Shown here: positions 1 to 64,000 of the stretch, one piece after another
Layout of the letters: every line of letters starts with the position of its first letter
How positions within the stretch are numbered: the stretch's first letter is position 1
Program-made: the position numbers and the translations under genes
Notes under the pieces: model-generated
Told to the model about the DNA's origin: nothing
Seen by the model: the letters and a program-made list of their open reading frames with translations, nothing else
The model's database searches: none
Assembly (NCBI GenBank): GCA_029863245.1
Contig: JAOTVV010000004.1
Span: 124,001 to 188,000, forward strand
Reading direction: 5' to 3'
DNA length: 64,000 nucleotides
Source of the DNA: Gemmatimonadota bacterium
Lineage (GTDB): Bacteria > Gemmatimonadota > Gemmatimonadetes > Gemmatimonadales > GWC2-71-9

Positions 1-616
1 TGCGCGCGTCGATTTCGCTGTCCCCGGCTGCCTGCTCGGGGCTCATGTACGCGGGAGTGCCGATCGCGACGCCCGTGCCGGTGAGCGTGCCACCGCTCGC
101 GTCCGTCAGCGCCTTGGCTATTCCGAAGTCGGTGACCATGACCCGGCGTCGCGTACCCTCGAGGAGGATATTGTCGGGTTTGATGTCCCGATGCACGATC
201 CCCATGGCATGCGCGAGCCCCAGCGCATCGGCCGTTTCCTTCATGATGCGCCGGGTTTCTTCGATCGGGAGGCGCTCTCGACGCCGGAGGCGAGCGGCCA
301 GCGACTCGCCGTCGACATAGCCCATCACGAAGTACACGAGGCCGCCTTCCTCGCCAACGGTGTGGATTGGAACGATGTGAGGATGCGAGAGCCTGGCCGC
401 GGTCTGCGCTTCCCGAGTGAAGCGCTTGCGAATCTCCCCGCGGAAGGCTAGTTCGGGCGGGAGCACCTTGATGGCGACGCGACGCCGAAGTCGTATGTCA
501 CGCGCGCTGAACACGATGCCCATGCCGCCCCGTCCGATCTCCCCTTCGATCTCGTAGGAGTCGGACAGCACATCGGTGAGTCGGGCTTGAAGCGTGTCTT
601 GGATATCGTCAGCCAT
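1..616 (-). CDS. Serine/threonine protein kinase, N-terminal part (runs off the left edge)
   Basis: Reverse-strand translation MADDIQDTLQARLTDVLSDSYEIEGEIGRGGMGIVFSARD...VAIKVLPPE...HRDIKPDNILLEG...DFGIAKAL...GTPAYMSPEQAAG: Gly-rich loop, VAIK, HRDIKPDN, DFG and APE-like motifs. Not in ORF track because it has no stop in the window. Confidence 0.95.
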   Translation of the reverse strand, partial: MADDIQDTLQARLTDVLSDSYEIEGEIGRGGMGIVFSARDIRLRRRVAIKVLPPELAFRGEIRKRFTREAQTAARLSHPHIVPIHTVGEEGGLVYFVMGYVDGESLAARLRRRERLPIEETRRIMKETADALGLAHAMGIVHRDIKPDNILLEGTRRRVMVTDFGIAKALTDASGGTLTGTGVAIGTPAYMSPEQAAGDSEIDAR

Positions 617-697
617 GTAGCTTTAGGTCTGGACCGGGGATAGATTAACGCAATCTGCTACACACGGGCAACCGGGAGCCATCAGACCGAGGCCGCA

Positions 698-943
698 ATG
701 CGCTGGGTTACGGACGATGCGGGACGCCGGTGGTCCGCCGAGCGAGTCGGGCGGACGTCGGGGCTGATTTCTACCAAGAAGGCCAAGCCCTCGTTCCCAG
801 AACCGGCTGACATCATCCGCTTTGAGTGCGAAGCGGACGGGGCCGAACCGGCAAGGGAAGTGCAGGCGCGTGCCGGGCTTCTAGAACAGCTGACCGAGTC
901 CGAACTGCGCGCGCTCCTCAACGTCGCCCCGCGAGCCCCCTGA
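698..943 (+). CDS. Small hypothetical protein (81 aa)
   Basis: Plausible short ORF between kinase and lon; no recognised domain. Confidence 0.55.
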   Translation: MRWVTDDAGRRWSAERVGRTSGLISTKKAKPSFPEPADIIRFECEADGAEPAREVQARAGLLEQLTESELRALLNVAPRAP

Positions 944-1148
944 CGCCCGTTCTTTCTCGCCTCTCGTACGTCAATCTGGCAGCACCCCGGTTCCAACGGT
1001 ACGTTCGGCAGGTACCTCGCTCCGATGCGAAGGGTTCCAGTCCATTGACGACCCATACTGGCAGGGCCCAGCGGCATGCTAGCTGCCCATTGAAGACGTG
1101 ATCGGTCACATACGCCAACCACAGTCTCGCCGAGAGGTGAGGTGAATC

Positions 1149-3584
1149 ATGACTGACCGCACGTCCGGACGAGTGCGATTGCCTGTGCTCCCGCTTCGGG
1201 AAACAGTGATGTTCCCCGGGGTAACGGCGCCCATCGGTGCCGGCCGACCGGCAACATTGCGGGCGATCGAGGCCTCGTTGAAGGGTGAGGCCAAGCTCAT
1301 CTTTGCGGTCGCCCAACGAGAAAACGTCGATAATGCCCAACCGGAGGTGTTGTACACCACCGGAACCGTCGCCCGCGTGGGGCAGGTCCAGCGTGGGCTA
1401 GGCGGTATTCAGCTTCTCCTGCACGGTGAGTACCGAGCCGCGGTCTTACAGTATTCGGAGAATGCCGGTCACCTGGAGGCGGTGGTCCAGGAGGCACCGG
1501 ATCTCCTGCCGCTCGATTCTGACGACGCCGCCTTCGTCGCCCTCTACAAGGAAGTGCGTGAACGGGCCAGCGATCTGGCGCTGAAGATGGGCCTCCCGCA
1601 AGAGGTCGTGGAGCAGGTGCTCGAGGGAGTGGAGGATCCGGGACGGTTTGCCGACCTGGTGGCGGGGTACATCGATATCACGCCGGGCGAGCGACAGGCA
1701 CTACTCGAGACACGAGGCGTCGAGGAGCGACTCCGCCGCGTCCTGATCCACGTCCAGCGGCAACTCGAGCTCGTCGAGGCACAGGAAGAGATCAAGACCA
1801 AAGTTCAAGAGGAAATCGGTGAGCGGCAACGTGAGATGTTCCTCCGGGAGCAGCTCAAGGCGATCCAGAAGGAGCTCGGTGACGATGGATCTCAGGAGGT
1901 CGAAGAGCTTCGAGAGCGCGTAGAGAAGCTCGCCCTTCCCGACAGTGTCCGCGAAGAGGTCGAGCGGGAGCTACGGCGGTTGGAGCGCGCCGGCCGCGAC
2001 TCCATGGAGTCGCAGATCATTCGCACCTATCTCGAGACGATCGTCGAGTTGCCGTGGAGCGTCCGCAGTGAGGACCACCTGGATCTCATCGAAGCGGCGA
2101 CCATTCTCGATGAAGACCACTACGGCCTCAAGGACGTGAAGGACCGTGTGCTCGAGTTCCTCGCGGTGCGCCAGTTGCTCAAGGTGCGTGCGCCAGACGA
2201 GCGCGTGACGGGTCAGGTCGGGAACGAGGATGATCGAGGAACCAAGGGACAGATCCTGCTCTTCATTGGCCCGCCAGGTGTCGGGAAGACGTCCATTGCG
2301 AAGTCGATCGCGCGGGCGATGGGACGACGGTACATCCGCATTTCCCTGGGTGGTGCCCGCGACGAAGCCGACATCCGGGGACATCGACGTACGTATGTCG
2401 GCGCCATGCCCGGTCGGATTATCGAGGGCATGAAGCGCGCTGGCACGAAGAACCCGGTGTTCCTGCTCGACGAAGTGGACAAGCTCGGCGTGTCGTTTCA
2501 GGGCGACCCGGCGTCGGCCCTGCTGGAGGTTCTCGACCCGGCGCAGAACGACTCCTTCACCGACCACTATCTCGGCCTACCGTTCGACTTGTCGGAGGTG
2601 CTGTTCATCGCCACGGCGAACTTCCGCCAGAACATCCCGGCGCCGTTGCTGGACCGTATGGAGACGGTGGAGTTCAGTGGGTACACCGAGGACGACAAGC
2701 TGATCATCGCGCGGCAGTACCTGATTCCGCGCCAACTCGGCGAGTCGGGGTTGAGCGAGGTGGAACTCAAGCTCGGTGACAGCGCCATCCGGACGCTGAT
2801 CCAGGGCTACACCCGGGAGGCCGGCGTGCGTCAGCTCGAGCGAGAGATCAAGAAGATCGCTCGAAAAGTGGCGCGCAAGATCGCGACGCACGAGCTCGAA
2901 AAGGTGGCCATCGAAGGGGACGACGTCGACGAGCTGATCGGACGCCCCACCGTGCACCCGGAGCGGGCAGCGGGAGAAGATCAGGTAGGAATCGCCACCG
3001 GGATGTACTACACGCCGGCGGGCGGGGACATCATGTTCGTCGAAGTATCAGTCATGCCGGGGCGGGAAAACCTGGTGCTCACGGGGCAACTCGGCGACGT
3101 CATGAAGGAGTCCGCCCAGGCGGCGCTCACCTACGCCAAGACCAACGCCCGCGCACTGGGTATTGATCCCAAGGCCATCACCGATAAGGACGTGCACATC
3201 CACGTGCCAGCCGGCTCCATCCCGAAGGATGGCCCCTCTGCGGGCGTCACGATGGCCACGGCCCTGATCAGCGCGCTGTCGGGCATTCCGGTTCGGCACG
3301 ACCTGGCCATGACCGGCGAGATCACGCTGTCAGGTCGCGTGCTGCCGATTGGCGGTGTGAAGGAGAAGGTCTTGGGTGCCTGCCGAGCCGGGATCACCAG
3401 CGTCATTCTGCCGGGGGAGAACCTGGCCGACCTGGAAGACCTGAGCGAGGATGAGCGGCGGCGGATCCACGTCGAGCCGGTGGATGATCTACGAGCGGTG
3501 CTGAAGATCGCGCTCCGGCGGCCGGATGCCGTTGAGCACGAGGCACAACGGGACGAGACAGAACTCGCGCCGTCCGCTCCGTAG
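1149..3584 (+). CDS. lon: ATP-dependent Lon protease (LonA)
   Basis: 811 aa; N-terminal LON domain ([14 protein letters not shown]), Walker [16 protein letters not shown], Walker [10 protein letters not shown], protease Ser motif [11 protein letters not shown], and [12 protein letters not shown]. Confidence 0.98.
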
Positions 3585-3614
3585 CCCGCTCCGTCCAAGC
3601 TCGGCGCCCGCCGG

Positions 3615-4199
3615 TCACCAGGTGAGCGATCGGTTGAGGAGGGCGATCACCGAGTCGACCCACGAAGGTGCAGCAGACCTCGGCCCCGTCTCACCCGTCA
3701 GTGCCTGGTTCAGCGCGACCCACCCCAGAAGCAACACCGCGGCCTGACGGCCACAATCCTCAGGGTCGGCATCGTCGCGGAAGTGTCCCAGCCCCTGCCC
3801 CCTGGAGACCTCGGCGGCGACTCCGCGCACCAGATCACGTGCGACCCGGGGCGCAGGCGCCCCGCCACGCAGCCGCGCTTCGAGCGCTCCAAGTAGGATC
3901 GTCCGCACGTGGTTCGGGTGCGCCGACAGGTGGTCAGCAGCAAGACGTAGGAGATGGCGGATCCGCTCACCCGGGGTCCCGACCGGGCTGGGGCCTCCCC
4001 CTGCCGCGGGAAGGATTCCGTCTGCGACCGAGCGAATCGAATGCTCGTAAAGCTGCCGTTTTGAGCCAAAGTAGTAATAGAGCAGCTGCTTGTTCACGCC
4101 TGCCTGCCCAGCGATGCGATGGACCCGGGCACCGTGAAACCCGTGGTTAGCAAACTCAGCAACCGCTGCAATCTCAATACGTTCGCGAGTATCGCTCAT
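3615..4199 (-). CDS. TetR/AcrR family transcriptional regulator
   Basis: N-terminal [58 protein letters not shown] track start 4205 is TTG; ATG at 4199 preferred. Confidence 0.92.
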
Positions 4200-4201
4200 C
4201 G

Positions 4202-4221
4202 TCAACCAACCGGTTGGTTGA
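4202..4221. promoter_or_regulatory. Perfect 20-bp palindrome TCAACCAACCGGTTGGTTGA, candidate TetR operator
   Basis: Exact inverted repeat immediately upstream of the TetR start codon. Confidence 0.7.
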
Positions 4222-4262
4222 AACGTTGATAATTGTGCCGTGAGCAGGATGCTGTCAAGATG

Positions 4263-4952
4263 TCACGAAGCGATGGCTGTGAGCGCCGCCCGCAGTGTCC
4301 CTGTGAGTATCGGGTCGGAGAACCAGAGCCCCGCTGGTTCCGCGAGATCGAGTTGGGCGATGATTCCGGCCTCGTTGGTGAGAATGGCTCCGATCGGCAC
4401 CCCAAACCGGTTGACGACCGTATTGACCTCCACCGTGGCGCTGAGGACGAACGGGACGGTGTCCGGAGGCGCACCAACAGCGTAAAGCGTAGTAGCGCGG
4501 TTGTTTGCGGCCCGCGCCCGCCATATGGGCGCCAGGGAGAGCAGGAGCTCGGGGGGGCCAAGAAACGTCACCTCGTTTGCCCTCACGGCCGTTCGGAGCG
4601 CTAGCGCCTCAAACTCAGCGCTGCCCCGAAACGGGACGATTGCGGCCTCTCCGTCCGAGCGGATCTCGGCGATCGCTTCTTCGAGGCGGTCGAGCCGCGC
4701 TGCCTGCTCCCTCGTGATTCGAGCGAGCAAGGCGCCTGGGGCCACGGCGCGGAAAACCCTGGGGCTGGCGTCCACCACGACGGCGGCCTCTTTCGCCACG
4801 AGGCCGTTGAGAGCCTGGTAGGCGTTGGCCCTGGCAATTGAGAGCCGCTTGGCGATCGCGTACCCGGAGGAAGGGCCGGCCCTGAGAAGTGCCGAGTAGG
4901 CCAGGCTTTCGGTCGGCGTGTAGCCGAAGGACGTCAGATCTGGGGTTTGCAT
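4263..4952 (-). CDS. TrmB-family-like transcriptional regulator
   Basis: N-terminal winged HTH LTSFGYTPTESLAYSALLRAGPSSGYAIAKRLSIARANAYQALNGLVAKEAAVVV followed by a TrmB-type sensor-like region. Confidence 0.8.
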   Translation of the reverse strand: MQTPDLTSFGYTPTESLAYSALLRAGPSSGYAIAKRLSIARANAYQALNGLVAKEAAVVVDASPRVFRAVAPGALLARITREQAARLDRLEEAIAEIRSDGEAAIVPFRGSAEFEALALRTAVRANEVTFLGPPELLLSLAPIWRARAANNRATTLYAVGAPPDTVPFVLSATVEVNTVVNRFGVPIGAILTNEAGIIAQLDLAEPAGLWFSDPILTGTLRAALTAIAS

Positions 4953-4955
4953 AGA

Positions 4956-4971
4956 AGTAGCATGTGCTACT
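4956..4971. promoter_or_regulatory. Inverted repeat AGTAGCA-TG-TGCTACT, candidate operator of the TrmB-like regulator
   Basis: 7-bp perfect arms, 3 nt upstream of the regulator start codon. Confidence 0.55.
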
Positions 4972-5020
4972 CCTATCCTATTCCATTTCTGTGTAGTTCA
5001 CAAGTGCTGGTGAAGCGGCG

Positions 5021-6136
5021 TCAGATGTACTCCGTCTCCCACCCCGCCAGCTTGGCGATCAGAGCCAGTCGGAAGGTGACGTCGGCGCGCCGACGCTCGG
5101 AGGTCTTCCCATCGAGCTCCAACGGGAACGCGAAGTCGCCAAGCTTGGAGCTGCTGCGCGGGATCGAGCGGAGGTTCTTCGGGCTCCATACGCCGTCGGC
5201 GTCACAGTCGCGGTACAGTCGAGCCAAGATGCGCTGGGCCGTCCCCGAGGTCTCGAGGACGCCCATGCGGACGAGCAATTCGATCCAGTGGAGGGCGAAG
5301 GGCAGATCCTTTGGGTTGCCGGCCGAATCCGCCTTGAGGGGGTCGCCCAGGAAATGGTATGTGGGCGTGATCGCTTTTCGGCCCACTTGAATGACCCATG
5401 CGCGCTTGGTCGCTGTCTGGGCCAGGTAGTGGCCAAGTCGGTCGACGAAGCCAGCGCGCTCGCGGAGCATGCTCGGCATGTAGGCAATGATGGCTACTGC
5501 GAACAGGCTCGGCGGACACGCCTCGGGGTGCAGCATGTTGCGGGCGCCCTTGCGGACAATCGGCTTCTCCGACAGCTCGCTCCGCAGGTGGCGGGAGATA
5601 TTGGTGGCGATGCGATGTGCGGCGCCCCGTACGCGGGGGTCTTCGCTGTGACCCGCATGAGCGAGGGCTGCGGTCGCGCCCTCCCGCAAGAACTCGCGGG
5701 CCCACAGCCCGAGCGCCGGATTGGTTTTGGCGCCTTTTTGGTACTCGAAGAGCAGCGCCGGATCGGAATCGCGCGACAGCAGGCGGAACAGCGGCCGCTC
5801 GGCGAGCCGCAATGCTCGGTCATCGCTCGGGAGGCCCAACTCGACCAAGTGTCGGTATTGCGCCACTGTCCCGACATCGTTGATACTCTGTGCCTTGGAT
5901 GCTGCCAACCCGAGGATGTTCTTGCCCCAGATCCCCGTGGTCTTCTGCTTCCGGGTAGTCTGCGTAACTCTCTTGTACTGAAGGAGTTCCTCCCGTAGGA
6001 GGTCTACGTCAGCAGGGCTGGCCGATCCGGACGGAAGGATCTCGTGGACCGTCCTCCAGCGGATTGGGACGCAGGCATGTTGGCGAAGCCAAGTGACCGG
6101 AATCCGGTGAACAGTGGGCAGCTCCAGAGCGAGCAC
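5021..6136 (-). CDS. Hypothetical protein (371 aa), no recognised domain
   Basis: Long ORF with protein-like composition; product not recognised. Confidence 0.7.
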   Translation of the reverse strand: MLALELPTVHRIPVTWLRQHACVPIRWRTVHEILPSGSASPADVDLLREELLQYKRVTQTTRKQKTTGIWGKNILGLAASKAQSINDVGTVAQYRHLVELGLPSDDRALRLAERPLFRLLSRDSDPALLFEYQKGAKTNPALGLWAREFLREGATAALAHAGHSEDPRVRGAAHRIATNISRHLRSELSEKPIVRKGARNMLHPEACPPSLFAVAIIAYMPSMLRERAGFVDRLGHYLAQTATKRAWVIQVGRKAITPTYHFLGDPLKADSAGNPKDLPFALHWIELLVRMGVLETSGTAQRILARLYRDCDADGVWSPKNLRSIPRSSSKLGDFAFPLELDGKTSERRRADVTFRLALIAKLAGWETEYI

Positions 6137-6217
6137 TCCTTACGAAAAAGCCGGAGCCGAAAACGGGTGGGCGAGAACATACGCAAGTTGGCGCCGTTAG
6201 GCCAGTACTTCGACCCT

Positions 6218-7918
6218 TTAGGGCGTGCGACGCGGTGGCGCCGCACGGAGCCGACGCAACTCGAGCCGGTCGCCGGCGGCCCGGAACTCGGCGTCAGGCT
6301 TCCACTTAGGGTAGGAGTCCGCCATTGCCAGCCCCCACACGAGCCTTATGGCCATCTGTACCTGATCGTGTAACCCGTCATACCGGGTCTCCTGCTCGAC
6401 GGCGTCCGAGGGATGGTGAAAGCGGTTGGCCAGGTAGTCTGCTTCCCGCTCCGCCCCCCACGACTCGGCCCGGTCCCGATACGAATACCCCGCCCGGAGT
6501 GTGAGACCGGGGATCCCGGCTATGGCGAATGGCAACGGGTCGAGGTGATAGACCTCTGCAACCGCGCCAAGTGGCGGGGCAGTGACAGTCCTACCGTCCG
6601 CCGCGGCCGCCTGCCGAAGGAAGTCCTGTAGGGTGGACTCGTCCGCTCCAAGGCCCATGACGTCATGCACCCGCCCCCGGAGGTTGGCCCGATCGATGTT
6701 GACGACGGCGACCATTCGTTCTGCGGGAATGGCCGTGCGCCGGACGAACTCGTCTGCACCAAGGCGCCCGCTCTCGGTTGCGGTTGTGGCGAGGAAGATC
6801 ACCGAACGCCGTGGGCCGCCGTCGCCGGCGACGAGTCCTCGAGCCACGCCCAGGAGTGCAGCACTGCCCGATGCGTTGTCCTCAGCGCCGTTGTACACGG
6901 AGTCGGTTCCCTCCGCGATGCCAATGCCGAGGTGATCGTAGTGCGCCGAAACGACCACGACGTCCCTGGTGGCGAGCGAGTCGGCGCCGCGTAACAAGGC
7001 GATGACGTTGGCCGACGACGTTTCGCGAATGCGGTTGCGGATGCTGATCACGCCATGGGCGCCGAGCGGAATAGGTTGGAAGCTCGGTTGTGCTGCACGC
7101 CGTACCAAGAGGTCGAAGTTGCGCCCAGCCGTTTCGGTGATGCGCGAGATGGCGTCTTCGGTGATCCACGCCGCGACCCGGAGAGTGGTCGTCGCAGGGG
7201 CGGGTGGTCGCACCCGCTCGCCGCCCCACGTGTGCACGGTCGCGTGCCAGGACATCGGGGAATCGCCGTCACGATGGATGAGCACGGCCCCGCGGGCGCC
7301 GACGCGTGCCGCTTGCTGGAGCTTGTAGGCAACGCTTCCGTAGTATGTGGGGCGTTTGCCGCGAAACCGCGTCGTGTCCTCGCGTCCAGGGTCACCCACA
7401 AGAAAGACCAGAATTCGGCCGGCAACCGCGACGTCCTTATAGTCGTCCCACCCCCACTCGGGCGCATCGATCCCGTAGCCCACGAACACAAGATCACCGT
7501 CAACGGTCGTCGCCTCCTCACTACGCTCGCTCCACGCGACGAAGTCCGTCTCCGGTTCCAGGCTGGTCGTGCTGCCCTGCCCACCCACGACGAATGAGGC
7601 GCGGGGTTCCAGGGCAACGAGTCCGAACCGCTGGAAGTAGGTGCCGTCGTCACCTGCGGGCTCGAGCCCCAGGGCTTGGAACCGCGAGGCGATGAAGCGC
7701 GCGGCGATTTCCCCTCCCGGCGTTCCCGGGGCCCGCCCTCCCAGGAGGTCGTCGGCCAGGAACTGCACGTCAGCACGCAGTTCGGCCACGCGAGGTGCAG
7801 CCAGCGCACGCGCAAGGCGCGCGGCGGCCTGTGGGGCCCCCTGTGCGCACACCGAGTTGGACACGATCGCCAGCGTGGCCACCGCGAGCAGCGAAGTTCT
7901 GAACACGCGCTCATTCAT
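6218..7918 (-). CDS. M28-family peptidase, secreted
   Basis: Signal peptide MNERVFRTSLLAVATLAIVSNSVCAQ; PA-like insert; VVVSAHYDHLGIG, NGAEDNASGSAALLGVAR, TATESGRLGADEFV zinc-peptidase motifs. Confidence 0.92.
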   Translation of the reverse strand: MNERVFRTSLLAVATLAIVSNSVCAQGAPQAAARLARALAAPRVAELRADVQFLADDLLGGRAPGTPGGEIAARFIASRFQALGLEPAGDDGTYFQRFGLVALEPRASFVVGGQGSTTSLEPETDFVAWSERSEEATTVDGDLVFVGYGIDAPEWGWDDYKDVAVAGRILVFLVGDPGREDTTRFRGKRPTYYGSVAYKLQQAARVGARGAVLIHRDGDSPMSWHATVHTWGGERVRPPAPATTTLRVAAWITEDAISRITETAGRNFDLLVRRAAQPSFQPIPLGAHGVISIRNRIRETSSANVIALLRGADSLATRDVVVVSAHYDHLGIGIAEGTDSVYNGAEDNASGSAALLGVARGLVAGDGGPRRSVIFLATTATESGRLGADEFVRRTAIPAERMVAVVNIDRANLRGRVHDVMGLGADESTLQDFLRQAAAADGRTVTAPPLGAVAEVYHLDPLPFAIAGIPGLTLRAGYSYRDRAESWGAEREADYLANRFHHPSDAVEQETRYDGLHDQVQMAIRLVWGLAMADSYPKWKPDAEFRAAGDRLELRRLRAAPPRRTP

Positions 7919-7931
7919 CGCACTGGTACCC

Positions 7932-8837
7932 TCACGGGGTGCAGCGGACTTTGGAGATCCGACCATCACGGCCAAACGCCGACTCGCTGGTCAGCACGAG
8001 CGTCGAGTCGTCGAGGAAATCCACGGCCTCCCCCTGTTCCCACCCACCGAGCCAACATCCTCCTATGGGCCTGGCGCCGTTGCGGTCGAGTACGAAGAAA
8101 AGGATCTCGGCATAAGTCCGGATCACGAGTTGGTTGCCGTCGGGCGAGACCGCGGCTCCCGTCACCTGACGGCCCAAGGCCCGCTGATGTGCCGCGTCGA
8201 GGGTCAGCCAGGGCGCTAGCCGCAGCGAGCCCCCCTCGAGTTCGTCCCGCATCGCCCGATACAGCGTGATCGGCCCGGCTCGACCTTTTGTTGCGAGGAG
8301 CAGATCGCCCTGGGCGGTGATGGCGAGGGCCTCGACGTCCTGCGGGCCGTCTTCATAACGCAGGCGGATGTCTCGAGCCTCGAGGACTCGATCGCGAGGG
8401 GCCTCTGTCGACAGGGTGCGCGGCTCGGGGACGACATAGATGTGGACGCTCTTGCGGTGCTGCAGGTTGTCCCCGGTGTCGCCGACGTAGAGGCACGGGT
8501 CGTCCGACCGGGGACATGGTCCGAGGGCAACATCCTCCCAGTCCACCGCGGCGGCGTTCCGCACCTCGAACCGCGCGAGGAGCGTGCCATCCATCGCGAC
8601 CGCATAGAGAAATGGGCCGTCACCCGAGTCGTTGTGTGTCCACAGAATGCCGGGATGCTGACGGCTGACGGCCACGCCAGAGCTCTCTGAGATGGGTGTC
8701 CGCAGCACTCCGATCGTCTCGACGGATTCCGGCCGGGACACCTGGGCCGCCAGAGGCGCTGAGGGGAACCATACCACGCCACACAGCAGAACGGAGATCA
8801 TCCGGAGCCGAGCTCTGACCAAGGGGTCTGTCCTCAT
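7932..8837 (-). CDS. Secreted hypothetical protein, possibly a beta-propeller
   Basis: Signal peptide; repeated motifs such as GVAVSRQHPGILWTHNDSGDGPFLYAVAMDGTLLARFEV. Confidence 0.7.
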   Translation of the reverse strand: MRTDPLVRARLRMISVLLCGVVWFPSAPLAAQVSRPESVETIGVLRTPISESSGVAVSRQHPGILWTHNDSGDGPFLYAVAMDGTLLARFEVRNAAAVDWEDVALGPCPRSDDPCLYVGDTGDNLQHRKSVHIYVVPEPRTLSTEAPRDRVLEARDIRLRYEDGPQDVEALAITAQGDLLLATKGRAGPITLYRAMRDELEGGSLRLAPWLTLDAAHQRALGRQVTGAAVSPDGNQLVIRTYAEILFFVLDRNGARPIGGCWLGGWEQGEAVDFLDDSTLVLTSESAFGRDGRISKVRCTP

Positions 8838-8898
8838 GGATTCGAATTGTACTTCGGCGCTTGCCTGACGGAAACGGAACGGTCAACTTTCGAGCCCC

Positions 8899-10941
8899 AT
8901 GATCGAAAGCCTCCAGGCCAAACCGATTCCCAAGCGCCCCGACCGCGTCCGCTTTGACGGCCGTGTGTTGTTCCTGGCCGACGATCCGGACCTGATTCGT
9001 CGCCAGCTCGACGGCGAGGATCTGTCGTGGCCGGTGCCCGCTCCTCTGCGGGACAACATTTCCACCGACGAGATCACTCCGGCATACATCTGCTACTACT
9101 ATGACGAGAGGCTCGGGGACTTCCCGTATCTCGGTCTTCAGGCTGGCGAGGAGTTCCCCATCACGCGTGGCAGGGTGAAGGAGGGAGGGTTCGTCTGCTC
9201 GGTTAGCGGAAAGCGCCGTGGCAAGGGATCGTCACGTGAGCAGTCTCCCTATGCCGAGATGTGTGCCGGCATTCGACTCGTGATCGCCGAGAACATCGAG
9301 CGGATCTACCGGGAGAACTGTCAGAACCTCGGCATTCTCACGACCACCGATTTCTCGCTCATCGATCGCATCCGTCGCGGCGAAGAGATCCCGCTCGAGA
9401 CGTTCACCAAGGGCGAGGGAGATATCACCCGGGGCATCATCGAGTTCGGCGGACTCTTTCAGTACAACGTGGCCCGGCTGCAAGGAAATGTGACGGTGCC
9501 CCCGGTCGCGACACGACCCCGGCCGTTGACACTCGCCGAGAAGATCATCGCGCGACACTGGGTCACCGACCTCTCTCGGGATGAGGTGGGGGTGCAGGCG
9601 GTCGCTCCCGGCGACGAGGGCTTCGTTCGGACGGACATCCGTTTCAGCCATGAGTACGTGACGCCGATGGCAGCGATCTTCTGGCGGGACTTCGTGGGCG
9701 CGCACGAGCGCATCGCGGATCCCGACTCGGTGTTTCTGTTCCGCGATCATCTCACCTTCCTCGAGCTCGCGATGACTGAGGAGCGCAAGGCACAGGGATT
9801 GCTGGACGTTGCACTCGAGCTCAAGGCGCAGCAGGAGGAATTCGCGGCGCGGCAGGGCGTGACCCTGTACGGAGAACTGCCGCGCATCGGTCCCGGCATG
9901 GCGGTGCAAGGATCCGAGGCCATCTGTCATTCGAAGATTCTGGAGCAACACGCCTTGCCCGGACATCTCATTATCGGGTCTGACTCGCATACGCCACATG
10001 CCGGAGCCATCGGTGCCGTGGCGTTCGGCGTTGGCACCACGGCAATCTTCAACTCCTGGCTCACGAAGGACGTCAGGATCATGGTCCCGCCGTCAGTGCT
10101 CGTGCGGGTCAACGGTCGGAAGCCTGAGAACGTGACGGCCAAGGACTTCATGCTCCAAGTCCTACGGCATCCGTACGTGAGAAACGGCCATGCAATCGGG
10201 AAGATCGTGGAGTATGCCGGACCGGCGGTCGAGGAGCTGTCGATCGACGAGCGGGCGACGATGACGAACATGGCCGCCGAGGTCGGGGCATTCACGGGCG
10301 TAATCCGCCCGGATGAGAAGGCGGTGGAGTTCCTCGTGCAGGAGCGGGGCATGGATGCCGCCGCCGTGCGCCGGAGCCTGAAAGGGCTCTACTCCGATGA
10401 CGGGGCGGAGTTCGAGACTGTCATCGAGATCGACGCTGCCACACTAGAGCCGATGGTGGCTTTGCCGGGTGACCCGGGCAACGGACTCTTCATCAACGAG
10501 CTTGGCGATGTGGTCAAGATCGACATCGCGTACGCCGGATCATGCACGGCGGGCAAGAAGTCGGACATGGACATGTATGCGCGGGTATTCCAGGAGGCGG
10601 TCGAGCGCGGTGCGCAGGTCCACCCCGACGTGAAGTGTTATCTCCAGTGCGGATCGCAGGAAGTGAAACGGTACTGTGACGAGCGCGGCTACCTGGAGCT
10701 GTTTCGACGGGTCGGCGCCGAGTTCATCGAACCGTCGTGCGGCGCATGTATCAATGCCGGACCGGGCGTGTCGTACGATCGGGAGACGGTCACGGTGAGC
10801 GCGATCAACCGCAATTTCCCCGGCCGCTCCGGTCCGGGCCAACTCTATCTCGCGAGTCCCTATACGACGGCGGCGAGTGCCATTGCGGGGTACATCAGGG
10901 CGTGGCAGCCTACGTCGGTTGGTGCGGGCGTTGGCGCCTGA
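8899..10941 (+). CDS. Aconitase-family hydratase, swivel (LeuD-like) domain N-terminal, catalytic (LeuC-like) domain C-terminal
   Basis: N-term RDNISTDEITPAYI / GKGSSREQSPYAEMCAGIRLVIAENIERIYRENCQNLGIL (swivel); C-term HLIIGSDSHTPHAGAIGAVAFGVGTT, AGSCTAGKKSDMDMYA, SCGACINAGPG (Fe-S cysteines). Confidence 0.9.
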   Translation: MIESLQAKPIPKRPDRVRFDGRVLFLADDPDLIRRQLDGEDLSWPVPAPLRDNISTDEITPAYICYYYDERLGDFPYLGLQAGEEFPITRGRVKEGGFVCSVSGKRRGKGSSREQSPYAEMCAGIRLVIAENIERIYRENCQNLGILTTTDFSLIDRIRRGEEIPLETFTKGEGDITRGIIEFGGLFQYNVARLQGNVTVPPVATRPRPLTLAEKIIARHWVTDLSRDEVGVQAVAPGDEGFVRTDIRFSHEYVTPMAAIFWRDFVGAHERIADPDSVFLFRDHLTFLELAMTEERKAQGLLDVALELKAQQEEFAARQGVTLYGELPRIGPGMAVQGSEAICHSKILEQHALPGHLIIGSDSHTPHAGAIGAVAFGVGTTAIFNSWLTKDVRIMVPPSVLVRVNGRKPENVTAKDFMLQVLRHPYVRNGHAIGKIVEYAGPAVEELSIDERATMTNMAAEVGAFTGVIRPDEKAVEFLVQERGMDAAAVRRSLKGLYSDDGAEFETVIEIDAATLEPMVALPGDPGNGLFINELGDVVKIDIAYAGSCTAGKKSDMDMYARVFQEAVERGAQVHPDVKCYLQCGSQEVKRYCDERGYLELFRRVGAEFIEPSCGACINAGPGVSYDRETVTVSAINRNFPGRSGPGQLYLASPYTTAASAIAGYIRAWQPTSVGAGVGA

Positions 10942-10981
10942 TACGACTCGGTACCAGAACCATCCTCCAACTGTTCGTCAG

Positions 10982-12376
10982 CTATCGGCCCTGGTCGGGG
11001 GTGGCCGTCTCGCTTGGGCGGATCGGAGGACGGGCGCTGGGGCGAAGCGCGGCGGGGGGATACACGCCGCGGGCATTCCAGAGCACCCAGTCGGTGAGCC
11101 CGAGGTCTTCGACGGCCTGTATTTGTGCTCGCACCTCCAGTGCTGAATACCGCACACGGTAGATCGTGAACGCCTGGAGGTAGGGTCGAATTCGGGCGGG
11201 GCGCGCCAGGCCACGCGATCGAGCAATCGCGTCCTCCAGGGCGCGTCGCACGACGGTATACGGCTCGGTATTCGGATTGCGAATGCCGAAGAAGCCGCGG
11301 GCGTAGTGACTGGGGTAGACCATCGGGAGAAGCACGTCTGCCGAGGCGGCGAGGTCTTCCCAGACCTGGCCGATGCCGAGATCCCCACGGGCACTGGCGG
11401 TGAGTCCGAAGACATCTAGCGTGAACGGAACGCCCATCTGCGCCACGCGCCGCTGCAGCAACTCGACGTTGCGCCTGATGGCGTCCCGCTTGCTCTCGCC
11501 GGGACGGCGGGCAGGGTACACGGTCCGGTCAAGCCGGTGCGGCGGCTCGTCGGGGAACCGCACGTAGTCGAACTGGATCTCTCGAAATCCCATGAGGACC
11601 GCTTCAGCGGCGATTTCCGCCGCATAGATCCAGACGGAATCGTTGTAGGCGTCCACCCACGGCTCACTCAGTCCATCGTGCCAGAGCCCCCCGGCCGAAT
11701 CATGGATTGCCCACGCCGGCTTTCGTCGTGCGAGCAGGGGGTCGCGAGCGACGACGATACGGGCGATGGCGTGAATGCCACGGGCCTCGAGCTGGGCGAG
11801 CCGAAGGCGAGGGTCGGCGATGCGCAACACGCCGTTCGCGCCAATGTACTCCGCTGTCGGGACGCTCGAGCGGTAGGTGAGGAAGCCGGTGGCGTCTTTG
11901 ACGTCGATGACGAGCGCATTGATCTCGGTGCTGTCCGCGAGAGCCAGGAGATCGTAGAAGCGGCTGGAGCCGAAGATCCATCCGTTGACATAGAGGCCCC
12001 GTACCGCCGCCGGTGGCCGTCCGTGCGGTGGCGGCGGGATGGGAATCGTTGCTGTGACGTTGGACCGAATGGTCTCGGAGTAGTCCGGCGGTCGTGGCGC
12101 GTGATGGGGGTGCCAAGGCTCGCGGCGCTCCGCCGGAGGCTCCGGCATCCGAATGCGCGCGAGCGGCGGACGGACAAGACCGAGCAGATAGTCCGGGGGT
12201 GGTCCGACGAGGTGTGGTGGCTGGAGCCACGTCGAACGCTCGGCTTGCTGGGCGTGCCCCGTGCCACCCATCAGCAAGACCGACCCGATCATCAGGACGA
12301 CGTGAACGCGACACACAACCCGCAAGTCCTGGTCCCAGCCTTTCTCTCCGGATGGTGAGGTGGTGTGAGACACCAC
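10982..12376 (-). CDS. Putative glycoside hydrolase (DUF4015-like TIM barrel), secreted
   Basis: VRGLYVNGWIFGSSRFYDLLALADSTEINALVIDVKDATGFLTYRSSVP; GFREIQFDYVRFPDE; DVLLPMVYPSHYARG. Start uncertain (alternative near 12292). Confidence 0.85.
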   Translation of the reverse strand: MVSHTTSPSGEKGWDQDLRVVCRVHVVLMIGSVLLMGGTGHAQQAERSTWLQPPHLVGPPPDYLLGLVRPPLARIRMPEPPAERREPWHPHHAPRPPDYSETIRSNVTATIPIPPPPHGRPPAAVRGLYVNGWIFGSSRFYDLLALADSTEINALVIDVKDATGFLTYRSSVPTAEYIGANGVLRIADPRLRLAQLEARGIHAIARIVVARDPLLARRKPAWAIHDSAGGLWHDGLSEPWVDAYNDSVWIYAAEIAAEAVLMGFREIQFDYVRFPDEPPHRLDRTVYPARRPGESKRDAIRRNVELLQRRVAQMGVPFTLDVFGLTASARGDLGIGQVWEDLAASADVLLPMVYPSHYARGFFGIRNPNTEPYTVVRRALEDAIARSRGLARPARIRPYLQAFTIYRVRYSALEVRAQIQAVEDLGLTDWVLWNARGVYPPAALRPSARPPIRPSETATPDQGR

Positions 12377-12441
12377 GAGACGGCGCGGGGAGCCCCTCGC
12401 CGTCTCGTCGCTGCACGAGATCCGGACGGTGTCGATGCCCT

Positions 12442-14019
12442 CTACGGCGTCCCGCCCTCCAGCCGCCGCAACTCGACTCTTCGGTTTTGCGCGCGCCCCG
12501 CGGCAGTCGCGTTGGTCGCGATCGGCTCGTCGGGGCCGTATCCCCGGGAGACCATTCGCGACGGGTCGACACCCTTCTGTGCGAGGTAGATCTCCACCGC
12601 CTGCGCGCGCTCCCGTGACAGCCGGCTATTGAGCGCTCGAGAGCCGGTGATGTCGGTGTGGCCGGCGATCTCCACCCGCACGTCGGAGTGCGCCAGCAGT
12701 GACGCCGCCACCTCGTCGAGAATCACGTACGACTCGCGCGTGAGGGCAGATCGACCGACCTCGAAGTTCACGCCGCGGAGGATGAGCGGCTGGACTTCAC
12801 CCCGCTCGACCACGAACAGGATGGGGCAGCCAATCGAATCGACGCGCTGCCCGGCCCTCGTGTCGGGGCACCGGTCGATGCTGTCGGGAACCCCGTCGCC
12901 ATCGGCGTCGGTGACGATCGCGCAGCCCAGAGCGTCCACCTGCCGGCCGGCCGGCGTGTTTGGGCACCGGTCGATCCCGTCAGGCACGCCGTCGCCGTCA
13001 GCATCCGTGGGACAGCCCGCGGCGTTCACCGCCACGCCTGTCGGTGTACCCGGGCACTGATCCAGGCCGTCCAGCACACCGTCGCCGTCGCCGTCCGAAG
13101 AACAGCCATTGACGTCGACCGTCGCTCCCCGCGGTGTGTCGGGGCATTGGTCGAGGCCGTCGAAGACGCCGTCCTCGTCTGCGTCGGTCGGACATCCGTT
13201 AGCGTCCACCAGGGCGCCCGCCGGCGTGTTGGGGCAGACGTCGACCCCGTCCACGACGGAGTCTCCGTCGGCGTCACTCGGGCAACCAGCAGGATCGACG
13301 ATCGCGCCGGCTGGTGTGCCGGGGCAGCTGTCCAACCCGTCGAAGACGAGGTCACCGTCGCCATCGAGCGGACAGCCGGCGCCGTCCACCAGCGCGCCAT
13401 AGGGCGTCCCGGGACACTCGTCGGTTGTGTTGGGGACGCCGTCGCGGTCGGAATCGCGCGGCGAGCCGCCGAAGGCGAACACCGAGAGACCCATTGCCGC
13501 ACCGAGGTTGAGAGCGCTCTCGTTGGGGGCGACCAGCTTCGAGGATGGCAGGTAGTCGAGTCGCCCTTCCACCCGCAACGCGGCCCGACCACCCAGCGAG
13601 GCGACGTTACCGAGAATGAGATGACCCCCGTCATCCCCAGTCTCCATGGCACCGCGATACTCGGAGTGGGTGTAGCCCGCACCGAGATAGAACTTGCCGA
13701 ACCCGATCTTCGGGGCGTAGAAGTACAGCGTACCGCCTAGGCGAGTCAGGTCGACATTACGGCCCGTGGTCTGTTGCTCGGCCTGGGTGAAGTCGCCGCG
13801 TGCCTCCACTGAGAAGTAGTGCGTGAGGAAAAGACCCAGCCGGCCACCGGCTCCGAACTCGGAGGACAGACCGACCGTCTGGTCGTCGTACTTGGTGTAC
13901 GTCCCCAGTAGGCCGAGTTCCAGCTGGCCGGGGCTCACGATCTGACCGAGGACGGATCCCGGGGTCAGGAGGAGGGAGCAGGCGGTTATCGCACCGCAGA
14001 GCGCTCTTCGGGGTCTCAT
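12442..14019 (-). CDS. OmpA-family outer membrane protein with beta-barrel-like N-terminus and thrombospondin type-3 repeats
   Basis: Signal peptide MRPRRALCGAITACSLLLTPGSVLG; multiple DxDGDGVxDxxDxCPxTPxG repeats; C-terminal VRVEIAGHTDITGSRALNSRLSRERAQAVEIYL...SRGYGPDEPIATNATAAGRAQNRRVEL. Confidence 0.93.
   Translation of the reverse strand: MRPRRALCGAITACSLLLTPGSVLGQIVSPGQLELGLLGTYTKYDDQTVGLSSEFGAGGRLGLFLTHYFSVEARGDFTQAEQQTTGRNVDLTRLGGTLYFYAPKIGFGKFYLGAGYTHSEYRGAMETGDDGGHLILGNVASLGGRAALRVEGRLDYLPSSKLVAPNESALNLGAAMGLSVFAFGGSPRDSDRDGVPNTTDECPGTPYGALVDGAGCPLDGDGDLVFDGLDSCPGTPAGAIVDPAGCPSDADGDSVVDGVDVCPNTPAGALVDANGCPTDADEDGVFDGLDQCPDTPRGATVDVNGCSSDGDGDGVLDGLDQCPGTPTGVAVNAAGCPTDADGDGVPDGIDRCPNTPAGRQVDALGCAIVTDADGDGVPDSIDRCPDTRAGQRVDSIGCPILFVVERGEVQPLILRGVNFEVGRSALTRESYVILDEVAASLLAHSDVRVEIAGHTDITGSRALNSRLSRERAQAVEIYLAQKGVDPSRMVSRGYGPDEPIATNATAAGRAQNRRVELRRLEGGTP
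12819..13455 (-). repeat. Seven tandem TSP3-type calcium-binding repeats within the OmpA-family gene
   Basis: Visible both in protein (D-x-D-x-D-G-v-x-D-g-x-D-x-C-P-x-T-P) and as a ~75-80 bp imperfect DNA period. Confidence 0.9.
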
Positions 14020-14148
14020 GGCACAGAATCTAAGATATTGGGGCGGGCGGAGCACGTCGGTGTCCTACCGCACACGTTGGCGGGTGCTCGTGGGCGGTCG
14101 TTAGCTTTCGACCTCGGTGTTACCACCTTCCAGCCCAGGAGGGCGTGC

Positions 14149-14382
14149 GTGCAGGTTTCGATTCAGTATTGTGGCGTCTGAGGGTACGAGCCCAGGGCCG
14201 CCAGTTTGGCGGCCGAGATCGAGCGTGATTACCCGAAGGCCAACGTGAAGCTCATCGAGTCGTCGGGTGGGGTGTTCGAGGTGCAGCTGGACAGCGACCT
14301 GGTGTTTTCGAAGAAGAGCCTCGGCCGCCATGCCGCACCCGGCGAGGTGATGCAACTGATACACGCGCGCCTCGGATCCTGA
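14149..14382 (+). CDS. SelW/SelT/SelH (Rdx) family selenoprotein; TGA at 14179-14181 read as selenocysteine
   Basis: GTG start after AGGAGGG (14137-14143); translation MQVSIQYCGVUGYEPRAASLAAEIERDYPKANVKLIESSGGVFEVQLDSDLVFSKKSLGRHAAPGEVMQLIHARLGS*; CxxU motif and FEV...FSKK motif of the Rdx family; missing from ORF track because TGA is treated as stop. Confidence 0.9.
14196..14214 (+). promoter_or_regulatory. Candidate bacterial SECIS hairpin GGCCGCC-AGTTT-GGCGGCC
   Basis: Perfect 7-bp stem, 5-nt loop with G among its first two bases, 14 nt after the TGA (21 nt from TGA to the loop). Confidence 0.8.
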
Positions 14383-14386
14383 CAGG

Positions 14387-16972
14387 GTGCCGGATCCGCC
14401 GACGCACCGCGTGGGCGGTCGCCCCCGTTCCCGAATCCGCGACCATTACCTCCCGCCCGATCGGGAGGCGTTCCGCCGTGCCGAGCCGCCAACCGGGCGG
14501 GTCATCGTCATCGCTCCCACTCGGGCCGCCTGCGAGACGATCGAGCTCGCGTGCAGGCTGCACCTTGAGACCGTGCTCGAGCGCGAGCACGGGGAAGAGA
14601 TTCGGCACCTCGCAGCCGGCCGAGCCGGGTTCGGGATCGTGGCGGGGACCGGAACCGGCAAGACGCTCTCGATTCGACCGATCGCGGAGGAGACCGTGGG
14701 CGTACCTCTCCGTATAGGAGTGGTGAATCGCGAACGCGAAGCGACACCCGAGACCCCCACGTGGAACGTCGTGATCGTGACGACCGGCATTGCCCGCCGC
14801 TGGTTCCAGGACGAGCTGATTCTCCCCGAGGACACGCTGGTCATGGACGAGATCCACCAGACGTCGGCGGAACTGGAGCTGTGCCTCGCTCTGGGCAAAC
14901 GGGTCGGCTGTCGATTCATCTGGCTGTCGGCGACCGTCGATCCATCGTTCTACGCCACCTACTTGAATTCGGCGGAGGTGCTCGAGACGAGCGCCTTCGA
15001 GCCGTCCCTCTCGGCGAAAGTGACGACGCACCACGTGCGGCCGCTGGAATTCCTCGACGAGCGCTTCGTCCGAGGGGTGGTCACAGAACAGCGTGGCGTT
15101 GCCGTCTTCCTCCCCACACGGGCGGAGGTCGAAGCGGTCGCACGGGAACTAGGCGGATCGTGGGGACGACTCCACGCCGCGTTCTATCATGGCGGCGAGC
15201 CGATTCGGGTGATCAAGCCGTTTCTGGACGGCACGGCCCAGAAGCCATTCGTGTTGGCCATGACGCAGGCCGGACAGTCGGCGCTCAACATCCACGGGCT
15301 CGACACGGTGGTGATCTACGACGCGTGCTACGCCAACCTGGTGCACCGCGGACGCAACGTGCTCGCACGCCAGTATCTGGGTCCGAACGAGATTTTGCAG
15401 ATGGCAGGTCGGGTCCATGGCCGCGTGGCCGATGGCCGAGTGCACATCCTCACGGATCGGGAGATCGATTTCTTCGCCCTCGAGCCGATCCCTCCCAGCT
15501 TCCAGTTGGCTGGTGACAGCGAGCGAGTGGCGCTGACGGCGGCGGCGCTTGGTGTGGACCTCACCGACCTCGATCTCCCCGTGCCACTCGATCGGCGAGC
15601 CTATGCGGCTGCGGTCCAGCGGCTCGACAGCCGCGGGATCGTCGACCACGGCAGACTCACCGACTATGGGCGCGACGTGGAGGCCATGCCGGTGGATCGC
15701 GCATGGGGTGAACTGTTGGTGCACGCCGATCCCGACATGGTCCCCTATGTGGCCGTGGCGGCGAGCGTCGATTCCCTCCACCGCATGACGCGCGACAACC
15801 CGGATCTGACCGGGGTGATCGCGTACGGAAGCGACCACCTGACGGCCTACAACTTGTACGCCGAGGCCGTCAACCAGTATGGAATCCTCGGCGAAGTGTA
15901 TGGCCTGCCGCGACATCTCTTTGCCGAAGGTATCGACGAGTGGGCCGCGGATCGCGGGGTGTTGGTGAAGGCGATCGAAGATGTGGCGCTCGGCATGGCG
16001 TCGGTGTACCGCACGCTCGAGATCCCCCTTCCGCGCGATCTCCCAACGGCAAACCGAGGTGTCGTGAAGCGGTTCCAAGATCTCATGGCGAAGATCATGC
16101 CGTTCGATCTCGTGATCGACGGCGAGACGGTCGACGGTGAGCGCGTTCGATTGTCGGACTCCTCACACTGTGACCGCCAGGGCGCCATTGCCGGATCGGC
16201 ACGGTACTTCGCCGATCGCTTCGGCGTGCCGCGCGGCGTCATCGAGGGTACGAACATCCCCTTCGATCTGATCAAGCGTTACTCGGCACGTACAGAGCCG
16301 CGTGTGGAGCTTCGGGAATTCCGGCGGGGAGAAGGTTTGGCCGTGGTCCGGGGCACGGAGTACTTCGGCTTTGTGCTCACGAGTGCGCGCGAGCCGCTGG
16401 TTGGCGCGTTCCCCACGGATCTCGCCGAGCGCTCGCGGCTGGCGCTGGCCGCGGCGATTCTCCAGGGGAAAACCAAGCACCCGAATCGCAAGAGTGTCGC
16501 GCGGGCTGGCGGGCACCTCTCCGAGTACTGGAGACGCTCGGGCGGACGCCTCCGAGAGGCCGAGCCGCAGAGCGTCCTGGAAGTGATCCACGCGCAGCTC
16601 CGAGACGTGAGCAGCTACGACGAGTTCCTGGAGACTCCCCTTGTGCTCGACGTCGACGAACTCGTGCCCGCCGAGCAGCGCTCGGCGCTCGACGAACTGC
16701 CGGGATCGGCTCGGGTGTTCGGCGACCGGGTTCCGATCGAGTATACCGTCGAGGGTGGCAGGGCGGTCGCATGGCTCAAGCTGCGTGAGAAGCAGGCGCA
16801 GCGGCTCCGTGCAAGGGATCTACCGGACATCGCGCCGGAACTCCGGTTCAGCGTCGTGCGCGGACGGCGAGAGATCGCACGGGCCGCAACGCTCGAGGAG
16901 CTTCGAGAATCGCTCAAGCGCCTCCAGGCCAAACGGCAGAAACCACCGTATCGGCGGCGGCGACGACGGTAA
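14387..16972 (+). CDS. DEAH/RHA-like ATP-dependent helicase
   Basis: GIVAGTGTGKTLSIRPI (Walker A), LVMDEIHQTSAELEL (DEIH), WLSATVDPSFY (SAT), AMTQAGQSALNIHGLDTVVIYDACY, QMAGRVHGR (motif VI-like). GTG start 4 nt after the selenoprotein stop; start uncertain. Confidence 0.85.
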   Translation: MPDPPTHRVGGRPRSRIRDHYLPPDREAFRRAEPPTGRVIVIAPTRAACETIELACRLHLETVLEREHGEEIRHLAAGRAGFGIVAGTGTGKTLSIRPIAEETVGVPLRIGVVNREREATPETPTWNVVIVTTGIARRWFQDELILPEDTLVMDEIHQTSAELELCLALGKRVGCRFIWLSATVDPSFYATYLNSAEVLETSAFEPSLSAKVTTHHVRPLEFLDERFVRGVVTEQRGVAVFLPTRAEVEAVARELGGSWGRLHAAFYHGGEPIRVIKPFLDGTAQKPFVLAMTQAGQSALNIHGLDTVVIYDACYANLVHRGRNVLARQYLGPNEILQMAGRVHGRVADGRVHILTDREIDFFALEPIPPSFQLAGDSERVALTAAALGVDLTDLDLPVPLDRRAYAAAVQRLDSRGIVDHGRLTDYGRDVEAMPVDRAWGELLVHADPDMVPYVAVAASVDSLHRMTRDNPDLTGVIAYGSDHLTAYNLYAEAVNQYGILGEVYGLPRHLFAEGIDEWAADRGVLVKAIEDVALGMASVYRTLEIPLPRDLPTANRGVVKRFQDLMAKIMPFDLVIDGETVDGERVRLSDSSHCDRQGAIAGSARYFADRFGVPRGVIEGTNIPFDLIKRYSARTEPRVELREFRRGEGLAVVRGTEYFGFVLTSAREPLVGAFPTDLAERSRLALAAAILQGKTKHPNRKSVARAGGHLSEYWRRSGGRLREAEPQSVLEVIHAQLRDVSSYDEFLETPLVLDVDELVPAEQRSALDELPGSARVFGDRVPIEYTVEGGRAVAWLKLREKQAQRLRARDLPDIAPELRFSVVRGRREIARAATLEELRESLKRLQAKRQKPPYRRRRRR

Positions 16973-16975
16973 GCC

Positions 16976-17557
16976 CTACGCGGTGAGCGACAGGACTCCG
17001 AGCCAAGCAGTAGTGTAGGCACCCTCGAGCTCCGGGACCGCGGCACCTGCCAGTAGCAGATACCCCACGCCAGCCACCACGCTGCCAAGAAACCAGCCGA
17101 GTTCCGCCTCACCAATACGGAGTGCTGCTCCGTGGGACTCGAACATGGAGCTGACGGCGGCACCGAGAGCCTCGCTGAACTCTGTTAGACTGCTACTGAC
17201 CAGCTGCTCAGGAAGAGACGTGCCCGAACCGAAGAGAGATGTCCATGCCCGGAGAGTCCCATCTCCTGACTCGCTGACCAACAACGCCCAGGATCGCTCG
17301 ACGGCCTGGGTCGGTGTGGCCGAGTCGAACACGGCGATCCAGCCTTCACGCCGTTCGGCCGCCAGGCGCTCGGCCACGGCGACCCAGAGGCGGCCCTTTG
17401 TCTTGAAGTGATAGTGAATGAGACCCTTGGCGCACCCACTTGCCGCGGCGACGTCTCCGACGGTCACTTTCGAGGCCCCCCGCTCACGAAGCAGCGCGAG
17501 CGCCGCATCGACGATCGTGGCCTGAGATTTCTCGCTATTCGTGCGTGGTTTTCGCAT
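16976..17557 (-). CDS. TetR/AcrR family transcriptional regulator
   Basis: SEKSQATIVDAALALLRERGASKVTVGDVAAASGCAKGLIHYHFKTKGRLWVAVAERL HTH. Confidence 0.92.
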   Translation of the reverse strand: MRKPRTNSEKSQATIVDAALALLRERGASKVTVGDVAAASGCAKGLIHYHFKTKGRLWVAVAERLAAERREGWIAVFDSATPTQAVERSWALLVSESGDGTLRAWTSLFGSGTSLPEQLVSSSLTEFSEALGAAVSSMFESHGAALRIGEAELGWFLGSVVAGVGYLLLAGAAVPELEGAYTTAWLGVLSLTA

Positions 17558-17571
17558 CTCCCCTCAACAGG

Positions 17572-17644
17572 TTGGCCAATCAGTCAATATTGCGTGCTCG
17601 TAGCCACGTCCGCCAGCCCCGGAAGAAACTGGCCGTTCGGTCAA
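17572..17644. promoter_or_regulatory. Two related 16-mers, TTGGCCAATCAGTCAA (17572-17587) and CTGGCCGTTCGGTCAA (17629-17644), candidate TetR operators
   Basis: Semi-palindromic TTGrCy...ryCAA sites repeated 57 bp apart, between divergent genes. Confidence 0.5.
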
Positions 17645-17727
17645 CACGGAACATCCTCTGGCGGTAATCGTTAACCAGATAGGTGTGAAACTCCGGTCTC
17701 GCACGGGCGTAGGAGACAGAAGAGCCT

Positions 17728-18171
17728 ATGGTGGATCGAGTCGAAGGTCTGCTCTCTCCCATCATGCGGGCGGTCTTGGAAACGGTTTCCGAGGGTGTCC
17801 TGGTGCTGGATGGCGCTGGTCGTGTGGCGTACAGCAATGCGGCTGTCAGGAGAATGCTGCACGGCGCAGGATGCAGTGAAGGCCTGGAGGGACGTGTCCT
17901 TCTTGATGAGCTGTCCCAGATGGGCGGTCGTACCTCGCCGATCAGCCTCGACGGTTCCAAGGTGTGTGATGTGGTCGTGGTTCCCGCGCGCCAGAACGGA
18001 GAGCCGCACACCCTGGCCGAACGCGAGCGGGACGCGATCGTCGAGACCCTTCACGCGACCCGTGGGAAGCTCACGGAGAGCGCTCGCCGCCTCGGTATCT
18101 CCCGCACCACGCTCTGGCGACGATTGCGTGCCTATGGGATCGACCGCGCCCGATGGTCCCGTTCCTCCTGA
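17728..18171 (+). CDS. PAS-like domain plus Fis-type HTH protein
   Basis: VLETVSEGVLVLDGAGRVAYSNAAVRRML (PAS-like) and RDAIVETLHATRGKLTESARRLGISRTTLWRRLRAYGI (Fis HTH). Confidence 0.8.
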   Translation: MVDRVEGLLSPIMRAVLETVSEGVLVLDGAGRVAYSNAAVRRMLHGAGCSEGLEGRVLLDELSQMGGRTSPISLDGSKVCDVVVVPARQNGEPHTLAERERDAIVETLHATRGKLTESARRLGISRTTLWRRLRAYGIDRARWSRSS

Positions 18172-20348
18172 TCTGCGCAGCCCTCGCCGCTCCTCAAGCA
18201 CCAGACTCCGCCACATTCCGTGATGCCGCGACGGCCGCTCTGTACGCTCGCGCCCGCGTCCGCCACGTGCGGCAGGACTCGTTGGTCCGGAACTACCGCG
18301 CCCTTGTCCAGACGAGGCTGACGGCAACTGCGGGTCGCAGTCGCTTCGCGCGCCAGATCACGCTGGTGCAGCACGAGTCGGTTGCCGAGATCGCGTGGGA
18401 GGAGCCCAACGACCTGCGGGTGAAGGTGTTGGGCGCCCGAGCCGTGGCGCCAGTCGTTCGTATCGTGCAGGGGTTCGGCGGCAAGGTCGAAGCCGGGGCG
18501 GAAGCCGAGTTGCGAGATGCGCTGGTGATGGACCGCCCCTGGTTCATTCCACGGGCGCTCGGCGACAGCGTCAGGGTGATGGGGGTTCCCGAGCATGCGG
18601 CGCTCCACCCCCTCGGGGACGGCGCGCTCGAGTACTACCGGTTTGCGGTGACGGATTCCGTTCAGATGCTGGTACCCGGCCGAAGTGTGCGCGCATTCAA
18701 GATGCGCGTGGAGCCCAAGTGCATCGGCCCCTCCCTCATCGCAGGCGACATGTGGATCGATGCCGAGAGCGCCGACGTGGTGCGCTTTTCCATGACATTT
18801 CTCGGCGACTACGTCTGGGAGGCTCCCCGAGGCGAGACGGCCAGAGACAGCGCGCGAGCGCTGAAGGAGAACGCCCAAGCTCGCCGCTTCCTCTCGGTCG
18901 AAGCCATGGTAGAGTACGCCCTTGTCGATCGCCAATACTGGATGCCCTACCGTCAACTCATGGCGATAACGGCCGAGGTGCCGTGGTTCGTCAATGTCGC
19001 GGTGCCAGCCACTGCGGTGACGACGTTCAGCGACTATCGCGTGAATGTCGACGAGCCGATCGCGTTCGTGGTTCCCGAGGAGGATTTGGAATTGGGAGAG
19101 GCTCGACGCCGTCTCCGTGCGAGGTCTGACGAGAGCGGGCTGCTCTCGGAGGACACGCTGTTCACTCGTCGGGAGCGACAGGAGGCCGGGTACTTCCGCG
19201 CCGGGCTGTGGAGCACGGGACGTTGGGAGCTGGAGGTACCTGCTGCCGATAGCCTGCGGGCCTACGCGTGGGACGCCAACCTGCAGGCCCTCGAGGATCC
19301 GCACGAGCAACGACGGCTACGAGAGATGTTTGTCGAGCTTAGTACCCTGCGGGAGGACTTGCCCCTCGAGTGGACAGGGAGACGGCGGTTCGGGCTGGCG
19401 TGGGAGGCTGCCGCCGAAGTCGCCCGCTTCAACCGCGTACAGGGTCCGTCACTCGGCGTGGGATTCGAGCTCCATCCGGGTCCCCGATTTACGACGGTGC
19501 TTGCTTCAGGTCGGTTCGGGTTCGGCGATCTCCGGCCCACCGCGACGCTCACATGGCGGCGCGACGGTCCGGTGGGCCGTTTCGATGTGGGCGGCTATCA
19601 CACGGTTCGGGAGGCCGAGCCGTGGACGCGGGGGCTAGGACTCGGGAATTCAGTCAACGCGTTGTTCGTGGCACACGACGATGCGGACTACGTCCGGGTG
19701 TCGGGTGGTGCGGTGTCTCACACGTGGAACCACGGCATGCTGGCCAACGTGGAAGCACGACTAGCGTACGAGCACCATGCCAGTGTGGACGCGATTACCG
19801 GATCGGCCATCGCCGATTTGTGGGGTGAGGGAGCATTTCCGCCGAATCCGCCGGTTGTTGAAGGCTGGTTCTTTCGGGGCGTGCTCCGTCGGGGTGGCTG
19901 GATCGGGCCGCTGCAAGTGACGCCAGGCTCCGAGGTCCTGGCGGGTGAAGGGAGGCTCGCCGGTCGAGCGTGGATCGCTGCCAGTCTGCCGTTCACCGTC
20001 CTGGGACGGGGAGGCAGGTTCACCGTCCGGTCCGGCGGGCTTCGCGGCGACAGCATGCCGCAACTCGAGTTCCGGCTCGGCGGACCAGAGACCGTGCGGG
20101 GGTACGCATACGGGGTGCGGCGCGGACGGGAGATCTGGGCGGCACAGCTCGACCTTGCCCTGACCGGCTCACGACTCTTGGCGCCGGTGGCGTTCGTCGA
20201 CGTGGGCGACACGTTCACGTCCGATCCGATGGTCGGAGCCGGCGTCGGGCTCTCAGTGCTCAACGGCCTGGTCCGGTTCAATCTCTCCCAGGGCCTTCGG
20301 CCGGTGAGCGAGGTCCGATTCGATCTGCTCTTTCGCGCGCCAAGGTGA
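18153..20348 (+). CDS. Outer-membrane beta-barrel (Omp85/surface-antigen-like) protein
   Basis: Signal peptide; C-term FRLGGPETVRGYAYGVRRGREIWAAQLDLALTGSRLLAPVAFVDVGDTF...GVGLSVLNGLVRFNLSQGL. Confidence 0.75.
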   Translation: MVPFLLICAALAAPQAPDSATFRDAATAALYARARVRHVRQDSLVRNYRALVQTRLTATAGRSRFARQITLVQHESVAEIAWEEPNDLRVKVLGARAVAPVVRIVQGFGGKVEAGAEAELRDALVMDRPWFIPRALGDSVRVMGVPEHAALHPLGDGALEYYRFAVTDSVQMLVPGRSVRAFKMRVEPKCIGPSLIAGDMWIDAESADVVRFSMTFLGDYVWEAPRGETARDSARALKENAQARRFLSVEAMVEYALVDRQYWMPYRQLMAITAEVPWFVNVAVPATAVTTFSDYRVNVDEPIAFVVPEEDLELGEARRRLRARSDESGLLSEDTLFTRRERQEAGYFRAGLWSTGRWELEVPAADSLRAYAWDANLQALEDPHEQRRLREMFVELSTLREDLPLEWTGRRRFGLAWEAAAEVARFNRVQGPSLGVGFELHPGPRFTTVLASGRFGFGDLRPTATLTWRRDGPVGRFDVGGYHTVREAEPWTRGLGLGNSVNALFVAHDDADYVRVSGGAVSHTWNHGMLANVEARLAYEHHASVDAITGSAIADLWGEGAFPPNPPVVEGWFFRGVLRRGGWIGPLQVTPGSEVLAGEGRLAGRAWIAASLPFTVLGRGGRFTVRSGGLRGDSMPQLEFRLGGPETVRGYAYGVRRGREIWAAQLDLALTGSRLLAPVAFVDVGDTFTSDPMVGAGVGLSVLNGLVRFNLSQGLRPVSEVRFDLLFRAPR

Positions 20349-20367
20349 CCGTCTAGGTTGCAATCTG

Positions 20368-20838
20368 ATGCAGCCCAGGCCCTTCATTATCGAGGAATAC
20401 GTCCGGTGGTCGGACGTAGACTTTGCCGGGATCATCTTCTACGGGGCCTACGTCCGGTTTTTCGAGATCGCCGAAACGGAGCTGTTTCGAGAGGCGGGAG
20501 TGCCGTACAGTCAGGTGTTCGACCGATTCGGGATTTGGCTCCCACGGGCGCACCTGCACTGTGACTTCACGTATCCGGCACGCCTGGACGACCGGCTGCG
20601 GGTGGGGGCGTACTTCACCGCGTTCGGGAGGAGCTCGATTCGCATCAACTTCGACGTACTGCATGTGCGAGCCGGTGAGCTCGCGGCAGCCGGCCACGAA
20701 GTGCTCGTGTGTACCGATCGGGATAGTCTGCACCCCGTGACTATACCGGCGGAATTGCGCAGCGTCCTGGAGCCATTTGCGCTGGACGAGGCGGACGCAC
20801 GTCATGCACTTGGGCTCGGGACAGGAGCAACCACGTGA
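20368..20838 (+). CDS. Acyl-CoA thioesterase, 4-hydroxybenzoyl-CoA thioesterase-like
   Basis: RWSDVDFAGIIFYGAYVRFFEIAETELFREAG hot-dog active-site region. Confidence 0.9.
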   Translation: MQPRPFIIEEYVRWSDVDFAGIIFYGAYVRFFEIAETELFREAGVPYSQVFDRFGIWLPRAHLHCDFTYPARLDDRLRVGAYFTAFGRSSIRINFDVLHVRAGELAAAGHEVLVCTDRDSLHPVTIPAELRSVLEPFALDEADARHALGLGTGATT

Positions 20839-21464
20839 ACAAGCGAATGGCGCTCGTGACGGGAAGCCTGCTCGCCCTCGTCCTTGCTTGCGTGGGAGAC
20901 GAGGAGCAGCCACCTCCGCAACCGCTACCGGTAGAGGGGCAATCCACAGCACCGGACTCGATCGTCATGCCGGCGTTTCCGGCATCGCGGCGGGGCTATC
21001 TCGTGGCGCGCAGCAGCGGCGTGTACGAGTTGAGCGGTGAGTGGCCCGCCCGGGCGGGGATGTGTGAGGACCCGGCCGTCATGGAGGTCCTGGCGCAGCA
21101 GCCGGGTGTGGGTACCATCGTGCTCCTTCGGCTCCCGCCGCCGCCCGAGCGGCTCGCGATATACCCCATCGCGATCGTGGATTCGGGTGCACCCCCTCCG
21201 CCGGCAGCCCAGATCGGGGTTCAGCTCTTCCAGGGCGCGAACGCCTATGCGTTTCAAGGCTTGGAGGGACAGGTAGTGCTGACGGGCATGAGCGACCGGG
21301 TGAGTGGCCGGTATGAGGTGACGCTGCGGGAGATCAGTTCCAACGGTCTGGCAAAATACGCCGGTGTCTTCGAATCCGTCATGCTGGAAACGCTGCCGGA
21401 TGCGCAGTGCGACGAGTGGAAGCGGGAACTCCTGCCCACCGACTCGGTCACGGGCGACAACTAG
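20835..21464 (+). CDS. Hypothetical lipoprotein
   Basis: MNKRMALVTGSLLALVLACVGDEEQ lipobox; start overlaps upstream stop (ATGA-type coupling). Confidence 0.75.
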   Translation: MNKRMALVTGSLLALVLACVGDEEQPPPQPLPVEGQSTAPDSIVMPAFPASRRGYLVARSSGVYELSGEWPARAGMCEDPAVMEVLAQQPGVGTIVLLRLPPPPERLAIYPIAIVDSGAPPPPAAQIGVQLFQGANAYAFQGLEGQVVLTGMSDRVSGRYEVTLREISSNGLAKYAGVFESVMLETLPDAQCDEWKRELLPTDSVTGDN

Positions 21465-21481
21465 CGATCGTGCCAGCTCCG

Positions 21482-22678
21482 ATGGATCAGACCTACTTTC
21501 GCAAAGGATTCGGCCTCAAGCGAGAGATCGAGGGACATCTCGCGACCGACTACCACAGTCGCCTGGTCGACCGCATCCGCGAGTCCGACTTCACCATCGC
21601 GGTGAACGGTCTGACGATTCGTCTCGCGCAGGAATTCGGCTTCTGTTACGGTGTGGACCGCGCCGTGGAATATGCGTACGAGAGCCGCGAGAAATTCCCG
21701 GACCGACGCATCTTCCTCGTCGGGGAAATCATTCACAATCCGCACGTCAACGAGAAGCTCGAGACGATGGGCGTGACCGTTCTCCGTCCCGGCGACGCGG
21801 GTGATTTCGATCTTTCGGCAGTCGAGCCGGAGGATGTAGTCCTGATCCCGGCGTTTGGCGTGCGAGTCTCGGATTTCGACAGGCTCCGTGACATAGGCTG
21901 TGTGTTGGTGGATACGACGTGTGGCTCGGTCCTCAATGTGTGGAAGCGTGTCGAGAGTTACGCGCGGGATGGCTATACGGCCATCGTCCACGGAAAGCAC
22001 TTCCACGAGGAGACCAAGGCCACCGCCAGTCAGGTCACCAAGTATCCGGACGGACGATACCTGATCGTCCGGGACATGAACGAGACGGAACTCCTGTGTC
22101 GCTACCTCCGAGGCGAGGAGGCTGTCGACGCGGTGCAGGCGACATTCGGCGAAAAGGTCTCTACGGGCTTCGTGTTCGAACGCGACCTCCAGCGGGTTGG
22201 CCTGGCGAATCAGACCACCATGCTGGCCTCAGAATCGCTGGAGATCGCCATGCGGATTGGTCACGCGATGGCCGATCGGTACGGCCAGGAGAATCTTGCC
22301 GATCACTTTCGCAGCTTCGGCACGATCTGCTCGGCCACCCAGGAACGGCAGGATGCGATTCTCGCACTCATCGAGGAACCGTTGGACGTGATGGTTGTGG
22401 TAGGTGGCTACAACTCGAGCAACACGAGCAACCTCGCCCGCATTTGCGCTCGCAAAGTAACCACCTACCATATCGCCGATTCGTCCTGCATCGATCCCGA
22501 TACGGGCGCGATTCGCCACAAGCCGGTAGATGCCAAGGATGAGGTGACCACCGCCGAGTGGCTCACGTCCGAAGTTGGGCGGATCGGCATCACGGCTGGC
22601 GCCTCGACGCCGAACAACAAGATCGGCGCGGCGATCGAGCGCATTCTCCACACTAAAGGCCTCAGCGCTCCCTTTTGA
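21482..22678 (+). CDS. ispH: 4-hydroxy-3-methylbut-2-enyl diphosphate reductase (long form)
   Basis: EFGFCYGVDRAVEYAYESREKFPDRRIFLVGEIIHNPHVNEKLETMGV; VDTTCGSVLNVWKRV; TICSATQERQDAI; GGYNSSNTSNLARI. Confidence 0.95.
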   Translation: MDQTYFRKGFGLKREIEGHLATDYHSRLVDRIRESDFTIAVNGLTIRLAQEFGFCYGVDRAVEYAYESREKFPDRRIFLVGEIIHNPHVNEKLETMGVTVLRPGDAGDFDLSAVEPEDVVLIPAFGVRVSDFDRLRDIGCVLVDTTCGSVLNVWKRVESYARDGYTAIVHGKHFHEETKATASQVTKYPDGRYLIVRDMNETELLCRYLRGEEAVDAVQATFGEKVSTGFVFERDLQRVGLANQTTMLASESLEIAMRIGHAMADRYGQENLADHFRSFGTICSATQERQDAILALIEEPLDVMVVVGGYNSSNTSNLARICARKVTTYHIADSSCIDPDTGAIRHKPVDAKDEVTTAEWLTSEVGRIGITAGASTPNNKIGAAIERILHTKGLSAPF

Positions 22679-22730
22679 ACCGATGGCCTGCAAGGCGGCG
22701 GCCCGGCAGTCCAGTGCCTCGAACTGAGCT

Positions 22731-23360
22731 GTGACCACACGCTGGACGCCGTCGGCGACAGCGCTGATCGTCGCCAACCTGGTGCCGCTGGTGGGCGTCG
22801 TCCTGTTCGACTGGGACGTGTTTTCCGTCGTCTCTCTGTTTTGGCTCGAGAATCTCGTCGTCGGTGGGTTCAACGTGCTGCGCATGGCATGGGTTGAGCG
22901 GGGCGCAGAGAGACGACCCGCCGTGAAGTACGTGATGATCCCGTTCTTTGCGTTCCACTATGGCATGTTCACACTGATTCACGGCGTGTTCGTGTTCAGC
23001 CTGTTCGGCGGCAGAATGGTTCAGGGGATCGGCTTCCCGTCATTGGTGACCATCGTGGATGTCATTGCGACACAGAGACTGTGGGTCGCCGTAGCGGCGC
23101 TCTTCATCAGTCACGGGTACTCGTTCGTGGTGAACTATCTTGGCAGCCAGGAGTATCGAACCGTGACGCTGGAACGGCTCATGCACCAGCCTTACAATCG
23201 CATCATAGTCCTCCATCTCGTAGTCATTTTCGGTGGGTTCGTCGTGATGACGCTCCAGGAGCCGAGAATCGGTATCGCGCTGCTCGTGGTCATCAAGATT
23301 GTGGTAGACCTTCGCGCCCATCTTGGGGAACACCGGAAGCTGCAAACGGCGGTCGCCTAG
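22731..23360 (+). CDS. Integral membrane protein, DUF6498-like
   Basis: Multiple TM segments; FSVVSLFWLENLVVGGFNVLRM...FHYGMFTLIHGVFVFSLFG. Confidence 0.75.
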   Translation: MTTRWTPSATALIVANLVPLVGVVLFDWDVFSVVSLFWLENLVVGGFNVLRMAWVERGAERRPAVKYVMIPFFAFHYGMFTLIHGVFVFSLFGGRMVQGIGFPSLVTIVDVIATQRLWVAVAALFISHGYSFVVNYLGSQEYRTVTLERLMHQPYNRIIVLHLVVIFGGFVVMTLQEPRIGIALLVVIKIVVDLRAHLGEHRKLQTAVA

Positions 23361-26300
23361 CCCCAGTTCTTCGAGCCCGGCGCATGCCGCCGCAGGTCCT
23401 TGAGGAAGGTGGCCATGCGGACGGGTCGCTTGTCGTGAGGTGAGACCGCCTCGTTCCATTGCTCCTTTCCCACCGCTGGCTTGCGTGGCTGCCCGATGGT
23501 GAGCGGTCGGACTTCCTGCGCGATCACGTTCACCGTCCCGTCGTCCTTTGCCACCGTGCCGGTAATCCAGAGAAATGGCTCGCCGCGAATCGCAACCCGA
23601 TCACGCTCGTAGATCTGGGGTCGAACGATGATATTGACCATGCCTGCCTCGTCTTCGAGCAAAATGAACGTGTAGCCCCGCGCCGTTTCGGGACGCTGTC
23701 GGGCGACCACGAGCCCCGCGACTTGGACGTCGCTGCCGTGTTCCAAGATCTCCATCTGGTCGCTCCGGATCACCGTTGTGGGTAGTGACGGCCGCAAGAC
23801 GGTGAACGGATGGCCGCTCGTCGAGAATCCGAGTACCTCGTATTCGGCAATCAGACGTTCGTCGGCGGCAACGTCCCCGAAGCGGAGGCGTTCGTACGGA
23901 TGCACGAGGGGCAACTCGAGCTGCCGACGGGTTCGGTGTCGGCTGGTGGACTCGGTTTTGGGCGGCAGCCAAAGCCCGACTTGCCAGAGGAGCTCGCGCC
24001 GGGTGAGCCCGAACCGGTCACAGCCGCCGACCCACACGAGGTACTCGATCGCGTCCCGGGACAACGCGGCCGGCGCACGGCGCACCAGATCGCCGAGGCT
24101 TCGGAAGGGACCGTTCCGAAGCCGCTCGTCGACGACAACCTCGGTCACGTCCCAACCCCAGTTTCGAAGGAACCCGAGCCCTATGCGGATGTGGCCGTCT
24201 TCGACCGTGCAGTAGACGTCACTCCGGTGGATGTCCGGCAGGAGTGCCTCGACGCCGTGGCGATCGGCGTCGCGCACCAATGCATCGATCGAGTAAAACC
24301 CCATGGGTTGGTTGTTGAATAGGGCCGTGTAATACTCGACGGCGTGGTAGTGCCGCAGCCATGCCGATTGGTAGGCGAGCAAGCCAAACGCCGCGGCGTG
24401 GGATTTGGGAAAGCCGAATTCCGAGAATGCCACGACCTGCTCGAAGACCTTGCGTGCCGTCGCCTCGGACACGCTGTGGCGGCGGGTGCCCTCGAGGAAC
24501 TCCTCCCAGAAGTTCTCCATGAGTTCGCGCGATCGGCGCCGGCTCATCGCTCGCCGCAGCGCTTCGGCCTGTCCGGCCGAGAAGCCGGCCAACGCCTGGC
24601 ACACCTGGAGGACTTGGTCCTGGAAAATGATCACGCCGAGCGTTTCGCCAAGCGCATCGCCAAGCAGAGGGTGCTCCACCGGCGGGTCGTAGGGGAGACC
24701 CTGGGCACGAGCGTGTCGCTGAGCCTCCCGCCGCCGCACGTACGGATTCACCGCACCGCCGACAATCGGTCCGGGACGGACGATTGCGACCTCGACCGCG
24801 AGGTCTTCGAGATTCCGGGGACGCGTGCGGCGGATCATCTGGATCTGCGCGCGGCTCTCGATTTGGAACAGGCCGACGGTGTCGCCTGAGCAGATCTGAT
24901 CGAACACGTGCTCGTCCTCGAAGTCGATGCGACTCAGGTCGGGTGGTGTTCCCTCTTTCCAGGCCACGAGCTCGACGCACTCCTCGACCAGCGAGAGCAT
25001 GCCGAGTGCGAGGAAATCGATTTTGATGAAGCGCGCGTCGTCGCACGAATCCTTGTCCCACTGGCACACGACGCGATCGGGCATCGCCGAGCGCTCCAGT
25101 GGAACGATGTCCACGAGCGGTCGACTCGAGATGATCATTCCGCCCACGTGTTGGGAGATGTGCCGCGGCAGTCCGGCAATCTCTTCGGCGAGAGCACAGA
25201 GGTCACGCCAGAGTGGGGCCTTCACCCGGTCGACGAATCCCGGCAACTGCGAGAGCTGCTCGCGGAGCGCACCGGCCGAGTGGTGTCCCGCGAGGCGAGC
25301 AACCTGTTCGATCTCCCCCTGGGGCAGATCGAGTGCCTTACCAAGCTCGCGCACCGCCGACCGGAGCCGATACGTGGGGAACGAACACACGAGTCCCGTG
25401 TGTGCGTCGCCGTAGCGCTGATACACACGGCGAATCAGTTCCTCGCGGATCTCCCGAGGGAAGTCGAGATCGATGTCGGGAACCGAGGCGAGGGTCTCGT
25501 TCAGAAAGCGACCGAGGAAGAGCCGATTGGCGACCGGGTCGATGTGCGACAGGCCGAGGAAGTAGCAGATGATCGACGAAACAGACGAACCGCGTCCCCG
25601 TCCCGGTAACAGGTTGCCGGTCGCTCGACGGCTCCCCAAGCGAACCTCGGCTGCCACCTCACGGGCCAGCTCGAAGAGATCGTGGTACACCAGAAAGAAG
25701 CCGCACAGTCCGTGACGCTCGACGAGCCGAAGCTCCTCATCCAATCGCTGTTCGGCCTCCCTGCGGTGTGGAGCGTTGGGGGGATAGCGGTCGTCGAGGC
25801 GCGCACGGCACAGTGCGGCCAAGGCCGCGGGGGCCGGTTGTCGGTCCGCACCGTGGAAGTCGGGGAAGGTATACCCGAGATCCGTCGTGAGGTCGAAGGC
25901 CAGGCATCGCTCGGCGATGTGGAGCGTGTTCGCAACGGCGTCCGGGCGATCACGGAACAGGGCGGTGACCTCCGCAGGTCGTCGAAGAAAGAACTCGCTA
26001 TTGGGGCGTCGAACGTGATGAGATGCGTCGAGCGTGGTACGATGGCGGATGGCCACGAGGGCGTCATGGAGCCGATGCCGCTCTCGATGGTGGTAGTGGA
26101 CGTCACCCGTGGCGACCACCGACAAGTGTTCGGCGTCGGCGATGTCGGCGAGCGTGCGGGTGAGCGCCCGATCGCCGCGGACCGCGTTGCGCTGCAGCTC
26201 GACGAAGAAGTGGTCGCTGCCGAACACCGCACGACAGTGCGCGGCGAAGCACCGGGCAGCGGTTACGCCCTCGCGAGCGAGCACGGATGGGAGCAGCCCC

Positions 26301-26677
26301 TCACGACATCCCGAGAGCACGATCAGCCCCTCGTGATGAGCTTCGAGTGACGCGAAGTCAAGGCGCGGGTCGCGGCGGTCGTCCCGACCCAGGTGTGCTT
26401 CGGTGAGGAGCCGGCAGAGATTGGCGTATCCTCGGGGAGTTTCCACCAAGAGCGTGACGTGTGTGCCATCGAGTAGGGTCACTTCGGCACCAGTAATGGC
26501 CCCGATCCCCAGGTGTTTGGCGGCCTGGGCAAAGGCCATGGAGCCGTACAGTCCGTTGTGGTCCGTGAGCGCAAGGGCTGGGTAGCCAAGAGCCTCCGCT
26601 TGGAGCACGAGCTGCTCCGGGAGGGACGCTCCGTCAAGGAAGGAGAAGGCGGAGTGGCAGTGAAGCTCGATGTACAT
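23357..26677 (-). CDS. dnaE2: Error-prone DNA polymerase III alpha subunit (DnaE2)
   Basis: N-terminal PHP MYIELHCHSAFSFLDGASLPEQLV; GRGSSVSSIICYFLGL; PDIDLDFPREIREELIRRVYQRYG; SKSHAAAFGLLAYQSAWLR; C-terminal OB fold. Start at 26677 rather than 26836. Confidence 0.95.
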   Translation of the reverse strand: MYIELHCHSAFSFLDGASLPEQLVLQAEALGYPALALTDHNGLYGSMAFAQAAKHLGIGAITGAEVTLLDGTHVTLLVETPRGYANLCRLLTEAHLGRDDRRDPRLDFASLEAHHEGLIVLSGCREGLLPSVLAREGVTAARCFAAHCRAVFGSDHFFVELQRNAVRGDRALTRTLADIADAEHLSVVATGDVHYHHRERHRLHDALVAIRHRTTLDASHHVRRPNSEFFLRRPAEVTALFRDRPDAVANTLHIAERCLAFDLTTDLGYTFPDFHGADRQPAPAALAALCRARLDDRYPPNAPHRREAEQRLDEELRLVERHGLCGFFLVYHDLFELAREVAAEVRLGSRRATGNLLPGRGRGSSVSSIICYFLGLSHIDPVANRLFLGRFLNETLASVPDIDLDFPREIREELIRRVYQRYGDAHTGLVCSFPTYRLRSAVRELGKALDLPQGEIEQVARLAGHHSAGALREQLSQLPGFVDRVKAPLWRDLCALAEEIAGLPRHISQHVGGMIISSRPLVDIVPLERSAMPDRVVCQWDKDSCDDARFIKIDFLALGMLSLVEECVELVAWKEGTPPDLSRIDFEDEHVFDQICSGDTVGLFQIESRAQIQMIRRTRPRNLEDLAVEVAIVRPGPIVGGAVNPYVRRREAQRHARAQGLPYDPPVEHPLLGDALGETLGVIIFQDQVLQVCQALAGFSAGQAEALRRAMSRRRSRELMENFWEEFLEGTRRHSVSEATARKVFEQVVAFSEFGFPKSHAAAFGLLAYQSAWLRHYHAVEYYTALFNNQPMGFYSIDALVRDADRHGVEALLPDIHRSDVYCTVEDGHIRIGLGFLRNWGWDVTEVVVDERLRNGPFRSLGDLVRRAPAALSRDAIEYLVWVGGCDRFGLTRRELLWQVGLWLPPKTESTSRHRTRRQLELPLVHPYERLRFGDVAADERLIAEYEVLGFSTSGHPFTVLRPSLPTTVIRSDQMEILEHGSDVQVAGLVVARQRPETARGYTFILLEDEAGMVNIIVRPQIYERDRVAIRGEPFLWITGTVAKDDGTVNVIAQEVRPLTIGQPRKPAVGKEQWNEAVSPHDKRPVRMATFLKDLRRHAPGSKNWG

Positions 26678-26721
26678 GGACAGAACCGAGGGCGCCGTGC
26701 GAGCCGTTCGTGATACGCCCA

Positions 26722-27039
26722 CTACGGCATCTGCAGAAACCACTGGCCGCTGTTCAGATCTTCGAACACAATCACGTGGCTTCCTCCCGCGAGCACGATG
26801 TCGAGGTAGCGCCGGGTGAGAGAATGGCGCCACCACTCGTCGTCGATGCGCCAGATCTCGATAATCTCCTCGATTGCCCGATAGTTCGGCTCGCCCGAGG
26901 TCGTGGTCGAGTGATCGGGCGTCTCGCTCGTCACGGCTGTGGGAAGTCCGTGGTCGTCCACCAAGACGTGCACGGGTTGCGGGACGTTCAGGGCTCGAAG
27001 TCGATCAATGCGTAGCGGCGTTCGGGCAGACGTGACCAT
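26722..27039 (-). CDS. Small protein (105 aa) of DUF6504-like type, between imuB-like and dnaE2
   Basis: MVTSARTPLRIDRLRALNVPQPVHVLVDDHGLPTAV...IEEIIEIWRIDDEWWRHSLTRRYLDIVLAGGSHVIVFEDLNSGQWFLQ; overlaps the imuB-like 3' end. Confidence 0.75.
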   Translation of the reverse strand: MVTSARTPLRIDRLRALNVPQPVHVLVDDHGLPTAVTSETPDHSTTTSGEPNYRAIEEIIEIWRIDDEWWRHSLTRRYLDIVLAGGSHVIVFEDLNSGQWFLQMP

Positions 27040-28244
27040 GGCTGAACCTCGACGACGTGGGACAAGAGCGGACGCTTGAATCGTGTTTCGATTTCCCGAG
27101 CTGCGTCGTGCAGGGCCTGGCGACGGCCGGCCCTGGCCGAGCTGCTGGCATCGCGGGCAAAGAGTTGGAGCTCGTCGGTGCCCCGTGCGAAGGAGGTGAA
27201 TTCCACGGCGAGATGCTCCACGGCACCGGTCGGTGGCGAGGACTCGAGTCGGGTGTTGAGTGGTGCGGCGATACGATCCCGGTGGGCGGACGGATCCTTG
27301 AGGACCACTTCGGTGAGCCATGAAACACCGTGCTCGAGCACGGCACGAAGGCGCACGACGTGAACCCGCCAGCCGGTACGGCGGGGATGACGCAGTCCGC
27401 GCTCGATCAACGTGTCGATTGCGTGCGCGAGCACGGCCCGGTCGGCAGCCGGTACCGGAAAATCGAGACCTGCGACGATCGGCTCGGGTCGCTGATGTCC
27501 GATGACGGGGTCGGCGACCTTTCCCGTCGCCAACCGCCACGCACGGCCACCCTCGGCGCCGAACTGGGACACCATGGCCAGCTCCGGCAGTCGTGCGACA
27601 TCACCCAGCGTTGCGAGACCGAGTTGGCGGAGCCGCCGATGGGTGTCGCTCGTGATCGGGAGGACCGCAACGGGTTGGTGGGCCAGGAACGCCTGGTGCT
27701 CACCGTTGGGTACCACGACCACCGTACCGCGCTTGGCGCGCGTAGCTGCGACCCACGAGAGAAACTTGCCGCGAGCCCATCCCAAGCGGTATGACGGAGG
27801 GCCGGCGGAACGGTCGCATCCACCGTGCTGCCTCACCACCTGTGTCACAGCCCCGGCCTGCTCCAGCGGTCCGCCGTAGAGCCCGTTCAGGCCATCGACC
27901 CCGACGAAGACGCGTCCCAGCTCCACGGGCTCGATTACCGGGCTCATGTCCTCCAGGGCGAGGAGCAGGTGGGAGAACGTTTCGTCGTAGTGGACCGGAT
28001 CGGGCTCCCGGAGTGAAAGGGACGGACAGAGCCCGATTGCCTGACTCACGGTCATGCCACTGCGCACACCCATGCGGCGCGCAGGGGACGACACCTGCCA
28101 CAGGCGACGGGTCTCGTGCGGCGAGAGCAACGCCGTCGGCCGATGGATGAGTTCCGGGTGCCGTCGTTCCTCGCACCGGAGCGGGAAGAGGGGAATCCAC
28201 AAACACAAGGCGAAATCGCTGCGCAGCACGGCTGATGTCGTCAT
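26988..28244 (-). CDS. Y-family DNA polymerase-like protein, ImuB type
   Basis: ALCLWIPLFPLRCEERRHPELIHRPTALLS...ARRMGVRSGMTVSQAIGLCPSL...LGLATLGDVARLPELAMVSQFGAEGGRAWRLA. Canonical catalytic D at the DxD position is not seen, as in ImuB. Confidence 0.88.
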   Translation of the reverse strand: MTTSAVLRSDFALCLWIPLFPLRCEERRHPELIHRPTALLSPHETRRLWQVSSPARRMGVRSGMTVSQAIGLCPSLSLREPDPVHYDETFSHLLLALEDMSPVIEPVELGRVFVGVDGLNGLYGGPLEQAGAVTQVVRQHGGCDRSAGPPSYRLGWARGKFLSWVAATRAKRGTVVVVPNGEHQAFLAHQPVAVLPITSDTHRRLRQLGLATLGDVARLPELAMVSQFGAEGGRAWRLATGKVADPVIGHQRPEPIVAGLDFPVPAADRAVLAHAIDTLIERGLRHPRRTGWRVHVVRLRAVLEHGVSWLTEVVLKDPSAHRDRIAAPLNTRLESSPPTGAVEHLAVEFTSFARGTDELQLFARDASSSARAGRRQALHDAAREIETRFKRPLLSHVVEVQPWSRLPERRYALIDFEP

Positions 28245-29308
28245 GCGGCCTCGAACAGGCTCAATTGCGTGCTTCGCGGTGGCTCGCCGTCGGCATGCTC
28301 GTGCCCGCCGTCGATATCGGGGATGCCGTAGGCGGTGGCGAGGCGATGGAAACGCCGACGCACCGCACGACAGTACGTATCGGCAGCGTCCCAGCCATTG
28401 CGGTATGCCGCCAGGTACCGTGGTGCGAGCATGGGGAAGTGGCGTTCCAAGATGGGGAGGAGACGCTGGCGCACGCCCGGATAGAGTCGTAGGGGACTGG
28501 GATAGACGAACCGGGCACCCATGTCTCTGCCGGCGCGCAGCAGGGCGCGGATCTGGTCGACCGTGTCGGTGATCCCGGGCAGGATGGGTGCGACGATGAT
28601 CCCGGCGCGGAGCCCTGCGGCGGACAGTCTGGCCAACGCTCGCAACCGGACGGACGGCATCGGCGATCGTGCCTCGAAGAGCCGCGTCACGTCGGGATCC
28701 ATGCTGATCAATGAGACGTACACCGACAGGGTGTGTCGTTGAGACAGCTGCTTCAGTAGGCCGATGTCGCGGCAAACGAGCGGGCTCTTCGTAATGATCC
28801 CGACCCGCAGTCCGGCCTCGTCCAGTAACCGTGCGAGCACTGTCCGGGTGATCTGGTACTGCCGCTCGGCGGGTTGATAGGGGTCGGTTGCCGTCCCGAT
28901 CAGGATGCTCTGTGCTCCGTCACGAGCCGTGCGGCGGCGCACACGCAGCAGGTCGCGCTCGAGAGCAGCGAGAACGCCCTCACGCGATTTGACGAGGATG
29001 CGGTGCTCAAAGGACTCCAATCCGGTCGGTGCGCCGAGATCGGTGAACGCACTCGCGTCGATCGTGCCGGCATCTCGTGCCCGTTCCACCACGTAGCGAT
29101 GGGCAAACCGGGCGTAACAGTAGCTGCACCCGAACTCGCACCCGACATACGGGTTGAGGGACCAGAAGCCCATGCCAGTCGCTTCCGGGGCGTTGATGAC
29201 GGAGCGCACGGGCAGCTCGACGAACTTGGTACCGCGCAGGCGGTCGGCGAGCACGGGAAGCACGGTCCCGTGGCTCGTCGAGAATTGATCCGTCGCGAAG
29301 AGAGACAT
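28241..29308 (-). CDS. Radical SAM protein of the spore-photoproduct-lyase (SplB)-like / Rv2578c-like family
   Basis: SLNPYVGCEFGCSYCYARFAHRYV (CxxxCxxC cluster motif), SILIGTATDPYQPAERQYQITRTVLARL, GLRVGIITKSPLVCRDIGLLKQL. Start ATG at 29308. Confidence 0.9.
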   Translation of the reverse strand: MSLFATDQFSTSHGTVLPVLADRLRGTKFVELPVRSVINAPEATGMGFWSLNPYVGCEFGCSYCYARFAHRYVVERARDAGTIDASAFTDLGAPTGLESFEHRILVKSREGVLAALERDLLRVRRRTARDGAQSILIGTATDPYQPAERQYQITRTVLARLLDEAGLRVGIITKSPLVCRDIGLLKQLSQRHTLSVYVSLISMDPDVTRLFEARSPMPSVRLRALARLSAAGLRAGIIVAPILPGITDTVDQIRALLRAGRDMGARFVYPSPLRLYPGVRQRLLPILERHFPMLAPRYLAAYRNGWDAADTYCRAVRRRFHRLATAYGIPDIDGGHEHADGEPPRSTQLSLFEAA

Positions 29309-29337
29309 TGCCCGCGGTTCCGGCTCTCGTCTCGACA

Positions 29338-29508
29338 CTAGCCGCACCGCCCCCAGCCGCATGTCGGGCAGAATGCGCAGGCCGATGCATGGAAGAGCTG
29401 TTCCCCGCATTCAGGGCACGTGATCCAGTCCGGTGTCGTTCCGGCCGGAATGAGCCGCTTTGTAAGTGCTTTCTCAGCAATGAGTTGAGCGCGATCGGCG
29501 GGGCACAT
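29338..29508 (-). CDS. Small zinc-ribbon protein (56 aa)
   Basis: MCPADRAQLIAEKALTKRLIPAGTTPDWITCPECGEQLFHASACAFCPTCGWGRCG; CxxC pairs typical of zinc ribbons. Alternative start at 29529. Confidence 0.55.
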   Translation of the reverse strand: MCPADRAQLIAEKALTKRLIPAGTTPDWITCPECGEQLFHASACAFCPTCGWGRCG

Positions 29509-29523
29509 GTTCGGGGTATGTTC
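29509..29523. promoter_or_regulatory. GTTC-N7-GTTC direct-repeat box, candidate LexA/SOS operator
   Basis: GTTCGGGGTATGTTC, just downstream of a promoter-like TTGCAG-N16-TATATT on the minus strand (29564 to 29537), upstream of the mutasome-type cassette. Confidence 0.45.
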
Positions 29524-29536
29524 GGGCATATGACCG

Positions 29537-29564
29537 AATATAAACCGAAACTCATATCCTGCAA
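29537..29564 (-). promoter_or_regulatory. Sigma70-like promoter TTGCAG-N16-TATATT
   Basis: -35 TTGCAG (29564-29559), -10 TATATT (29542-29537) in a locally AT-rich region. Confidence 0.45.
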
Positions 29565-29701
29565 GCACTCTCCGAAATCTCGTTGAAAGCGAGAGTTCTC
29601 CGCCTATACGGTGGCTTGCCGCGCCAGGTACCCGTGGCGAAATTGCGCCCGGTCGTTGGCAGGCTCCTTTCAACGCACCCGAAACGACGGTCGGCTACGG
29701 T

Positions 29702-30877
29702 TTGCGCCCTACCGAAGGGTCTCGCACCACCCACGTACACTCTCTCGCCGCGCACCCTCTCGTGCGTGCCCTCGCGGTCGTCCTCCTCCTCTTCGTCTTC
29801 CTGCTTGGTGTCAACGGGCTGGGCGAGGGGTTCAAGTCGCTCGGTCGCGGCTTGCTCGATTCGTTTTTTGCGGCCACCGAGAACCCGTTCATGGGCTTGA
29901 TGGTGGGGCTCCTCGCCACGACGCTCGTCCAGAGCTCGTCGGTGACGACATCGCTGATCGTCGGGCTGGTGGCGGCGCCGGAGAATCCGCTGCCTATCGC
30001 CAACGCCGTCCCGATGATCATGGGGGCGAACATCGGCACGACCGTCACAAACACGATCGTGGCGATGGGGCACATGGGGCGGAAAGAGGAATTCCGGCGC
30101 GCGTTTTCGGTGGCGACGTGTCACGACTTCTTCAACTACATCGCCGTCGTTCTGCTCCTCCCGCTGGAGATGCTCACGGGGTTCCTGCAGCGTGGGGCGA
30201 CCGAGCTCTCGTCGTTGTTGACGGGGTTCAGCGGCATGGAGAAATACGACAGCCCGATCAAGGGTCTGCTCAAGGCTGCCCTGGAGCCGATCAGGGATGG
30301 GATTGGGGCCGTCTTTCGGTCGGATCGTCTCGCGGCCATAGCGCTCATCGTGTTGAGCGTCATGCTGATCTTCACGGCGTTGATGCTCTTGGTGCGGTTG
30401 TTACGCGAGCTCATGCACAGTCGTGTCGAGATCATCGTCTCGCGTGGCCTGCATCGCTCTCCGCTGTATGCAATGCTGGTGGGCATCCTCGTGACGGCGC
30501 TGGTTCAGTCGAGCTCCATCACCACGTCCCTCCTCGTCCCGTTGGCGGGAGCCGGGTTGCTGACCCTGCATCAGGCATTTCCGATCACGATCGGTGCTAA
30601 TATCGGCACGACGATCACGGCCCTGATGGCTGCGCTCGCGGTGAGCGGTGAGCACGCGCAAGCGGGTATCGTCATCGCGCTGGTGCACCTCCTCTTCAAT
30701 GTCAGTGCGACGCTGATCATCTTTCCGATCAAGGCCATCCGAAACGTGCCGCTCCGAGCCGCCACGTGGCTGGCCCGGGTGGCGATCCGCTCACGCGTCT
30801 GGGCACTCCTGTATGTCGCCGTGTTGTTTTATCTGCTGCCCGCGCTCTTCGCGGTCGTAAACCACTACCTGGGATAG
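29702..30877 (+). CDS. Na/Pi cotransporter family protein
   Basis: Repeated QSSSVTTSLIVGLV / QSSSITTSLLVPLAG and GANIGTTVTNTIVAMG / GANIGTTITALMAAL motifs. Confidence 0.93.
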   Translation: MRPTEGSRTTHVHSLAAHPLVRALAVVLLLFVFLLGVNGLGEGFKSLGRGLLDSFFAATENPFMGLMVGLLATTLVQSSSVTTSLIVGLVAAPENPLPIANAVPMIMGANIGTTVTNTIVAMGHMGRKEEFRRAFSVATCHDFFNYIAVVLLLPLEMLTGFLQRGATELSSLLTGFSGMEKYDSPIKGLLKAALEPIRDGIGAVFRSDRLAAIALIVLSVMLIFTALMLLVRLLRELMHSRVEIIVSRGLHRSPLYAMLVGILVTALVQSSSITTSLLVPLAGAGLLTLHQAFPITIGANIGTTITALMAALAVSGEHAQAGIVIALVHLLFNVSATLIIFPIKAIRNVPLRAATWLARVAIRSRVWALLYVAVLFYLLPALFAVVNHYLG

Positions 30878-30891
30878 CTGCGGAGGCCGCC

Positions 30892-31584
30892 ATGCTTCGC
30901 GAACTGCTCAGCATTTTCCGCGCCAACGAGCCCTTAGCTGAAATGGGCCAGAACTTCGCGGCAATGCTGAGCCTGACACAACAAATGACGATCCAGGCCG
31001 GAGAGGTCTTCTTTCGGATGGATGCGACGCCGGAGGAGCGAACCGCGCTCTTCAAGAGGGACGTGCAAGTCAACAAGCTCGAGCGGGCGATCCGCAAACA
31101 GGTGATCGCGCACCTCTCGATCAGCGGGAACAGGGCCTCGCTGCCCTATTGCCTCTTGCTCGTCAGTCTGGTGAAGGACGTCGAGCGGATTGGTGACTAC
31201 ACGAAGAACCTCGCCGAGGCGCCCGAGTACTACGAGGGACCGCTGCCGGACGACGCCACTATCGCGGAGCTACGGGAGATCCGGTCGGGAGTGGAAACGG
31301 CGTTTGCGGCCACCTCCGCGGTGTTCGAGGCATCCGATCGCGAGCGGACGCTCGTCTTGATTCGCCAAGGCCGCGACCTCACGCATCGATGTGACCTGCT
31401 GGTCGAGCGAATTTCGCGCGGTGACTACCCGGCAAGCCTCACGACGGCCACGGTTCTGGGCGCCCGATACTACAAGCGCATCGCCGCACACATCTTGAAC
31501 GTGCTGTCGAGCGTGGTGATGCCCCTGCACAAGCTGGATTACTACGACGAGTCGGAACTCGAGGAAGACGACTCCGAAACCTAG
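30892..31584 (+). CDS. PhoU-like domain protein
   Basis: MLRELLSIFRANEPLAEMGQNFAAML...VNKLERAIRKQVIAHLS...LLVSLVKDVERIGDYTKNLAEAPE; directly downstream of the Na/Pi transporter. Confidence 0.85.
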   Translation: MLRELLSIFRANEPLAEMGQNFAAMLSLTQQMTIQAGEVFFRMDATPEERTALFKRDVQVNKLERAIRKQVIAHLSISGNRASLPYCLLLVSLVKDVERIGDYTKNLAEAPEYYEGPLPDDATIAELREIRSGVETAFAATSAVFEASDRERTLVLIRQGRDLTHRCDLLVERISRGDYPASLTTATVLGARYYKRIAAHILNVLSSVVMPLHKLDYYDESELEEDDSET

Positions 31585-31590
31585 CCAGTC

Positions 31591-32271
31591 TCAGCGGGAG
31601 TCACCTTCCTGCTTCTGCCCGGTTCGGCTCAGGTCGATCATCTCCAAGCCCCCCGGGTGCATTGTCACGGGTACATCGTCCGTAAGCGTGGTGATCTTGC
31701 GGATGTGCTCCGCAATGCGCAACGCTCCGCGCTGGATCGATGCGGCGGACGCCTGCTGCTCCTTGTCGAGCTTCGGGTCGCTTGCGAGCAACTCGCTCTC
31801 CGTGACGACAGCAGTGAGCGCGTTGTTGATCTCGTGCCGGACCGCCACGGCGAGTTGGCCGATTGCCGCCGCGCGCTCCGCCTTGACCACGCGCCCGTAG
31901 TACTCGTGCAATTGCTCGGACAGCCATCCGACACTGATCGACAGACTGCCGTAGGCGATGTAGATGGGGACTGTAATCCGCCAATCGTCGGGAGTCAGGT
32001 TGAACGCGATGATCATCTGGACGATGATGAACAGTAGCGTTCCGCCGATCAACGATGCCACCGCACCGCGAAGACCATAGTGGAGTGACAGCAGAAACGC
32101 CGGCACCAGTGTGACCAACCACACCAGCTCGTCGCTCAGTCCGGGATCCTCTGGCAGGGCGATCTGCATGAGGACCGGCATGAGGTACGCTGCGACCGTA
32201 TAGAGCCAGAATCTCGCGGACAGCGGCGGTCGGTGAGCGACCGGCATGAGACTGATTCGAGGCAAGGGCAT
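31591..32271 (-). CDS. Membrane protein with a histidine-kinase dimerisation (HisKA-like) segment but no visible HATPase domain
   Basis: Several TM segments, then AAIGQLAVAVRHEINNALTAVVTESELLAS...RIAEHIRKITTL (H-box); ends without N/G boxes. Confidence 0.8.
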   Translation of the reverse strand: MPLPRISLMPVAHRPPLSARFWLYTVAAYLMPVLMQIALPEDPGLSDELVWLVTLVPAFLLSLHYGLRGAVASLIGGTLLFIIVQMIIAFNLTPDDWRITVPIYIAYGSLSISVGWLSEQLHEYYGRVVKAERAAAIGQLAVAVRHEINNALTAVVTESELLASDPKLDKEQQASAASIQRGALRIAEHIRKITTLTDDVPVTMHPGGLEMIDLSRTGQKQEGDSR

Positions 32272-32292
32272 CTCCCGTCTTCTATGCGTTCA

Positions 32293-34713
32293 TCAGTGTA
32301 TCGAATGTCGCGACCCGTGAAGATTGTCGAAAGCGTCCGTCGGAACCTCGCATGTGGCGCCGTCCCCGACGAGAATTCCATCGAAGTGAACATCGGCGGG
32401 CCCGGCGCGAGGTCGACACCGACTGCACCATGCCGCCAACGATACGGGCGAGCTTCCGTCGTCGAGAATCCGCTCCAATTCGCGCTCCATTCCTGTTGAT
32501 TGGCCCGATCCCAGGTGATCCAGCACATCGTCGAGCGGCGTCAACAGTCGCAGATTGTGCTCGCGGCTGGCTGCGAGACCGCGAGCGAGCACTCGTCGTC
32601 GTAAACGGCGCGTCGCCGAGTCCATGGGACCGTGTCCCCACGCGGCCAGTCGATCCCGACACGTGTGCCACAGTGCGCGCATCAGCGCTCCCGGTGGCGC
32701 TCGATGGCTGGCTTGGTTCGAGAACAGACGTCTGATGATCATGTAGATCTCCCGAACGTCGTGGACGGCACGCGGCGGCTGACCCGCGAGCACGACGAGC
32801 TGCGGAACGGAATGACCATTCCATGTCCACCGAATGGCGGCCGCGAGCATGGGTGGGCCGCAAACGACCGCGACGCGGGCCGCACGGTCCGATCGTGACC
32901 CTTCAGAGCCGTCGGCGCGTGTGTGTTCTGCGCAGATCAGTGAGAGGTGCTCTCGGAGCTCCAAAAATGTGTTGAGCTTTCTGGCTGTGCCTACTCGACT
33001 GGTCTCTGGGACAAGGATCTCCATCTGGGTGACCGCCTTCACGGCGATTCGCCGCTCCATATGCAGCCGCCGCTCCAACGGCACAGGTGGTCGGAACCAG
33101 AGGACGTGGGCGTTGCGGTGCGTCGATCCCAGGCGGGCGACACGCCCCACACGCTGGGCGAGTCGCACCGGTGTCCACGGTAGATCGTAATGCACCACGA
33201 CGGCGGCATCCTGGAGATCGAGTCCTTCTGAAACCAGATCGGTGGCGAGGAGCGTTGTCACGTCGCCAGCCGTTGAAGGATGTCGGGCCCGGCGGGCGTC
33301 TGGCGCGAAGCGGTCGAGTGCGTCATCCACCGAGATCGGCCCCGAGGCGATTCGCGCCCGTCCGGCGCCGACCACGGCCGTTCGTCTCCATCCCCAACGA
33401 GACGCAAGATCGATTGCGGTGCTGACGGCCGCAGTGAACACGATCACACGAGGTCGGCTGCGTGAGTCAAGCACCTGGGCCAGGCGCCGGGCCTTTGGAT
33501 TCCGGTGGCCGCGCTCCGGCAGGAGCTTCAGCAGTTCGAGCAGGCGTGCTCGCTCGGCCATGAGTGCCGTTTCGAGATCGCGGTCGATTGCTGCCGGTGC
33601 GAGACAGGGGATCTCGAGCTGGAGATCGTCTCCGGCCCCGAACAGCCGCCGAGAGGTGAACCGCGAGAGCTGGATCCCCGACTGGGCTGCTGTCACCGCT
33701 CGGTCAGCGTAGGCCAGATGGCGGCGGAGCGTGAGACGCAGGGCTTCTACGGATGAGGCGAGCCGATGAAGGAGATGGGCGCGAAGCAGCGCTGCCGCTC
33801 CGGGTCCACTGAACCCGGCGAACCGGAGGCAATCGATACGCTCGAGGAGGGACACGAGTTGACGGGCGGCAAGTGGAGAGGGGCTGCCGAGATCCAGATC
33901 GACCGGACAAGGCAGGCGCTGCCCTGCGGATGGCAACGAGCGGGAAGTCCGCGCCACGGTTAGGACAGCCGCTCCCTCGGCAAGCATGACGTAATCCCGA
34001 CTGGCAATCGTCTGCTCCAGCGATCGTACGCCAACAGCAGCGAGACCATGATCGGGCAGAAAGAGCCGCAGGATGGCCACGAGGTCGGCAGCACGGTTGA
34101 CGACGGGCGTGGCCGTCACCAAGAGGACATGAGCGGCGGCCAACCCCCGGGCCAGTCGATCGTAGCGCTGCGTGCCCCGATTGCGGAAATGGTGTGCCTC
34201 GTCCACGATCACCAGGTCGGCTCCTGGGAGGTCCCGTCCGCGGCTCAACCCTTCGTGCGAGACGACGTCGATCTGGAGCCCCAGGTGCTGCGCGGTGCGA
34301 CTCCACTGTGCCACGAGTGCGGCCGGAACGACAGCGACGACCCGCTCGTACCGTGTGGCGACCGCCAAGGAGACATACGTCTTGCCAAGTCCGACTGCGT
34401 CTGCCAGGAGCGCACCGCCGTAGATCGGGAGTATGCCAACGATCCGTTGCGCGGCCGGTTGCTGGTGAGGCAGGAGCCAAGAAGGGGGGGGCCACGCATC
34501 GACCTTCGGGCCGACGGTGGCCTCGGCAAGACTGAGCGCAATCGCGCTTGCCCCGCATCGCTCCAGACCATCCAGTTTCCACGCACCTGGCTCGCGCACG
34601 GCCACGAGATCATCTGCGGTGAGGCGACCCCAGCTTTCGGAGTTCGTGCTGAACGGTTGGGGAGAGATCCAGCGTCTCCGCAACCGCGGCGTCCACTTGG
34701 TCGAGGGAGACAT
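32293..34713 (-). CDS. SNF2/RapA-like superfamily 2 helicase
   Basis: LLPHQQPAAQRIVGILPIYGGALLADAVGLGKTYVSLAVA, LVIVDEAHHFRN, VLLVTATPVVN, LLATDLVSEGLDLQDAAVVVHYDLPWTPVRLAQRVGRVARLGS. Start overlaps upstream MTase by up to 104 nt; exact start uncertain. Confidence 0.9.
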   Translation of the reverse strand: MSPSTKWTPRLRRRWISPQPFSTNSESWGRLTADDLVAVREPGAWKLDGLERCGASAIALSLAEATVGPKVDAWPPPSWLLPHQQPAAQRIVGILPIYGGALLADAVGLGKTYVSLAVATRYERVVAVVPAALVAQWSRTAQHLGLQIDVVSHEGLSRGRDLPGADLVIVDEAHHFRNRGTQRYDRLARGLAAAHVLLVTATPVVNRAADLVAILRLFLPDHGLAAVGVRSLEQTIASRDYVMLAEGAAVLTVARTSRSLPSAGQRLPCPVDLDLGSPSPLAARQLVSLLERIDCLRFAGFSGPGAAALLRAHLLHRLASSVEALRLTLRRHLAYADRAVTAAQSGIQLSRFTSRRLFGAGDDLQLEIPCLAPAAIDRDLETALMAERARLLELLKLLPERGHRNPKARRLAQVLDSRSRPRVIVFTAAVSTAIDLASRWGWRRTAVVGAGRARIASGPISVDDALDRFAPDARRARHPSTAGDVTTLLATDLVSEGLDLQDAAVVVHYDLPWTPVRLAQRVGRVARLGSTHRNAHVLWFRPPVPLERRLHMERRIAVKAVTQMEILVPETSRVGTARKLNTFLELREHLSLICAEHTRADGSEGSRSDRAARVAVVCGPPMLAAAIRWTWNGHSVPQLVVLAGQPPRAVHDVREIYMIIRRLFSNQASHRAPPGALMRALWHTCRDRLAAWGHGPMDSATRRLRRRVLARGLAASREHNLRLLTPLDDVLDHLGSGQSTGMERELERILDDGSSPVSLAAWCSRCRPRAGPADVHFDGILVGDGATCEVPTDAFDNLHGSRHSIH

Positions 34714-37687
34714 CGTCGTTCCGTTGGGCTCGCTCGGTTACTGCAGCCAGATCGCTCAGGCCACGCTCGGTCCGCGGAACCGGCAGTTGTGCCACCACGC
34801 TCGCGTTGATGCGACGGTACCCACCTCGAGCCTCGCTTGCGACGACGGCTGCAAGAGCCGCAAACCAACACGAGTTGAGGATTGCCGTGATTGCCAGTGC
34901 GGTCATGCGGGTCCGCACTGATGCGATGTAGCAGCTGTTGAGTGGAAGGGCGTCGTGTTGGTCGGTGGCGTCCAGCATTACGGCACACGGTCGTCGTGCG
35001 ATGTCGGGCCAGACGATTCGGTGGGCCCCAAGGGCCGACCCCGTCCGAAACACGGTCCACAGGGGCCCACCGCGATAGTCGGAGCGTCGCTCGAGTCTGG
35101 CGCGATGCCGCTCGAGATACGCTGCGGCACGGGGAGGAAGTGACGTGGAGGGTCGACCCCGGTGGTCGCAGGCCCAGAGGATCACCCGCGTCGCACCGGT
35201 GCGAAACGGCTTGACGTCACGACCCCGAACGACCGGGCGCAGTACGCTGATCTCTATCGGTGCCTCTTCTGAGCCAAAGCGCACCACGGCGAGCGGGCCT
35301 CGCGCAGTCACGAGCCGCCCCACGAACACGTCGTCAGCCCCCGTCTTGACCCCAAGCTGGGGTGTGACGACATCCTGGAGGGGAACACCGCTCGCCCGGA
35401 GGCGTTCGAGCGCCTCACGGCCGTGATTGGGAACGAGAATCCATGGCCCCGGATCCTGGAGCGCGGTCTGGCACACGCTCGCGGACGCGTCAAAGCCCAG
35501 CTGAATGCGGTGATCGTCCGGCGGCGCTGATTTATGCGCAATGATCGCGAGTGGATAGGTTGTGGCGCCAAAGCGCGCGGCCTGTCGGTCGGGGAGGCGA
35601 TGGAGATATGTGACGGTGGTCTCCCGCACCATATGGCGCCGCATCGCCTCGCCATATCCCGCCGACGCTACTTTGCTCGGCACAATCAGGGCAACAGCTC
35701 CACCCGGTGCCGCGAGCTCCAAGAACCGCTCGAGAAAAGCGATGGACAGATCGGGGAGATGCGCGAACCCAGCGTTGTTTCGTGATCGCCAGAGTCGAAA
35801 CCGCTGGGAGAGGTTGACCCGCATGGCCGGAGCGAGCCGTTCGGCACGCACCCAGGGCGGATTCCCAATGACGAGGTGAAAACCGCCGTCTGTCATCACG
35901 TCCGGGATGTGGACCTCGAAGGCGAAGAACGGGAGTGCGCCGTCCTCGAGAGCGGATTTGGCGCGCCGGAGCGCTTCGAGATTCTGCCGAGTCTGAAGCA
36001 GGTGCCGCCGTTGACCCGCGTTCAGGGATGCCGGATGACCGAACAGGTCCCGTCCTCGCGTCACGTGCTCGAGGTCCTGTAGCTGCGCCTGCGCCGCACC
36101 GATTGATCGCTCGACCATTGATTGTGCCAGTCGATGCTCAGCCCGGGCAAGTGCCGTCATGATGCGTCGAGTGGAGCGACCTCGGGCGTCGAACACCTTT
36201 CGTCGGATGGCGGCCACCTCCTTCACGATGTCGCGATTCGCGCCGGGTCCTCGGCCAAGGGCCAGTCGGGCGGCCGCGATCGGGTCGAGAAGGGAATCAC
36301 CCTGGCGGACCACTCCATCCAGGTTCGGGAGCGGAACGATCTGGGAGATGTCGGTGGTCGGATCGTCGGCCACTACGGCGAGCCACAGACGAAGCTCGGC
36401 CAGCCGAACCGCCATGGGGTTGATGTCCACGCCGAAGAGATTCTCGCGCAGCACCCGTCGGCGCACCGTCCACGGGTCGAGGCAATCGTTGTCCTCGAGG
36501 CGCAACGTCAGGTCCGTGAGGATCTCAAGTGCGCCCAGAAGAAAGGCACCGGATCCGGCTGCGGGGTCGAGGATGCGCAGGATACGGAGGGCGCGCCGTG
36601 CCTGCACCCGCTCAATGCCGAGGAGTGGGTCGCCGGCCAGGAGGCGCCGTGCCGCGTCGGCGGACATTCCGCCCAGGCGTGGGAGCGTTGTGCCGAGTGC
36701 AGCCCTGACGATTTGGTGCACGACGCTCTCCGGTGTGTAGAAGGTTCCCGAGCGCAAGCGCTCCCGGGAGTCCATCAGCCGCTCGAAGACACGACCCAGT
36801 GTGTCGGGGGCTACGGCGTCCACTTCCTCGGCTTCCCGGACACAAAACCGATACCTGTCGAAGAGCCGATCGAAGGCGTGAGCCCAGAGTTCGTTGGAAA
36901 AGCGTGGCTGCCCGAGTTTCCGCTCGATCGCGTGCCGCTCGAAGAGTCCGCCGTTGAGATAGGGAATCGTGCCGCACGCCCGATTCGTCATGCGCTCGGG
37001 AAGTGGGCGATTGAGGGTGCCGAAGAAGAGAGGGTCCAGGACGCGCTCATGGAAGGCGATTCCGCGAGAGAGGCTCTCATCCAGCCTCTGACGGAGATAG
37101 TCGTGCTTGCCGTCAAGCCATCCCTTGGCCTGTATGAAGTAGAGAAACAGGATTCTCGTGAGTGTCAGCAGAACCGCCAGACGACGGTCTTCCTCACGGT
37201 GGTGGTCGTCGATAGTCGCCGCCATGCCGTCGAGCAGCGAGCTGAACTCCCGGAAGAAGTATTCGCCGACCGCCTCGCTAGAGAGCGTGTCCGCAACACG
37301 CAGCGCATGCGCCAATGCCGTCGAGTCGTTCCGGGGTCGGAGCTCGCGCATCTGCGCCAGCGCGACCCGGGAGGGCTGATGCAGGCTCACCCCGAGGACC
37401 TTGGAGCTGCCAGGCGTGCCCAGCCGTGGCGCCGCGATGGCCAACTCCCCCGGGCCCAGGGCCACGGCCAACCCGCGCAGCCCGGACGCCGAGAGCCTGT
37501 GTGCCAAAGCCCGGGCGGCGCCGCGGGGGTCGGCGCTCTGAATGGCGATGACCTTGAAGGCGTGCCACTTGGCCACCACCAGCGCGCCCTCTGCCCACGG
37601 TTCGCCGACCGGTCGATATCCGAGCCGGGCGAACAGGGCGCTCAAGTGGGTAAGCGACTCGAGTCTCGAAAGTCTCTCGACAAGCAT
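34610..37687 (-). CDS. Large class I N6-adenine DNA methyltransferase (Eco57I / type IIG-like)
   Basis: RSGTFYTPESVVHQIVRAAL, RILDPAAGSGAFLLGALEIL (motif I), LFGVDINPMAVRLAELRLWLA, HLVIGNPPWVRAERL (NPPW, motif IV), GGAVALIVPSKVASAGYGEAMRRHMV; C-terminal target-recognition-like region. Confidence 0.9.
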   Translation of the reverse strand: MLVERLSRLESLTHLSALFARLGYRPVGEPWAEGALVVAKWHAFKVIAIQSADPRGAARALAHRLSASGLRGLAVALGPGELAIAAPRLGTPGSSKVLGVSLHQPSRVALAQMRELRPRNDSTALAHALRVADTLSSEAVGEYFFREFSSLLDGMAATIDDHHREEDRRLAVLLTLTRILFLYFIQAKGWLDGKHDYLRQRLDESLSRGIAFHERVLDPLFFGTLNRPLPERMTNRACGTIPYLNGGLFERHAIERKLGQPRFSNELWAHAFDRLFDRYRFCVREAEEVDAVAPDTLGRVFERLMDSRERLRSGTFYTPESVVHQIVRAALGTTLPRLGGMSADAARRLLAGDPLLGIERVQARRALRILRILDPAAGSGAFLLGALEILTDLTLRLEDNDCLDPWTVRRRVLRENLFGVDINPMAVRLAELRLWLAVVADDPTTDISQIVPLPNLDGVVRQGDSLLDPIAAARLALGRGPGANRDIVKEVAAIRRKVFDARGRSTRRIMTALARAEHRLAQSMVERSIGAAQAQLQDLEHVTRGRDLFGHPASLNAGQRRHLLQTRQNLEALRRAKSALEDGALPFFAFEVHIPDVMTDGGFHLVIGNPPWVRAERLAPAMRVNLSQRFRLWRSRNNAGFAHLPDLSIAFLERFLELAAPGGAVALIVPSKVASAGYGEAMRRHMVRETTVTYLHRLPDRQAARFGATTYPLAIIAHKSAPPDDHRIQLGFDASASVCQTALQDPGPWILVPNHGREALERLRASGVPLQDVVTPQLGVKTGADDVFVGRLVTARGPLAVVRFGSEEAPIEISVLRPVVRGRDVKPFRTGATRVILWACDHRGRPSTSLPPRAAAYLERHRARLERRSDYRGGPLWTVFRTGSALGAHRIVWPDIARRPCAVMLDATDQHDALPLNSCYIASVRTRMTALAITAILNSCWFAALAAVVASEARGGYRRINASVVAQLPVPRTERGLSDLAAVTERAQRNDDVSLDQVDAAVAETLDLSPTVQHELRKLGSPHRR

Positions 37688-37791
37688 GATCCGGTGGGTG
37701 TGAACCGAACCATGCTAGGACCGAAGCGACGAACTTTGAGAGGCGAATCCGTGCGCCATGGAGCAAAGGCGCGCACCCTGCGGAGGGAGCC

Positions 37792-38322
37792 CTACTCCAC
37801 GTCGAGCGCTCGAGCCTGATCGAGATCGATGTCTCGCGCGATCGGTGGCGGCCACGCGCCTTCGCGCAGCTGATATTCCATCATGACCCGCTCGTTCTGG
37901 ATTCGCCGCCTGGTACCAGCGTCAATCAATCGCTGCCGGACGGCGTCGTCGAGTTCCTGTTCATCGAGCCAACGGTGTTCCCCCTGCACGGGCTGCCACA
38001 GGTCCAGAAAGAGATCGTGCCCGATCCACCGATCTCCAACTATCTCGGGAGGTCGGCAGAAGTTGGTGTACCACCCCGTGAACGCTCCATCGCGCAAATG
38101 AAACCGCCCGATATCGTACCAGCGCTCCGGAAACACATACCACACGATCGGCGCACCCGGCTCCTGAATCACCGATTCGTCGACGTGGACGGAGCGGCCC
38201 TCATACGGATCGAGCAGCAAGACTTTGACGTCCGGGCGGTCGAGGACCAACGACTCTCGATAGACCGTGGTGGCTTTTCCCGGGCGGCGGTACTCCAGCT
38301 GAATGGGTCGTGCCATGTTCAA
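37792..38322 (-). CDS. DUF402-domain protein
   Basis: VWYVFPERWYDIGRFHLRDGAFTGWYTNFCRPPEIVGDRWIGHDLFLDLWQPVQGEHRWLDEQELDDAVRQRLID. Confidence 0.82.
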   Translation of the reverse strand: MNMARPIQLEYRRPGKATTVYRESLVLDRPDVKVLLLDPYEGRSVHVDESVIQEPGAPIVWYVFPERWYDIGRFHLRDGAFTGWYTNFCRPPEIVGDRWIGHDLFLDLWQPVQGEHRWLDEQELDDAVRQRLIDAGTRRRIQNERVMMEYQLREGAWPPPIARDIDLDQARALDVE

Positions 38323-38450
38323 GAGCCTGCCGGTCGATGGGGACGCGTCACTAGCAAGCTAGTGCGCGATGGAAGGGGTGAGCAGACATGGAGCTTGAGA
38401 GGGGTTCCAACGCCGATATATTGCCATTGACGACTTCGGAAAGCGGCATC

Positions 38451-39365
38451 ATGCGCACGTTAGTCCTGAATGGATTCAGCCGTCTCCGGCTCGGTCTCGT
38501 TGCGGGGCTCGTGCTTGGGCTCGGATGTGCGCGAGACCGGACACCCGGCTTCCTCACGGCAATCGACAGAGAAATCCAGCGGAGCGGGGCTGAGACCGTC
38601 GGCATCTACTTCAAGGATCTGTCTACTAGTGATTCCCTTCTGCTCGATGCCGACGCCCGTGTACACGCCGCGAGCATGATGAAGGTGCCGGTGATGATCC
38701 AGGTCTTTCGGGATGTGGAGGCGGGGGCGCTGGGTCTCGATGACAGCCTGGTCATCACGGCCACTTTCCGCTCGATCGTAGACGGTTCGGCCTACGAGTT
38801 GAGCGTTCCGGACGATAGCGACACCACGCTCTATCACCGCGTGGGCGAGCGGGAGTCGGTGCGGGAGCTGATGGACCGGATGATCACGGTCTCGAGCAAT
38901 CTCGCCACCAACATGCTGATTCAACGGGTCGGCGCCGATCGAACGCAACGCACGATGCGGGAGCTTGGCGCGGACTCGATCGCGGTGCTGCGGGGAGTGG
39001 AAGACACGAAGGCCTACCAAGCCGGTCTCAACAACACCACCACGGCCCGAGACCTGGGTATCGTGTTCTCCGCGATCGCGGAGAACCGTGCCGCGAGCGG
39101 TGCATCGTGTCGCGAGATGGTGGAGATCCTGGCGAGACAGGAGTTCAACGAGGGCCTGCCGGCGGGGCTACCGGCCGGGACCAGAGTCGCTCACAAGACC
39201 GGCTGGATCACCGGCATTCGCCATGACGGCGGGATCGTCTTCCTGCCGGACGGACAAGCGTATGTGCTTGTCGTGCTCACGCGGGGTATCGACGATGTCG
39301 ACAAAGCCGACCAGTTGATCATAGCCGTCTCTCGGATCGCGTACCGGTATGTGACCGGCAGCTAG
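38451..39365 (+). CDS. Class A beta-lactamase-like serine hydrolase, putative lipoprotein
   Basis: Lipobox VLGLGCARD; HAASMMKVPVMIQVF (SxxK), TVSSNLATNMLI (SxN), AHKTGWITGIRHDGGIVF (KTG). Confidence 0.9.
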   Translation: MRTLVLNGFSRLRLGLVAGLVLGLGCARDRTPGFLTAIDREIQRSGAETVGIYFKDLSTSDSLLLDADARVHAASMMKVPVMIQVFRDVEAGALGLDDSLVITATFRSIVDGSAYELSVPDDSDTTLYHRVGERESVRELMDRMITVSSNLATNMLIQRVGADRTQRTMRELGADSIAVLRGVEDTKAYQAGLNNTTTARDLGIVFSAIAENRAASGASCREMVEILARQEFNEGLPAGLPAGTRVAHKTGWITGIRHDGGIVFLPDGQAYVLVVLTRGIDDVDKADQLIIAVSRIAYRYVTGS

Positions 39366-39392
39366 GGAGGCTGGGGTCGTCACCGAAACCGA

Positions 39393-39420
39393 GAGGGGGA
39401 GCGGCGTTTCGCTCCCCCTC
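39393..39420. terminator. Hairpin GAGGGGGAGCG-GCGTTT-CGCTCCCCCTC, bidirectional terminator candidate
   Basis: Perfect 11-bp stem between convergent genes; no long T tract. Confidence 0.7.
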
Positions 39421-39435
39421 GTCGATATCAAGCAC

Positions 39436-41148
39436 CTAGGGCGTCGGCGGCGACGGTGCCTGTTGTGGCTTGGGCTGACCCACGTTGAGGAACCGGAACA
39501 CCGGCGCCTCATAGGTCTTCGGCAGGTACTCTGGGGGAATCGCCACCTGGTTGCCGTCCCGCTGCGCCCCGTAGTGCGGTGACATGATCTCTACGCCGGA
39601 CTCGTTGAACCTGTCCTGAATGTTCTGGTGCAGCTCCGAGTACGTTCGGGCCATCACGTTCGGGTTGTTCGTGTACACGTTCAGCTCGTAACTCACGTAG
39701 AAGTCGTCGAGGCTCGTCTGTAACACAAAGGGTTTGGGTTCCTTCATCAGTCCGGACGTCGCTGCGGCTGCCGCGAGCAGCAGCTCTTGCACCTGCCGCC
39801 ACGGTACGTCGTAGCCGATCGTCACGCCAGTATGAAGAATTACCCCGCCCTCTTCGGCAGTGGAGCTGTAGTTGATGATGTGGCTCGATAGCACCATGGC
39901 ATTCGGAATGGTGATGTCGACGTTCTTGATAGTGCGGACCCGGGTGATGAGCAACGTCTTCTCCACCACGTCACCCACCGTGTCGGCGATCTTGACCCGG
40001 TCGCCGAGCTGGAACGGCCGCATGTAGGTCATCACCACTCCCGCCACGACGTTCGCGATCGCCGAGGACGATCCAAACGAGATCAGCACACCCAGGAAGA
40101 CCGAGATGCCCTTGAATGCCGCGGTGTCGGAGCCGGGCATGTAGGGATAGATGACGATCGCCGCAAAGACGATGACCATGAAGCGGACGATCTTGTAGGT
40201 CGGCTCGGCCCAGTCGAGATGGAATCCCGGGACAGCAATCGCGCCGCGTTCGATCCCGCTGAACAGCAGGTGGATGAACTTGAGGAGGTAGTAGAACACC
40301 ACCACGATGACCGCGATGGTGAACACGTTTGGCACATACGCGATGAAGTTGGTCCAAACGCGCCCGAGCGGGTTGAGCACGTATCCGAAGATCGTGTCGG
40401 CAAGCCCCCGGGTCCACGGAAAGAAGCTGAGGACGAGAGGCAAGTACACGTAGAACACAACGACCACGGCGAAGATCCGTCCCACACGCGCGACGAACAG
40501 GGCGGCGTCGGTCAGTCGATCGGCAGACAGTACCTCGAGCTTCTGGATCCGCAGCGACGGAATCTTCGTGCCGCGCCAGGACTCGATGAGTCGATACAGT
40601 CCCGGGAAGAAGCGGTTGAGCAGCTTCAACACCACGACGAGTGCCGCGGTCGTGACCAGTGTGAGCAGCGCGCCGATGAGGATGCTCTTCAGGGTCGCCC
40701 CGCCTTCCCCGCCTCGGATGGCCTCCTGAATAGCGTCGGCGTATTGCTGCGCCAGCACGGCTCTCGGCAGCCCTGCTTCGGCGGCGTCCCGCTCCGTGAC
40801 GGTCATGACGACCGCGTCACCGACGCGGATGTCGGTGGCCCCCACGGTGTCCTGGACGACCAGGTCAGTTGCCCTGGCGAGTGGGTCGGCGGCCAGGGCC
40901 TCGATGCGCCGGCCCAGTGCAGCCGCCCGTTCCTCCGGCGTGAAGGGGCCCAGCGTGCCGTACAGCCGGAGCAGGGTGTCGCCGCGGAAGACGACCGGGG
41001 CTCCTGCGGGGGCGGCGGCTGGCGCTTGCGTGGTGTCTTGCTGTGCCGTGAGCGTGTGCGGCGCACCGAAGAGCACGAGCGCGACGGTGGCGACTGCGCC
41101 CATCCACACGAGGCAGCGGCGTCGGAACGATCGACTCATAGTTTTCAT
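39436..41148 (-). CDS. Mechanosensitive ion channel family (MscS-like) protein
   Basis: Signal peptide; TM region; GVLISFGSSSAIANVVAGVVMTYMRPFQLGDRVKIADTVGDVVEKTLLITRVRTIKNVDITIPNAMVLSSHIINYS. Confidence 0.93.
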   Translation of the reverse strand: MKTMSRSFRRRCLVWMGAVATVALVLFGAPHTLTAQQDTTQAPAAAPAGAPVVFRGDTLLRLYGTLGPFTPEERAAALGRRIEALAADPLARATDLVVQDTVGATDIRVGDAVVMTVTERDAAEAGLPRAVLAQQYADAIQEAIRGGEGGATLKSILIGALLTLVTTAALVVVLKLLNRFFPGLYRLIESWRGTKIPSLRIQKLEVLSADRLTDAALFVARVGRIFAVVVVFYVYLPLVLSFFPWTRGLADTIFGYVLNPLGRVWTNFIAYVPNVFTIAVIVVVFYYLLKFIHLLFSGIERGAIAVPGFHLDWAEPTYKIVRFMVIVFAAIVIYPYMPGSDTAAFKGISVFLGVLISFGSSSAIANVVAGVVMTYMRPFQLGDRVKIADTVGDVVEKTLLITRVRTIKNVDITIPNAMVLSSHIINYSSTAEEGGVILHTGVTIGYDVPWRQVQELLLAAAAATSGLMKEPKPFVLQTSLDDFYVSYELNVYTNNPNVMARTYSELHQNIQDRFNESGVEIMSPHYGAQRDGNQVAIPPEYLPKTYEAPVFRFLNVGQPKPQQAPSPPTP

Positions 41149-41171
41149 GGCGTGTTCTTCCCTGCTTCTCA

Positions 41172-42212
41172 TCAGAAGCCGAACTGGAAATTCACCAGCA
41201 GCTGATGATGGTCGACTGCGGTGTCCCGCGTGTCGATCAGGTAGTTGACCTGGAACTCGGTGACCGCCGTGGGCCACGCGTTGAAGCCGAGAATCAGCAG
41301 ATCGCTTCGATCCAGGCCGTTGTCGGCGTCGAACCCGTCGAAGCGTGCCAACACCTGCGTCTTGGGCGAGAGCATGTAGCCGACCGTCGTGTGGAAGCCC
41401 CACGGGCTGCGATCGATGCCCAACGTCGGCCGGAGCTCGGCATAGACCAGCTCGCCTGAGAGCAACCACCTGTCGACCGTGAGCCGTGCGTCCCCTCCCA
41501 CATGGGTTCGCCTCCCGGCGAAGTCGGTCACGAAGCCGCCCCCGAATGTGGATCCGTCGTCGTCGCTGTGCGCGACGTTCACGCCGATCTCCAGAGCACG
41601 GCCGGTTCCGACCGGCCCCAGCTTGGGCATGACGGCGACGCGGCCGGCAAACATGAGGTTGTCGTTGTCGTTGCCGTTCGGCCTCGTGCCGTTGCCGTTG
41701 AAGATGCCGGCGCTCACCCCCACAGTACGTCCACGATCGTTGAACCGCGCCTGGAGGCCGATCTGTCGGCCGGGTGCGAGCGCCGTCACCGCCTGCGAGC
41801 GGTTGACGAAGTCGATGCTGGCAGCGGATGTCAGGAATTCGCGGCTGAAGGGAGCCTTGAACTGCCCGACGTCGAATGCGAGCATGGGGCTCGCCCGGTA
41901 GGACATCCGGGCATCGAGGATCGCGGGCGTGCCGGCGAAACTGGCCTGCAGGAAGTACCCGAAGCCTTCGTCCAGCTCACCCCGGAGCAGGAGACGGAAA
42001 TTAGCGATGCTGAACCCGTTCTCGGTGGGCAGCGTCCTTTCCACCTGGAAGTCTGCGACGGCCTGTAGCAGGACGCCGAGGCTGAGGTAGTCCTTCTTGA
42101 ACGTTTCCGTGAGCCGGTCGAATATCGGTTCGTCGGGTCCCTGTGCTGCCATTGTGCTCGGCCACGCCACCAGCGCGATCGCGAGTGTGGTGGCCAAGAG
42201 TTGTCCTCTCAT
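41172..42212 (-). CDS. Porin, OprP-like
   Basis: Signal peptide MRGQLLATTLAIALVAWPSTMAAQG; alternating beta-barrel pattern; QFKAPFSREFLTSAASIDFVNRS; C-term aromatic residue LLVNFQFGF. Confidence 0.8.
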   Translation of the reverse strand: MRGQLLATTLAIALVAWPSTMAAQGPDEPIFDRLTETFKKDYLSLGVLLQAVADFQVERTLPTENGFSIANFRLLLRGELDEGFGYFLQASFAGTPAILDARMSYRASPMLAFDVGQFKAPFSREFLTSAASIDFVNRSQAVTALAPGRQIGLQARFNDRGRTVGVSAGIFNGNGTRPNGNDNDNLMFAGRVAVMPKLGPVGTGRALEIGVNVAHSDDDGSTFGGGFVTDFAGRRTHVGGDARLTVDRWLLSGELVYAELRPTLGIDRSPWGFHTTVGYMLSPKTQVLARFDGFDADNGLDRSDLLILGFNAWPTAVTEFQVNYLIDTRDTAVDHHQLLVNFQFGF

Positions 42213-42270
42213 CTCATCCCCAGATTGTTTGACGCTCGAACGGTTCGTGCCCAGCGTCGCGGGCGCGACA

Positions 42271-42297
42271 CCGGGGGGGTCGAGCGCCCCCCCCCGG
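42271..42297. terminator. GC-only hairpin CCGGGGGGG ... CCCCCCCGG (G7 and C9 tracts)
   Basis: Inverted repeat between 42339-42965(-) and porin gene 41172-42212(-). Confidence 0.4.
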
Positions 42298-42338
42298 CGC
42301 ACCGAATCTAGCAACGGTAGGTCTCAGCTAGAAGGGCG

Positions 42339-42965
42339 CTACTTCCCCCCACGTTCGCCCCAGCCGGTCAACCATTGGTCGATGGTTCTGCCGGCAGCCT
42401 CCCTGGCTCCGAGCCCGAACGCAATGGCACCCGCGAGTGCGATCGCGCCGAGAATGGTCCCAAAGGCGAGGGTGACGATCTCCTGGGCCACGCCGGTCTG
42501 TTGCAGCGCCATCGCGGTGGCGAGCACCACGATAGCGATCCGGGCGGCCGACGCGTACAGCCCGCCCCAGCGGCCAGCGCCCCGCGGGATCGCACTGTGG
42601 GCCAGGTTACCCAAATACAGGCCGACGCCGAAGATCACCAACCCGAGCAGCAAGCGGGTGCCAAATCCAAAGAACTCCGTGGCGAGATCGGAGAGCGCCC
42701 CGAACCCGAGCATGCTTGCCGCCTCGATCGCGGCGACGAGCATGATGGCCACGATCGTGAGATAGCCCGCGATCTGTGAGGGTGTGTTACGCGCTCGATC
42801 GCCTTCGACCCGCAGCCCGAGCTTGCCGAACAGGTCGTCGAATCCCACCCCAGCCAGGACGCCGGTCACGAGTCCGGCGACGACGCGGCCGACCATGAAG
42901 GCAATCCCGAGGACCAAGGCTGCCCCGAACAGGAGAGGCACGGCGGCCAGGATTTGGTTCAGCAT
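42339..42965 (-). CDS. Membrane protein with mechanosensitive-channel-type conserved TM helix repeats
   Basis: MLNQILAAVPLLFGAALVLGIAFMVGRVVAGLVTGVLAGVGFDDLFGKLG...AIALAGAIAFGLGAREAAGRTIDQWL. Confidence 0.8.
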   Translation of the reverse strand: MLNQILAAVPLLFGAALVLGIAFMVGRVVAGLVTGVLAGVGFDDLFGKLGLRVEGDRARNTPSQIAGYLTIVAIMLVAAIEAASMLGFGALSDLATEFFGFGTRLLLGLVIFGVGLYLGNLAHSAIPRGAGRWGGLYASAARIAIVVLATAMALQQTGVAQEIVTLAFGTILGAIALAGAIAFGLGAREAAGRTIDQWLTGWGERGGK

Positions 42966-43162
42966 TGAGGTTGCAGGAACCCCGCGGTCTCGGGCCGCGT
43001 TGTGCGTTAGGGTCGTGGGGGGACGACGTGAAATGTAGGAGGGCGTACCAGTTGCGGGTAGGTTCGATGCGATCAAGTCATTATCGATTAAGCGTTTAGG
43101 GTCACGTCGCAGGTCTTTGGGCTGGTGCGTCGGCCAGCACTGGTGGGGTGTGCTCTACGCGC

Positions 43163-44092
43163 TCACGATCCGGCCTGCTTGCCGCCGCCCAGGAGGTGGA
43201 CGTCCACAGGCGGTGCGCCGACCAGTTCGAATGTCGCCGAGGCGAGTGCGACCCGGCCTCCCGTGGCATCGATCGCATCCAGCAGGCGGGAGAAGATCTC
43301 ATCTTTGGTGGTCCGGCGCCGTTTGTAATCCACCACGAACCGCGCTGTGAACTCCATCCAGTTGTCGTTGGCGACGAGCGTCACCATGGGCTCGACGCTA
43401 GCGTCCTCGATCCGGTACTTGGCAACCATGTCCTTCCACGACTCCTTGGCCACGCCGGCGTATGCGCCCACCACGTCGGTCACCGTTCGGTGAATAATCT
43501 CCCGAGCCAAGCGGTGGTCGCACCCGTACTTCACCGGGACGGTGATCTCCTCCCACAAGAAGGGAAAATCGCCGGAGTAGTTGAAGACCGGTTCCTTGAA
43601 GACGAAACTGTTGGCCACGCGCACGATGCGGCCGTTATAGAGGTCGCCGTTCACCCAGTTTCCGCATTCCATGAGCGTCGTACGCAGCACACCAACGTCG
43701 ATCACGTCCCCCCGGATGCCACCGAGTTGCACGCGGTCGCCCACGCGGTAAAAATTGCCCAGCGCAACGGCCACCCATCCCGCGACGCTTGCGATGACCT
43801 CCTGCAGCGCGAACGCGATTCCCGCACCGGCCACGCCGAAGGCGACCGTGAGCCCGCCGAGCTGATTCCGGAAGACCACGGTGAGGTAGAGGAACCCGGC
43901 CAGGTAGCCGAGGAACGTGATGATCTTCCTGACCCGATATCGGGTGTCGTTCTCGCGGACGTACCGTGGCAGGGTGCGGTGAACGGCACGTACCACGAGT
44001 GTGATGAGGAGCAGACCGACGAGAATGGCGACGATCTTGCCCACCGTCGGGTCAAGAAGGAAGGTGCGGGCGAAGTCTTCCATGGGGGTCAC
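43163..44092 (-). CDS. MscS-family mechanosensitive ion channel
   Basis: VAFGVAGAGIAFALQEVIASVAGWVAVALGNFYRVGDRVQLGGIRGDVIDVGVLRTTLMECG...NGRIVRVANSFVFKEPVFNYS. Confidence 0.93.
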   Translation of the reverse strand: MTPMEDFARTFLLDPTVGKIVAILVGLLLITLVVRAVHRTLPRYVRENDTRYRVRKIITFLGYLAGFLYLTVVFRNQLGGLTVAFGVAGAGIAFALQEVIASVAGWVAVALGNFYRVGDRVQLGGIRGDVIDVGVLRTTLMECGNWVNGDLYNGRIVRVANSFVFKEPVFNYSGDFPFLWEEITVPVKYGCDHRLAREIIHRTVTDVVGAYAGVAKESWKDMVAKYRIEDASVEPMVTLVANDNWMEFTARFVVDYKRRRTTKDEIFSRLLDAIDATGGRVALASATFELVGAPPVDVHLLGGGKQAGS

Positions 44093-44134
44093 TAGGTCAA
44101 AGGCAATAAGGCAGACGCCCCGGCGAAGCGTCCG

Positions 44135-46003
44135 TCAGGGTACCGTACCTGACAACGCGTCGGCGTCCGAGTCCTCGCACCGTCCCCCGAGGTGCTTCGC
44201 GAGGAATCGCTCTGCGGCGGCGTAGAATCTCAGGCGATTCTCGGGTTTTGCGAAACCGTGGCCCTCGTCCGGGAACAGCATGTATTCGTGGTCGATCCCC
44301 TTCTCGCGCATCACCGTGACAATCTGCTCGGATTCCGATTGCTTGACCCGAGGGTCGTTCGCTCCCTGCGCGATCAGCAGGGGGATCCGGATGCGGTCCA
44401 CGTGCGTGAGCGGTGATCTCGACAGGAGGAAGTGGCGATCGCCTTCTGGATTCCCCACGCGCTCGTGCAACATGGTGAGGTAGCTGGACCAGTACGGAGG
44501 GATGGTCTCGATGAAGGTGATCAGGTTGCTCGGCCCCACGATGTCGACCGCGCAGCGAAACAGGTCGGGAGTGAACGTCGCCCCGACCAGGGCAGCATAC
44601 CCGCCGTACGATCCGCCGTAGATCGCCACCCGATCGGGGTCGGCAATGCCTCGCTCGACGGCCCAACGAACGGCATCGACGACGTCGTCGTGCATCTTGC
44701 CACCCCATTCCCGGTTCCCGGCATTCAAGAACTGCTTTCCATAGCCGGTCGACCCTCGAAAGTTCACTTGTAGGCAGGCGTATCCCCGATTGGCCAGCCA
44801 CTGGGCCTCGGGATCGTAGCCCCATGTGTCCCGGTGCCACGGCCCTCCGTGCACGTCCAACACCATGGGGAGCCGCTTGGGCTCGACGCCAGGCGGCAGG
44901 GTCAAATAGCCGTGGACGGTGAGGCCGTCTCGTGCCGCGAGCGTGATTGGCTGCATCTCGGCGAGTGTGTAGGCCGAGAGATCGGGCCGAGTATGCAGCA
45001 AGAACGTCCCTGATCGGGTTCGACGGTCGAAGGCGTAGTACGAGACGGGCCCCGTGTCCTGGACGAACTCGACGATCCAGATCTGATCGTCGTGCGTGCG
45101 ACTGTGGACGGTGAAGTCTCCGGGGTTCAGCGCACGTATGGCCTCGATGTCTTCCGCCAGAGCCGGGTCGAGGACTTCCCAGTCGAGACGGGCGCGAGTG
45201 AACGCCACCATCTGAATCGCCCGGGTGTCTTGATGAATGTGCACACTGCTCACGTCGTATTCCGGATCGGCAGCGATGACTTCGAGTGATCCGCTGCCGA
45301 GGGCGAGCGCACACAGTCGTGCGGCGTTCACGTCTCGCGAATCGACGAGATACAGCGTACCGCCGTCGAGGGTGAAGCCGAGAGGCCAGCTCGTCATGGC
45401 ATCCTCCGGCCCCCACACGAGCAGCGATTGCCAGTCGTCATCCGGTCCGCTTCGCATGAGCAGCTCCGACCCGCCCTCCGGGGTGGAGGCCAATGCCGCC
45501 CTGACGTGAAAGGCGGTATCGGCAATCCACCCCAGCACGTTGCCGGGGTTCTTCGCGACCAACTCGAGCGCGTTCGACCGAAGGTCCAGATGGTAGACGT
45601 CGTGCAGCCGCCGGTCATCCTTGTTCATGGCGATGAGCAACTCGGACGGGTGCCGCTTGTCTCGGGCCACGATCTGGACCTGGACGGACTCGAACGGCGT
45701 CAGATCGTCGACCGTTCCGGTCTTGAGCGCGACTTTGTGAAGCCGCCAGTTCTCATCGCCGCCCGCATCCTGCAGGTAGAGGACATGCTTGGCGTCATGC
45801 GCCCAGAAATAGGCACGTATTCCACGATCGGTATCATGAGTGATCGGCCGAAACTCCTCGCCGGTGATATCGCCGACCCACACGTTCAGCACACCGTCTA
45901 GCGGTGCTAGATACGCCAGGTGGCTGCCGTCCGGGGAGACCTGCGGGTCGGCCTTTTCCGGATTGCCGAAGATGACGGATCTGGGAATCAGCAGCGGCAG
46001 CAT
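44135..46003 (-). CDS. S9-family peptidase (prolyl oligopeptidase / acylaminoacyl-peptidase type)
   Basis: [70 protein letters not shown] (GxSxG); [13 protein letters not shown]. Confidence 0.95.
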
Positions 46004-46040
46004 GGACTCGGGCCCTCATGCGTGGTGAGGCATGTCGCAT

Positions 46041-47321
46041 TCATGCTGCCTGCGGCTCCTCGGCGCGGCGCATGCCCGGATAGAAGTTCGTCTCCCCCTC
46101 GCTCTTTGCCACGATCACCGCACCCACGCTGTCACTGAAGATGTTGATGGTGGTGCGGAACATGTCGATGGGCCGGTCGACCGCGAGCATGGTGCCGATG
46201 ATCAACCCGACCTGCGCGTCGGTGAAGCCGATCGCCTGCGTGACGATGAAGATCACCACCACACCGGCGGCGGGGATGCCGGCTGCGCCGACCGCCGAGA
46301 GCAGGGCGGTGAGGACGATGAGGAACTGTTGCGAGAAGTCGAGCTGCATCCCGAGCACCTGGCTGATGAAGATGACGCCGGCACACTCGTACAACGCCGT
46401 GCCGTTCATGTTGACCGTGGCGCCCATCGGCAGCACGAAGCTTGAGATGGTGTTGGAGACACCAGCCTTGTTTTCGACGTCGCTCATCGTCACGGGGAGT
46501 GTGGCGTTCGAGGAGCACGTCGAGAACGCTGTGACCATGGCGGCGCTCATGGCGCGGAAGTGGTAGATCGGGTTGATACGCGTCGTGACATAGAACAGCA
46601 GCGGCAACACGATGAGCAGGTGGATCAGGAAGCCCGTCAGGATCGTGCCGATGTAGAGGCTGAGCGTGATGAACAGACTCACGCCCGCCGACGCCACCGT
46701 TGCGACGATGAGTCCGAAGACGCCGAACGGCGCGACGCTGATCACGACATTGGTGATCTTCATCATCGCGTCGAACAAGGCATCGAAGAACTGCCGCAGA
46801 GTTTCACGGTTCCGTTCGGCGGTCCTCGTGATCGCGAATCCCAGGAAGATCGAGAAGAAGATGATCCCGAGCATGTGACCGGACGACATCGCCTCGATCG
46901 GGTTGAGTGGGATCATGTCGATGAGGATCTGGCCAGGCGATCGCGGAGTGACGACCGTGGATGGATCGAAGCTCTCGCCCACCGGAATGTTGGCCCCCAC
47001 ACCGGGTTTGATCAGGTTGGTGACGAAGATGCCGATGAGGATGGCCAGGAGGCTCGATACGAAGTAGTAGGAGAACGTCTTGAGACCGAGCCGGCCGATG
47101 CTCTTTCCATCGCCGACACTCGCCACGCCGCTCACGATGGAGCTGACAATCAGCGGCACGATGACCATTCGCAGCAGGTTGATGAAGATCGTGCCCAGTG
47201 ACGCGATCAGTGCGAACAGCCACCCGGAGGGTTCGCCGTCATAGATGACCTGAAAGACGACCCCGACGGCGACGCCTAGTACCATCGCGATCAGGATTTG
47301 CCAGTGGAGCTGGAGCTTCAT
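46041..47321 (-). CDS. Dicarboxylate/amino acid:cation symporter (DAACS family)
   Basis: FSTCSSNATLPVTMSDVENKAGVSNTISSFVLPMGATVNMNGTALYECAGVIFISQVLG. Confidence 0.95.
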   Translation of the reverse strand: MKLQLHWQILIAMVLGVAVGVVFQVIYDGEPSGWLFALIASLGTIFINLLRMVIVPLIVSSIVSGVASVGDGKSIGRLGLKTFSYYFVSSLLAILIGIFVTNLIKPGVGANIPVGESFDPSTVVTPRSPGQILIDMIPLNPIEAMSSGHMLGIIFFSIFLGFAITRTAERNRETLRQFFDALFDAMMKITNVVISVAPFGVFGLIVATVASAGVSLFITLSLYIGTILTGFLIHLLIVLPLLFYVTTRINPIYHFRAMSAAMVTAFSTCSSNATLPVTMSDVENKAGVSNTISSFVLPMGATVNMNGTALYECAGVIFISQVLGMQLDFSQQFLIVLTALLSAVGAAGIPAAGVVVIFIVTQAIGFTDAQVGLIIGTMLAVDRPIDMFRTTINIFSDSVGAVIVAKSEGETNFYPGMRRAEEPQAA

Positions 47322-47374
47322 ATCACCTCCGCGATCGATACACGGCAGGAGCGGGGCTGGCTAGACACGAGAAT

Positions 47375-47767
47375 CTACTCAGGCCGCACGCCCTCGCGGG
47401 GTGTGCGCGCGGGCCGCCGCCTGAAGTAGACGGCATAGGCCATGACGTTTAGGGCGACGACCACCAGTCCCAAACCGATCTGGATCCGGAGCGTCAAGGC
47501 CTCCGGATAGACCATGGGAATGATGTAGTGCTCGACGAAGCCGCCATCGTACCCGGCCTGTCCAGCCTGTCGTCGGAGCGTGACCTCCCAGGGCGTGAGG
47601 GGGCAGATCCATCCCATGAACTCCACGAGGGCGCCCCAGGCGGCGCATGGGACGTGCACCCACGCCAGCCGGCGCCAACGCCACGCCAGGAATCCCCCAG
47701 CCACCACGAAGACGATGAACGCCAGGTGGAGTGTGACGAGCAGGTCGGCAGCCAGGCGGGCGAGCAT
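47375..47767 (-). CDS. DUF2784 family membrane protein
   Basis: LLVTLHLAFIVFVVAGGFLAWRWRRLAWVHVPCAAWGALVEFMGWICPLTPWEVTLRRQAGQAGYDGGFVEHYIIPMVYP. Confidence 0.9.
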   Translation of the reverse strand: MLARLAADLLVTLHLAFIVFVVAGGFLAWRWRRLAWVHVPCAAWGALVEFMGWICPLTPWEVTLRRQAGQAGYDGGFVEHYIIPMVYPEALTLRIQIGLGLVVVALNVMAYAVYFRRRPARTPREGVRPE

Positions 47768-47813
47768 GGAGCGGGCCTACGAGACGGGACGCGGGTGTCG
47801 GAGCACGCGAGCG

Positions 47814-49058
47814 CTATCTGCTCGAGTCGGTGCTCGGGCTTCCACCGTACCCGTCCTCCAGCCGATCGACCACGACCGCGGCGGTGAGCGTGCCGGTGAC
47901 GTTGGTCGCAGTGCGTGCCATGTCGGGGATTCGGTCGACGCCGAGGAGCACAGCCATGCCGTCCAGAGGAATGCCGATCGTGCCCAGCGCCGGCGCGAGG
48001 CTGAGGACACTGCCACCGGGTATGCTGGGGACGGTGAATGACACGATGAACGTTGCGAGCAGGGCACCGCCGATGCCGGCCATGGGGAGCGGCACACCGT
48101 ACAGCCAGGCGAGGAAGACCACGCATGCGCCCTGGAAGAGCGCCGCTCCCGCTCTCCCCAGGCCGGCACCCAACGAGATCACGAACCCGGCCACTGGCAG
48201 GGAAATCTCGAGGTGCTCGTCGGCGGCCTCGAGCATGGCCGGCACCGTGGCGGGCGAGCTGGTGGTGCTCGCGCCGATGATCTGGGGCGTGACGCACCCG
48301 CGGAGGAAGCGACGGACCGACATCCGTCCCACGAAGCGCACGGCCGGCACGTACACACCGGCGACGAAGATCAGCTCGCCGATCAGTACCGCGATCACGA
48401 AGATCGCCAGCGTCTGCAGCATGGCCCACCCGGCGCGAGCCGTCACGGGGGCGGCGAGGGCAAAGACGCCGACCGGCGCGATCAGCAGGATCCAGTCGAC
48501 GAGCTTGATGAGCGCCGCGGCCACCGCGTCGGCGAGCCCGAGCAGTCGATCGCTGTCGCCTGTCGGGAGCGAGCCAGCCGCTGCGGCGAGCAGGATGGTG
48601 AAGACGAGGAGTGGGAGCAGCGCTCCATCCACAGCCGCACTGAACGGATTGCTCGGAATGAGACTGAACAGGAACTCGATCGGCCCCGGCAGCATCGGTG
48701 GCGGTGCCCCGCCAGCCTCCATGGCCTGCGCCGCTCCCTCGCTCGCCAGCGGCAACAGCGCTTTCATCACGCCCATGCCCAGCAGCACGCTCACCACCGT
48801 GGTCGCGGCGAAGAAGCCCAATGTAATCGCGCCCATGCGTCCGAGCTTGCGCAGGTTGCCCAACCGGCACACACCGACGAACACGACGGACGTCACCAGT
48901 GGGATGACGACCATCTTGAGGAGATCGACGAACGCATTCCCGAGCGGCTCGACCCCTTCTGCGAGCGCGACCAAGGGCTGGCTCTCAGTGATGGCCGCGA
49001 CCAGGCCCAGCAGCAGGCCTGCCACGAGACCGAGCGCAATGGCGAGGTTGAGCTTCAC
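47814..49058 (-). CDS. Dicarboxylate/amino acid:cation symporter (DAACS family)
   Basis: GVEPLGNAFVDLLKMVVIPLVTSVVFVGV; TTSSPATVPAMLEAADEHLEISLPVAGFVISLGAGLGRAGAALFQGACVVFLA. Confidence 0.92.
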   Translation of the reverse strand: MKLNLAIALGLVAGLLLGLVAAITESQPLVALAEGVEPLGNAFVDLLKMVVIPLVTSVVFVGVCRLGNLRKLGRMGAITLGFFAATTVVSVLLGMGVMKALLPLASEGAAQAMEAGGAPPPMLPGPIEFLFSLIPSNPFSAAVDGALLPLLVFTILLAAAAGSLPTGDSDRLLGLADAVAAALIKLVDWILLIAPVGVFALAAPVTARAGWAMLQTLAIFVIAVLIGELIFVAGVYVPAVRFVGRMSVRRFLRGCVTPQIIGASTTSSPATVPAMLEAADEHLEISLPVAGFVISLGAGLGRAGAALFQGACVVFLAWLYGVPLPMAGIGGALLATFIVSFTVPSIPGGSVLSLAPALGTIGIPLDGMAVLLGVDRIPDMARTATNVTGTLTAAVVVDRLEDGYGGSPSTDSSR

Positions 49059-49059
49059 G

Positions 49060-50223
49060 TCAGGCCCAATTACCCTTGGCGCTCTCCTTCAAGAGCTGCG
49101 CGGCGATCACGTTCCGCTGGATCTCGTTCGAGCCTTCGTAGATCTGCGTGATCTTGGCATCGCGCAGCAGCTTCTCGACGGGATACTCCTTCATGTAGCC
49201 GTACCCGCCGAAGATCTGGACGGCATCGACGGTCACCTTCATGCAGGCGTCGGAGGCGAAGGTTTTGCAGATGGCCGATGCCTTGGCAATGTCTTTCGCG
49301 CCCGAGTCGATCATCCGCGCAGCCGAGTAGACGAGCGCTCGCGATGCCTCGACGGCGATCGCCATGTCCGCCAGCATGAACTGGATTCCCTGGAACGACG
49401 AGATCGGGTGGCCGAATTGCTTGCGGATCCGCGCGTAGTGGGTTGCTTCGTCCAGAGCGCGTTGGGCGATGCCCACCGCTTGGGCGGCGACCCCCGGGCG
49501 GGCGTGGTCGAACGTTTTCAATGCCACGATGAAGCCCATCCCCTCGCGGGCGAGGAGGTTCGCCTCCGGGATCCGCGCGTCCTCGAAGATCACCTCCCGG
49601 GTCGCGGATGAACGGATGCCGAGCTTGTTCTCCTTCTTGCCGAAGGCGAGCCCGGGCGTGTTCTTCTCGACGATAAAGGCGCTGGCGCCACGCGCACCCT
49701 TGCCTTTGTCGGTGAGCGCGATGACCGTATAGACCTCTGCCTCGCCACCGTTCGTGATCCACTGCTTGGTGCCGTTGAGGACGTAGTGATCGCCATGCTT
49801 GATCGCGGTGGTGCGGATACGGGCGGCGTCGGATCCGGCGTCGGCCTCGGTGATGGCAAAAGCCGCGAGCGTCTCACCGCGGGCGATCGGCGGCAGGTAG
49901 CGCTGCTTCTGCTCCTCATTGCCGAAGAGGACGATGGGATAGGTGCCGAGCCCGGTGCCCCCGAACGCCAGCGCGATCCCGCCGCAGCCCCAGGAGAGCG
50001 CCTCCGTGACCAGTGCCGTCTCGAGGACGCCACCGCCCATGCCGCCGTACTCCACTGGGATCGACACGCCGAAGATGTCTGCTTCGGCCAGGACCTGCAC
50101 GATGTCCCAGGCGAACTCCGCCGACTCGTCGTACTTGGCAGCCACCGGCTTGATCTTTTCCTCGGCGATCTGCCGGCACAGGTCGCGGATCATTCGCTGG
50201 TCCTCGGTGAGTAGGTAGTCCAT
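49060..50223 (-). CDS. Acyl-CoA dehydrogenase
   Basis: AFAITEADAGSDAARIRTTA, YVLNGTKQWITNGGEAEVYTV, RKQFGHPISSFQGIQFMLADMA, QIFGGYGYMKEYPVEKLLRDAKITQIYEGSNEIQRNVIAAQL. Confidence 0.97.
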   Translation of the reverse strand: MDYLLTEDQRMIRDLCRQIAEEKIKPVAAKYDESAEFAWDIVQVLAEADIFGVSIPVEYGGMGGGVLETALVTEALSWGCGGIALAFGGTGLGTYPIVLFGNEEQKQRYLPPIARGETLAAFAITEADAGSDAARIRTTAIKHGDHYVLNGTKQWITNGGEAEVYTVIALTDKGKGARGASAFIVEKNTPGLAFGKKENKLGIRSSATREVIFEDARIPEANLLAREGMGFIVALKTFDHARPGVAAQAVGIAQRALDEATHYARIRKQFGHPISSFQGIQFMLADMAIAVEASRALVYSAARMIDSGAKDIAKASAICKTFASDACMKVTVDAVQIFGGYGYMKEYPVEKLLRDAKITQIYEGSNEIQRNVIAAQLLKESAKGNWA

Positions 50224-50414
50224 GGGCACATCCGGTACGGTGCGGGTGTTTGTCAGCGGCCGCGGGGAGGGGGCACGGATCGGTGCGTTCCGGCCGACGA
50301 AATCGCTTACCATTCTATTCGGCAAACGACGGTCTGGCCAGCCGGCGGCGTACCGGAATGGCGAGCGCCGGTCCCGCTCGATAGGTTGTGTAACGCTCGA
50401 ACCGGAGGGCTTCT

Positions 50415-51212
50415 GTGAGACACGCGCAACGCACCGTTCCACGCTGGGCGCTCATCCTCGGGGCATCGAGCGGGTTCGGTGAGGCGACGGCGAAGGAACT
50501 CGCCAAGAGCGGCTATGACATCGCCGGTGTTCACCTAGATCGTGCTGCCCGACTCGATTACGTGGAGGCGATCAAAGAGGAGATCGAGGCAACCGGGCAC
50601 CGCGCTTGGTACTTCAACATCAATGCGAACGACGACGAGAAGCGGGTCGAGGTCATGGATGCTCTGGATGAGGATATCAAAGATACCGGCGGCACCGTGG
50701 CCGTTCTGATGCACTCCCTCGCCTTCGGCACGCTGAAGCCGTACATCGCGGAGGACGCCATCACGAAGCGACACATGCACATGACCATGGACGTGATGGC
50801 CCATTCGCTGATTTGGTGGACGCAGGACTTGGTGCGACGCGGTCTGATGCACGAGGGAGGACGGATCTTCGCGATGACGTCCTCCGGGTCCAATCGCGTG
50901 ATCCCTTCCTATGGGGCGGTTTCGGCGGCGAAGGCCGGACTCGAATCGCATGTGCGCCAGCTGGCAATGGAACTCGCTCCGTTGGGTATCACCGCGAATG
51001 CGCTGCGCGGTGGCGTGACCCGGACGCCGGCAGCCGAGCGGATCCCGGAGAGCGACAAACTCTTCCTCGCAGCGGTGCAACGGAATCCCCACAAGCGGTT
51101 GACCGTCACGGAGGACTTGGCGAAGGCCGTGGTCGCGCTGTCGAAGCCGGGGACAGATTGGATCACCGGCAACGTGATCAACGTCGACGGCGGGGAAGAG
51201 ATCTCGGGTTAG
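50415..51212 (+). CDS. SDR-family enoyl-ACP reductase, FabL/FabI-like
   Basis: ALILGASSGFGEATAKELAKSGYDIAGVHLDR; VLMHSLAFGTLKPY; YGAVSAAK (Tyr-x6-Lys); GNVINVDGGEEISG. Confidence 0.82.
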   Translation: MRHAQRTVPRWALILGASSGFGEATAKELAKSGYDIAGVHLDRAARLDYVEAIKEEIEATGHRAWYFNINANDDEKRVEVMDALDEDIKDTGGTVAVLMHSLAFGTLKPYIAEDAITKRHMHMTMDVMAHSLIWWTQDLVRRGLMHEGGRIFAMTSSGSNRVIPSYGAVSAAKAGLESHVRQLAMELAPLGITANALRGGVTRTPAAERIPESDKLFLAAVQRNPHKRLTVTEDLAKAVVALSKPGTDWITGNVINVDGGEEISG

Positions 51213-51221
51213 CGATCCGCG

Positions 51222-51788
51222 CTACCGGCTTTGGCGCCGCAGCTGGTCCAATTCGCTCTCAAGATGGGTCAGGCGCTGGAGCACTTCGTCTTCGCCCGGT
51301 TGGGTCGCCACGATCGGTACCCCGCGACGATTGAGCAGCGTTTCGACGAGGGCGTCGGTGTAGCCCACCACGGCGTGGGTGATGCCCCGGTCAATCGTGC
51401 GGTTCAAACGCAGCACCGCGGTCATCGACTGACGGGGGGACATCAGCGCCACGGCTTCCGACAGCATCCGGATGAGGAGCTCGCGGAGCTGCTGGAGTTC
51501 CTCTACCACCTCTCCCGCCGCCAGACCGCGAGCCGCCGCGGTCTGGCCGTACGCCTCACACGCCGCGAACCAGAGCTCGGTAGCTTGTCTCCGGAGGGGT
51601 CCCGAAAGCTCGATGATCAGGTCGATCAACAGCGCCAGATGTCGTTGGAGCGTGGGGCGACTCACGTGGGGTGCCTGGGCGACGCGTTCGGTGATCCACT
51701 CCAGCCACTGGGCGAGCAGATCGTCGTGATGTTCTTTGAGCGCCACCGTGAGAACATAGAGGGCGGGATTGGACGGCCGTGTCATCAT
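51222..51788 (-). CDS. RsbRD N-terminal-like domain protein
   Basis: KEHHDDLLAQWLEWITERV...RRQATELWFAACEAYGQTAAARGLAAGEVVEELQQLRELLIRML all-helical pattern. Confidence 0.6.
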   Translation of the reverse strand: MMTRPSNPALYVLTVALKEHHDDLLAQWLEWITERVAQAPHVSRPTLQRHLALLIDLIIELSGPLRRQATELWFAACEAYGQTAAARGLAAGEVVEELQQLRELLIRMLSEAVALMSPRQSMTAVLRLNRTIDRGITHAVVGYTDALVETLLNRRGVPIVATQPGEDEVLQRLTHLESELDQLRRQSR

Positions 51789-51868
51789 GTGGCCGATCTG
51801 GCGGCGAGAGTTATCCTGCGCACGAGGCGGAATGTAACGGGCCGAATCGGGAGGTCAAAGCAGCGATC

Positions 51869-52717
51869 GTGGCGACGGTAACGACCATCCCGTTCGCGCT
51901 GACCGGGGCCGACGGCGCCCCCCTGCGTGGGGAAGTACGGACAGCCGCAGGGGGGCGCGATCGCCCCGCGGTCGTGATCTGCCACGGCTTCAAGGGCTTC
52001 AAGAATTGGGGGTTTTTCCCGCACCTGGCACTGCGCCTCGCACGATCTGGCATCACGGCAATCACTTTCAACTTCTCCGGCAGCGGCGTCGGTCCCGACG
52101 GCGAGTCGTTTTCGGAGCCGGAGCGGTTTTCCCGGTCAACTCCGACCGGTGATCTGCAGGATCTCGCCACCGTGTGGGATGCCCTGGCAGAGGGTGCGCT
52201 CGCCGCCGCCGTCGCACGGCCGACGAAGCTCGGAGTGTTCGGGCACAGTCGCGGCGGAGCAGCGGCTATCATTCACGCCGCCAGGCACTCGAACTGTGGG
52301 GCAATCGTGACGTGGGCCGCGATATCGTCGTACGCCCGCTGGGGATCGCGGACCGTGGCCAAATGGCGGGAGAGCGGGTCGCTCGACATCGTCAATGCGC
52401 GGACCGGCGAGGTGCTGCCGCTCCGCTTGGACTACCTCGAAGATCTCGAACGCAACGAGCACGTCCTGGATCCTGCGACGGCTGCTGGCCAGATCTCCGC
52501 TCCGTGGCTGCTGGTGCAGGGGAGCGTCGATGAGGCGGTGCCCGTCCGTGAGTCGAAACTCCTGTTTGCACATGTGAGCAAGGACGTGGCACGGCTGGAA
52601 ATCGTCGAGGCCGGGAGCCACACGATGGGCGCGCGGCATCCCTGGGGGGGCTGGACACCACAGCTCGAGCGCGCCGTCGATCTGACGCTCGAGTGGTTCG
52701 TGAGGCATTTGTTGTGA
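51869..52717 (+). CDS. Alpha/beta hydrolase
   Basis: RPAVVICHGFKGFKNWGFFPHLALRLARSGITAITFNFSGSGVGPDG; LGVFGHSRGGAAAIIHA; HTMGARHPWGGWTPQLE. GTG start preferred over ORF track start. Confidence 0.88.
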   Translation: MATVTTIPFALTGADGAPLRGEVRTAAGGRDRPAVVICHGFKGFKNWGFFPHLALRLARSGITAITFNFSGSGVGPDGESFSEPERFSRSTPTGDLQDLATVWDALAEGALAAAVARPTKLGVFGHSRGGAAAIIHAARHSNCGAIVTWAAISSYARWGSRTVAKWRESGSLDIVNARTGEVLPLRLDYLEDLERNEHVLDPATAAGQISAPWLLVQGSVDEAVPVRESKLLFAHVSKDVARLEIVEAGSHTMGARHPWGGWTPQLERAVDLTLEWFVRHLL

Positions 52718-52737
52718 GGAGGTGGGGACTGAAGCGA

Positions 52738-52764
52738 CGACGGCCCCCGATGCGGGGGCCGTCG
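52738..52764. terminator. Hairpin CGACGGCCCCC-GATGC-GGGGGCCGTCG
   Basis: Perfect 11-bp stem about 20 bp after the hydrolase stop codon. Confidence 0.65.
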
Positions 52765-53054
52765 GTACGCGGGTTAGAGACCGGCCGCGTACAGCGAGTC
52801 GACCAACGTTGGTCGCCTTCTGGTCGCGAGGGCGATGAGCTGCCACCGGTGCAGCAACAGGCTCGCTGCGGCGAACGCGGCCAGCGCGATGAGTCCGACT
52901 CCAACGGTTCGGATAGGCACCTCCCTACGAGACGGTGGGCACGGTCACGAATCCTGAATTACGGCGTGCAATATGTAGACCACCGCAAGTGGGTCTCAGG
53001 TCACATGACGCTCGTTGTGACACTTCAATATCCTTCCTTTTCCCGCCGCGCGGC

Positions 53055-53627
53055 GTGATTCCGCTCACACTCACACAGGTCGGCGGGCGACTCGGCGAGC
53101 GAGCGCCGGTCCAAGCCGATATGGATGGGAGGATTCAGGCCGCCGTGGCGCTGGTGTTGGCAGCGGAAGAGAACCGGGGACTCGATTTGTTGCTCATCAA
53201 GCGAGCGGCGCTCGAGGGTGATCCGTGGTCGGGGCAAATGGGACTGCCTGGCGGTAGGAGGGAGAGTGGTGATCCCGACCTCCTGGCGACTGCCATCCGC
53301 GAAACGGCGGAGGAAACAGGCATCTACCTCTCCGAGCAGGAGCTACTCGGTGTCTTGGACGATCTCGCTCCTACGACGCCCGTGTTGCCGCCAGTGGCCG
53401 TCCGACCGTTCGTGTTCGGGCTGCCGAAGCGCGCTGCCGTACATCCGAGCCCGGAAGTGGCGGACAGCGTGTGGGTTTCAGTCGGCGACCTGCGGCGGGG
53501 CGCCAATGAGACGACGGTCACGGTCCGTGGCCGGGATCTCCGTGTGCCTGCGTACTTCGTCGGCGGCGACGTCGTGTGGGGCATGACACTTCGTATCCTC
53601 AATAATTTCTTCGACTTAGCCCTGTAG
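53055..53627 (+). CDS. NUDIX hydrolase (CoA pyrophosphatase-like)
   Basis: GLPGGRRESGDPDLLATAIRETAEETGI matches Gx5Ex7REUxEExGU; GTG start at 53055. Confidence 0.9.
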   Translation: MIPLTLTQVGGRLGERAPVQADMDGRIQAAVALVLAAEENRGLDLLLIKRAALEGDPWSGQMGLPGGRRESGDPDLLATAIRETAEETGIYLSEQELLGVLDDLAPTTPVLPPVAVRPFVFGLPKRAAVHPSPEVADSVWVSVGDLRRGANETTVTVRGRDLRVPAYFVGGDVVWGMTLRILNNFFDLAL

Positions 53628-53672
53628 GGCCGGCTGCCGGAAGGTGGGGACCGCCCGTGGGGCCTTCCATGT

Positions 53673-53686
53673 TTAGCCTTAACTAA
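53673..53686. promoter_or_regulatory. TTAG-CCTTAA-CTAA inverted repeat, candidate DtxR/MntR-type box
   Basis: AT-rich site ~47 bp upstream of the DtxR-family regulator gene. Confidence 0.45.
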
Positions 53687-53732
53687 TAATATTGTTTGCC
53701 GGGGCCACTTCAGACGGAGGCGCGAGCGCCAC

Positions 53733-54434
53733 ATGAGTGCATTGTCTAGGCAACGGGGTCTCAGCCGGTCAACCGAGGACTACCTCAAGACGATCTATGA
53801 ACTGGAGACCCGTGACGGTGCGGCACAGACCAGTGCGATCGCCGACGCCCTCGCGGTCGCGCCCCCGTCTGTGAGCGGGATGGTCAAACGGCTTTCGGAT
53901 TCCGGTCTGCTGGCGCACGTGCCCTACCGTGGTGTGCAGCTCACGCAGGTGGGACGGCGCACCGCCATGCGAGTTCTCCGGCGGCATCGGATTCTGGAGA
54001 AGTACCTCACGGCCAAGCTGGGATACGACTGGGATTCGGTTCACGAGGAAGCCGAGCGGTTGGAGCACGCGGTGTCCGACGAACTGATCGAGCGGATGGC
54101 TATGGCGCTTGGCAACCCGGAGTTCGACCCGCACGGCGCCCCGATCCCGACCAAAGACGGAACGGTGGCCGTGCCGGAAGTCACCTCCCTGTCGGAGGTG
54201 CCGGTCGGTGAAACCGCCGAGCTTCGGCTCGTGAGCGACAAGGACTCCGAGCTCCTCCGGTATCTCCGTTCGCTGGGTCTGCGGTTGGGCGTGGTCTTCG
54301 AAGTCGTGAGCCGGCAGCCGTTCCGCGGGCCGATTACGATCCGGTTCGCCGCTCCGCCCCAGGACGAAGAGGTTGTCGGATACGAACTGGCGCAGTCGCT
54401 GGGCTGCGTGATTAGAGGAGACGAGGTGGGTTGA
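53733..54434 (+). CDS. DtxR/MntR-family metal-dependent regulator with C-terminal FeoA/SH3-like domain
   Basis: STEDYLKTIYELETRDGAAQTSAIADALAVAPPSVSGMVKRLSDSGLLAHVPYRGVQLTQVGRRTAMRVLRRHRILEKYL; LEHAVSDELIERM; C-term FeoA-like domain. Confidence 0.93.
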   Translation: MSALSRQRGLSRSTEDYLKTIYELETRDGAAQTSAIADALAVAPPSVSGMVKRLSDSGLLAHVPYRGVQLTQVGRRTAMRVLRRHRILEKYLTAKLGYDWDSVHEEAERLEHAVSDELIERMAMALGNPEFDPHGAPIPTKDGTVAVPEVTSLSEVPVGETAELRLVSDKDSELLRYLRSLGLRLGVVFEVVSRQPFRGPITIRFAAPPQDEEVVGYELAQSLGCVIRGDEVG

Positions 54435-55432
54435 TGGAGCATCGATCGGTGTTGAGCAGACGCGAGCTCTTGACGAGAGGCCTCACTGGGGCTGCTGGGC
54501 TCGCGGCATTCGGCGCGACCGTGTCGGCAACGGACGGGACGCCGAGCCATACGCACGATCCCCACCTGGCCGGCACGGTCGGCGAAGTGCCAGTGGGCGG
54601 GTTCGATCCCATGGTCTTCCTGGAGCACTTCGATCGGGGCCGAGTCGGCCGGCTGCCGTCGGGCCAGACGCTTCGCGAGTACGACCTCGTGGCCATCGAC
54701 AAGGAGATCGAGGTCGCGCCGGGGGTGTTCTACCCGGCGTGGACCTACAACGGCCACGTTCCCGGCCCGACCATCCGGGCATCTGCGGGCGACCGCATCC
54801 GCGTTCGCTTCGTGAACGGCGGGAGTCATGCGCACACCATCCACTTTCACGGTGTGCACGCTGCCAACATGGACGGAGTGTTCGAGCACGTGATGCCTGG
54901 CGAGGAATTCGTGTACGAATTCGACGCGGAGCCGATGGGACTACACCTCTATCACTGCCATGCGGTGCCGCTGAAGAAGCACATCGCAAAAGGGCTCTAC
55001 GGGACGTTCATCGTCGATCCGGCCACTCCCCGCCCACCTGCGCGGGAAATGGTGATGGTTCTCAACGGTTTCGATACGAATTTCGACGGGGAGAACGAGG
55101 TGTACGCGGCCAACACCGTAGCGTTCGCCTACCAACGCCGTCCGATACGGATCGTGAAGGGCGAGCTGCAACGCGTATACATGACCAATCTGACCGAGTT
55201 CGATCCGGTGAACTCCATGCACTTGCACGGGAATTTCTTCCACGTGTACAGAACGGGGACCTCGCTCGTCCCTCACGAGTTCACGGACACGGTGATGCTG
55301 TGCCAGGGGGAGCGCCACATCCTGGAGTTCACATTCCAGCACACGGGCCGGTTCATGTTTCACGCCCATCAATCCGAGTTCGCTGAGCTGGGCTGGATGG
55401 GTCTGTTCGACGTCGTGGAGCCGGTGGCATGA
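54434..55432 (+). CDS. Two-domain multicopper oxidase, Tat-exported
   Basis: SRRELLTRG Tat-like signal; HTIHFHG, GLHLYHCHAVPLKKHIAKGLYG (Cys-containing T1-type site in domain 1), NSMHLHGNFFHVY, GRFMFHAHQSEFAELGWMG. Confidence 0.92.
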   Translation: MEHRSVLSRRELLTRGLTGAAGLAAFGATVSATDGTPSHTHDPHLAGTVGEVPVGGFDPMVFLEHFDRGRVGRLPSGQTLREYDLVAIDKEIEVAPGVFYPAWTYNGHVPGPTIRASAGDRIRVRFVNGGSHAHTIHFHGVHAANMDGVFEHVMPGEEFVYEFDAEPMGLHLYHCHAVPLKKHIAKGLYGTFIVDPATPRPPAREMVMVLNGFDTNFDGENEVYAANTVAFAYQRRPIRIVKGELQRVYMTNLTEFDPVNSMHLHGNFFHVYRTGTSLVPHEFTDTVMLCQGERHILEFTFQHTGRFMFHAHQSEFAELGWMGLFDVVEPVA

Positions 55433-56592
55433 CGCAGCGAGGCCGTGCGATTTGGCCGTGGGCACTGCTGCCGGTGGTCCTGCTGGCGGCCATGGCGGTC
55501 GTGTTTGGGCAGTCGGGACTCGTCCAGTTCATGCGGCGTGGTGTGCCGCCGGTCGAGGAGCTCACCTTCGAGCGCGTCACGCTGAAGCCCGATGTCATCA
55601 CGGTGGGGATCGTCAATGGCGGGCCGGATCCGGTCACCGTGGTGCAGGTTCTGGTGGACGAGGCCTTCTGGGCATTCAGCATCGAGCCTGGCAGCAGGAT
55701 CCCCCGGCTGGGCAGAGCCACCATCGAGATCCCCTACCCGTGGGTGCCCAATGAGCGCCACGAGATCATGGTGCTCACCTCGACCGGTCTCACGTTCGCG
55801 CACGAGATTCCGGTTGCCACCGAGACTCCCTCGGCGGATCTCCGCTTCTTTGCGGTGTTCGCACTGATCGGGCTCTACGTGGGCGTGATTCCCGTTGCGA
55901 TCGGACTGCTATGGTATCCGATGCTTCGTCGGCTGGATCGGCGCTGGGTGGACTTCGCTCTCGCTCTCACCATCGGGTTGCTGGTCTTCCTCGGTGTGGA
56001 TGCGCTGCATGAGGCACTCGAGACAGCAGCACAGGTGGCCGGGGCGTTCCAGGGGACCCTGGTGGTCGCGGTCGGCGCTCTGGGCGCGGTGCTGGTGCTG
56101 CAGATGGCATCGGGTGGGTCGCTCAAGCGAGGAGGTGTCGAAGGGCGTCGCATGGTGGCCCTGCTCGTGGCCTTGGGTATCGGGTTGCATAACCTCGGTG
56201 AGGGTCTTGCGATCGGGGCCGCGTATTCGCTGGGAGAGGCCGCCTTGGGCGCGTTCCTCATCGTCGGCTTTATGCTCCACAACACCACGGAGGGCCTCGG
56301 GATCGTCGCGCCGATCGCGCGCGACGAGCCGCGCATCATGACACTGGCGGGCCTGGGTCTGTTAGCCGGCGGACCGACTATTCTAGGAGCCTGGGTCGGC
56401 GGACTGGCCTATTCCCCTCTGTACGCAACCTTCTTCCTCGCGGTCGGAGCGGGCGCGATGGCGCAGGTGGTAATGGCATTGTATCGGGTGCTCGGCAGTG
56501 AGGCTGTAGGTGGTGCGTGGACCCCGCTCAATGCCGGGGCGGTGTTGGTCGGAATGCTCGTGATGTACGCGACTGGTCTGCTCGTGGCATGA
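55429..56592 (+). CDS. ZIP-family metal transporter with N-terminal extracytoplasmic domain
   Basis: GIGLHNLGEGLAIGAAYSLGEAALGAFLIVGFMLHNTTEGLGIVAPIARDEPRI (HNxxEG x2) after a ~120-aa N-terminal extension. Confidence 0.9.
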   Translation: MTQRGRAIWPWALLPVVLLAAMAVVFGQSGLVQFMRRGVPPVEELTFERVTLKPDVITVGIVNGGPDPVTVVQVLVDEAFWAFSIEPGSRIPRLGRATIEIPYPWVPNERHEIMVLTSTGLTFAHEIPVATETPSADLRFFAVFALIGLYVGVIPVAIGLLWYPMLRRLDRRWVDFALALTIGLLVFLGVDALHEALETAAQVAGAFQGTLVVAVGALGAVLVLQMASGGSLKRGGVEGRRMVALLVALGIGLHNLGEGLAIGAAYSLGEAALGAFLIVGFMLHNTTEGLGIVAPIARDEPRIMTLAGLGLLAGGPTILGAWVGGLAYSPLYATFFLAVGAGAMAQVVMALYRVLGSEAVGGAWTPLNAGAVLVGMLVMYATGLLVA

Positions 56593-56644
56593 CCCGGGCG
56601 GCCCCGAGCGTCTGCCCACCCGGGCGGACGTCGGCCCGTCCCTG

Positions 56645-57601
56645 CTAGCTCTCCTTTTCTCTCACCCGCTCCATACCGCGGAGAATGCCCCCCAAGCGTC
56701 GGTCCCGCGCCGGCCGCAATGCGTCGACCTGTTCATCGTACGCTTTCTCAATCAGGTGAATCAGCTTGCGCTGCTGCTCGGGCTCGAGCTGCGTCCAGGT
56801 TGCCAGATCCTCCCAAATCATCTCGAAGGTCTTGAGGAGATGCTGAAGAAAGCCGGACACACCCTTGTCTCCCGACGCGAGGTGGTAGCTCAGGTGCGGG
56901 CCGCCGGCAGCCCAGCCAAGTGCCGGTCCGAGTGACACTGCTCGGTCGAGATCTTGGACGTCGACCACCCCCTCGAGCACCAGGTCGATCGCCTCGCGCC
57001 AGACGGCGGCGGCGATGCGATTGACCACGCTCCCGGCCACGGACTTCTTGACCAGGACGGGGATGCGATCCAGCCCGCGGAGCCAACCCTTGAGGAGCTC
57101 GACCAGGGCCAGGTCGGTCGTCGGTCCGGGAACGATTTCGACCAGGGGGATGAGTTCCGGCGGGTTGAGAGGATGAGCGATGAGGCATCGGTCCTGCCGG
57201 ATGCAGCGTGCCACGATGTCGGCCGTCTTGAGTGCGCTGGACGAACTGGTTACCAGCCGAGCCTCACCCGCCACAGACTCGATCGATTCGAACAGCCGCT
57301 GTTTCGTCAGGAGGTCCTCGGGTGCACATTCGATCACCCACTGTGCGTCGCGGCACGTCTCGAGGATGCTCCGGCCCACGACCATGCGTTCGAGCCCAAT
57401 GGCCACGTCGTCGGGATCTGCCCGCTCCAGTTCCACCAGATGTCGGGCGCGAGTCTCGATATCCGCCGCCGCACTGTGCAACGCCTTCCCGTTGGTATCG
57501 AATAGCGCAACGGGCCATCCTTGCGCGACGCAGAGTGCCGCCCATCCCCGACCGACGTCGCCGGTCCCCACGATCGCAACCCGTACCTGCGCCTCGGTCA
57601 T
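56645..57601 (-). CDS. 3-hydroxyacyl-CoA dehydrogenase family protein
   Basis: VAIVGTGDVGRGWAALCVAQGWPVALFDTN; VIECAPEDLLTKQRLFESIE; CLIAHPLNPPELIPLVEIVPGPTTD. Confidence 0.93.
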   Translation of the reverse strand: MTEAQVRVAIVGTGDVGRGWAALCVAQGWPVALFDTNGKALHSAAADIETRARHLVELERADPDDVAIGLERMVVGRSILETCRDAQWVIECAPEDLLTKQRLFESIESVAGEARLVTSSSSALKTADIVARCIRQDRCLIAHPLNPPELIPLVEIVPGPTTDLALVELLKGWLRGLDRIPVLVKKSVAGSVVNRIAAAVWREAIDLVLEGVVDVQDLDRAVSLGPALGWAAGGPHLSYHLASGDKGVSGFLQHLLKTFEMIWEDLATWTQLEPEQQRKLIHLIEKAYDEQVDALRPARDRRLGGILRGMERVREKES

Positions 57602-58539
57602 CGTCGTCTGATCTCCCTCTCTTGTGGTGCTCGCCCAAAGACTCGGGTGAGGAGGTCGTGCACGCGGTCGGTCTTCACGGCAAGTGCCACGGCTGTCGGC
57701 GTCCCCCCGACTGCCTCCCGGGTGTGACCGCGGTGCTCGCTCTCCTCAAGGTCAACAATGAGCGAGAGTTGCGCCAGGGTGAGCACACCGGGCTCGATCA
57801 GCTCGGCCACCGGCAACACGTCGTTCACGACGCACCCGTCGAGGCGCTCCTGGTTCCGATGGAATTCGACGTAGAACTGCAGTGCGTGGGCGAGCCACCG
57901 GGTGAGGTCGTCCGTCGATTCGCCATATTGCTCGACGGCCGTTCGGGCGAAGGTCAGGCGACGGGTGACGTCCAGACCCACCATCACGGTGTCGAGTCCT
58001 GCGCGCAGCACTATGTCCGCCGCTTCGGGGTCGCACCACGCGTTGAAGTCGGCCCACCGGTTGGTATTTCCGCGTTCACGGATGTTGCCGAACATGCCGA
58101 TGTGTCGAACAACACGTCGGCGGACCAGGCTGCGGTCCCGGGCCACGGCCTGTGCGAGGTTTGTGAGCGGTCCAAGGGTGACGAGGGTGACCGGTCGATC
58201 GACGTCAGCGAGAACATCGAGGAGAATCTGCGGCTGGGGGTCGACCGGGGGTGCAGGCGGCACGGGTGCGTACCCCACACCGGACACCCCGTGGGTTTCG
58301 GGCGCGGTGACCAGGTCCCGCTCGAGCGGCCGATCGGCCCCCGGGTGGATCGGCACGTCGGATCGCCCGAGGAGACCCAACAAATGATGCGCGTTCCGGG
58401 TCGTTGCCTCGAGCGGCGCATTGCCGTAGCTCGTGGTGAGGGCGATGACGCTCAACTCTGGCGAGCGGAGGGCGAGCGCCAGCGCCACGACGTCATCGAT
58501 CCCGGGGTCGGTGTCGATCACGATCGGCGTTGCGGACAT
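57598..58539 (-). CDS. Inosine-uridine preferring nucleoside hydrolase
   Basis: IVIDTDPGIDDVVALALALRSPELSVIALTTSYGN; VTLVTLGPLTNLAQAVARD. Confidence 0.95.
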   Translation of the reverse strand: MSATPIVIDTDPGIDDVVALALALRSPELSVIALTTSYGNAPLEATTRNAHHLLGLLGRSDVPIHPGADRPLERDLVTAPETHGVSGVGYAPVPPAPPVDPQPQILLDVLADVDRPVTLVTLGPLTNLAQAVARDRSLVRRRVVRHIGMFGNIRERGNTNRWADFNAWCDPEAADIVLRAGLDTVMVGLDVTRRLTFARTAVEQYGESTDDLTRWLAHALQFYVEFHRNQERLDGCVVNDVLPVAELIEPGVLTLAQLSLIVDLEESEHRGHTREAVGGTPTAVALAVKTDRVHDLLTRVFGRAPQEREIRRR

Positions 58540-58669
58540 GGTGGAAGTCTAAGGAGCCGGGTGGGTGAGCGGCAGCGATCCGCCCGGCGGACTGGGCTCC
58601 CTGGCGGCTCGATTCAATCTCTCGTAACCTTCTCGGCAGAGACACCGCAACGGAGGGTGGACGAACAGC

Positions 58670-59068
58670 GTGACCGGAGCGCCGGCAGACTGGAAGCAAC
58701 GCCGAGAGGCCTTTGCGTCGCTGATCGACGAGTTCGGTAAGGGTTGGGAGCAGGGGAGCTCCGAACGCATCGCCGAGCTGTTCACCGAGCAGGCGACCTT
58801 CGTCCCGGATCCGTTCGGGTCGCCAGTCGTCGGGCGAGTGGCGATCGGTGACTACTGGGGCGACATCCCGTTGGAACAGTCTGAAGTGTCGTTCAGGTCC
58901 GGGGAGACGTACGTGGCGGGGCCGTGGTTCGCGACGGAGTTTCGGTGCACGTTCCGGCGTCGGCGAACCGGCGAGCCCGTGGATGTGCGCGGTGCCCTCT
59001 TTTGCGAGACCGAGGACGGACGGATCTCGGAAATGCGCATGTACTGGGACCGTCGAGCCGGGGCGTAA
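58670..59068 (+). CDS. SnoaL/NTF2-like protein
   Basis: ERIAELFTEQATFVPDPFGSPVVGRVAIGDYWGDIPL...SEMRMYWD; GTG start. Confidence 0.75.
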   Translation: MTGAPADWKQRREAFASLIDEFGKGWEQGSSERIAELFTEQATFVPDPFGSPVVGRVAIGDYWGDIPLEQSEVSFRSGETYVAGPWFATEFRCTFRRRRTGEPVDVRGALFCETEDGRISEMRMYWDRRAGA

Positions 59069-59899
59069 GTGCTGGGGAACGCCGAGATCTTGCTGGGTAC
59101 GCAGGGCTGGAACTACGAATCGTGGATGCCGTCGTTCTATCCTCATGGGACCAAGCCTTCCGGCATGCTCGATGTGTACGCCCGTGCGTTTGGGACGGTG
59201 GAGGTGGACTCCACCGCCTACGGGATTCCCAGTGATCCAGCGGTGCGGGGATGGCGCACACGAGTGCCGCCAGGCTTCGTTTTCGCGCTCAAAGTCCCAC
59301 AGGCGATCACGCACGAGCGCCGATTGAAGGACACGACGCCGCTGCTGCGTCGCTTTCTCGACCGGGTGGCGCAGCTCGATGACCTCCTCGGACCGCTCCT
59401 GGTCCAGTTGAGCCCCGGATTCCGCGCCACCGAAGGCAATCGTGCGGTCCTCCGCGACTTCGTCGGTGCCCTTCCAACCGAGTACCGGTGGGCCATCGAG
59501 TTCCGGCACCCGGGATGGATGTCTGCCGCCACGTTCGAGCTGCTCAAGTCCCGGAACGTCGCGACCGTCCTGGTCGACGGTCGATGGATCCGGCGAGAGT
59601 TCATGGCCGAGTTGGCCATCGAGCCGACTGCCGACTTCTCCTACGTGCGGTGGATGGGCACCAGCCGTAACCTGACCGATTTCTCCCGACCGCTGCTCCA
59701 CCGCGCCGACGATTTCGCGTGGTGGTCGGAGGTGATCAGCACACTCGCCGAGCGGGTGCAGACGGTCTACGGCTACGCCAGCAATACCTACGACGGCCAT
59801 GCACCGCACAGCGTGCGAGCGCTGCAGCAACTCGTAGGACAGGTGCCCGTCCCGCCCGAGGATTTGCGGGAGCAGGGAGAGCTGTTCCAAGAGACGTGA
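59069..59899 (+). CDS. DUF72 domain protein
   Basis: LLGTQGWNYESWMPSFYPHGTKPSGMLDVYARAFGTVEVDSTAYGIP; FVFALKVPQAITHERRL; YRWAIEFRHPGW. Confidence 0.93.
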   Translation: MLGNAEILLGTQGWNYESWMPSFYPHGTKPSGMLDVYARAFGTVEVDSTAYGIPSDPAVRGWRTRVPPGFVFALKVPQAITHERRLKDTTPLLRRFLDRVAQLDDLLGPLLVQLSPGFRATEGNRAVLRDFVGALPTEYRWAIEFRHPGWMSAATFELLKSRNVATVLVDGRWIRREFMAELAIEPTADFSYVRWMGTSRNLTDFSRPLLHRADDFAWWSEVISTLAERVQTVYGYASNTYDGHAPHSVRALQQLVGQVPVPPEDLREQGELFQET

Positions 59900-60741
59900 G
59901 GCCTTCGGTACTTCCTTCCCTCCTTGGCGTGACGCTGCTCGCGGCCGGGTGTGCCGAGCAGCCGCCGGTGCTGTCTGTCCCCGACGACGCGGAAATCGTG
60001 CTCGCAACGACGACATCCGTGCGGGATGCGGGCGTGCTCGAACTCCTGCTCCAGCCGTTCGAGACAACCCTTGGCTACCGCGTGAAGGTGATCGCCGTGG
60101 GCAGCGGACAGGCGTTGGAAATCGGCCGGCGTGGGGACGCGGATATGTTGATCACGCATGACGTCGACGCCGAGGTCGCGTTCATGCAGGACGGATTCGG
60201 CGCGGCGCGGGCTCCGTTGATGAGGAACGAGTTCGTCGTCGTCGGGCCGGAGCGGGACGAGGCGGGCGTTCGCGGTCGGTCGGCAGCGGATGCGGTGAGG
60301 GCAATTCATGCTTCGCGGTCGCGGTTCGTCACGCGCGCGGATCGGTCTGGTACCCACAGCAGGGAGAAGCGGCTGTGGGAAGCAGCCGGGATTGTTCCCG
60401 GCGGCGAATGGTACCTCGAGTCCGGTCAGGGGATGAGCGCCACGCTGCAGATCGCCGACCAGCTGCAGGCATATGCCCTGACGGACATCGGTACGTTCGT
60501 GAGCCACAAGTATCGTCTGGATCTCGAGGTCCTGGTGGAGGGCGACTCCGTGCTCGCGAATCCGTATCACATCCTGCTCGTCAATCCCGCACGGTTTCCG
60601 TGGGTGAACTACGAGGGCGCGCAGAGCCTGTCGGCGTATCTGAGGGGCGGGGCCGCGCAACGAGCGATTGCCGAGTTTGGCCGGCGCCAGTACGGCCGTC
60701 CGCTGTTCGAGCCGTTCGCCCCCACCGACGGAATGCGATAG
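59896..60741 (+). CDS. Tungstate/molybdate-type ABC transporter substrate-binding protein (TupA-like), lipoprotein
   Basis: Lipobox LLAAGCAEQ; EIVLATTTSVRDAGVLELLLQPFETTLGYRVKVIAVGSGQALEIGRRGDADMLITHD; NPYHILLVNPARFPWVNYEGAQSLSAYL. Confidence 0.9.
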   Translation: MRPSVLPSLLGVTLLAAGCAEQPPVLSVPDDAEIVLATTTSVRDAGVLELLLQPFETTLGYRVKVIAVGSGQALEIGRRGDADMLITHDVDAEVAFMQDGFGAARAPLMRNEFVVVGPERDEAGVRGRSAADAVRAIHASRSRFVTRADRSGTHSREKRLWEAAGIVPGGEWYLESGQGMSATLQIADQLQAYALTDIGTFVSHKYRLDLEVLVEGDSVLANPYHILLVNPARFPWVNYEGAQSLSAYLRGGAAQRAIAEFGRRQYGRPLFEPFAPTDGMR

Positions 60742-60792
60742 CGCTCAGCGCTCGCTCTTCACGGGCCCCAACGGGCGGCTATCTTCCTCACC

Positions 60793-62610
60793 ATGGCATC
60801 CCTGCCGTTGCTGGTGGCGCAGATCCGGCCCGCAAAGGGCGACTACGCCGGAAACGTGCGGCGAGTCGGTGGTGTCTTTGCCCAGGCCGCCGGCCTCCCG
60901 TCTCCGCCGCACCTCATCGTCTTTCCTGAAACCGCGCTCACCGGGTACTTCCTCGAGGGCGGCGTACGCGAACTGGCCGTGCCGGCGGGGGCGCTCTATC
61001 GAGATCTCGCGGCACAACATGCCTTGGCCGCGGCTCCGCCGGTCGACATCGTGCTCGGCTTTTACGAAAAATTCCGAAACCGACACTACAACTCGGCCCT
61101 GTATGCAACGTTGGGCGGTCCCGAGGCCGGGATTCGGCACATCCACAGGAAGGTGTTCCTGCCGACGTACGGTCTGTTTGACGAGGAACGGTTCGTCGAG
61201 CACGGCCACACGATCCGGGCGTTCGACACGGGGTGGGGGCGGGTTGCCATGGGTGTGTGCGAGGATGCATGGCACACGATTCTCCCTACGCTGGCCGCCC
61301 TCGACGGGGCCCAGCTCTTCGTCGTCCCCAGCGCGTCACCCGCTCGGGGCGTCGCGCCGGATCGAGAAGCCGGCGACGATCAGGAACGTCGACCAGCCAG
61401 CGTGCGGCGGTGGGAGATCCTCGCCAGACAGATCGCGTCCGAGCACGGGATCTACGTGGTGATCTCGCAATTGGCCGGCTTCGAGGGCGGGAAGGGCCTG
61501 CAGGGCAGCTCGCTGGTGGTAGATCCTCACGGCGAGATCGTCACCCGCGGCCCGGTGTTCGAGGAAGCACTGCTGACGGCGACCATCGAGCACGACGAGA
61601 TCACACGCGCGCGGTTCGAGCATCCTCTGCTCGCCGATCTCGAGACCCAGTTCCTCAACCTGCTCGAATCCAGTGGCCGCCCCGGCGAGCCGGAGACGCC
61701 CCCCCCCGAGAAAGTCGAGATGCAGTCCGGGGCGGTTCCGGTGGAGCGCCCCAGCGCCACAGCACACCCTGTCATGCATCCGCCGGAGGGCGACGATCCG
61801 ATGACGATCGATCCGGCCCTGACCGCTCGGTGGCTCGAGGCTTTCCTCCGCGACGAGGTCGTGCGGCGGCGTGGCTTCGGCAGAGGGATCGTTGGGCTTT
61901 CGGGCGGCATCGACAGTTCCGTCGCGGCGGCACTGGCCGCCCGGGCCCTCGGCGCTGACAATGTGATCGGTGTGCGCATGCCGTACCGCACGTCGAGTCC
62001 CGAGAGCCTCGAGCATGCCGCGCTGGTTGCCCGCGATCTGAAGATCGAGCTCGTGACCGTCGATATCACCGGTGCTGTCGATGCCTACATCGACGCTGTG
62101 GATCCCGACGCCGACCCGACGCGACGGGGTAACGTCATGGCGCGGATGCGGATGATCACGCTGTTCGATCTCTCGGCGAAGCGTGGCGCCCTCCCAATCG
62201 GCACAGGGAACAAAACCGAGCGCCTGCTCGGGTACTTCACGTGGCACGGTGACGATGCCCCGCCGGTCAACCCACTCGGGGATCTCTTCAAGACGCAGGT
62301 GCGCGATCTCGCTCGGTATCTGGGCATTCCCGGGCCGATCATGTCAAAGCCCGCCTCAGCCGACCTCGTGCAGGGACAAACCGACGAGGTCGATCTCGGG
62401 ATCACATACGCGAAGGCCGACCGCATCCTCCATTGGTTGCTCAGGGGACTGCGACCCGAGCAGATCGTGGCCAGTGGTTTCGCGAAAGAGGAGGTCGATA
62501 CCGTAAGCCTCCGCCTCCACTCGACGCATTGGAAGCGCCGTCTCTCGACGGTCGCCATGGTGAGCAGCACGGCGATCGGGGAGAGCTATTTGCGACCGGT
62601 GGATTACTGA
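60793..62610 (+). CDS. nadE: Glutamine-dependent NAD+ synthase (nitrilase domain + NAD synthase domain)
   Basis: LIVFPETALTGYFLEGG, MGVCEDAWH (nitrilase Cys); GIVGLSGGIDSSVAAALAARALG; GTGNKTERLLGYFTWHGDDAPPVNPLGDLFKTQVRDLARYLGIP. Confidence 0.95.
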   Translation: MASLPLLVAQIRPAKGDYAGNVRRVGGVFAQAAGLPSPPHLIVFPETALTGYFLEGGVRELAVPAGALYRDLAAQHALAAAPPVDIVLGFYEKFRNRHYNSALYATLGGPEAGIRHIHRKVFLPTYGLFDEERFVEHGHTIRAFDTGWGRVAMGVCEDAWHTILPTLAALDGAQLFVVPSASPARGVAPDREAGDDQERRPASVRRWEILARQIASEHGIYVVISQLAGFEGGKGLQGSSLVVDPHGEIVTRGPVFEEALLTATIEHDEITRARFEHPLLADLETQFLNLLESSGRPGEPETPPPEKVEMQSGAVPVERPSATAHPVMHPPEGDDPMTIDPALTARWLEAFLRDEVVRRRGFGRGIVGLSGGIDSSVAAALAARALGADNVIGVRMPYRTSSPESLEHAALVARDLKIELVTVDITGAVDAYIDAVDPDADPTRRGNVMARMRMITLFDLSAKRGALPIGTGNKTERLLGYFTWHGDDAPPVNPLGDLFKTQVRDLARYLGIPGPIMSKPASADLVQGQTDEVDLGITYAKADRILHWLLRGLRPEQIVASGFAKEEVDTVSLRLHSTHWKRRLSTVAMVSSTAIGESYLRPVDY

Positions 62611-62662
62611 GGCGTGCACGGCGCAGCGGGCAGTGTGACTCCGACATCGTGAGCCAGCGACC

Positions 62663-63151
62663 ATGACCGAACCCGACCTGACGCCCCGCCCCGTTTCGGC
62701 ATCCCACACGACCATGACCGAGCTCATGATGCCGCATATGGCCAACGTGCTCGGCAACGTGTTCGGCGGCGTGATTCTGTCGCTTGTCGATCGGGTGGCA
62801 GCGGTCGCCGCCATCAGGCATGCCGGTGGGCCATGCGTCACGGTGTCGGTCGACCAGGTGGACTTCAAGGAGCCGATCCACGTCGGCGAGTTGGTGGTTG
62901 CGAAAGCAAGCGTCAACTACGTGGGACGAACGTCCATGGAGGTGGGCGTGCACATTCACGCCGAAGACGTGCCTACCGGGAAGCAGCGGCACACCAACAC
63001 GTGCTATGTGACCTTCGTGGCGATCGACAAGGAGGGTCGTCCTCGTCGGGTGGCGTCCGTCGTACCCGAGTCCAGCGAGGAGCGGCGGCGCTACGCCGAG
63101 GCCGAGGCGCGGCGGGCGTCGCGTCGCCGGCATCTCGAGGGACGGCCATGA
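62663..63151 (+). CDS. Acyl-CoA thioesterase (YciA-like hot-dog)
   Basis: MTELMMPHMANVLGNVFGGVILSLVDRVAAVAAIRHAGGPCVTVSVDQVDFKEPIHVGELVVAKASVNYVGRTSMEV. Confidence 0.93.
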   Translation: MTEPDLTPRPVSASHTTMTELMMPHMANVLGNVFGGVILSLVDRVAAVAAIRHAGGPCVTVSVDQVDFKEPIHVGELVVAKASVNYVGRTSMEVGVHIHAEDVPTGKQRHTNTCYVTFVAIDKEGRPRRVASVVPESSEERRRYAEAEARRASRRRHLEGRP

Positions 63152-64000
63152 GTAGGACTGGAGTAGCCGTGGTGTTGAGTGGCGGCGGAGCGAAGGCCGC
63201 TGCGCACGTCGGGGCGATGAAGGCGCTCGACGAGCGTGGGGTGAAACCCGACCGATATGTCGCGACGTCGATGGGAGCCGTGGTCGCCGCGTGCTTCGCG
63301 AGCGGCATGCCGTACGAGGAGGTGCTCAAGCGCATGCTGCTGCTCTCCCGCCGCGATGTGGCGAGAATGTCGCCGTCCCTCGTGTTCGGTCCCTACGCAG
63401 ACAGTCTGCTTCGGCTCGGCGTACTGCGTCGTGGCATCGGGCAGCTCGTGACGGCCCGCCGATTCACGGAGCTGACCGTCCCGCTGACGGTGACTGCGGT
63501 CGATGTGGATACCGGAGATCTCGTGCTGTTCGGCGACGGGGGCGATGTGGAGGTTCCCCTCATCGACGCACTCACGGCGTCGTGTGCGCTTCCCGTGTTC
63601 TATCCGCCCCTGACGCTGCGGGGCCGACGGCTTGCCGACGGTGGTCTGCGGGCCGTCCTGCCGCTCGAGGTCGCGGCTTCGTTTGATCCGGGCGTGATGG
63701 TCGCGGTCCGTGTGGGTCCGTCGTTCGCGGCGGTGCCGTCGGAGGGGGGCGACTCGGGCCCGCCGCTTCTCCAGGCGCACAATCGGGCAATGCGCACCAT
63801 GATGGCGGCTCAGACCGATCGTGATATTGCGACCTGGGCCGACGGACCGATACCGCTCATCGTGATCGAGCCAAGGATCGAGCAGGCCGCCACCTTTGCC
63901 GTGCGCCGAGCGATCACGTACGTGGAAGACGGGTATCGGGCCGCTGCCGCAGCGTTGGAGCATTCGCCATATTCGACCCGGCTCACGGGCGAGGTATCGG
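63148..64000 (+). CDS. Patatin-like phospholipase (runs off right edge)
   Basis: Translation from ATG 63148: MSRTGVAVVLSGGGAKAAAHVGAMKALDERGVKPDRYVATSMGAVVAACFASG...RRLADGGLRAVLPLEVA (GxSxG-like and DGG motifs). Open at window end. Confidence 0.92.
   Translation, partial: MSRTGVAVVLSGGGAKAAAHVGAMKALDERGVKPDRYVATSMGAVVAACFASGMPYEEVLKRMLLLSRRDVARMSPSLVFGPYADSLLRLGVLRRGIGQLVTARRFTELTVPLTVTAVDVDTGDLVLFGDGGDVEVPLIDALTASCALPVFYPPLTLRGRRLADGGLRAVLPLEVAASFDPGVMVAVRVGPSFAAVPSEGGDSGPPLLQAHNRAMRTMMAAQTDRDIATWADGPIPLIVIEPRIEQAATFAVRRAITYVEDGYRAAAAALEHSPYSTRLTGEVS

Follow-up and report, generated by a model that had tools for sequence, protein, structure and literature searches.

The 64,000 nucleotides from a Gemmatimonadota bacterium analysed here (the window) raised the question whether a short frame interrupted by a TGA encodes a selenoprotein that ORF calling had passed over. 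The original prediction, made by eye from the raw sequence, placed a gene of the SelW/Rdx family at 14149-14382 and read its in-frame TGA as selenocysteine (Sec). The frame was found to read as predicted. With the TGA translated as U, the product is VQVSIQYCGVUGYEPRAASLAAEIERDYPKANVKLIESSGGVFEVQLDSDLVFSKKSLGRHAAPGEVMQLIHARLGS, and a second TGA comes next at 14380-14382 (Table 1). Counted from the end of AGGAGGG, 5 nt separate the predicted Shine-Dalgarno sequence from the GTG, so that a ribosome-binding site does lie about 5-6 nt before the start. No ordinary ORF in the ORF list covered 14149-14382, where only antisense or overlapping frames were listed, and the gene had indeed been missed by the ORF track.

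Table 1. Positions in the window of the selW-like gene and its sequence elements
Feature	Position	Strand	Details
selW-like (Rdx family) selenoprotein gene	14149-14382	+	GTG start, 77 residues, Sec at residue 11, TGA stop
Shine-Dalgarno sequence AGGAGG	14137-14142	+	read in sequence; 6 nt between AGGAGG and GTG 14149
CxxU redox motif C8-G-V-U11	14170-14181	+	translation; aligned with CxxC homologues L079 and L037-L041 and with Cys of solved Rdx structures
In-frame UGA, selenocysteine codon	14179-14181	+	TGA kept in nearly all listed homologues of the phylum and in 18/18 other GTDB loci
Bacterial SECIS hairpin	14196-14214	+	8-bp stem GGCCGCCA/UGGCGGCC, 14196-14203 with 14207-14214; apical loop GUU 14204-14206

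The neighbouring frames were also inspected. Downstream, a frame at 14387-16972 encoding a helicase distantly like HrpB starts 4 nt past the stop of the selW-like gene. The divergent upstream neighbour at 12442-14055 on the minus strand carries, as judged by eye, many D-rich repeats of the type DGDGV.D..D.CP.TP and an OmpA-like C-terminal end. Downstream of the SelW genes of four relatives (L022, L054, L057 and L078) the next frame instead starts with MRIAIST or MRVAVSTGG and resembles 6-phosphofructokinase; at L078 this downstream frame starts MRIAISTGGGDAPGL.

Membership in the Rdx family was evaluated with the read-through protein. Its match to the Pfam family Rdx (PF10262) reached 74.3 bits (E = 9e-21) against a cut-off of 22.6, and the NCBIfam model NF041051 SelTWH_Campy, named "SelT/SelW/SelH family (seleno)protein", matched residues 3-71 with 98.6 bits (cut-off 88). 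Both scores are far above chance. The CxxU/CxxC motif near the N-terminus is present as CGVU at residues 8-11. Homology to selenoprotein W (PDB 2npb) and to the Rdx structures 2ljk, 2fa8 and 3dex was detectable by sequence over most of the chain. No second Rdx gene was found in the window genome.

The TGA and its surroundings were then compared among relatives. The closest ones in GTDB belong to Gemmatimonadota (72-65% identity), followed by Acidobacteria, Chloroflexi, Actinomycetota, Myxococcales, Pirellulaceae and others, and relatives in other GTDB genomes had the TGA at the same codon in 18 of 18 cases. No DNA-level similarity to the gene was found on plasmids, which carried distant Rdx relatives of 31-37% identity at the protein level. 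An Rdx gene was present in about half of the Gemmatimonadota genomes (193 of 395). Among the approximately 150 Rdx matches listed from these genomes, all but five contained exactly one TGA; the five stop-free genes (L037-L041) belong to a distinct CxxC type (CRWLLRA), and two more stop-free genes (L079 and L085) occurred among weaker matches. The residue aligned with position 11 was U or C in homologues, the UGA being kept in Sec users and Cys being present in the others. The TGA falls exactly at the second redox position of the motif, as had been claimed, and the Cys/Sec pairs proposed as a check do exist. The codons 3' of the UGA are under purifying constraint, with pN/pS values of 0.33-0.60 between near-saturated pairs.

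The occurrence of Rdx genes was related to that of tRNA-Sec, counted as real at E below 1e-9. Rdx was present in 172 of 279 genomes with tRNA-Sec and in 21 of 116 without it (odds ratio 7.3; Fisher p 8e-16, a descriptive value only, as the genomes share ancestry). Most of the 21 were draft MAGs in which SelB matched strongly. Four of the 21 (G051, G128, G320 and G363) had a Cys form of Rdx. About 17 had an Rdx gene of the TGA type or one outside the matches listed, with no tRNA-Sec detected, which counts against the Sec reading, but nearly all of these were draft MAGs with strong SelB. The complete, single-contig genome G128 had neither tRNA-Sec nor SelB of its own, and its Rdx gene L079 reads CVGC-NYQPRAAALAA, with Cys in place of Sec. 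A true selenoprotein is expected to show just this combination, Cys taking the place of Sec where the machinery has been lost.

The machinery for Sec incorporation was searched for in the window's own assembly (3.68 Mb in 75 contigs, 94% complete), and all the components that had been proposed for checking were present. The tRNA-Sec scored 75.7 bits, the next tRNA 45.9 bits, and ARAGORN assigned it the anticodon TCA. The genes selA (510.8 bits), selB (349.5 bits) and selD (366.4 bits) were, like the tRNA-Sec, above their curated cut-offs, and all three proteins were confirmed with NCBIfam. The selD gene (L071, G000:C46:58670-59602, plus strand) likewise has a single in-frame TGA, which falls on its catalytic residue (HGAGUACKLG with the TGA read as U), directly followed by a stable hairpin. 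With the selW-like gene and the TGA-bearing selD, the window genome thus has at least two selenoprotein genes.

Evidence beyond that of the original prediction came from a hairpin located 14 nt past the UGA. If the UGA is numbered 1-3, positions 18-25 pair with positions 29-36. The predicted folding energy was -17.1 kcal/mol (z -4.0), a value matched by none of 200 shuffled sequences. When the window gene was recoded synonymously, an equally stable hairpin arose in 14 of 1000 trials, and several relatives gave no significant result. The support from this test is moderate, since the residues AASLAA on their own predispose their codons to pair, and covariation and the loop codon were turned to in its place. 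When 42 distinct Sec genes were aligned without gaps, 93.2% of the cells held standard pairs, compared with 16-53% when the pairing was slid by 1-3 columns. Double, compensatory changes occurred in six of the eight stem pairs, and the covariation score of the stem was 0.317 versus 0.146 +/- 0.015 in shuffles. The G at loop position 26 was invariant in all 42 sequences. The hairpin still formed in L026 (HSIRLMEE) and L028 (KAVRATEE), although the peptides differ there. Against the Sec-specific reading, a hairpin with a different loop is also kept in the Cys homologue L079. The loop codon, the eighth past the UGA, was AGT in 21, GGT in 17, AGG in 5 and CGT in 1 of 44 genes, although in host genes of the window AGT makes up 9% of the Ser codons and GGT 18% of the Gly codons, both being minor ones. 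No Rfam matches were obtained in the window. In published bacterial SECIS elements (PMC1088965) a stem-loop closely follows the UGA, and its small apical loop contains a guanosine; the hairpin agrees with these features and is a canonical bacterial SECIS.

In bacteria it is established that SelB delivers Sec at UGA codons while attached both to Sec-tRNA-Sec and to the loop of the hairpin. The gene almost certainly encodes a SelW-like selenoprotein, a small single-domain Rdx (thioredoxin-like) oxidoreductase of the CxxU type, in which Sec would be inserted at the UGA by SelB and the SECIS. Translation would start at GTG 14149. At UGA 14179, SelB-GTP carrying Sec-tRNA-Sec would bind the hairpin through its GU apical loop, and selenocysteine would be delivered in place of termination by release factor 2. 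By analogy with its family, the protein probably acts in thiol/selenol redox chemistry, with Cys8 and Sec11 presumably cycling through a selenenyl-sulfide bond.

Insertion of an amino acid other than Sec, either by genome-wide recoding of UGA as Trp or by an unusual tRNA-Cys with the anticodon UCA, was considered very unlikely. Homologues do have Cys at this position, so that insertion of Cys would keep the function, but the gene's own stop is a TGA, which argues against simple reassignment of this codon, the genome has the full selABCD set, and a SECIS hairpin serves only insertion through SelB. This reading was rejected on these three points; a low level of Cys instead of Sec at residue 11 under selenium shortage is possible. 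That the gene is a pseudogene, a Cys-form SelW in which a nonsense mutation or an error in the sequence has turned TGC/TGT into TGA, has nothing in its favour except the single TGA in the frame and is scarcely credible: it is refuted by the identical TGA in considerably more than 100 Gemmatimonadota genomes and, beyond them, in several other phyla, a recurrence which in practice excludes a sequencing error, and is further opposed by the constraint on the codons past the TGA and by a covarying SECIS hairpin that would have no reason to exist.

Two paralogues were encountered during the comparison. L091 (G145:C55:638-853, plus strand) is a second Rdx gene with an ATG start and TGAs at both redox positions. 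Its translation runs RVLIEY, TGA, AE, TGA and EYQSHAARVAEEILTEHWE, with EYQ directly after the second TGA and FSKADTGRFP further on, and a hairpin with a GUGU loop follows the second TGA at the customary spacing. This gene possibly encodes a SelW with two Sec residues (UxxU). The search for UxxU paralogues covered 395 Gemmatimonadota genomes and 101 genomes of the family and found one in G145 only; a scan of viral contigs gave nothing useful. The divergent paralogue L092 (G048:C151:14099-14251, plus strand), which reads RYCAY, TGA and LSGLHAVRVAARLRREF, has one TGA and a hairpin and is under the Pfam cut-off. A 2026 review has an entry for SELENOW-like proteins (PF10262) with CxxU and one Sec and does not list UxxU for this family (PMC13188914).

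SelB was above the curated cut-off in 282 of the 395 Gemmatimonadota genomes, which indicates that Sec use is common in this phylum. In the reviews searched, Gemmatimonadota were not named as Sec-using, and the titles and abstract openings found described no selenoproteins from Gemmatimonadota or Gemmatimonadetes; absence from a limited set of papers proves little. That Gemmatimonadota are a largely unreported Sec-using phylum, with SelW almost always in the Sec form and a genuine UxxU variant in G145, is put forward tentatively, as somewhat short of an even chance.

The selW-like gene is a clean case of a selenoprotein gene that is invisible to ordinary ORF calling and was spotted by eye; its confirmation came from the machinery, the SECIS covariation and the replacement of Sec by Cys. 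Of the refuting outcomes set out with the original prediction, none of those examined was observed. The further claim that standard annotation would lose such a gene was correct for the ORF list, but as NCBI has a "(seleno)protein" model, modern annotation may not always be blind to it.

Knowledge of bacterial SelW-like selenoproteins goes back to 2005, when 48 genes made them the most abundant family in the set of Zhang, Fomenko and Gladyshev (PMC1088965). They were also reported in PMC1794560, and in the GOS survey of marine metagenomes no family was more abundant (427 genes; PMC2398784). The window gene is a real but unremarkable member of this best-known bacterial selenoprotein family. The window protein is homologous by sequence to eukaryotic selenoprotein W (2npb), C17orf37 (2ljk), Atu0228 (2fa8) and SAV_2001 (3dex), and the chains of 2fa8 and 2ljk have a Cys aligned with its U. 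In contrast to eukaryotic SelW, the SECIS of the window gene is of the bacterial type and lies in the coding region and not in the 3' UTR. From NF041051, whose cut-off the protein exceeds, no difference was seen. With the bacterial SelW-like selenoproteins (PMC1088965) the gene has in common the Rdx domain, the CxxU motif, a single Sec, a SECIS directly 3' of the UGA and a G in the small apical loop; it adds to them a new species and, judged from the reviews searched, a new phylum, and is structurally no different.
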